This document shows, in pieces, positions 1 to 33,467 of a stretch of 33,467 bases of DNA. This stretch comes from Actinomycetota bacterium (lineage in GTDB: Bacteria; Actinomycetota; Actinomycetes; Nanopelagicales; Nanopelagicaceae), in assembly GCA_947451045.1 (NCBI GenBank), contig CANFXM010000014.1:1-33467 (forward strand), in the 5' to 3' direction. The stretch's first letter is position 1. Each line of letters starts with the position of its first letter. Under the pieces are notes generated by a model. The model did not search any database. It saw nothing but the letters and a program-made list of their open reading frames with translations, and had not been told where the DNA came from. The position numbers and the translations under genes are program-made.

Positions 1-141
1 AAGCGTCGCAAGAAGGCAGCAGCTAAGAAGGCAGCTCCAAAGCGTCGCAAGAAGGCAGCAGCTAAGAAGGCAGCTCCAAAGCGTCGCAAGAAGGCAGCAG
101 CTAAGAAGGCAGCTCCAAAGCGTCGCAAGAAGGCAGCAGCT
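1..141 (+). repeat. 39-bp perfect tandem repeat (3 copies plus 24 bp) in the basic tail
   Basis: Bases 1-39, 40-78 and 79-117 are identical at DNA level, and 118-141 repeats the first 24 bases. Identity includes synonymous positions, so the copies arose or were homogenised recently. Copy number probably varies between strains, which would change tail length by 13 residues per copy without a frameshift. Further copies may lie upstream of the window. Confidence 0.9.
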
Positions 142-192
142 CCAGCAGCTGCTCCAAAGAAGCGCCGCCGCAAGAAGGCAGCAGCTAAGTAA
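1..192 (+). CDS. C-terminal tail of a Lys/Arg/Ala-rich histone-like DNA-binding protein (5' end outside the window)
   Basis: An open frame runs from base 1 to a TAA at 190-192 (63 codons). It is made almost entirely of Lys, Arg, Ala and Pro: three copies of the 13-residue unit KRRKKAAAKKAAP, then a degenerate end with PAAAP and KKRRRKK. Such tails are known from actinobacterial HU (HupB-type) and H1-like nucleoid proteins, where they bind DNA without sequence specificity. The globular domain would lie upstream of the window, so HU and H1-like families cannot be told apart here. A ribosomal or ribonuclease protein with a basic tail is a less likely alternative. The gene ends just before a strong terminator. 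Confidence 0.75.
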   Translation, partial: KRRKKAAAKKAAPKRRKKAAAKKAAPKRRKKAAAKKAAPKRRKKAAAPAAAPKKRRRKKAAAK

Positions 193-202
193 TATATTAA
201 AT

Positions 203-238
203 AAAAAAGCCCGCCACTTTATGTGGCGGGCTTTTTTT
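203..238. terminator. Bidirectional intrinsic terminator
   Basis: A run of A (203-208) leads into stem GCCCGCCAC (209-217), loop TTTAT (218-222), the complementary arm GTGGCGGGC (223-231) and a run of seven T (232-238). The flanking A and T runs extend the pairing and supply a U-tract on both strands. It sits between the basic-tail gene (ends 192) and the minus-strand MarR gene (ends 250), so it can stop both convergent transcripts. Confidence 0.95.
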
Positions 239-249
239 ATATCTACATT

Positions 250-741
250 TTATTTTTCATCAAGTGGATTTGTACGAAGTCCCTCTTCAACTTTTTCAAA
301 AATAGTTGCGATTGCAATTTGATCTTGCTTCGATAGTAAATCTACAAATCTATTGCGCACACTTTCAACATGATCTGGAGCTGCAGCAACAATTGCTCTC
401 CATCCCTTGGGTGTCATCACTGCAAAATAACCGCGCTTATCAATGGGGCAGGGTTCTCGCTTTACCCATCCAGCTTTTTCCATCACCTTCATGCGATGAG
501 AAAGCCTTGACCGTGAGAGCATCGCAATATCGGCTAATTCACTCATACGCATGCGACGATCTGGGGCATCGCTGAGCTGGGCCAGAATTTCGTAATCAGG
601 CATGGATAAATCGTGAGCTTGCAGGTCGGCATCAAGGGCTTCCAACAAACGGCGGCTGGCCACGATATATCGGCGCCAGGCTTTCATTTCTGCTGGGGTA
701 AGCCACTTCGGAGCCGAGGTTGTAATCTTGCGCTGCGCCAT
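250..741 (-). CDS. MarR-family transcriptional regulator
   Basis: A 163-residue protein of normal MarR length. A winged helix-turn-helix lies at about residues 63-110: MRMSELADIAMLSRSRLSHR is the recognition-helix region, followed by LEKAG-like MEKAGWVKRE and a wing with DKRGYFAVMTPKG. MarR proteins are dimeric repressors or activators, usually controlling a neighbouring operon and themselves, often in response to small phenolics, oxidants or drugs; the ligand here cannot be read. The gene is divergent from the M13 peptidase gene, and a 14-bp perfect inverted repeat lies between them, overlapping its own promoter. No Shine-Dalgarno is present; a TAGAAT hexamer six bases before the ATG suggests a leaderless transcript. 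Confidence 0.93.
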   Translation of the reverse strand: MAQRKITTSAPKWLTPAEMKAWRRYIVASRRLLEALDADLQAHDLSMPDYEILAQLSDAPDRRMRMSELADIAMLSRSRLSHRMKVMEKAGWVKREPCPIDKRGYFAVMTPKGWRAIVAAAPDHVESVRNRFVDLLSKQDQIAIATIFEKVEEGLRTNPLDEK

Positions 742-747
742 AGGAAG

Positions 748-775
748 ATTCTAGCCTTACTTGTTGAATCTTCAA
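748..775 (-). promoter_or_regulatory. Promoter of the MarR gene (leaderless type)
   Basis: On the minus strand there is TTGAAG (775-770), a 16-bp spacer and TAGAAT (753-748), then six bases and the ATG at 741. Both hexamers are close to the sigma-70 type consensus. This is the only leaderless-type start in the window for which I also see a convincing -35. The start of transcription would coincide with the A of ATG. Confidence 0.7.
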
Positions 776-776
776 C
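763..776. promoter_or_regulatory. Palindromic operator, probably for the MarR protein
   Basis: GTTGAA-TC-TTCAAC is a perfect inverted repeat with six-base arms. It lies 21 bases from each of the two divergent start codons (741 and 798) and overlaps the -35 and spacer of the marR promoter. MarR dimers commonly bind such TTGA/TCAA palindromes, so binding here would block both directions. The assignment to this MarR protein is inferred from position. Confidence 0.65.
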
Positions 777-782
777 TACTTT
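777..782 (+). promoter_or_regulatory. Possible -10 element of the M13 peptidase gene
   Basis: TACTTT fits TANNNT and is followed by six bases and the ATG at 789, the same spacing seen at other starts in this window. If used, the AAAAGG at 783-788 would not be in the transcript and the protein would start at 789. I see no good -35. Confidence 0.4.
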
Positions 783-788
783 AAAAGG

Positions 789-3996
<3,208 letters not shown>

Positions 3997-4004
3997 TTCG
4001 CATT

Positions 4005-5483
4005 CTATTTTGCGACGATATCGGCTCTATAGGAGTAATTGAAATCCTTCATATTCATGGTGCCCACCTGAACCATCGTGCTATTTGTAACTTTAAAAAT
4101 GGCTCCTAATACTCCAGGTGAAAATGGACCGCAGCCTCCGCCAAGCCATATATGGGTGCTATCGAGGTATTGAGTGTTACCGCAAAATGGAATGTGAACA
4201 GGAAATGGGATTTCCTTGAGTTGCCACTTGCCATTTGATAACTTGAAATCTAAAAATTGTGAAACTTTGTCAAAAGTAAAATTACCCAAGGCCGTTATCT
4301 CTGTATTTGAATAATATCGAGCAAAGTGTTGAAGTGAATTATCTGTCTCTATTACTTTCTTCACCTTCTGAAGATTTGAGTCCAAAATTATCAAAATTGA
4401 TGGGCTTCTCAAACTAATCAAATAGTCATTAGTGGCCTTATGAAATTGCATCGAATTTGCATGGCATACATCAATAGGTGATGAAGCGCTTTGCGGATCA
4501 TTGAACAATCGCATTTTGTCTATCAGCGGCTCGCTCACGCTCTTATTTGCTACCGCCCAATCCCAGAAACTAAATTGCTTGATTGCAATTCCACTATGGA
4601 CTTCAGAAATAATGCAATCCAATATTGGGAGTTTATAGCCTCGTTTGAGCCAGGTACTATCAACATTTCTCGTGATCGTCGATATCACGACCGGATTTCC
4701 AGCTTTTGACACTGTGATTGCATGTCCTTCAGGCAGCGACGTTCCATATTTTGTTTTAACGTCATTGATTCTTTGAACATTGCGAAAATTTGAATCCAGC
4801 ATGCGCCAAACACCGGGGGAAGTTGCAGTCACTCCGAAATCTTGCTGCTCTAAATATGCGTATTCTGGAACGCCACCAAAACCTGGAGTTAAGGGCGCAT
4901 CGGTAATTTTTCTAAAACCAATGAGATTGCTAGGGGATTTTATGAAAAACTTTATATTTTTCCCATTTGAGTCGATGGCATATGTTCCATTTGCAACCAC
5001 CGGAGTCGAGAGAATATCTGACTTACTTATCAGCGTTGTATCACCCGAAAAACTAATCAGAGGGAAATCTGCTGGTGCAGGGTAGACCTGAACCAGCATC
5101 TTCCCATTCGAATCCGTAATTTCTTTTATCGGTTTCGCTAAGTCTGATTCGCTCAAGAGCGCACCCGACACCAATGAAAAGTGAAAACCACTATTGGGCG
5201 GAACAGCCATTTTTACTGCATCTGTAATTACGGTAGTTGTATCAGAGCTAGCAAAATTGACCGTAAAACTAATTTTTTCCATGGAATGAAAAACATTCAA
5301 GTAAACTTTTAGGATACTTCCTGAAACTACGGAGCTAATATTTTCTGAGCTCAGAACTGAAATTTGTGATGGCGCGATTGCCGACGCCGGAGAAATTGAA
5401 AATCCAACCAACAAATTACAAATCATCAATACCGCTAAATACAAGGACTTATTTTTTGATTTTCTTATGAGTGATATCGACAC
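4005..5483 (-). CDS. Secreted arylsulfotransferase-like beta-propeller protein
   Basis: A 492-residue protein with a Sec signal peptide (basic start, LYLAVLMICNLLVGFS, cleavage after SPASA). The C-terminal two thirds look like the arylsulfotransferase (ASST) propeller family: HAITVSKAGNPVV, then DVCHANSMQF with H341, R359 exactly 18 residues later in LISLRSP, and LQHFARYYSNTEITALGN with H386 in the family's QH motif. ASST enzymes move sulfate between phenols through a histidine. Here the usual DWFH reads DVCH, so activity is uncertain. The N-terminal 200 residues are beta-rich and unrecognised. The start is a GTG with TATTGT six bases upstream and no ribosome site at a usable distance. It ends 8 bases from the convergent tgt stop. 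Confidence 0.6.
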   Translation of the reverse strand: MSISLIRKSKNKSLYLAVLMICNLLVGFSISPASAIAPSQISVLSSENISSVVSGSILKVYLNVFHSMEKISFTVNFASSDTTTVITDAVKMAVPPNSGFHFSLVSGALLSESDLAKPIKEITDSNGKMLVQVYPAPADFPLISFSGDTTLISKSDILSTPVVANGTYAIDSNGKNIKFFIKSPSNLIGFRKITDAPLTPGFGGVPEYAYLEQQDFGVTATSPGVWRMLDSNFRNVQRINDVKTKYGTSLPEGHAITVSKAGNPVVISTITRNVDSTWLKRGYKLPILDCIISEVHSGIAIKQFSFWDWAVANKSVSEPLIDKMRLFNDPQSASSPIDVCHANSMQFHKATNDYLISLRSPSILIILDSNLQKVKKVIETDNSLQHFARYYSNTEITALGNFTFDKVSQFLDFKLSNGKWQLKEIPFPVHIPFCGNTQYLDSTHIWLGGGCGPFSPGVLGAIFKVTNSTMVQVGTMNMKDFNYSYRADIVAK

Positions 5484-5489
5484 CCCTAG

Positions 5490-5495
5490 ACAATA
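5490..5495 (-). promoter_or_regulatory. Leaderless-type -10 of the ASST-like gene
   Basis: On the minus strand TATTGT is followed by CTAGGG and the GTG start at 5483, which is TANNNT plus exactly six bases. A stop codon at 5513-5511 in the same frame rules out a start further upstream. No clear -35 is visible. Confidence 0.5.
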
Positions 5496-5527
5496 GACTC
5501 GATATCTTCTTTAAGGTCGATTCCATC

Positions 5528-5564
5528 CTGTGAATATCATGTGGGTGGAGTTACGCGTTCACAG
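5528..5564. promoter_or_regulatory. Inverted repeat between the ATPase gene and the ASST-like gene
   Basis: CTGTGAA (5528-5534) and TTCACAG (5558-5564) are perfect inverted copies separated by 23 bases. They lie after the ABC ATPase stop and 45 bases upstream of the ASST-like start. This could be a regulator site or a weak hairpin; there is no T-run, so it does not look like a terminator. Confidence 0.3.
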
Positions 5565-5580
5565 TGAGCAAGTGGGTACT

Positions 5581-7221
5581 TTAGTTTTTTGCAGCAAGGC
5601 GAGCTTCACGGCGAATGCGTTGTTCTGCAGGATCTGGCACTGGCACCGCGGATATCAATCGGCGTGTATAGGCATTGCTCGCATTTTGTAATATCTGATC
5701 GCGATCGCCAACTTCAACTAGTTCTCCATTTTGCATCACTGCAATTCGGTGCGCCAAAATATCTACAACCGCTAGGTCATGACTAATAAAGAGACATGCG
5801 AAATTGAGTTTGCCTTGTAACTCTTGCAATAAATCAAGAAAGCGCGCCTGTACCGATACATCGAGTGCCGACGTTGGTTCATCGGCAATCAAAAGATCTG
5901 GAGTCAGTGCAAGTGCTCTAGCAATACCTACACGTTGGCGCTGACCGCCCGATAACTCGTGTGGATAACGGTTGCGATAACTCCGAGGAAGTTCTACTTG
6001 ATCCAATAAATCTTCAACCTTGTGAGCCAATTCGGCGCCTTTTGCTAAGCCGGCCAAGAAAATGGGTTCGCCAATACTTTCTCCGATTGGAAGTCGGGGA
6101 TTGAGCGAGCTGGCGGGGTCCTGAAAAACAATTCCTGTGTGGCGACGTATTGCAAATAATTCTTTATTCGTTGCATGACTGATGTCTTTACCGACTACTT
6201 CAATCTTTCCTTCTTTGATCGGCAAAAGGCCAATGGCTGCTCGGCCCACTGTTGTTTTTCCTGAACCGGATTCTCCAACGAGGCCAACAATTTCTCCGCG
6301 ATAAATTTCGAGATTGAAATTTTTCACAGCGACAAATGCTGGGATACGCCCACGCTTTGGATATTCAATGGTGACATTTTCAAGTTTGAGAACTGGTTGC
6401 TTATCCAAAATTTCAAGAACTCTCTTTGTCGAAGAGCCTAGCTTTGGCACGGCGCCTAAAAGTTCTTGTGTGTAAGGATGCTGAGGGCGATTAAAAATCT
6501 GGTCAGCACTGCCGTGTTCAACAGTAAGACCATCTTTCATGACCAGAATTTCATCGGCCATATCGGCAACAACGCCCATGTCGTGAGTAATCAATAAAAT
6601 CGCAGACTTGAGTTTGTCTTTCAATCCACGCATCAAGTCCAAAATTTCTGCTTGAACTGTTACATCGAGTGCTGTGGTTGGTTCATCTGCGATAAGAAGG
6701 CCTGGATCGCATGCAAGTGCTTGGGCAATCATGGCGCGCTGGCGCTGTCCACCCGAGAGTTGGTGGGGATACTTATTAATTGATTTTTCAGGATCAGGAA
6801 TATCAACCATGCGAATAAGTTCTACGGCGCGCTCGTGCGCCTCTTTAGGTCCCATCTCAAAGTGATTGCGCAGTGTTTCAACAATTTGAAAACCAATTGT
6901 GTAGACAGGGTTCAGAGCGGTCATTGGCTCTTGGAATATGTATGCAACTTCGCGACCTCTATATTTTTGAAGCGTCTTAGCTGCGGCGCCTAACATTTCT
7001 TTACCTTTGACTTCGATACTTCCTGACATCTTGGCATTAGAAGCTAAAAGGCTCATAAGACCAAGTGCGGTAGTTGATTTTCCCGAACCCGATTCGCCAA
7101 CAATGGCAAGTACTTTGCCGGCCTCAAGTTCGAAGTTCATATTTCGGGCAGCGGGATACCACACACCATCAACCCAAAATTCAACGGTGAAATCTTTTAC
7201 TTTCAACACTGGATCGCTCAT
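5581..7221 (-). CDS. Fused peptide ABC transporter ATPase (DppD-DppF type)
   Basis: A 546-residue protein with two complete ABC ATPase halves. The first has GESGSGKST (residues 42-50), LSGGQRQR and LLIADEPTTALD; the second, starting at about residue 285, has GESGSGKTT, LSGGQRQR and LLIADEPTSALD. After the first half comes PYTQELLGAVP, the oligopeptide-transporter C-terminal signature, with a similar AYTRRLISAVP after the second. It should power import by the two minus-strand permeases. Such DppD/DppF fusions are common in actinobacteria. The gene is separated from the permease genes by a plus-strand PH-domain gene, so it either has its own promoter in 7222-7271 or is reached by read-through antisense to that gene. 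The ribosome site (GGTGG) is weak. Confidence 0.95.
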   Translation of the reverse strand: MSDPVLKVKDFTVEFWVDGVWYPAARNMNFELEAGKVLAIVGESGSGKSTTALGLMSLLASNAKMSGSIEVKGKEMLGAAAKTLQKYRGREVAYIFQEPMTALNPVYTIGFQIVETLRNHFEMGPKEAHERAVELIRMVDIPDPEKSINKYPHQLSGGQRQRAMIAQALACDPGLLIADEPTTALDVTVQAEILDLMRGLKDKLKSAILLITHDMGVVADMADEILVMKDGLTVEHGSADQIFNRPQHPYTQELLGAVPKLGSSTKRVLEILDKQPVLKLENVTIEYPKRGRIPAFVAVKNFNLEIYRGEIVGLVGESGSGKTTVGRAAIGLLPIKEGKIEVVGKDISHATNKELFAIRRHTGIVFQDPASSLNPRLPIGESIGEPIFLAGLAKGAELAHKVEDLLDQVELPRSYRNRYPHELSGGQRQRVGIARALALTPDLLIADEPTSALDVSVQARFLDLLQELQGKLNFACLFISHDLAVVDILAHRIAVMQNGELVEVGDRDQILQNASNAYTRRLISAVPVPDPAEQRIRREARLAAKN

Positions 7222-7271
7222 GCCGCCACCATTTCTCGCGCACTAAATCGTTGCCGTGAGAAGATTGCCGA

Positions 7272-7862
7272 ATGAGCACTCGTGAAACTTTTCGCCCCCG
7301 TAGTGCCCTTGCCAGCGGTGCGATTATTTTTATTACTTCTCTGGTTCTCATCATCCAAAGTTTTATGTACGAGCGCGGGATAGCAATTCTTCAGACTATT
7401 TTTTGGAGTCTTCTCGCTTCTCAAATTGCTTACGCCATATTCATCAGACCAAAGGTAATCTTTTTTGCTGAAGGCTTGACGTTGCATAACCCATTTACCA
7501 CTGTGAGTTTTGGCTGGAGTGATGTTGAAGAGGTCGAAGGCAAATACTCCATGTCCATTCTTTATTTGGGCAAACATTTTTATGCTTGGGCTGCTCCAGC
7601 CCCTGGCCGATACCACGCTCGGAGTATTCATCCCAGCGAAATCAGGGGAATGAAAATTAATGACGCTTCCATGATGAGACCCGGTGAATCCCCGCGCACT
7701 CATTCTGGTGTCGCAGTTGATATTGCTCGACGCTATTGGCAAGACTTTAGGAACTCCAATATTGAAGGAATCGAATTTCATAAAACTTTTGCTCGCATAC
7801 CCTTTATTTTTGTGTGTGCTAATTTTATTATCTGCATCGCAGTAACTATTAATCATTCCTAG
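7272..7862 (+). CDS. Membrane protein with bacterial PH-like domain (bPH_6 type)
   Basis: A 196-residue protein. Two hydrophobic segments lie near the N-terminus (about residues 12-32 and 40-58) and one at the C-terminus (about 173-193). Between them RPKVIFFAEGLTLHNPFTTV followed by SFGWSDVEEVEG matches the actinobacterial bPH_6 pattern, a PH-fold domain on small membrane proteins whose role is not known. A GAGAAG ribosome site (7258-7263) lies 8 bases before the ATG. The gene is nested on the opposite strand inside the importer operon. Its last 14 bases overlap the end of the permease gene at 7849, and it starts 50 bases from the divergent ATPase gene. Confidence 0.75.
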   Translation: MSTRETFRPRSALASGAIIFITSLVLIIQSFMYERGIAILQTIFWSLLASQIAYAIFIRPKVIFFAEGLTLHNPFTTVSFGWSDVEEVEGKYSMSILYLGKHFYAWAAPAPGRYHARSIHPSEIRGMKINDASMMRPGESPRTHSGVAVDIARRYWQDFRNSNIEGIEFHKTFARIPFIFVCANFIICIAVTINHS

Positions 7863-8922
7863 CCCTCAATTTCAGGGTTACATTGCGTTCCTTGCGTGAA
7901 ATTTTTCTTCTTTGACGAGGGTCAAAGGCATCACGCAACCCGTCGCCAACAAAGTTAATGCAAAGTGCAATTGTCACAATGAAAAATCCCGGATACCAAA
8001 AGAGCCAGGGGCGTGTACTAAATGCATCCTGATAACGGCTGATCAACAAACCTAACGAGACATCTGGAGCAACAACACCGAATCCAAGGTAACTCAAAGC
8101 TGTTTCTAAAAGAATTGCCCCTGACATCAATAAAGTTACGGACACAATAATGACACCAACGGCATTAGGTAGAATATGTTTGAAAATTATTCTTCTATTC
8201 GTTGCTCCTGCTACACGGGCGGCATCAACAAATTCTCGTTCACGAAGAGTCAGAAACTCACCTCTCACGAGTCTGGACAAACCAGTCCATGCAAATAAGC
8301 CTAGATAGAGCGCCAAGAATGACACACCGAGATTTCCAAAGTGAGCACCAATAACAGCACCGATAATGATTGTTGGAATTGTGATAATAAAATCTGTGAA
8401 GCGCATCAAGACTGCATCGATCCATCCGCGATAGAAACCTGAAATAGCCCCGATGACAGTTCCAATAGTTCCACCAACGAGTCCGATAATTACTGTTACG
8501 AGAAGTGAGCGTTGCGCGCCTCGAATTACTAATGCAAAGTAGTCGTGTCCAACATCGTCTTGGCCAAAAGGATGGTCGCCAAATCGTAAACCTGAGCCAC
8601 CCAAGAAATGTGGACGCAGATTCAGAGTTGGACATCCAACAGTGTTATTAGGACACTCTTTGAAAGCTAGATCAGGCATATCGGAAATCGTGTACTTCCA
8701 CCAACCGTGGTAGTGGAAAAATAAAAATTGCATATCGAATACTGAAAAAACAAAAATAATAATTATCAGCAAAACTGCTAACGCAATCATGGCAGCTTTA
8801 TGCCTAAAAAATCTTTGGATAACAATTTGTGACTGACTCAAACCTTCAGTTTCTTTATTAAGAATGTCACCTTGTTGTAATATTTCGGCGCCCTTAGATT
8901 TATTTCTTAGCGAAAATTTCAT
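7849..8922 (-). CDS. Peptide ABC transporter permease (DppC type)
   Basis: A 357-residue permease. After a 40-residue cytoplasmic N-terminus comes the first membrane span (AAMIALAVLLIIIIFVFSVF), then an extracellular stretch of about 80 residues including CPNNTVGCP and the family segment HPFGQDDVGHDYFALVIRGA, then five further spans. The cytoplasmic coupling loop EFVDAARVAGATNRRIIFKH is the EAA motif that docks on the ATPase. The C-terminus FVGDGLRDAFDPRQRR is typical of DppC. It forms the channel with the longer permease upstream, overlapping it by the 4 bases ATGA (8919-8922), which suggests translational coupling. Its 3' end overlaps the convergent PH-domain gene. Confidence 0.94.
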   Translation of the reverse strand: MKFSLRNKSKGAEILQQGDILNKETEGLSQSQIVIQRFFRHKAAMIALAVLLIIIIFVFSVFDMQFLFFHYHGWWKYTISDMPDLAFKECPNNTVGCPTLNLRPHFLGGSGLRFGDHPFGQDDVGHDYFALVIRGAQRSLLVTVIIGLVGGTIGTVIGAISGFYRGWIDAVLMRFTDFIITIPTIIIGAVIGAHFGNLGVSFLALYLGLFAWTGLSRLVRGEFLTLREREFVDAARVAGATNRRIIFKHILPNAVGVIIVSVTLLMSGAILLETALSYLGFGVVAPDVSLGLLISRYQDAFSTRPWLFWYPGFFIVTIALCINFVGDGLRDAFDPRQRRKISRKERNVTLKLRARND

Positions 8923-10463
8923 TGACTACCCACACGAATTCTTGGATCTAGGGCTGAATAAAGTAAATCAGCAACTAAATTTGCTAAAACAGCTAAAGAC
9001 GCTGTAACTAAGAAAACGCCCATTAACAAATTCAAATCAAAGTTATTGAGTGCATTATTGAAAAGAGTACCCATGCCATTCCAACCAAATACATGCTCCG
9101 TAATAATTGCTCCACCGACAATACTTGCAATATCGACAACAATTATTGTCGTCAACGGAATCAGCGTGTTTCTAAAAGCATGGCGCATAATCACAGTTCT
9201 TTCCGTCAATCCCTTTGCACGAGCTGTTCGTATGTAATCTTGATTGAGCACTTCTAAGAGCGTGCCACGTGAATATCGAATATACCCTGCGAAAGAAATA
9301 GCAGTAAGTGCCATAGTTGGAAGAACTAAGTGCATCAAAATATCCAGCGTTGTGAGCCAGTAATTTCCTGGTTCAAGCAAGCTATTGGATTGACCAATAG
9401 TTGGCACAGGACGCCCATTGATTGCATCACTCTCGAAATACGGCTTCCAGGTATGCATCAACTTATCCAATATTGTCACCGCACTAATCGTGATTGCGGT
9501 TAGCAACGTGGTTCTAAAAAGTGGTCCTCGATCGATTTTACTAAATATGAATGTGGCGCCTATGGCTACTAGGAAAGTAAGTAAAACCATGAACGGGAAA
9601 ATAATTGCTTTGTGATCATTTCTAAATGCAATTTGGGATGGGTAATAGGCAATGAGGCCAATCACAACCATAAATAGAGATGCCTTTAATGCTTTTTTAT
9701 CACTCAAACCAACTGAGAGGTGTGTAATTCCAAATGCAATCCCTACACCGAATATTGCAATTCCAAATGGTCCAAGACCTGGGTTCATGAGCCAATGTGA
9801 TTTTACAATCGTGACGATTATTGCGGCACTTGCAATACCAACCCCCACGAATACTGACCAAAATCTTTTTCGTGTGCCTCCGATAATTGAGGCCCATAAA
9901 AATCCAGAGACAAGTCCAATTCCACTCAGCCAGAAAGGAGTTATTTTTGGATCTCCGAGAAAATTATTAAATTGAATTGCAAGAAATTGCTTCAATAAAA
10001 CAGCAACCCAAAATATTGGAAGGGAAAACAAAAGAAATGCAATAAAAGTCATAATGTAATCAAATTGACTGTACTGTCGCAAAGCGGTAACTATTCCGAT
10101 AGTTATACCTAAAATAATTGCAATAAATGTTGCCGCCGAAACCAATCGAAGAGTTGTTGGAATGGCAGCACCTAGGGCAGAAGCTACTGACTCATGTGTA
10201 CGAGTCACGCCTAAATTTCCATGTCCTACTAATGTTCCCAGCACGTTTTTGAGCCACATGAAATAGCGCAATGGCGGAGGCAAATCCAGACGCAATTCGC
10301 GAGTAGTTACCAAAATTAATTCTTTCGCATTTGGCGCGCGACTCAATCGAAGTTCGCCGATAGGGTCATTTGAAATTGCAGCTAAATTGAAAAGGATGAA
10401 ACTTGAACCGAGGAGAATGACGACGAGCGTGCCTAGACGGCGGAAAATATAAGTAATCATCAC
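8919..10463 (-). CDS. Peptide ABC transporter permease (DppB type) with a large membrane insert
   Basis: At 514 residues it is about 170-190 longer than a usual DppB. Residues 1-178 match the normal N-terminal half (first span 10-30, GNLGVTRTHESV, spans near 105-128 and 138-160). Residues about 345-514 match the normal C-terminal half, with the EAA loop DYIRTARAKGLTERTVIMRH and TEHVFGWNGMG, ending SALDPRIRVG. Between them residues about 178-338 form an insert with about six extra hydrophobic segments and no motif I recognise. The reading frame is intact and the insert has the same base character as the rest. The ribosome site AAAGGAG lies just before the ATG. The gene follows the binding-protein gene and a strong hairpin, and overlaps the next permease gene. 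Confidence 0.92.
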   Translation of the reverse strand: MMITYIFRRLGTLVVILLGSSFILFNLAAISNDPIGELRLSRAPNAKELILVTTRELRLDLPPPLRYFMWLKNVLGTLVGHGNLGVTRTHESVASALGAAIPTTLRLVSAATFIAIILGITIGIVTALRQYSQFDYIMTFIAFLLFSLPIFWVAVLLKQFLAIQFNNFLGDPKITPFWLSGIGLVSGFLWASIIGGTRKRFWSVFVGVGIASAAIIVTIVKSHWLMNPGLGPFGIAIFGVGIAFGITHLSVGLSDKKALKASLFMVVIGLIAYYPSQIAFRNDHKAIIFPFMVLLTFLVAIGATFIFSKIDRGPLFRTTLLTAITISAVTILDKLMHTWKPYFESDAINGRPVPTIGQSNSLLEPGNYWLTTLDILMHLVLPTMALTAISFAGYIRYSRGTLLEVLNQDYIRTARAKGLTERTVIMRHAFRNTLIPLTTIIVVDIASIVGGAIITEHVFGWNGMGTLFNNALNNFDLNLLMGVFLVTASLAVLANLVADLLYSALDPRIRVGSQ

Positions 10464-10503
10464 TTCTCCTTTCGAAAGTTCTTACAAATCATAGATGTCA
10501 CAA

Positions 10504-10541
10504 CAATAGTGGTGCCTAACTTTCGCTAGGCACCACTATTG
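10504..10541. promoter_or_regulatory. 15-bp perfect stem-loop between binding-protein and permease genes
   Basis: CAATAGTGGTGCCTA (10504-10518) and its exact complement (10527-10541) flank the loop ACTTTCGC. No T-run follows on either strand, so it is not a classic terminator. In many ABC importers a hairpin after the binding-protein gene protects or trims the upstream mRNA, so that the binding protein is made in excess of the permeases. That is the likely role here, or partial attenuation. Confidence 0.75.
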
Positions 10542-10590
10542 CTATAACTATTTACCGACCATAACTGGTCAGATCACTAAAGAATAATCT

Positions 10591-12453
10591 TTAGTAGTGC
10601 CACTCCCAGAAATTCCACACTGTTTCAGGAAGGATTGGTGAAGGATCTATACCCTTGAGATCTTGTGAAACAGCAGTAACTGCTGGCCACTGAGTGATGT
10701 TTACTGACATTGCATCGTCATAAACATTCTTCTCAACGATCAAATATTGGGCATAAATTTCATCATCAGTTAGCACAGTAGCCTGCAATTTCTTCACTGC
10801 TGCATCAACTGCTGGGTTGTTATAACCAGAGTATTGATCTGCTCCTGAGTTCCAACCACCAGTTAGACCAGCTTGGAATACTCCGCTAAGTCCGTTGCCA
10901 CAGAAGTATGCATCGTACTTATTAGAAGGAAGTAGTGATACCCACTTCACTTCTGGAGTTAGATCAGCATCAAAACCAGCCTTTGCAAGGCCTGCCTTAA
11001 TAATTGCAGCCTCTGAAATGCGTCGTGCATTTGAAGGTGATCCCCACAAGATTTTGATCTTCACGTTTGGAGCGCTTGCAGATGTTGTTGGGTAGTACTT
11101 CTGTACTAACTTCAACGCATCAGTAGTACGGCTAGCTTGTGTGCCAGCTGTATAGCGACTGCTTCCATTGTTTGCGACCATCTTCTTGTAATTTGGGAAT
11201 GTCGAGAAGTAGTTAATGCTGTCCATCGGACCAGACTTAGCTGACAATGGCTTCCAGACTTTCTCTACGATTTCATCTCGAGGGAATGCCATCAAGAATG
11301 CTCGACGAATATCTGTTGCCTGAGCTTTTGACGCGGCTGTTGAGCCGTTTGCAAAAACTCCGGTGTAATGATCAGTTTCTCCTGGACCATCACCACTGCG
11401 AAGATAAACACCTTCCCAAGTAGCTGATAGCGCATTGATTACTTGAATTCCAGAAATCTTGTTGAGTGCAGCAAGGCCGTCAGCGGTTGCTTGTCCTGCA
11501 TAAACATCAACTTCGTGGTTTGCCAAAGCTTGAACTGCTGCAGTTCCGTCAGAAATGGTATTGAGAATAATTTTTTCAATTCCATGAGTCTTTGGACCAG
11601 AGTTGTACTTTGGGTTCAATGTCAATGTCACACGTTGTGCTTTGACAGCACTTGAAACAAGGTAAGCACCATTGTTTACAAGTAGAAGTGGGTTTGTCTT
11701 CGCATCAACGGCATCAATGTTGTACGCGCTGCTCCAAATTTTTCCCATTGCTTTCAAGGTTTTTGTATCTTTAGTCTTGAATGCGGTGAGGAATTTATTT
11801 TTTGCAGCTAGATTGTGAGGACCTGAGCCCAGCTTCTTTTCGCCGGCTGCAAGTTCAACCAATGTGTGCACAGGGAATGCACCTGGTGATGAAAGGACCC
11901 AGTCAGGAATTGCTGCCTTGTAAGTAACGGTTACGCCCATGCGATCACTTGTGAGAACTGGTTCTCCCACGATGTTTTGGTCATATGTACCGTTATATCC
12001 CAAGGAATCAAATGCTGCAGGAGCCTTTGTATCTGCAGGATCTCCAAGACCCGCAGCGATTGAATATGCACTTGAGCTAATTACGTGAGACAAAAGTAAA
12101 TCAACTCCATCGATTGGTGTTCCATCTGACCAAACAATGCCCTTATTGACCTTATATTGGACTTTGAAAGGCTTTTGACTAATTACTTTGTATGACCCAA
12201 ATGATGTATTTGGGATAATTGATGGTTCATTGTTGTAGTAGTAGAAACCCATGCTTGTCATATAAGCGATATCTGTATTCATAACCAAGTTCTGGCCAGA
12301 AGTGTTTGGGTTGAGTGAAGTAAAAGAGTTACTTTCAACAATTACAACACTTGTACGTGTAGCTGCACTTGCCGGCGACATTGCGCCGAAGACAAGCCCA
12401 GCCGATGCTGCAAGCGCGAGCGCTGCTTTCGCGCTGCGGTTCCATTTCTTCAT
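10591..12453 (-). CDS. Peptide ABC transporter substrate-binding protein (family 5, DppA/OppA type)
   Basis: A 620-residue exported binding protein. The Sec signal peptide is MKKWNRSAKAALALAASAGL followed by VFGAMSPASA, with cleavage after SPASA and no lipobox Cys. The mature part shows family-5 features: SFTSLNPNTS at the start, KGIVWSDGTPIDGVDLL, IRRAFLMAFPRDEIV, and SGYNNPAVDAAVKKL near the end. It should capture oligopeptides or similar ligands outside the membrane and hand them to the two permeases encoded downstream. With no lipid anchor visible, it is held at the surface in some other way or released. An AGGAGG ribosome site lies 4 bases before the ATG. It is the first gene of the importer operon. 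Confidence 0.93.
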   Translation of the reverse strand: MKKWNRSAKAALALAASAGLVFGAMSPASAATRTSVVIVESNSFTSLNPNTSGQNLVMNTDIAYMTSMGFYYYNNEPSIIPNTSFGSYKVISQKPFKVQYKVNKGIVWSDGTPIDGVDLLLSHVISSSAYSIAAGLGDPADTKAPAAFDSLGYNGTYDQNIVGEPVLTSDRMGVTVTYKAAIPDWVLSSPGAFPVHTLVELAAGEKKLGSGPHNLAAKNKFLTAFKTKDTKTLKAMGKIWSSAYNIDAVDAKTNPLLLVNNGAYLVSSAVKAQRVTLTLNPKYNSGPKTHGIEKIILNTISDGTAAVQALANHEVDVYAGQATADGLAALNKISGIQVINALSATWEGVYLRSGDGPGETDHYTGVFANGSTAASKAQATDIRRAFLMAFPRDEIVEKVWKPLSAKSGPMDSINYFSTFPNYKKMVANNGSSRYTAGTQASRTTDALKLVQKYYPTTSASAPNVKIKILWGSPSNARRISEAAIIKAGLAKAGFDADLTPEVKWVSLLPSNKYDAYFCGNGLSGVFQAGLTGGWNSGADQYSGYNNPAVDAAVKKLQATVLTDDEIYAQYLIVEKNVYDDAMSVNITQWPAVTAVSQDLKGIDPSPILPETVWNFWEWHY

Positions 12454-12480
12454 AGTTCCTCCTCGAGGGTGAGAAGAGCG

Positions 12481-12505
12481 CTACGGAGAGTCGACCACTC
12501 CATAG
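12481..12505 (-). promoter_or_regulatory. Hairpin in the leader of the binding-protein gene
   Basis: In minus-strand RNA, CUAUGGAG (12505-12498) can pair with CUCCGUAG (12488-12481), giving eight pairs including one G-U and a nine-base loop holding GUCGAC. It lies 28-52 bases upstream of the start codon, before the ribosome site. It may stabilise the mRNA or be a protein-binding site; it does not cover the Shine-Dalgarno. Confidence 0.35.
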
Positions 12506-12577
12506 AGCCCTTTTTTATTACCCGCGAGTCTGCCCTATGTCGCCAATTGTTTGCAATAAGTAAGGGGTGAAAACGCC

Positions 12578-13876
12578 CTATGAACGGGCCGCCTCTAGGC
12601 GTGATGTAGTGAGTCGAGGGATGGCGAAGATTGCTAAGAGGATGGAAAGCAAGGCCCCTAGGAAATAGGGGCAACGTAGAGCGAATTCTCGACTCGCCAC
12701 ATGGTGGATGAGAGAGACTGAAAACCCACCTAGAAGTATCCCAATAGGGATGCTCCCCCATGCAAAAAATCTATACACACTATTTACTCGCCCCAATAAA
12801 TGGGCGGGGATAATACTTTGGCGCAAAGAAACAGTAATGACATTCCATAAGACTGCAAAAAATGTTTCGACTGCAATGACGACCCACGCAAATTGCCAGG
12901 AATTCGTAGAACCAATAAGAATCAAAAAAATTGGCATTGAAATCAACACTAACGCAAGTGAAGTTCCACTTCCTATCTTTTTTGAAACTCGTGGTCCTAA
13001 TGTGCCTCCCAAAACTCCACCGACTGCACCAGCAGTCCCCAGGATTGAAAATATAAATACACTTGTATGAAGTATTTCTTGTGCGAAGAGAATAAAGACT
13101 GCGCCAACGAGTGAGCCAATACCATTCATACATCCCAAAATTATTGCCATTGGGCGAAGGAGGGTATGAGACCAGAGCCACATATATCCCTCTTTGAGAT
13201 CTACGCGAAAATTTACTTTTACTAGATTCTCACTTTTTGGTTTGGATCTAAAGCTGCCTGGAATCATTGAAATCAAAGCCGCTGCAATAAAGAATGAACC
13301 TGCATCGAAGAAAAATGGGAAGAAAATGGCTACTACGATCAGCAAGCTTCCAAGAGGTGGACCGATGAAAGAATTTGTTAATGATTCGGCTGACCACATA
13401 CGTCCATTAGCTTTTTCTAAATTTTCTTCATCAACTACTGATGGCATAAAAGTTTGAGCTGCGTTATCTCGCAGAACTTCGGCGAATCCAAAAAGTAGTG
13501 CTGCAAAAATTGATACGAGATAGAGAGTCCAATTTGTTTTCATTTGAGTGATTGAAGCAACATGATTGAACGAAGGAAGTGTGTTTCTTTGCTGAAAAAC
13601 TACAGCGGCAACAATTAGGGTGAGTAATCCGCGAAAGAAATCCATTGAAGCAATAATCTTTCTGCGATCAAATCGATCGGTAATTACTCCAGCAGGCAAC
13701 GTAAAAATCAACCACGGAAGCCTTGAGGCAACAGCTGCAAAGGCAATCAATAAAGGTGAACGCGTAATCGCAGATGCCAGCCAAGGGTAAGCCACCGATG
13801 AAATGCCATCACCTAAATTAGAAATTGCAGTAGCGCTCCATAATTTCCAATACGAAGCACCTAATTTCTTGGCCAT
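12578..13876 (-). CDS. Major facilitator superfamily exporter (EntS / MFS_3-like)
   Basis: A 432-residue protein with about 12 hydrophobic spans. The N-terminal YWKLWSATAISNLGDGISSV, the loop 2-3 signature PAGVITDRFDRRKI and the central RVNSVYRFFAWGSIPIG (second half) are typical of the MFS_3 / enterobactin-exporter-like group, which pumps out siderophores, macrolides or other small molecules. The substrate cannot be read from sequence. The open frame extends 17 codons further up, but the ATG at 13876 has GGAGG five bases upstream (13882-13886) and is the likely start. It is divergent from tldD, 39 bases apart. Confidence 0.85.
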   Translation of the reverse strand: MAKKLGASYWKLWSATAISNLGDGISSVAYPWLASAITRSPLLIAFAAVASRLPWLIFTLPAGVITDRFDRRKIIASMDFFRGLLTLIVAAVVFQQRNTLPSFNHVASITQMKTNWTLYLVSIFAALLFGFAEVLRDNAAQTFMPSVVDEENLEKANGRMWSAESLTNSFIGPPLGSLLIVVAIFFPFFFDAGSFFIAAALISMIPGSFRSKPKSENLVKVNFRVDLKEGYMWLWSHTLLRPMAIILGCMNGIGSLVGAVFILFAQEILHTSVFIFSILGTAGAVGGVLGGTLGPRVSKKIGSGTSLALVLISMPIFLILIGSTNSWQFAWVVIAVETFFAVLWNVITVSLRQSIIPAHLLGRVNSVYRFFAWGSIPIGILLGGFSVSLIHHVASREFALRCPYFLGALLSILLAIFAIPRLTTSRLEAARS

Positions 13877-13903
13877 CACTACCTCCAATCGGTATGTATA
13901 CCC

Positions 13904-13909
13904 TAAGGT
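13904..13909 (+). promoter_or_regulatory. Possible leaderless-type -10 of tldD
   Basis: TAAGGT is followed by TTTCGC and ATG 13916, the TANNNT plus six-base spacing found at other starts here. The same bases contain TAAGG, which could instead act as a Shine-Dalgarno, so the reading is ambiguous. Confidence 0.35.
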
Positions 13910-13915
13910 TTTCGC

Positions 13916-15424
13916 ATGAGTAAACATACGAGCGTAGATGCTGATTTTTTGGCACTTCCACTAGAAACCACATCGAATGCCGCAATTGATTCAGCAAAAT
14001 CTTTAGGTGCCTCCCATGTGGATGTTCGCATTGAAAAAACTAGAACTGGATATTTGCAATTGCGCGATGCCAAGCCAGAATCACAAACTGATGACTCCGT
14101 TGTAGGCCTTGGAGTTCGCGTAATCGTTAATGGTGCTTGGGGCTTTGCATCTTCTCCAGTTATCTCTGTTGCTAAAGGGCAAGAATTAGCAGCAATTGCA
14201 GTAGCCATGGCTAAAACAAGTAAACCCCTTGCCACTGAAGAAGTAGCACTTGCACCTGAACCTATTTATGCCAAGAAGCAATGGGTTTCAAATTACGAAA
14301 TTGATCCCTTTGAGGTTTCGGATTCTGAAAAATTGGATCGTCTTGCATCATTGAGTAATAAATTATTAGCATCAAAATCTGTCAATCACGCAAGTGCGTA
14401 CACAATGTATGTCAAAGAACAAAAGCACTATGCAGATTCTTTTGGTACAAGTACGACGCAACAACGAGTACGTACTCAGACTCAAATCGAAGGTATTTCA
14501 GTGGGTGACCATGGATTTGAATCAATGCGAACTTTGGCTCAACCTGCAGGTTTTGGTTGGGAATGGATGCGCAACGATATTTACGACTGGGACTCAGAAA
14601 TAGATGAGCTTCCAACTCTGCTTGCCGAAAAAGTAGCCGCACCTTCTGTAATACCTGGGAAATACGACTTACTTATTCATCCTTCAAATCTATTTCTAAC
14701 CATTCATGAATCTATTGGTCATGCGACAGAACTCGATCGTGCAATTGGTTATGAAGCAAACTATGCAGGAACTTCATTTGCAACAGTAGATAATCTCAAT
14801 AAATTACAATATGGATCAGCGAAAATGCATGTCACCGGTGATCGCAATACCGAACATGGTTTGAGCTCTGTGGGCTGGGATGATGAAGGTGTTGCGGCCC
14901 AACGTTGGGACATTATCAAAGATGGTGTGCTCGTTGGCTATCAAACAGATCGTCGTATTGCAGCACGTGTGAACCAGGAGCGCAGCTTTGGATGTGCATT
15001 TGCTGATTCTCCGTCGCACGTCCCCATTCAGCGCATGCCAAATGTTTCATTGCAACCAGATCCACAGGGTCCAACACTTGAGGCAATGATTTCTTCGATG
15101 GAGGATGGAATATATATTCGTGGAGATAAATCCTGGTCTATCGATATGCAACGCTATAACTTCCAATTTACTGGACAGCAATTTCATAGGGTAAAGAATG
15201 GAAAAATTGTTGGCCAAGTAAAAGATATGGCTTATCAAGCAACAACGACTGACTTTTGGCGCTCAATGAAAGTTATTGGCGGACCTTCAACCTATGTATT
15301 AGGTGGCGCTTTCAATTGTGGCAAAGGCCAACCGGGACAAGTCGCACCAGTTAGTCATGGATGTCCTGCTGCGATCTTTGAAAAAGTAAATGTTCTCAAC
15401 ACAGTAGAGGAGGCCGGAGAATGA
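13916..15424 (+). CDS. tldD: TldD-family metallopeptidase
   Basis: A 502-residue protein of normal TldD length. The zinc motif HExxxH is present as HESIGH at residues 264-269, and C468 in FNCGKGQPGQ supplies the third ligand position used by the family. TldD pairs with TldE to form a protease that cuts unfolded or unstructured peptides inside a chamber; in E. coli it trims microcin B17 and breaks down CcdA. Here it probably clears peptides in the cytoplasm, possibly including a ribosomal peptide product, though no precursor gene is visible nearby. Its last four bases ATGA overlap the start of the tldE-like gene, so the two subunits should be co-translated. Confidence 0.94.
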   Translation: MSKHTSVDADFLALPLETTSNAAIDSAKSLGASHVDVRIEKTRTGYLQLRDAKPESQTDDSVVGLGVRVIVNGAWGFASSPVISVAKGQELAAIAVAMAKTSKPLATEEVALAPEPIYAKKQWVSNYEIDPFEVSDSEKLDRLASLSNKLLASKSVNHASAYTMYVKEQKHYADSFGTSTTQQRVRTQTQIEGISVGDHGFESMRTLAQPAGFGWEWMRNDIYDWDSEIDELPTLLAEKVAAPSVIPGKYDLLIHPSNLFLTIHESIGHATELDRAIGYEANYAGTSFATVDNLNKLQYGSAKMHVTGDRNTEHGLSSVGWDDEGVAAQRWDIIKDGVLVGYQTDRRIAARVNQERSFGCAFADSPSHVPIQRMPNVSLQPDPQGPTLEAMISSMEDGIYIRGDKSWSIDMQRYNFQFTGQQFHRVKNGKIVGQVKDMAYQATTTDFWRSMKVIGGPSTYVLGGAFNCGKGQPGQVAPVSHGCPAAIFEKVNVLNTVEEAGE

Positions 15425-16803
15425 TTTCTGCACAAGAGCTGATTGAGCGAATCACTTCTGCTGCCACCTGCGATGAATGCATTGTCATAGTTACAGAAAC
15501 CAGCCAAGCAAATCTGCGCTGGGCAAATAGCACTCTCACTACCAACGGTGTATTTCTTCAACGCAGCGTTACTGTCATTGCATTTGTTGCAGTCGATGGT
15601 GGCATGTCTGCTGGTTCGGTGACTCGAACTGACATAGCTGCAGATCAAGTTGAAGCAGTTCTCCAAGAAGCAATTGCCTCTGCCCGCTCTGCAGGAGCAG
15701 CCGATGATGCAGCCGAGATTGCTAAAAATGTTTCAAGCGGTAACTGGAGCGATGCACATAATCCAACGGGTCCTGATGTATTTGCAAAGGTTGCACCTGA
15801 TCTTGGAGAAATGTTCAAGCGCTCTGTTGCCGATGGCATCGAACTCTTTGGTTATGCAGAACACACACATAAGACCACGTGGGTTGGTTCTCAAGGTGGA
15901 ATCCGCGCACGCTATGACCAACCAGCAGGTCGCGTAGAGATGACTGGAAAATCTCAGAATCGCACACGTTCAACATTTGAAGGTGTTGCAACGAGAGATT
16001 TCTCCAATGTATCCATTGCATCCGTGGATGCAAAGATTCGCCAGCGTTTGCAATGGCAAGCAAATAAAATCGAGATTCCTGCTGGAAAATATGACACTGT
16101 TTTACCAGCAAATGCAGTGGGCGACTTAGTTCTTTACATGCTCTGGAGTGCAGGTGCGCGTGATGCCTTTGAGGGTCGCTCAGCCTTTAGTAAAAAGGGT
16201 GGAGGTACACGAATCGGTGATCTTTTAACATCGCTACCGCTACACATCTACTCCGATAGTGTTTATAGAGGTCTGGAATCAATACCCTTTGTTGCAAGTG
16301 CAGCAAGTAGTGCACTGAGTTCAGTATTTGATAATGGTCAGAGCTTGAAACGAAATGATTTCATTAAGGGCGGAAAACTTAGTTCGCTTGCACAAACACA
16401 ATCATCAGCAAAAATTACCTCGCTTCCTTATACGCCAGTTGGCGATAATCTCATTGTCAACGTTGATGGTGCATCAGGAACGATGGAAGATCTGGTCAAG
16501 AAAGTCGATGATGGCCTGCTGCTAACAACAATGTGGTACATCCGCGAAGTCGATCCAAGTTCACTTCTTCTTACTGGCCTAACTCGCGATGGTGTTTATC
16601 GCGTGAAGGATGGTGAAGTAGTTGGCGCAGTTAATAACTTCCGCTGGAACGAATCCCCTATTGCGATTCTTTCAAGAATCGCTCATGTTGGAGCAACCGA
16701 GATAACACAGTTGCGAGAATGGGCAGATTACTTTGATCGCTGCGCAGCACCGGCCATGGTTATCAAAGATTTCAACATGTCGACAGTAAGTCCTGCAAAC
16801 TAA
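15421..16803 (+). CDS. tldE: TldE/PmbA-type partner subunit
   Basis: A 460-residue TldD/PmbA-family protein without the HExxxH motif, as expected for the non-catalytic TldE side of the heterodimer. Family features include KIEIPAGKYDTVLPANAVGD in the centre and DNLIVNVDGASGTMEDLVKK near residue 340, with the C-terminal VKDGEVVGAVNNFRWNESP. It helps form the substrate chamber and is needed for activity of TldD. The preceding GGAGGCCGGAGA inside the end of tldD supplies a ribosome site. It ends 3 bases from the stop of the convergent secreted-protein gene. Confidence 0.9.
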   Translation: MISAQELIERITSAATCDECIVIVTETSQANLRWANSTLTTNGVFLQRSVTVIAFVAVDGGMSAGSVTRTDIAADQVEAVLQEAIASARSAGAADDAAEIAKNVSSGNWSDAHNPTGPDVFAKVAPDLGEMFKRSVADGIELFGYAEHTHKTTWVGSQGGIRARYDQPAGRVEMTGKSQNRTRSTFEGVATRDFSNVSIASVDAKIRQRLQWQANKIEIPAGKYDTVLPANAVGDLVLYMLWSAGARDAFEGRSAFSKKGGGTRIGDLLTSLPLHIYSDSVYRGLESIPFVASAASSALSSVFDNGQSLKRNDFIKGGKLSSLAQTQSSAKITSLPYTPVGDNLIVNVDGASGTMEDLVKKVDDGLLLTTMWYIREVDPSSLLLTGLTRDGVYRVKDGEVVGAVNNFRWNESPIAILSRIAHVGATEITQLREWADYFDRCAAPAMVIKDFNMSTVSPAN

Positions 16804-16806
16804 TAA

Positions 16807-18498
16807 CTACTTCTTGAGTTTGTAGCCCTTAGGACAAACAGGCTTTAGCGCAGTTATCTTTTTGGTTGTCTTACCTAGGGAGCACGTAATAGTTCTCTTT
16901 GCAGAATTTCTTACTGGCGCAACTTCTGCGGGCTTTGCTTCCTCTTTTATTGGATCCTGCTTCAAGGTCACCTGAATTGTTGGCGAAGAATATTCAAAAC
17001 CGTATGCGCCAAGGTGTAAGAAACCATCTTTTTCTGTGATGGTAGTTGTCGCAACACGAGTATTTCCATCCGAGCTAACAATCGAAATCGTCGCTTTGAT
17101 TGGGGCCTTGCTGAAGTTATAAATACAACGCGCCACTGCGGAACTCATTACCAAGTCATAGGTGCCAAGTAATACATCTCCATTATGTCCAAAGTGCGGG
17201 GACACAACTTTGTAATCAAGTGACTGGGTTTCCTTATTAAAACTTGGCGCACCTGGTGAATACATAGTTGCATTCGTTGAGACGATTCCGGCGAGTGCCT
17301 TTGAATCATTTGTGCACTTATTGATTTCTTCTGAGCTTCCACCGATCATTGTTTGAACTGACCAGTTATATGGCTCCACTGTTGCTTTATCCCCCAGAAT
17401 ATTGAGCCAATCACGTACTTCTGCCAAACTATTTTCACTCGCATCAAGTTGCTCGTGCAAAACACTTATTGCTTCAAGCGGACCATTACGATCGCCACCA
17501 CCAAAATACGTACCCAAGCGTGGAACATCATTGAAGCGTGCAACCATGGCAGCTGGTGCTTTAGCAGTTTGCGTCCAACCAAATAGGACTGGCACCCTCA
17601 TTGGTTCAGCGACAATAGAGAGATCAACGCCCTGCGCCGACACTGGGTTCGGAGCAACTGTGACATTGGGATTGCGCAAACGTCCATGGAGCCAACCATA
17701 AATAGATTGACTAAAGCGCAAATTCATTCCAAATGAAAATCCAGTTGGAAAAGCTTGGGTTACATAACAATTTTTACCATCTTTGAAATAATCACAGGTC
17801 ATGGTTCCTTTAAGTCGACCATCTCCTGAAATCATATTGATGCTTGCATAATCTGTTGCAGAATCACTAATTTGTAATAGCCCTGTGTCGCCTGCAATTT
17901 TTTTCACAGGAACAATAACTGCTTCAAATTTCATAACTTTGAATTTATCTTCACCTTTTTCTCTAAACCCAACGAGATCTGGCTTGACCATATAAAGATC
18001 ACCGCCAGAGTGCGCAGCGCCAGGAATTGAAAATATAAGTGGTGCTCCACCGGTTGGTAAATTTTTCTCAGGACTTCCCGTGAATCCTTGTTTCAAAGGG
18101 GCGACTCCGTCGGCAACTAATGTCGCTGCAACATCTGCGCCACTTGAATCTTTGACGATCAAGCCATTAAAACAATCAGATGGATTAGCCGATGAGCATG
18201 GTTGTAGATCACTTCGAAAAGCAATCTTGTCCCATGTTTGACAATTTGGATCAGATAATGAAGAACACGTTCCAGCAAAATCCACGTGTGAAGTCGTTCC
18301 CCGAAGTGATAACAAATAACTCGAATACGTCATATCTTGAACAGATGCTTGCGTATTGATACCAATCAAACCGACTGTTTCAGGAGCAGTCTCCACCCAC
18401 TGTTCATCATATGAAGGTGCATCCGCTGCAAAACTCGGCGCCATCGCTGCGACGAGAGCTAAAACCACAATGCTGACGATTCGGATACGGCTCTTCAT
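16807..18498 (-). CDS. Secreted protein of unknown function with C-terminal Cys/Lys tag
   Basis: A 563-residue protein I do not recognise. The signal peptide is MKSRIRIVSIVVLALVAAMA ending PSFA before ADAPSYDEQW. The mature part is beta-rich with eight to ten cysteines (for example CSSLSDPNCQTW, CDYFKDGKNCYV, CTNDSK), suggesting disulfides outside the cell. Its last 29 residues form a separate-looking tag, ITCSLGKTTKK followed by TALKPVCPKGYKLKK, after a Pro/Glu/Lys linker. I recall similar tags on other secreted proteins of this lineage. The start at ATG 18498 (or 18501) is chosen because AAAGGAG lies just upstream and the signal peptide begins there; the longer open frame to 18603 has no support. 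It lies 101 bases downstream of the MalT-type regulator on the same strand. Confidence 0.7.
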   Translation of the reverse strand: MKSRIRIVSIVVLALVAAMAPSFAADAPSYDEQWVETAPETVGLIGINTQASVQDMTYSSYLLSLRGTTSHVDFAGTCSSLSDPNCQTWDKIAFRSDLQPCSSANPSDCFNGLIVKDSSGADVAATLVADGVAPLKQGFTGSPEKNLPTGGAPLIFSIPGAAHSGGDLYMVKPDLVGFREKGEDKFKVMKFEAVIVPVKKIAGDTGLLQISDSATDYASINMISGDGRLKGTMTCDYFKDGKNCYVTQAFPTGFSFGMNLRFSQSIYGWLHGRLRNPNVTVAPNPVSAQGVDLSIVAEPMRVPVLFGWTQTAKAPAAMVARFNDVPRLGTYFGGGDRNGPLEAISVLHEQLDASENSLAEVRDWLNILGDKATVEPYNWSVQTMIGGSSEEINKCTNDSKALAGIVSTNATMYSPGAPSFNKETQSLDYKVVSPHFGHNGDVLLGTYDLVMSSAVARCIYNFSKAPIKATISIVSSDGNTRVATTTITEKDGFLHLGAYGFEYSSPTIQVTLKQDPIKEEAKPAEVAPVRNSAKRTITCSLGKTTKKITALKPVCPKGYKLKK

Positions 18499-18523
18499 CA
18501 TGGCTCCTTTGGGCAAGCAGGCG

Positions 18524-18555
18524 GGTAGAGGGGGAAAGTCTCTCCCTTTTCTACC
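18524..18555 (-). promoter_or_regulatory. Imperfect hairpin in the leader of the secreted-protein gene
   Basis: In minus-strand RNA GGUAGA (18555-18550) pairs with UCUACC (18529-18524), and inside it GGGA (18546-18543) pairs with UCCC (18535-18532), with an internal loop between. It lies between the regulator stop and the ribosome site AAAGGAG. Possible roles are attenuation of read-through or mRNA stability. Confidence 0.3.
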
Positions 18556-18599
18556 GAAGGAGGAAGCCCTTTTTATGCATGGCGCGCACCTATTTACGC

Positions 18600-21209
18600 T
18601 CACACGAGAAAGAGTTCGCGTGCCCTATCGACAGCAGAATCGCGTCCATCGACTTCGAGCTTTCGATAGACATTGCGTAGGTGAGTTTTGATTGTGTTCT
18701 GGGATATATGTAGAGATTTCGCTATAGAACTAATTGGTTTAGCCGTGGATAGATGTTTCACGATCTCGAGTTCTCGGCTCGTCAAGTTTTCCTTGAGAGA
18801 CCCCGTTGATTGGAACTTTGTCTTGATCCGTTGAGTGATCAGGCGAGAGAGCTCTTCTAGATAAATTGTTGGCTGCTTTCCTGCAATTTTGAGGATGATA
18901 TTAGTGAGTGGCTCACTTTGGCGTATTAATGTTTCATAGGCTCCAATCTCAGAGCCCAGATTGAGCGCCTGTTGCATAATTATGGAGCATTCATTTTCAC
19001 GATCTGATACCACTTGGGCCATTGTGATGAGTTTTCGAAGTTTCTCACGTGGCGTAGATTCTGGAAGTTTTTCCATATCTATTTCCTTTGGATGTTTACC
19101 TCTACGTATTGCAAGTTCGTCGCGAATGAGTTGAGTAAAAGCTGTGTCAGGTGTGCGATTGAGTAGAATTTCAACACGATCAAAATCACTGAGTGTGTAT
19201 CTCAAATAGATTTCTGACATATCTACTATCCACCCTGAATCTGTAGAAATATTTTGTTCGGAAAAATCGTTGCGCATCCTGCGAATCATTTCGGTAGCAC
19301 GTGGGTAATCTCCCATATCTACTACAAGGCGAATTAGTATTCCTTCGGCCACGAAATACCAAGGCCATTGCTTCCACTCTTTTGATAAATCACGTGCTCT
19401 TGAAATCGATGCATATGCTTCATCAATATTTAAAAACTCTAAATAACAACGACCTAGGACAATGTGGGCTTCAATTGGACCAGCTATGCCAACATAACCC
19501 TTTTCTTCGCCTTGAGCTATAGCAAGACGTGCTGCGTCAAAAGCTTCTCGGTAATTTCCTTTAGTAAAAAGTGACATGCAATTCAAAATATTGAGGGTAT
19601 ATGGGACGCCCACGTCTAAGCCTTCTAGAGCAATTCCTTGCGCCCTATGGTAAATCATCTCTAATGATCCTTGATAATCATAAATAAATGCTTTATCAGC
19701 CATTATTCGAAGAATTGCAACTTTATCACTTGCTTCTAAATCTCCAGTGATTACCGCTTCATCAAATAATTCATTTGCCGCATCATCAATTTCAGTGATC
19801 ATTCCTTTTGAAAAATGGACGTACATCATGGCTGCATGTGCAATTTTGCGTATGAAATCTCCAATAGGGCTATTTGCTGATTCAAGAATAAGTTGTTGGG
19901 TTTCGATTTCGGCCTGAACAAAATTTAGATTCGTAATGTGTCCCATTACTTCTACTGTCTTACGAAGTAATAACCCGTGAGAACTCTCATCTCCTGCATA
20001 GGGTGCCAACCGAATCATCTGATCGCCTTGACCAGTTGCAGTTAACTGGCGTGAGTATTCTTTGAGAAGTTCATGCATTTTTATAAAATCATTGAGTTGA
20101 AATGCTTGCTCGACTGCTTCATTCAACATTCTTCGAACGAGGAAATGCTCCATTAAAAGCATTCGCGTGGAAGATAAGTCGAAGTTTTTCTCAGCAGCGA
20201 TATGTTGAATTGTCTCTCGGAATAACGTATTGAATTCATAGCGAGGGTTTGCGGACTCATCAATACTCAAAAAGGCGCCATCATGGCTAATACGATTGAG
20301 ATACTGAATGGAATGCTCTTTACCAAGTACGAGTTGCGCAGTGTCAATATCAAATTCCTTGACTACGGAAAGCCTCATCAACTGTTCTTGATCGCTCACA
20401 CTGAGAATATTGAAAGTCTCTGTTGTAAGGATTCTGAGCGGTTCCATTGGAGATGCCATTTTGATAGAAAAGTTTGTTGACCGCATACCTTTTGAATAAT
20501 TCTTTGCAAGTAATTGAACACACACTGGCCAACCATTGGCTAATTTTAGAATTGATTCAACTTCAGAATTTGAACAATCAAGTCCATTGAGCGCTGCGAT
20601 AGAACAAACTTCATCTTTCTCAAATCTCAGATCAGCCGCGGAAATAAAGTTCAGATTTCCACTTTGGGCAAAGCGAGCATACGATGATTCAGGAGCAGAG
20701 CGCCTAATCACGATTAAATGCAAATTATCAGGAATAATGTCGATCATGTACTGAGCAAGTTTTGCTGCCATAATGTTTTCTGAAAGCGTTCCGTTATCTA
20801 ATACGAAAACATAATCTTTATCTAGCGCTTCAATGTCTTCAAAGAATTTTCTGAAGATTTCTTGTGAGCTCATGTCTGTGTTTGGCTTAAACCATGGAGC
20901 AAAATCCGGAACAACATTTCGTGCCGCCTGAAAAACAATATTTCTAAAATCAGAGGACTTTTCATTTCCGGTAGCCGAGGCCCAAAAAACGCGCTCTTTA
21001 TTTTGATGCGCCCATTCAGCAACTAAGGTAGTTTTTCCATAACCAGGTGGTGCGACGATGATTGTGGCACCCGGTGATCGAGTATCAATGAGATGAAAAA
21101 GCTCTTTTCGTGACAAGAAATTCCTTGGCATGGCAGGTGGGGTGGTATGGGCAAGTGATGTACCCGGCAATAAATCACCCACACGAGCCTGGTTCGCCCT
21201 AGTTGTCAT
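18600..21209 (-). CDS. MalT-type (LAL) LuxR-family transcriptional regulator with ATPase domain
   Basis: An 869-residue protein with the layout of MalT. The N-terminal STAND-type ATPase has Walker A APPGYGKTT (residues 53-61) and a Walker B-like DYVFVLDNG. A long helical, TPR-like sensor region follows (about 350-780). The C-terminal LuxR helix-turn-helix spans about residues 808-869: LTSRELEIVKHLSTAKPISS, then HISQNTIKTHLRNVYRKL. Such proteins oligomerise on binding ATP and an inducer and then activate promoters. The inducer is unknown. Start ATG 21209 is preferred because the family core begins soon after it; the frame is open to a GTG at 21251, and no ribosome site is seen for either. A secreted protein gene follows on the same strand, and a TetR gene is divergent. 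Confidence 0.9.
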   Translation of the reverse strand: MTTRANQARVGDLLPGTSLAHTTPPAMPRNFLSRKELFHLIDTRSPGATIIVAPPGYGKTTLVAEWAHQNKERVFWASATGNEKSSDFRNIVFQAARNVVPDFAPWFKPNTDMSSQEIFRKFFEDIEALDKDYVFVLDNGTLSENIMAAKLAQYMIDIIPDNLHLIVIRRSAPESSYARFAQSGNLNFISAADLRFEKDEVCSIAALNGLDCSNSEVESILKLANGWPVCVQLLAKNYSKGMRSTNFSIKMASPMEPLRILTTETFNILSVSDQEQLMRLSVVKEFDIDTAQLVLGKEHSIQYLNRISHDGAFLSIDESANPRYEFNTLFRETIQHIAAEKNFDLSSTRMLLMEHFLVRRMLNEAVEQAFQLNDFIKMHELLKEYSRQLTATGQGDQMIRLAPYAGDESSHGLLLRKTVEVMGHITNLNFVQAEIETQQLILESANSPIGDFIRKIAHAAMMYVHFSKGMITEIDDAANELFDEAVITGDLEASDKVAILRIMADKAFIYDYQGSLEMIYHRAQGIALEGLDVGVPYTLNILNCMSLFTKGNYREAFDAARLAIAQGEEKGYVGIAGPIEAHIVLGRCYLEFLNIDEAYASISRARDLSKEWKQWPWYFVAEGILIRLVVDMGDYPRATEMIRRMRNDFSEQNISTDSGWIVDMSEIYLRYTLSDFDRVEILLNRTPDTAFTQLIRDELAIRRGKHPKEIDMEKLPESTPREKLRKLITMAQVVSDRENECSIIMQQALNLGSEIGAYETLIRQSEPLTNIILKIAGKQPTIYLEELSRLITQRIKTKFQSTGSLKENLTSRELEIVKHLSTAKPISSIAKSLHISQNTIKTHLRNVYRKLEVDGRDSAVDRARELFLV

Positions 21210-21248
21210 GATGTAAGGGTGATACACATTGTGAGAAAAAGGAAGGCA

Positions 21249-21272
21249 CACTCACCCTGTTAGGGGTGAGTG
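21249..21272. promoter_or_regulatory. Palindromic site between the MalT-type and TetR genes
   Basis: CACTCACCC (21249-21257) and GGGTGAGTG (21264-21272) are perfect inverted copies around TGTTAG. The site is 38 bases upstream of the tetR start and 39 bases upstream of the MalT-type start at 21209. TetR dimers usually bind palindromes of this size next to their own gene, so autoregulation and control of the divergent regulator are likely. A further GGGTGA occurs at 21217-21222. Confidence 0.6.
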
Positions 21273-21310
21273 CTCAGGGCGAATTCAGGTTGGTGTGCGA
21301 GGATACACAA

Positions 21311-21886
21311 ATGCCGAAATTGATAGAAGGAAACCTCGAGGAGAATCGGCGTTCGCGCTATTCCAGTCTCTTGGAGGCCGCTGTCTCTATTGCCTTAGAA
21401 AGTGGAAGTTCTGCGATCACGATTACTGCCGTTGCTAAACGTGCTGGAATTTCACGGGCTGGTGCATACGAATATTTTGCTTCGAAAGAAGAACTCATTG
21501 CAGATCTAATTATTGATGAAATTCAAATTTGGAGTAGTTCCCTCTCCAATCAAGTTGAATTAGCGCAAACTCCGCAAGCGAAAGTAATGGCGTGGGTTCA
21601 AGGTTCACTCGATTACATTCTCAGCGGAAAACATAAATTAGCTCGTGAACTGAGTTCTATTACAGTTCCCACCGAACGAATTAATGAAGTAAGAGAAGCA
21701 CATTATTTATTGATGCAGCCATTGGTCGAAGCGCTAGCGCAATGTTCTGTTAGTGATCCTATGCGCACCTCTATGTATATCAATGGACTTCTCGATGTTG
21801 CAACCCGGCGTATTGATTCTGGAAAAAATAATGAGGGCGAAAGCGATTATGTAATCGCCCTCGCCCTCCAACTTATTAAGGAATAA
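21311..21886 (+). CDS. TetR-family transcriptional regulator
   Basis: A 191-residue protein of normal TetR length. The N-terminal helix-turn-helix is clear: AITITAVAKRAGISRAGAYE followed by YFASKEELIADLI (about residues 37-70). The C-terminal two thirds should form the ligand-binding and dimer domain; its ligand is not predictable. The ATG at 21311 has GAGG (21299-21302) eight bases upstream and is preferred over the in-frame GTG at 21266, which would lie inside the palindrome. Its 3' end overlaps the convergent secreted-protein gene by 11 bases and contains a hairpin that looks like that gene's terminator. Control of the nearby haem genes is possible but not shown. Confidence 0.92.
   Translation: MPKLIEGNLEENRRSRYSSLLEAAVSIALESGSSAITITAVAKRAGISRAGAYEYFASKEELIADLIIDEIQIWSSSLSNQVELAQTPQAKVMAWVQGSLDYILSGKHKLARELSSITVPTERINEVREAHYLLMQPLVEALAQCSVSDPMRTSMYINGLLDVATRRIDSGKNNEGESDYVIALALQLIKE
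21835..21866 (-). terminator. Hairpin inside tetR, likely terminator of the convergent gene
   Basis: GGGCGA (21835-21840), two bases, GCGATTA (21843-21849), TG, TAATCGC (21852-21858), two bases, TCGCCC (21861-21866) form a symmetric stem with 13 Watson-Crick pairs and one symmetric internal mismatch. On the minus strand it is followed after four bases by TATTTTTT, giving the U-tract of an intrinsic terminator. It lies 10 bases beyond the stop of the minus-strand secreted-protein gene and within the tetR coding sequence. On the plus strand there is no T-run. Confidence 0.7.
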
Positions 21887-22754
21887 CTATAAAAGGCAGC
21901 AACTTCTCTGCACTCTTATAAGTCGCAGAAGCAGCGGTTGCAATTTTTACAGTACATACTGTTCCATCGACTGCGGTAAGAAGATAATTACTACCCGAAA
22001 CTACGACGTTGCAATCTCCTTTTGTATTGCTGGCATCAATAGTGACCACAGGCATAACTCCGGAACTTGAAATAACAGAGAAAGTAAGGGGCTTTGCAAT
22101 TGAAAGCATCGGTGGTTGCCCACCAGTCTTCAACTCAACTCCATCAATAGTTTTTGCTGTGATAACTGAATCCGCAAGCACTGTTGCAGTAGTTGCTTTT
22201 GGTTCTGGTGCATATGCAGCGACTGCTGGCCCTGTCTTTGCAAATGTCACAGGAAAAGCAATATCGGCACTACGGTCTTCGGAGCGAAGGTGGTCGGCGC
22301 GCGTATAGATTGCGCATTTAGTAACTCGACAATCAACATTTCCGATCATTGCAGCTACACGCAATTTCACGGTGAAAGAACCATCTGCTGCAATAGGTTT
22401 TGCAACACCAATTCCATATGAAGGAGGGTTAGTCGATAGCCATATGGATGCACCTGTTGCACCAGTCATATCGGCGCCACCACCACATGGTGAAGGTTTT
22501 ACTCCTGCTTTAACTTTGACACACAATGCAACATAAATTCCTGCTTTGGTACTAAAACCTTTTCCGGAGACTGCGATATCTGCTCCGTTAGGATTGAGAA
22601 GAATGCTCTTGGAAACGCTCAGCGAAGTTCCATTCTTTCCCGTCGCAACTCGATTTGAAGCTGCGTTAGAGGGAATTGCAGTCCCGATTACTAGGGCAAA
22701 TGCAACAATCGTTAATGTGGAAATTTTCATCATGTGTGAGTTTATGTTTTTCAT
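21876..22754 (-). CDS. Secreted neocarzinostatin-like protein next to haem uptake genes
   Basis: A 292-residue protein. The signal peptide MMKISTLTIVAFALVIGTA ends IPSNA before ASNRVA. Residues about 40-170 resemble the Ig-like fold of the neocarzinostatin family: LSVSKSILLNPNGADIAVSG, GIYVALCVKVK, CRVTKCAIYTRADH and SEDRSADIAFPVTF, with paired Cys. A second beta-rich region follows with DCNVVVSGSNYLL and GTVCTVKIATAASATYKSAE. Proteins of this shape often bind small hydrophobic ligands. Being divergent from hmuT across a shared repeat region, it may capture haem at the surface, but that is inference. Start ATG 22754 has TATCTT six bases upstream; internal ATGs at residues 8 and 9 are alternatives. 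Confidence 0.65.
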   Translation of the reverse strand: MKNINSHMMKISTLTIVAFALVIGTAIPSNAASNRVATGKNGTSLSVSKSILLNPNGADIAVSGKGFSTKAGIYVALCVKVKAGVKPSPCGGGADMTGATGASIWLSTNPPSYGIGVAKPIAADGSFTVKLRVAAMIGNVDCRVTKCAIYTRADHLRSEDRSADIAFPVTFAKTGPAVAAYAPEPKATTATVLADSVITAKTIDGVELKTGGQPPMLSIAKPLTFSVISSSGVMPVVTIDASNTKGDCNVVVSGSNYLLTAVDGTVCTVKIATAASATYKSAEKLLPFIVIP

Positions 22755-22760
22755 AGGATG

Positions 22761-22766
22761 AAGATA
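22761..22766 (-). promoter_or_regulatory. Leaderless-type -10 of the neocarzinostatin-like gene
   Basis: On the minus strand TATCTT is followed by CATCCT and ATG 22754. No Shine-Dalgarno is present. This supports the first ATG over the two internal ones. Confidence 0.5.
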
Positions 22767-22791
22767 GGCCTTGAATCAAAAATAGCGATTT

Positions 22792-22832
22792 ACACAGCGT
22801 CGGTAAATATTCGCCGACACAGCGTCGGTAAA
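22792..22832. promoter_or_regulatory. Two 16-bp perfect direct repeats between the haem locus genes
   Basis: ACACAGCGTCGGTAAA occurs at 22792-22807 and again at 22817-22832, start to start 25 bases. The copies carry partial dyads: TTTAC...GTAAA around the first (22790-22807) and CCGAC-ACAGC-GTCGG in the second (22814-22828). They lie between the divergent secreted-protein gene (22754) and hmuT (22873), which suggests a cooperative regulator site responding to iron or haem. The sequence does not match the DtxR/IdeR or Fur consensus as I know them. Confidence 0.8.
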
Positions 22833-22872
22833 CTTTGGATTTATCTGATGGTTTTACTGAGAAGATTCGTAG

Positions 22873-23793
22873 GTGAAATTCAAAAGGACGAAAGTGGTAA
22901 TTCTATTTTCTAGTCTTTTACTTTATGCATTTCCTTGCGCACAAGCCGCACAGGTAATAACGATTAGTCAAAATCAAATTCCAGTTCCAATTTTTGGATC
23001 TCCATCTAAATCTGCAAAAATTCCAACTCGCATAGTCTCTCTTGCAAATGGTGCAGCTGAAGTTCTTGTGTCACTAGGTTTGAAGACTCATTTAGTTGGG
23101 CGAGATATTGCAAGTTCATTCACTGGTGATACTAATATCCCTATCGTTACACAAGCACATGCACTTTCAGCAGAAAAGGTTTTAGCAGTACATCCAACTC
23201 TTGTACTTATTAACCCGAGTACCGGTCCAACAGCTGCTCTTAAGCAAATAAGTGCTGCTGGAATAAAAATTGCCGTCATCCCAGAGGCATATTCGCTAAC
23301 GGGGATGAGAACAAAATATCTATCTATCCTCAAAGCTATCTCACTCAACGTAGAAGATCCGGTTGCGCTAAAACTCTTAGGTTCAATTCCAGTAATTTCA
23401 CACGCTGTTACCGGGCAAACTGGAATTGCGTTTTTATATTTGCGCGGGACTTCTGGAATTTATCTCCTAGGTGGAAAAGGTTCCGGTGCAGATGCTCTCA
23501 TTCAGATTGCCGGTGGTATCGATGTCGGAGCAACAAAGGATTCAAACCCATTTATGCCTTTGACGCCCGAGGCATTAGTTTCAATCAATCCGTCAATATT
23601 GTTGGTAATGCAGAAAGGGCTCGAATCAGTCGGAGGATCAAAAGGACTCTTTGCTTTAGCTGGAGTTGCCCAAACTCCCGCAGGAATCAATCAGAAAGTA
23701 ATAGCCGTCGATGATTCTTTACTTCTCGCATTTGGCCCACGTACACAGGGCTTGATTTCTAAACTCACTGACGCGATTGGGTCATTGAAGTGA
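22873..23793 (+). CDS. hmuT: Haemin ABC transporter substrate-binding protein
   Basis: A 306-residue class III binding protein. Signal peptide VVILFSSLLLYAFPCAQAAQ; the Cys is not in a good lipobox, so lipid attachment is uncertain. Strong HmuT features: RIVSLANGAAEVLVSLGLKT at the start, GIYLLGGKGSGADALIQIAG, PLTPEALVSINPSILLVMQ, KGLESVGG, and VAQTPAGINQKVIAVDDSLL followed by AFGPRT. HmuT takes haem from surface proteins and delivers it to HmuUV, and the released iron is used by the cell. The start is a GTG with GAGAAG 8 bases upstream. Its stop overlaps the GTG start of hmuU by four bases. It is first in an hmuTUV operon. Confidence 0.93.
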   Translation: MKFKRTKVVILFSSLLLYAFPCAQAAQVITISQNQIPVPIFGSPSKSAKIPTRIVSLANGAAEVLVSLGLKTHLVGRDIASSFTGDTNIPIVTQAHALSAEKVLAVHPTLVLINPSTGPTAALKQISAAGIKIAVIPEAYSLTGMRTKYLSILKAISLNVEDPVALKLLGSIPVISHAVTGQTGIAFLYLRGTSGIYLLGGKGSGADALIQIAGGIDVGATKDSNPFMPLTPEALVSINPSILLVMQKGLESVGGSKGLFALAGVAQTPAGINQKVIAVDDSLLLAFGPRTQGLISKLTDAIGSLK

Positions 23794-24764
23794 AAAAAAG
23801 AATCATTTTTCCAACTTTAATTCTTATCGTAATCCTTCTTTTTTCACTTACTCAAGGGGCGGTACCGATAAGTCTGAATTCACTTTTTCATATTCTGATT
23901 CATAAAGATGCAAGTTCTAATTCATTAGTGCTCTGGGATATTCGCTTTCCAAGAATTATCTTGGCAATTCTTGTAGGAGCATCATTGAGCGTTGCTGGTG
24001 GATTACTCCAAACCATTTTTCGAAATCCTTTAGCAGATCCTTCAATAATGGGAATTTCTACAGGTACTTCGCTGGGAACAGTTATTGCCCTTTTACTTGG
24101 GGTCGAATTCGGAACTTCGCTATCGGTGGCCTTTGGGGTATTAGGCGGCTCAATAGCAATTGCTCTGATTTTTATTTATGCTCATTCTAGAAAAAGTAGT
24201 CACGCAGCTTTTCTTCTCTTTGGAGTTGCCCTCAACTCTTTGCTTGCAGCTTTGCTTGGAATCATTCTTTCTGCGACGAAGAATCCGCAAGCTCGTTCAA
24301 TTTCATTTTGGGCGCAAGGAACACTTTCACTTGCTACTTGGAGTGCGCTTGTATCCATCCTTCCTTTCTTCATCATTGGACTTTTGATTGCCCTATATCA
24401 ATCAAAGTATTCAAATGTGCTTACTCTCAGCGATATAGAAATTCGAACTTTAGGTATCAATCCATTTACCCTGCGCATAATTCTCTCCATCGCTGCTGCA
24501 ATTCTTGTTGCATCGGCAACCTCAATCGTTGGAATAATTGCCTTTGTCGGATTGATTACTCCCTTTGCACTCAGACTTATCTACGGGCCAGACCTTAGAT
24601 TCTTGATACCACTTTCAGCGCTCTGGGGTTCAGTACTTCTTTTGCTCTCCGATACATTGGCAAGAACTCTTATACATAATTTAGAGATTCCAATTTCAAT
24701 GCTAGTTGCACTAATCGGTGCACCGATTTTTATGTGGATTCTTGTTCGGAAAGTAAAGATATGA
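23790..24764 (+). CDS. hmuU: Haemin ABC transporter permease (FecCD family)
   Basis: A 324-residue FecCD-type permease with about nine or ten spans. Typical segments are WDIRFPRIILAILVGASLSV followed by AGGLLQTIFRNPLADPSIMG, the NPQARSISFWAQGTLS loop, and SATSIVGIIAFVGLITPFAL followed by RLIYGPDLRFLIPLSAL, the part that contacts the ATPase. It forms the inner-membrane channel for haem with HmuV. The start is a GTG overlapping the hmuT stop (GTGA), and its end overlaps the hmuV start (ATGA), so the three proteins are probably translationally coupled. Haem rather than siderophore or cobalamin as substrate follows from the adjacent HmuT. Confidence 0.93.
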   Translation: MKKRIIFPTLILIVILLFSLTQGAVPISLNSLFHILIHKDASSNSLVLWDIRFPRIILAILVGASLSVAGGLLQTIFRNPLADPSIMGISTGTSLGTVIALLLGVEFGTSLSVAFGVLGGSIAIALIFIYAHSRKSSHAAFLLFGVALNSLLAALLGIILSATKNPQARSISFWAQGTLSLATWSALVSILPFFIIGLLIALYQSKYSNVLTLSDIEIRTLGINPFTLRIILSIAAAILVASATSIVGIIAFVGLITPFALRLIYGPDLRFLIPLSALWGSVLLLLSDTLARTLIHNLEIPISMLVALIGAPIFMWILVRKVKI

Positions 24765-25432
24765 AAACACAACTATCCCTTGAAAATGGTTACATCAGCC
24801 GAGGCTCAGAGATGCTCCTTGAAGACCTTTCTATATCTATCACCCCTTCGTCGGCCCTGTTAATCACCGGCCCTAATGGAGTTGGTAAATCATCACTTCT
24901 CTTGTCCTTAATTGGAGAACTTCCACTGTCGCGAGGCGAACTTTCTTACTCGCAAATAAATATCAAGGAACTTTCGCTCAAAGAGAGAGCGCGCTTTCGC
25001 TCTTACTTACCACCTACTATCGATTCAGCATTTCCATATTCGGTGGCAGATTTCATTAATTTTGGTTCTATTCCGCTCAAGATGAGATTGAATAAAAGTG
25101 AAGTAAGAAACGAATTGAATCGCTGGATCTCTTATTTTGAGTTAGAAGAATTTTCCACAACTAAAATAAATGAACTATCTACCGGACAGCAGCAACGAGT
25201 GCTACTCGCTCGACTATTTCTTCACAATGCCGAGGTAGCGATTTTAGATGAACCTACTTCGGCCTTAGATAGTTACTTCACATCACTTGTTGTTGATGCA
25301 GTAAATACAAAGATGTCAGAAGGTCACTCTTTCATTATTGCTAGCCATGACTTCGAATTAGCTCAAAGGATCAATGGGCGAATTCTTGAACTCACTAGAG
25401 GGAAGCAAAAGCCTCTTCTAGAACGCTCATAG
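24761..25432 (+). CDS. hmuV: Haemin ABC transporter ATPase
   Basis: A 223-residue ABC ATPase, short for the family. Walker A GPNGVGKSS (residues 37-45), Q-loop region YLPPTID (the usual Gln is not obvious), signature LSTGQQQR, Walker B VAILDEPTS, and the switch His in IIASHDFELAQ. It energises HmuU. The ATG at 24761 overlaps the hmuU stop; a frame extension to 24734 lies inside hmuU and is not used. The last 38 bases overlap the end of the convergent gabT gene, so the two coding sequences share their C-terminal codons on opposite strands. Confidence 0.92.
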   Translation: MKTQLSLENGYISRGSEMLLEDLSISITPSSALLITGPNGVGKSSLLLSLIGELPLSRGELSYSQINIKELSLKERARFRSYLPPTIDSAFPYSVADFINFGSIPLKMRLNKSEVRNELNRWISYFELEEFSTTKINELSTGQQQRVLLARLFLHNAEVAILDEPTSALDSYFTSLVVDAVNTKMSEGHSFIIASHDFELAQRINGRILELTRGKQKPLLERS

Positions 25433-26735
25433 CATCAAGTAATAGTTCATCAGTGATGACTACTGGTGGCAAGAAACGAATTACGTTGGAATAGGTTCCA
25501 GCAGTGAGCACAAGAACACCTTTGCTTTGGCAATACTTCACAACGGCATTCATTGCTGCAGTATTTGGATCCAGAGTGCCTGGCATTACTAATTCAATTG
25601 CTTGCATCGCACCGCGACCACGAACTTCGGCGATGATTGGATACTTAGCGGCGAGTGCGCGTAACGATTTTCCGAGAATTTCGCCAATGTGCGCCCCGCG
25701 AGCAACGAGATTTTCTTCCTCAATTGTTTCAAAGACGCCAAGGGAAGCAGCGCATGCAAGTGGATTGCCACCATATGTTCCGCCAAGTCCAGATGCATGG
25801 ACTGAATCCATAATCTCGGCGCGAGCAGTAACGGCTGCAAGTGGAAGTCCGCCTGCGATTCCTTTCGCAGTCACGACCATGTCAGGGCAAACGCCTTCTT
25901 CTTCTACAGCAAAAAAATGGCCAGTACGAGCAAAGCCAGTTTGAACTTCATCAGCAATAAAAATGATTCCATTCTCAGTTGAATACTGCGCAAGAGCCGG
26001 CAAGAAACCCTTAGGTGGAACTATAAATCCGCCCTCGCCTTGAATTGGCTCAATCAAGATAGCCGCAACATTGTGTGCGCCAATCTCTTTTTCAATCTTA
26101 TGTGAAATCATTTCCATCGCATCTTCAGTGATTGTTTTCTTATCGCCAATCCAACGCAATGAATATGGCATTGGCATGCGATAAATCTCAGGTGCAAATG
26201 GTCCAAATCCCTCTTTGTACGGCATGTTCTTAGCGGTAAGTGCCATCGTCAAGTTTGTACGTCCGTGATAGCTGTGTTCGAAGACAACAATGGCTGGACG
26301 CTTTGTGTAGTGACGTGCAATTTTAATTGCATTCTCAACAGCTTCAGCACCTGAGTTCACAAGTAATGATTTCTTTTTGAATTTTCCAGGTACTACTGCA
26401 TTGAGTTTCTCGCAGACCTCAATGTAATTCATATAAGGGGCAACAGTGAAACACGTATGAGTAAAGGCTTGTGCCTGTGCAATTACACGATCGACAACAC
26501 GCGATGTTGCATTGCCAACGTTTGTAACACCAATGCCAGAACCAAGATCAATAATTTGATTTCCATCTATATCGAGCAAAATCGCATCACTAGCGCGCTC
26601 AATAATGACGGGAATAGCCATACCTAGTCCCCCAGAAGTCGCTTCACTACGGCGTTGTAGCGCCTCGAGTGATTTGGGTCCCGGAATTGCGGTAACCAAC
26701 CGACGTTCTTGAGTCAAACTAGTGAGTGTGGTCAT
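25395..26735 (-). CDS. gabT: 4-aminobutyrate aminotransferase (class III, PLP-dependent)
   Basis: A 446-residue class III aminotransferase closely matching actinobacterial GabT: RRLVTAIPGPKSLEALQRRS, THTCFTVAPYMNYIEVCEKL, NSGAEAVENAIKIARHYT, YHGRTNLTMALTAKNMPYKE, the PLP-pocket IFIADEVQTGFARTG, and the PLP-binding Lys in VVTAKGIAGGLPL. It transfers the amino group of GABA to 2-oxoglutarate, giving succinate semialdehyde and glutamate; related enzymes also use putrescine or 5-aminovalerate. No succinate-semialdehyde dehydrogenase gene is in the window. ATG 26735 has TAGACT six bases upstream and no Shine-Dalgarno, so it is probably leaderless. It is divergent from a decarboxylase gene and overlaps hmuV at its 3' end. 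Confidence 0.93.
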   Translation of the reverse strand: MTTLTSLTQERRLVTAIPGPKSLEALQRRSEATSGGLGMAIPVIIERASDAILLDIDGNQIIDLGSGIGVTNVGNATSRVVDRVIAQAQAFTHTCFTVAPYMNYIEVCEKLNAVVPGKFKKKSLLVNSGAEAVENAIKIARHYTKRPAIVVFEHSYHGRTNLTMALTAKNMPYKEGFGPFAPEIYRMPMPYSLRWIGDKKTITEDAMEMISHKIEKEIGAHNVAAILIEPIQGEGGFIVPPKGFLPALAQYSTENGIIFIADEVQTGFARTGHFFAVEEEGVCPDMVVTAKGIAGGLPLAAVTARAEIMDSVHASGLGGTYGGNPLACAASLGVFETIEEENLVARGAHIGEILGKSLRALAAKYPIIAEVRGRGAMQAIELVMPGTLDPNTAAMNAVVKYCQSKGVLVLTAGTYSNVIRFLPPVVITDELLLDAMSVLEEAFASL

Positions 26736-26741
26736 GGGAAA

Positions 26742-26747
26742 AGTCTA
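26742..26747 (-). promoter_or_regulatory. Leaderless-type -10 of gabT
   Basis: On the minus strand TAGACT is followed by TTTCCC and the ATG at 26735. No purine-rich ribosome site is present. Confidence 0.5.
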
Positions 26748-26818
26748 GAGCCATATTTCTCATAAGCGAGCCAAGAAGTTACCCTTGCAAATGAAGAGAT
26801 AAGAAGAGGAGTAGATCA

Positions 26819-28252
26819 ATGAGTGAACTTCGCGCAAGCGCGCCACTTCTTGACGCATACCTTTCTTACTTCGAAAGCGAGCGCCTTCCCTTCACCATTC
26901 CTGGGCATAAGCAGAGAGCATCGCGCCTTGATGCTGGCCTTGGAGCTGTTGTCGATAGCGATACACCTCTCTACGGTGGCTTAGATGAAATCAAATTAAC
27001 TCAGGGAACTCTGGCACTCGCTGAAAAATTAGCTGCCAAGTTCTGGGGCGGAGATTTTGCTCGTTTCTCAACGGGTGGGTCAACCCATGTCAATCAAGCA
27101 GTCATCCTTGCACTTGGTAAACCTGGCGACAAAGTTGCCTTATCGCGCACTGCTCACCGCTCTGTACTCAGTGCACTAGTACTTGCCGGCCTTGAACCGC
27201 TCTGGCTCTCCCCCGAAATAGATAAGGCAACAGGAGTTCCAACTGGTATTTCAATTTCAGAATTTGAAAAAGTTCTTAGCGAAAAACCAATTGCACTACT
27301 GCTTACTGAACCAGGATATTTGGGAACCTTGTCAGATATTCCTGCCCTGATTTCAAAAGCACATGAACATTCCATTCCAGTAATTATTGATGCTGCGTGG
27401 GGTGCTCACTTTGGTTTTCATCCCGAACTTCCGCGCCATGTAATTCAACTTGGAGCCGACGCGCTTATTACCAGTACACATAAGGCACTTCCTGGGTATA
27501 GCGCATCTGCATTACTCGTAGCGCGTGGGCAATACCTGAACTTAGATCGCCTTGAACAAAGTTTTGAAACCACGCATACAACTTCTCCAGCTGGTGCCCC
27601 CCTTGCATCGATTGATGGGTGCCGCGCACTTTTGCAAACTCGCGGCGAAGAATTACTTGGCGCGCTTATTTCTAATGTAAAAGATTTCAAGGCCCTCGTA
27701 CAAAAGGAATTTGCGCAAGTGATTTTTCTTAATCCTGCTAATTTTGCAGCAGGGCGTTTCGACCCCGTAAAAGTAGTGCTGCGCGCTAATCAATTAGGTG
27801 CCTCCGGTGTTGATATTGAAAAGGCTATTGGCGCTTCCGGTGTTCGAGTTGAGATGGCAGATCGCGATACTGTCGTATTTCTTGCAACACTTGCTGATAC
27901 TGCTCAAGATTTCACCAGCCTTGCAACAATTCTTATTCCAGTTCTCAAAAAACTAGCAACTACTCCACGCGAAACCGCGACAGCGCTGACCTGGTCTGTC
28001 ATTCCACAAAAAGGAATTTCAATGCGCGATGCTTATTTTGCAAAGACTGAAATGGTCAGTGCCAAGGAAGCACTGGGCCGTATTTCTGCAGATCTCATTG
28101 CTCCTTACCCACCGGGAGTTGCTGTTGTGGCTCCAGGTGAAATATTGACCGCTCAGATTATTGATGGATTGAGCGCCTCTAAATCTGCGGGTGTGCGCAT
28201 TGCTTATGCAACGGATAGCTCTCTCGAGCGTTATCGCGTGGTAGCCCGCTAA
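26819..28252 (+). CDS. Orn/Lys/Arg decarboxylase-family PLP enzyme
   Basis: A 477-residue fold-type I PLP enzyme. The N-terminus has PFTIPGHKQ, the family's entry motif, then FSTGGSTHVNQAVILAL, and DAAWGAHFGFHP before the PLP-lysine motif STHKALPGYSASA. The C-terminal domain ends with PYPPGVAVVAPGEILT, typical of these decarboxylases. It should remove the carboxyl group of lysine, arginine or ornithine to give cadaverine, agmatine or putrescine; which one cannot be told. At 477 residues it is the short form, without the N-terminal response-regulator-like wing of the inducible E. coli enzymes. GAGGAG (26806-26811) lies seven bases before the ATG. It is divergent from gabT, so a shared amine pathway is plausible. 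Confidence 0.88.
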   Translation: MSELRASAPLLDAYLSYFESERLPFTIPGHKQRASRLDAGLGAVVDSDTPLYGGLDEIKLTQGTLALAEKLAAKFWGGDFARFSTGGSTHVNQAVILALGKPGDKVALSRTAHRSVLSALVLAGLEPLWLSPEIDKATGVPTGISISEFEKVLSEKPIALLLTEPGYLGTLSDIPALISKAHEHSIPVIIDAAWGAHFGFHPELPRHVIQLGADALITSTHKALPGYSASALLVARGQYLNLDRLEQSFETTHTTSPAGAPLASIDGCRALLQTRGEELLGALISNVKDFKALVQKEFAQVIFLNPANFAAGRFDPVKVVLRANQLGASGVDIEKAIGASGVRVEMADRDTVVFLATLADTAQDFTSLATILIPVLKKLATTPRETATALTWSVIPQKGISMRDAYFAKTEMVSAKEALGRISADLIAPYPPGVAVVAPGEILTAQIIDGLSASKSAGVRIAYATDSSLERYRVVAR

Positions 28253-28263
28253 TAAAGAGAAGG

Positions 28264-28269
28264 TAAACT
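28264..28269 (+). promoter_or_regulatory. Leaderless-type -10 of trhO
   Basis: TAAACT is followed by AGCCAC and ATG 28276. An AGAAGG just before it (28258-28263) is 12 bases from the ATG, too far to be a good ribosome site, which favours the leaderless reading. Confidence 0.5.
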
Positions 28270-28275
28270 AGCCAC

Positions 28276-29184
28276 ATGGCAGAGCAGAAAGTAATCCTTT
28301 ATTACTGCTTCACGCCGATTTCAGATCCAACAGCAATGCGTTTTTGGCAACAGACACTGTGTGAAACTCTTGGCCTCAAAGGTCGCATCATTATTTCCAA
28401 GCACGGCATCAACGGCACTCTCGGTGGCGATATGGATGAGCTCAAGAAATATGTCCATAAAACAAAGCTCTACCCTGGTTTCAAGAAGACTGAATTCAAA
28501 TGGTCTGGCGGAACTGGCAATGACTTTCCACGTTTGCAAGTTCGCGTACGCGATGAACTTGTAGCTTTTGGTGATCCTGACATTATTGAAGTTGATGAGA
28601 ATGGCGTTGTTGGCGGTGGTGTCCATCTTCGTCCTGAAGAAGTAGATGCCCTTGTTGCCGAACGTGGAGATGACGTTGTCTTCTTTGATGGACGTAATGC
28701 CTTCGAAGCTAAAATTGGAAAATTTACCAATGCCATAGTTCCTAATACTGAATCATCGCGCGATTTTGTAGATGAAATCGAGAGCGGAAAATATGATCAC
28801 ATCAAAGATAAGCCAATCGTTACTTACTGTACTGGTGGCATCAGATGCGAAATACTTTCTTCCGTTATGAAAAAACGCGGCTTCAAAGAGGTTTACCAAA
28901 TCAAAGGCGGCATAGTCAAGTACGGAAAAAAATATGGTGATGATAGTTTGTGGGAAGGTTCTCTCTTTACATTTGATGACCGGCTTGCCATTGATTTCTC
29001 ACCTAAAGCAAAAGTAATTGGTGAATGTGAAAAATGTAGTGCGCCGACAAAGCAGTTTTATAACTGCCGCACAGCTACATGTCACGAATTAGTTCTACTC
29101 TGCGACGAATGTGCCAAAGTTAGCGATAATAAAAGCTGCATTCATGATCAGGATCGTAAGTATGACCCAGAATTTATTGGCTAA
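28276..29184 (+). CDS. trhO: tRNA uridine(34) hydroxylase, rhodanese domain (TrhO/YceA type)
   Basis: A 302-residue protein of normal TrhO length. The N-terminal acylphosphatase-like part holds [17 protein letters not shown]; the rhodanese domain (about 115-230) has [15 protein letters not shown] and the active-site loop YCTGGIRCE with its Cys. The C-terminus has paired Cys ([21 protein letters not shown]), probably a zinc-binding end. TrhO makes 5-hydroxyuridine at position 34 of several tRNAs independently of prephenate and improves decoding. It follows the decarboxylase gene by 23 bases but appears to have its own promoter. Its stop overlaps the convergent small gene by four bases. Confidence 0.92.
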
Positions 29185-29597
29185 ATCATTCGTTGGTGTT
29201 GATCAAACCACGCTCGAGCAAGTTTGAGAACTTCAGGTTCACTCATCGCTGCAAGATTCTCATCTAGCGCATCAACAATTTTGTGGGCTGTAGAAGGATG
29301 TTTTCGTTCTAAATACTGAATCAAGTGCAACATAGAACTCGCTTTAGCGTGGCCATGCCCAATCAATAATATTTCAGATGCACCTGCAATCGATGTGGCA
29401 ATTTCCTCATAATATGTAATTGTCTGCGCATCAACTTTTGAACCTTTTGTCTTCTGATCAGTTCGAAAATGATGATGATTAGTTTTTTCAGGTGAAAATA
29501 TATGTTCGGGTTTCTTACCTTTTTCTATACCTGTCGCCCAAATTTTCGTTTCATCGTGAGTAACGGTTACTACGACGAATTTATCGGATATTTCCAT
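29181..29597 (-). CDS. Small eRF1-domain-3-like (baeRF-type) protein
   Basis: A 138-residue protein resembling the short bacterial 'translational machinery' proteins related to domain 3 of eRF1/Pelota. Points of likeness are [15 protein letters not shown] at the start, the His-rich [29 protein letters not shown] followed by [15 protein letters not shown], and the end [14 protein letters not shown]. The wider family is linked to ribosomes by homology only; the function of this short form is unknown. AGGGGA (29605-29610) lies seven bases before the ATG. It converges on trhO with a 4-base overlap. The protein lacks the N-terminal and central domains of a true release factor. Confidence 0.6.
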
Positions 29598-29707
29598 ATT
29601 GCCATCCCCTTAGGTGAACTATTTTCACTGTACTACCGGGCTCTTAGACTTGATTGGCTCAGCGAAGAGATGGCACTCAAAGGGTTATGATTTTAAGAGG
29701 TAAAAAT

Positions 29708-29746
29708 ATTCTTACTTCATAGAATAAAAATTATTCTCGATAGAAT
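29708..29746. promoter_or_regulatory. Cluster of alternating ATTCT/AGAAT half-sites upstream of the MmpL-type gene
   Basis: ATTCT or its complement AGAAT occurs four times in alternating direction, at 29708-29712, 29721-29725, 29733-29737 and 29742-29746. Together they form ATTCT-N8-AGAAT, AGAATAA-AAA-TTATTCT and ATTCT-CGAT-AGAAT. The last half-site overlaps the putative -10 of the transporter gene, so a bound repressor would block it. Confidence 0.6.
29741..29746 (+). promoter_or_regulatory. Leaderless-type -10 of the MmpL-type gene
   Basis: TAGAAT is followed by CTTATA and the GTG at 29753. The same hexamer at the same distance is found before the MarR gene. It supports the GTG as start rather than the internal ATG at 29777. 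Confidence 0.55.
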
Positions 29747-29752
29747 CTTATA

Positions 29753-31873
29753 GTGCTCAATATATGGACCATCCGGATGGTTCGTTATCGTCGATACATT
29801 CTCACTCTTTGGTTCATTATCTTTTCTCTTGGACTCTTTGGTGCTTCACATCTCAATTCCAATATTTCTACCTCACTTTCAGTTCCAGGAAGTCAGTCCG
29901 AGCAAGCCGACAAAATTATGGCTAATCACTTCGGCGAAAATACCCAAGGCACATTCACAATACTTTACAAATTTGGTAATGCCTCAGATTTTGAAATTGC
30001 AGGATTCAAATCCAAAATTGAAAGTGCTGCAACTCTTATTCCAACTTCGGTTGTGACTCAACAAAAGGCATTAGGCGGGATGCTGCTAGCCAGCGTGACT
30101 ACATCTTTTTCACTCAATAGAGCAGCGCCGTATACACAGAAATTACGTGATGCCCTGCATTCCTTGCTACCAGGAGCCTTGGTATCTGGCCCACCTGCCA
30201 TTAATTACGACGTCACACCAATACTTTCCAAAGACTTAGGTCGCGGCGAAATTGTTGCGCTAATTCTTGCTTTTTTACTTCTCTTACTCTTTCTGGGTTT
30301 CTCGTGGGCAGTAGTTATTCCATTCATATTCGCTGCAAGTTCAATGAGTGTCGCCCTTGGAGTTATCTACTTATTGGCACAGAAGTTTGTAATGGTTCCC
30401 TATCTTCCAAATATTGTTGAACTCATTGGGCTTGGACTTGCAATCGATTATTCACTTCTCATTGTGCATAGATTCAGAAACGAATTACGTAAAGATCCCT
30501 CAAGCGGTGCGGTTGGGTCAATTATTCGAACAATGGAAACTGCGGGACGAACAGTTTTTATTTCAGGTGTTACAGTGGCAATTGCTCTTGCAACTCTCTT
30601 ACTAGTCCCTATCCCGTTTATTCGTTCCCTCGGTGCCGCCGGAATCGTGGTGCCACTTGTCGCAATTATCAATGTTTTTACACTTCAACCAGTATTACTT
30701 TCTTTATTAGGAAGGCGCGGCGCCAATTCTTTTCGCTTCCACGGTTTGCTTGCATATAAAGATCAACTCTCGGGCTTCTGGGCGCGTATCGCGCGTTTTA
30801 CAACTCGTAAACCTCTGACAATATTTTTGGCATCGAGTGCATCTCTTATCGTGCTTGCATCCTCAGTAATATGGCTTCAATTTACACCGAGCTCATTGAG
30901 CGCAATACCCTCGCAGTTAGATTCCGCCAAAGTAATATCGATGGCCACCCAGCAAATCGGACCAGGAGTAATTACACCGTATTCCCTCGTTATTGATTTA
31001 GGTAGGCCAGGAATCGCTACTTCATCGGAAGTAGATGTAGCTCGCTTGAAATTTGCAAAAGTGCTTCTCACGAACCCGGAGGCATACATTGTTGCGAGTG
31101 ATAAAACTAAAGCATTTGTAGATTCAAGCGGACAATACCTACGTCTATATATCGTTGGACGCCATGATTTAGGCAGTAATGAAGCAAAACAATTCGTAGG
31201 AGAATTACGCCAAAAATATATTCCTCAAGCCACTTTTCCTGCTGGAACCAGAATTTATTTGGGCGGCGCACCTGCACAAGGCGCTGATTTACTTGATGCA
31301 CTTGGTAAATCAATTCCCTGGATCCTAGGTTTAGCAATTACCCTTATCTACCTACTTCTCTTACGTGCATTTCGTTCGATATTACTTCCATTAAAAGCAA
31401 TTCTTCTCGATCTCATCTCGGTATCCGTTGCCTTTGCAAGCTTGGTGGCAGTATTTCGTTTTGGCTTCGCTTCATCACTCCTCCATACATATCGACTTGA
31501 TCAGATGGAGGCCTGGGCACTTATCTTTATGTTTGCTGTTCTCTTTGGACTCTCTATGGATTACGAAGTTTTTATCGTCTCCAGAATGCGAGAGGCTCAC
31601 GACAAAGGCGCCAGTAATGAGGATGCAGTCATCGAAAGTATGGCGCACACCGGCGGCGTTGTAACAGCTGCTGCATTGATCATGGTTACCGCGCTGAGTG
31701 GTTTAGTTGCAGGTCATTTTGCAGGGCTACAACAGCTCGGCGTGGGCTTATCTGTTGGCGTTTTAGTCGATGCAACAATTATTCGCGGACTATTACTTCC
31801 AAGTTCTATGGTCTTACTTGGGAAATGGAATTGGTGGATCCCGAAAAATATCGCAAGGTTTATTAAAAACTAA
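29753..31873 (+). CDS. MMPL/RND-family transporter
   Basis: A 706-residue protein with the MMPL layout. One span near the N-terminus is followed by an extracellular domain (about 40-155), five spans, a second span and extracellular domain (about 350-510), and five more spans. The conserved membrane motifs GLGLAIDYSLLIVHRFRNEL and FGLSMDYEVFIVSRMREAHD are present, carrying the Asp-Tyr pair thought to relay protons. Family members export lipids, glycolipids, pigments or drugs in actinobacteria; the cargo here is not predictable. The start is taken as GTG 29753, leaderless; ATG 29777 is possible. It stands alone, with an operator-like region before it and a hairpin terminator after it. Confidence 0.93.
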   Translation: MLNIWTIRMVRYRRYILTLWFIIFSLGLFGASHLNSNISTSLSVPGSQSEQADKIMANHFGENTQGTFTILYKFGNASDFEIAGFKSKIESAATLIPTSVVTQQKALGGMLLASVTTSFSLNRAAPYTQKLRDALHSLLPGALVSGPPAINYDVTPILSKDLGRGEIVALILAFLLLLLFLGFSWAVVIPFIFAASSMSVALGVIYLLAQKFVMVPYLPNIVELIGLGLAIDYSLLIVHRFRNELRKDPSSGAVGSIIRTMETAGRTVFISGVTVAIALATLLLVPIPFIRSLGAAGIVVPLVAIINVFTLQPVLLSLLGRRGANSFRFHGLLAYKDQLSGFWARIARFTTRKPLTIFLASSASLIVLASSVIWLQFTPSSLSAIPSQLDSAKVISMATQQIGPGVITPYSLVIDLGRPGIATSSEVDVARLKFAKVLLTNPEAYIVASDKTKAFVDSSGQYLRLYIVGRHDLGSNEAKQFVGELRQKYIPQATFPAGTRIYLGGAPAQGADLLDALGKSIPWILGLAITLIYLLLLRAFRSILLPLKAILLDLISVSVAFASLVAVFRFGFASSLLHTYRLDQMEAWALIFMFAVLFGLSMDYEVFIVSRMREAHDKGASNEDAVIESMAHTGGVVTAAALIMVTALSGLVAGHFAGLQQLGVGLSVGVLVDATIIRGLLLPSSMVLLGKWNWWIPKNIARFIKN

Positions 31874-31874
31874 A

Positions 31875-31914
31875 ACCTCACCTCTTAGGGAACGAGAGGC
31901 GAGGTAATAGTTTT
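31875..31914. terminator. Bidirectional terminator between the MmpL-type gene and the Ig-like protein gene
   Basis: ACCTC-A-CCTCT (31875-31885) pairs with AGAGG-C-GAGGT (31895-31905), ten pairs with one internal mismatch and a nine-base loop. TTTT follows at 31911-31914 on the plus strand, and on the minus strand TTTAGTTTTT follows the stem directly. It serves both convergent genes, better on the minus strand. Confidence 0.75.
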
Positions 31915-31920
31915 ATATAT

Positions 31921-33467
31921 TTATTTTTTGATATTAATCGCGAAGTGGAAGGCTGGGATTTGATACCCAACCGCCAGACCCGGGAAATCACGATCAAATG
32001 TTAGTACCGGCGCCATTCCATATGGAGTATTAGCAAAGGATGGTTGTTGTGTGTAAAGCAATGGACGCAGATCAATGATGTGTGTACCAATGCCACCAAC
32101 TGCTTTGAGGTGAACAACGAGGTATCCATTTGAATTGAATCCACATCCATATCCGATATAGCTATTGTCATATGTAACTGCCAATGTGTTATCAAACTGT
32201 GTCCAACCAACACCCTTGAGGCTAATTGTGAATTCCTCACCCTCTTTGAAAGTATTTGTTGGAGCTCCAGCACCGCCTAAAGCAAATGCTGCAGCCGTTC
32301 CGGATAGATCTGCTTTAGCAAGGCCCAAACTTATTGTTTTTCCACTCTTATCCAGGAAGGCCATGATGCTTTCTTTTACATAGAAAGCTATCTGTGCTTC
32401 GACAACGTCTCCTTGCTTAAGTTGAATCATGTGCCATCCACCAAGGTGATCAGGAATTGTTACTTCTTTGCTAATAGTTGTACTAGCAACATCTACAGTT
32501 CCTAATGGAATCGCGTTGTAAACCCAACATGTTCCAGTGCAATTGACTCGGTTACCAACGACAGTCGCCCATACAATTTGGTGTGAACCAGAAGTTGAAA
32601 GTCCAGCAACTGTCAAAATTGTTTTTGAACCAACTGGACCGCTATCTGCTGAAAGTGAAGCAACTGCTTTTGTTGTTGGATCCAATCCTGCAAGTGAAAA
32701 CGTGGTGTGCTGAGTAATTGTTGGAGTCACTTTTGCTGGCCACTGAATATATGGTGTGAAAGCACCTTTATCTTTTGTGATAGTAAATGTTCCAAATCCA
32801 CTATTTGCATAAGGGACTGGTGACTGCATCACATTGAGATATGAGAATGAAATCGCTTCATTTGCTTGAACATAATGTTTACCGACAGCGCCAGAAGCAA
32901 GAATTACTGCCTTTGCAGTTCCTCGCGTCCACCGTGCCATCATTTCGCCAGCGAAGTGATTGTCATAAATCAGCGCAGAACCAGCAGCGTAAAGCTTTGG
33001 TCCTAAACCGGTATATGTCACAGTAATTGGAGTTCCAACCGGACCACTCTTTGGTGTCATAGTGAAACCGCGTGCTACTTGAATTCCGCCATGACCTGCG
33101 CCAACACCATCTCGTACCAAATAAATATCGTGAACCCCACCCCAATCGGATGGAATTTTTGTCTTATATGAAAATGCACCGGTTGCATCAGTGGTCACAG
33201 TTGCCATGTCAACGTAATAGTTGGCATAACTTGTTCCCATGTAGTTCACGGTATTTGGTTGAATTTCGGCTACCCAACTGGCATCAGATGTTGACCAATT
33301 GAGAGTGTATGTTGAATTTGGTGTCAAAGTTTTTCCAGCAATCTCAATTGGATCGCCAACAATTCCTTGTGCTGGAGTAACAGTCATATTTACCATCGTT
33401 TGTGGAGTAGTAAATGTGACTGATTTTGTTCCAGTGAAAGGCAGTGCAGGAATATCTGGAATTCCAG
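31921..33467 (-). CDS. Large secreted protein with repeated Ig-like domains (C-terminal part, 5' end outside the window)
   Basis: The frame is open from the window edge to the stop at 31921 (about 515 codons), beginning upstream of the internal Met at 33396 with residues such as PALPFTGTKSVTFTTPQT. Three similar beta-sandwich starts are seen: MTVTPAQGIVGDPIEIAG, FTMTPKSGPVGTPITVTYTG and LSADSGPVGSKTILTVAG, the pattern of IPT/Ig-like domains in actinobacterial surface proteins. Between them lie PSDWGGVHDIYLVRDG and PDHLGGWHMIQLKQGD, which look like repeats of one another. Composition is rich in Thr, Gly, Ser and Ala, with few Cys. No LPXTG motif or C-terminal membrane span is present; it ends FAINIKK. 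A surface or adhesion role is likely, ligand unknown. Confidence 0.75.
   Translation of the reverse strand, partial: GIPDIPALPFTGTKSVTFTTPQTMVNMTVTPAQGIVGDPIEIAGKTLTPNSTYTLNWSTSDASWVAEIQPNTVNYMGTSYANYYVDMATVTTDATGAFSYKTKIPSDWGGVHDIYLVRDGVGAGHGGIQVARGFTMTPKSGPVGTPITVTYTGLGPKLYAAGSALIYDNHFAGEMMARWTRGTAKAVILASGAVGKHYVQANEAISFSYLNVMQSPVPYANSGFGTFTITKDKGAFTPYIQWPAKVTPTITQHTTFSLAGLDPTTKAVASLSADSGPVGSKTILTVAGLSTSGSHQIVWATVVGNRVNCTGTCWVYNAIPLGTVDVASTTISKEVTIPDHLGGWHMIQLKQGDVVEAQIAFYVKESIMAFLDKSGKTISLGLAKADLSGTAAAFALGGAGAPTNTFKEGEEFTISLKGVGWTQFDNTLAVTYDNSYIGYGCGFNSNGYLVVHLKAVGGIGTHIIDLRPLLYTQQPSFANTPYGMAPVLTFDRDFPGLAVGYQIPAFHFAINIKK

Follow-up and report, generated by a model that had tools for sequence, protein, structure and literature searches.

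A direct repeat upstream of hmuT as part of a probable tandem TetR-family operator for haem import in Nanopelagicaceae

The window, by which we mean the whole 33,467-nucleotide stretch of DNA analysed, carries a haem import locus in which a 118-bp intergenic region (22755-22872) separates the importer gene hmuT from a divergent gene for a secreted protein, with a gene for a TetR-family regulator next to the latter. The features of the locus are as follows.

21311 to 21886, plus strand: TetR-family regulator gene, the proposed operator binder, with invariant His108 and His131
21876 to 22754, minus strand: divergent secreted protein gene; in relatives, members of its family are encoded together with hmuTUV
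22789 to 22807, no strand assigned: predicted operator site 1, TTTACACAGCGTCGGTAAA; 15-bp core at 22789-22803 with a degenerate left half; holds repeat copy 1 (22792-22807)
22814 to 22832, no strand assigned: predicted operator site 2, CCGACACAGCGTCGGTAAA; 15-bp core at 22814-22828; holds repeat copy 2 (22817-22832)
22873 to 23793, plus strand: hmuT, haem-binding protein of the importer, with haem-site residues His96, Tyr189 and Arg191
23790 to 24764, plus strand: hmuU, FecCD-type permease
24734 to 25432, plus strand: hmuV, ABC ATPase, whose best NCBIfam match is a haem ABC transporter ATPase

The neighbours named in the original prediction, an HmuT-like binding protein and a divergent secreted protein gene, are indeed those of the repeat. 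His96, Tyr189 and Arg191 of HmuT correspond to His141, Tyr240 and Arg242 in the haem site of Corynebacterium glutamicum HmuT; across the family, Tyr and Arg are conserved in 58 of 58 proteins and His in 51, with Met in the remaining 7. Because these haem-site residues are kept, haem is a well-supported substrate of HmuT. The divergent secreted protein displayed weak similarity, and to neocarzinostatin-like proteins only. Its gene is convergent with the TetR gene, whose start we took as 21311 on the basis of the conserved N-terminus (the ORF list has 21266). An inverted repeat, CACTCACCCtgttaGGGGTGAGTG, lies at 21247-21275 between a MalT/LuxR-like gene and the TetR gene; it differs from the hmuT operator and is possibly a control site of one or other of these two genes.

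Two identical 16-bp copies with a 25-bp period had been predicted at 22792-22832, and exact copies of ACACAGCGTCGGTAAA were found at 22792-22807 and 22817-22832. Tandem repeats at the left edge of the window aside, no other 16-mer recurs perfectly as a direct repeat within 100 bp, and a repeat length above 12 was not reached in any of 20,000 shuffles of the intergenic region. The left edge itself (1-192) encodes a Lys/Ala-rich protein tail with 39-bp tandem repeats (KRRKKAAAKKAAP), cut by the contig end, and the tail resembles histone-like nucleoid proteins. Genome-wide, the sole other match to ACACAGCGTCGGTAAA was a near-match with 2 mismatches on contig C38, within a kynureninase-like CDS; we regard this single match as due to chance and discarded the idea of further targets for the 16-mer.

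The functional unit exceeds the 16-mer, extending over 22789-22807 and 22814-22832. Underlying each copy of ACACAGCGTCGGTAAA is a 15-bp palindrome, CCGACAnnnTGTCGG: the copy comprises its right-hand portion and a TAAA, which lies directly 3' of both sites. The core of site 2, CCGACACAGCGTCGG (22814-22828), has 1 mismatch relative to the perfect palindrome, and none of 2,000 shuffles of the intergenic region came as close to it. The core of site 1, TTTACACAGCGTCGG (22789-22803), keeps the right half, while its left half is degenerate, and the centres of the two sites are 25 bp apart. The partial dyads originally described within each copy (GTAAA/TTTAC and CCGAC/GTCGG) are real, but each copy shows a different one, copy 1 having TTTAC-N9-GTAAA and copy 2 CCGAC-N5-GTCGG. 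A scan of the intergenic region for sigma-70 consensus promoters gave no match. We also dismissed a role for the repeat region as a single-strand hairpin, its stability being no greater than that of shuffles.

In haem-making actinobacteria, homologous importer genes have a DtxR/IdeR iron box, TTAGGTTAGGCTAACCTAA, at the same promoter position, where the window has CCGACA/TGTCGG palindromes instead. Among hmuTUV loci with no TetR nearby, six (L301, L303, L304, L305, L307 and L311) carry DtxR/IdeR-like boxes with 1-4 mismatches around hmuT or its upstream genes; L306, L308 and L310 have no good box, and the box of L312, with 3 mismatches, is further away. These homologous loci are what would favour reading the repeat as a diverged DtxR/IdeR or Fur box. 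However, the best match to TTAGGTTAGGCTAACCTAA in the intergenic region had 10 mismatches of 19, as in shuffles, and no iron box with fewer than 6 mismatches was found anywhere in the window. Fur and Zur boxes, according to their consensus, likewise matched the intergenic region no better than they matched shuffles (best 8/19 and 6/15 mismatches, respectively). A diverged iron box is thus a most improbable reading. The original statement that the repeat matches neither DtxR/IdeR nor Fur boxes was borne out, no such match rising above chance in the intergenic region, whereas the palindrome matches strongly.

Across 151 genomes of the window's family, hmuT was found in 60, the TetR gene in 72 and both in 59 (Fisher p 7e-28), and where both occur the TetR gene is in most cases on the strand of hmuT, at a distance of 1-1.8 kb. 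Named relatives belong to Candidatus Nanopelagicaceae and include Planktophila and the strains IMCC25003 and IMCC26077; a search of viral contigs for relatives found none. A dyad, CCGACA-N13-TGTCGG, was present with at most 1 mismatch in 43 of the 59 family hmuT upstream regions, with a sharp spacer peak at 13, and with at most 2 mismatches in 44 of 59, compared with 0.26 in shuffles. Six family genomes, including that of the window, have tandem CGACA-N3-TGTCG palindromes in place of the N13 dyad. Among 76 loci in named contigs, 61 were of the N13 type, 6 of the N3 type (five family loci and the outgroup locus L158) and 3 of an N14 type, and their dyads sit mostly upstream of hmuT. The extended N13 motif is approximately TTAT-CCGACA-N13-TGTCGG-n-AAAA (73 distinct sites); an A-rich flank is enriched beside the half-site in relatives too. 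As expected of a TetR-type operator, the element forms a short inverted repeat in the promoter that it would control: relatives have either 15-bp palindromes or the N13 dyad upstream of hmuT.

The spacer is 14 rather than 13 in L017 and L021 (G079 and G097), the two genomes in which the TetR gene is ~300 kb from hmuT. In L033, L101 and L116 (G095, G137 and G108), a second perfect CCGACA-N13-TGTCGG dyad lies 104-106 bp downstream, inside the start of hmuT; at ~ten helical turns from the first, it could permit looping.

An exact search for the N13 dyad in the 151 genomes found sites mostly at hmuT; exact dyads elsewhere occurred at G024:C101:6624, G047:C8:34237, G014:C92:2209 and G054:C18:48646. 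We also searched six genomes for palindrome targets away from hmuT and discarded those candidates, as the part of the matches that we inspected lay in CDSs or by unrelated genes (for example, a site beside a prfA-like gene in L067/L071).

Hmu loci from other families were collected by a class-wide search, in a sample dominated by one family. The TetR gene occupies the same place in eight outgroup genomes and in the named contig L158, and all nine have N3-type palindromes: in eight these are paired in tandem, their centres separated by 21-23 bp, and in G555 there is a single one. Tandem palindromes are present in the outgroup family f34, and the 15-mer of the window's site 2 recurs identically, at the same place, in the outgroup genome G397. 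A distant homologue of the TetR occurs in two Streptomyces-like genomes, but not beside hmuT. When relatives were searched for the repeat, then, the palindrome proved to be kept at the same position in most of them, so that the element is not missing from relatives with the same locus; the exact 16-mer repeat, in contrast, is specific to this genome. The latter would be expected if the repeat were a functionless product of chance or recent duplication, but conservation of the palindrome across families of strongly different GC content, the 15-mer identity in G397 included, makes that explanation barely credible.

In a tree of TetR proteins that included the outgroups, the tandem operator was shared by the outgroup and the family clade to which the window belongs, and the N13 operator was confined to a single clade (support 99/98). 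Because of this distribution, the tandem operator is probably ancestral and the single N13 dyad derived. The agreement between tree and operator is partly a matter of co-inheritance, because the regulator gene and the operator mostly lie close together, and co-inheritance of a compact locus could account for it even if the TetR did not bind directly.

This consideration bears on whether another regulator binds the palindromes, the TetR being a mere neighbour inherited with the locus. Linkage alone could yield the co-occurrence of TetR and hmuT; a few loci with both genes lack a clear dyad at hmuT (G011, G015, G120, G006, G021, G086 and G052); and a LuxR/MalT-like regulator gene is also nearby in the window. 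However, that LuxR-type gene is not in the locus of relatives, and palindromes of this kind are usual TetR targets. In addition, G487 and G501 have the TetR gene on another contig beside other genes and nevertheless retain both it and the operator, as weaker tandem sites at hmuT. We therefore consider binding by another regulator improbable, and the TetR protein encoded at 21311-21886, on which the original prediction was silent, is likely the regulator.

The TetR protein has an N-terminal TetR helix-turn-helix domain (PF00440, E 3.4e-10, 40 bits against a cut-off of 24) and an AlphaFold model with the all-helical two-domain TetR fold (pLDDT 89.7). The best matches of this model in the PDB were TetR-family proteins, with Z up to 17.7 among the matches listed. 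His108 and His131 are invariant in 61 TetR proteins and are placed in helices 6 and 7 of the confident model; we would guess that they could bind haem, at positions away from the ligands of HrtR. No autoregulation site was apparent, as the CCGACA/TGTCGG dyad occurred in 0 of 61 TetR upstream regions.

The TetR haem sensors HrtR, FhtR and HatR control efflux. The operator of HrtR from Lactococcus lactis is ATGACACAGTGTCAT, and its core, GACACAGTGTC, is one position off GACACAGCGTC of the window; a search of open-licence papers for the letters of the HrtR operator found nothing relevant. HrtR shares the TetR fold, and its operator is also a 15-nt palindrome (PMC12839281), but it regulates haem efflux and its own gene, whereas the window's operator is at haem import and the TetR promoters have no such site. 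Its haem ligands are His72 and His149, and the invariant His residues of the window's TetR are in other helices. HrtR was not seen among the listed sequence and fold matches. FhtR of Enterococcus faecalis is similar in being encoded beside a haem transporter operon, in not being autoregulated and in binding two promoter palindromes (PMC7858072). It differs in controlling the efflux pump HrtBA through 14-nt palindromes, with Tyr132 as haem ligand and a measured haem response. Thus, where HrtR and FhtR control a haem efflux pump, the operator described here is at an hmuTUV importer with conserved haem residues. In Corynebacterium, haem-related loci likewise respond to haem and iron, through a two-component system, HrrSA, together with DtxR and not through a TetR repressor (PMC12327846).

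Loss of haem synthesis accompanies the operator. In the window's own genome (95.8% complete), hemE and ferrochelatase were not found. None of the 11 tested genomes with the operator (that of the window and ten from the outgroup) had hemE, and each of the 13 operator-free genomes tested had it (p 4e-7, kinship ignored). Within family f34, hemE and iron-box-like sites occur together in G327, which lacks the TetR, and nine relatives show the opposite. In the window's family, the eight genomes with hemE were all without hmuT (p 0.02). In G034, a haem-making genome without hmuT, a TetR paralogue (L084:428-1036) lies beside hemE, hemY, hemQ, hemH, hemA and hemC-like genes, which were named from reading their sequences; for hemE and hemH, a model gave the name as well. 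In fresh water, acI actinobacteria such as Planktophila are abundant. Haem auxotrophy has been reported for Planktophila (PMC12381374). The link between the operator and haem auxotrophy is a further addition to the original prediction.

These data bear on what the TetR senses. Among the matches listed, the solved proteins nearest to it in sequence and fold include the fatty-acid regulators FadR and FasR, so that the same operator might answer to a signal other than haem, such as a fatty acyl-CoA, a different porphyrin, a product of haem breakdown or iron status conveyed in some other way. We consider this possible but doubtful: in the scanned genomes the operator is nearly confined to the haem locus, it is tied to loss of hemE, and the paralogue in G034 adjoins hem genes.

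Very probably, then, the repeat belongs to a tandem TetR operator, two sites with the consensus CCGACAnnnTGTCGG and often a TAAA flank, that controls hmuTUV and the divergent gene, with haem most likely as effector. We infer TetR binding, repression and the haem ligand from what was computed: the operator, its conservation, the TetR link, the haem residues of HmuT and the loss of haem synthesis. The TetR would most likely bind as two dimers, as suggested by two palindromes ~two turns apart, and would repress hmuTUV as well as the divergent gene for the secreted protein of the haem locus. Binding of a regulator as two units had been proposed, and the findings support it: the window has two palindromes, and the element recurs at this position in relatives. 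With haem as corepressor, the haem-loaded TetR would shut import when haem is plentiful, an option that fits because uptake concerns an essential but toxic cofactor; alternatively, haem would act as inducer, as in HrtR. The suggestion that the repeat marks an undescribed haem regulator site gains support from the palindrome conserved at a haem locus that has no iron-box match.

TetR haem regulators reviewed so far concern efflux only (PMC11442138), and in open-licence papers we found no earlier description of haem import control in acI actinobacteria or of a TetR for it. A TetR in charge of haem uptake, standing in for an iron box, would depart from the TetR haem regulators described earlier, which act on efflux. 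We give even chances to a history in which, on loss of haem synthesis, control of import passed from DtxR/IdeR to a dedicated haem-sensing TetR, the operator later changing in one family from the tandem form to a single wide dyad with the same half-sites. A likely regulator and an exact operator can now be named for haem import in these freshwater actinobacteria. If this history is true, haem is regulated in them for its own sake, as an essential cofactor rather than a source of iron. The result also suggests a candidate general rule by which loss of haem synthesis accompanies a swap of iron control for haem control of the importer.
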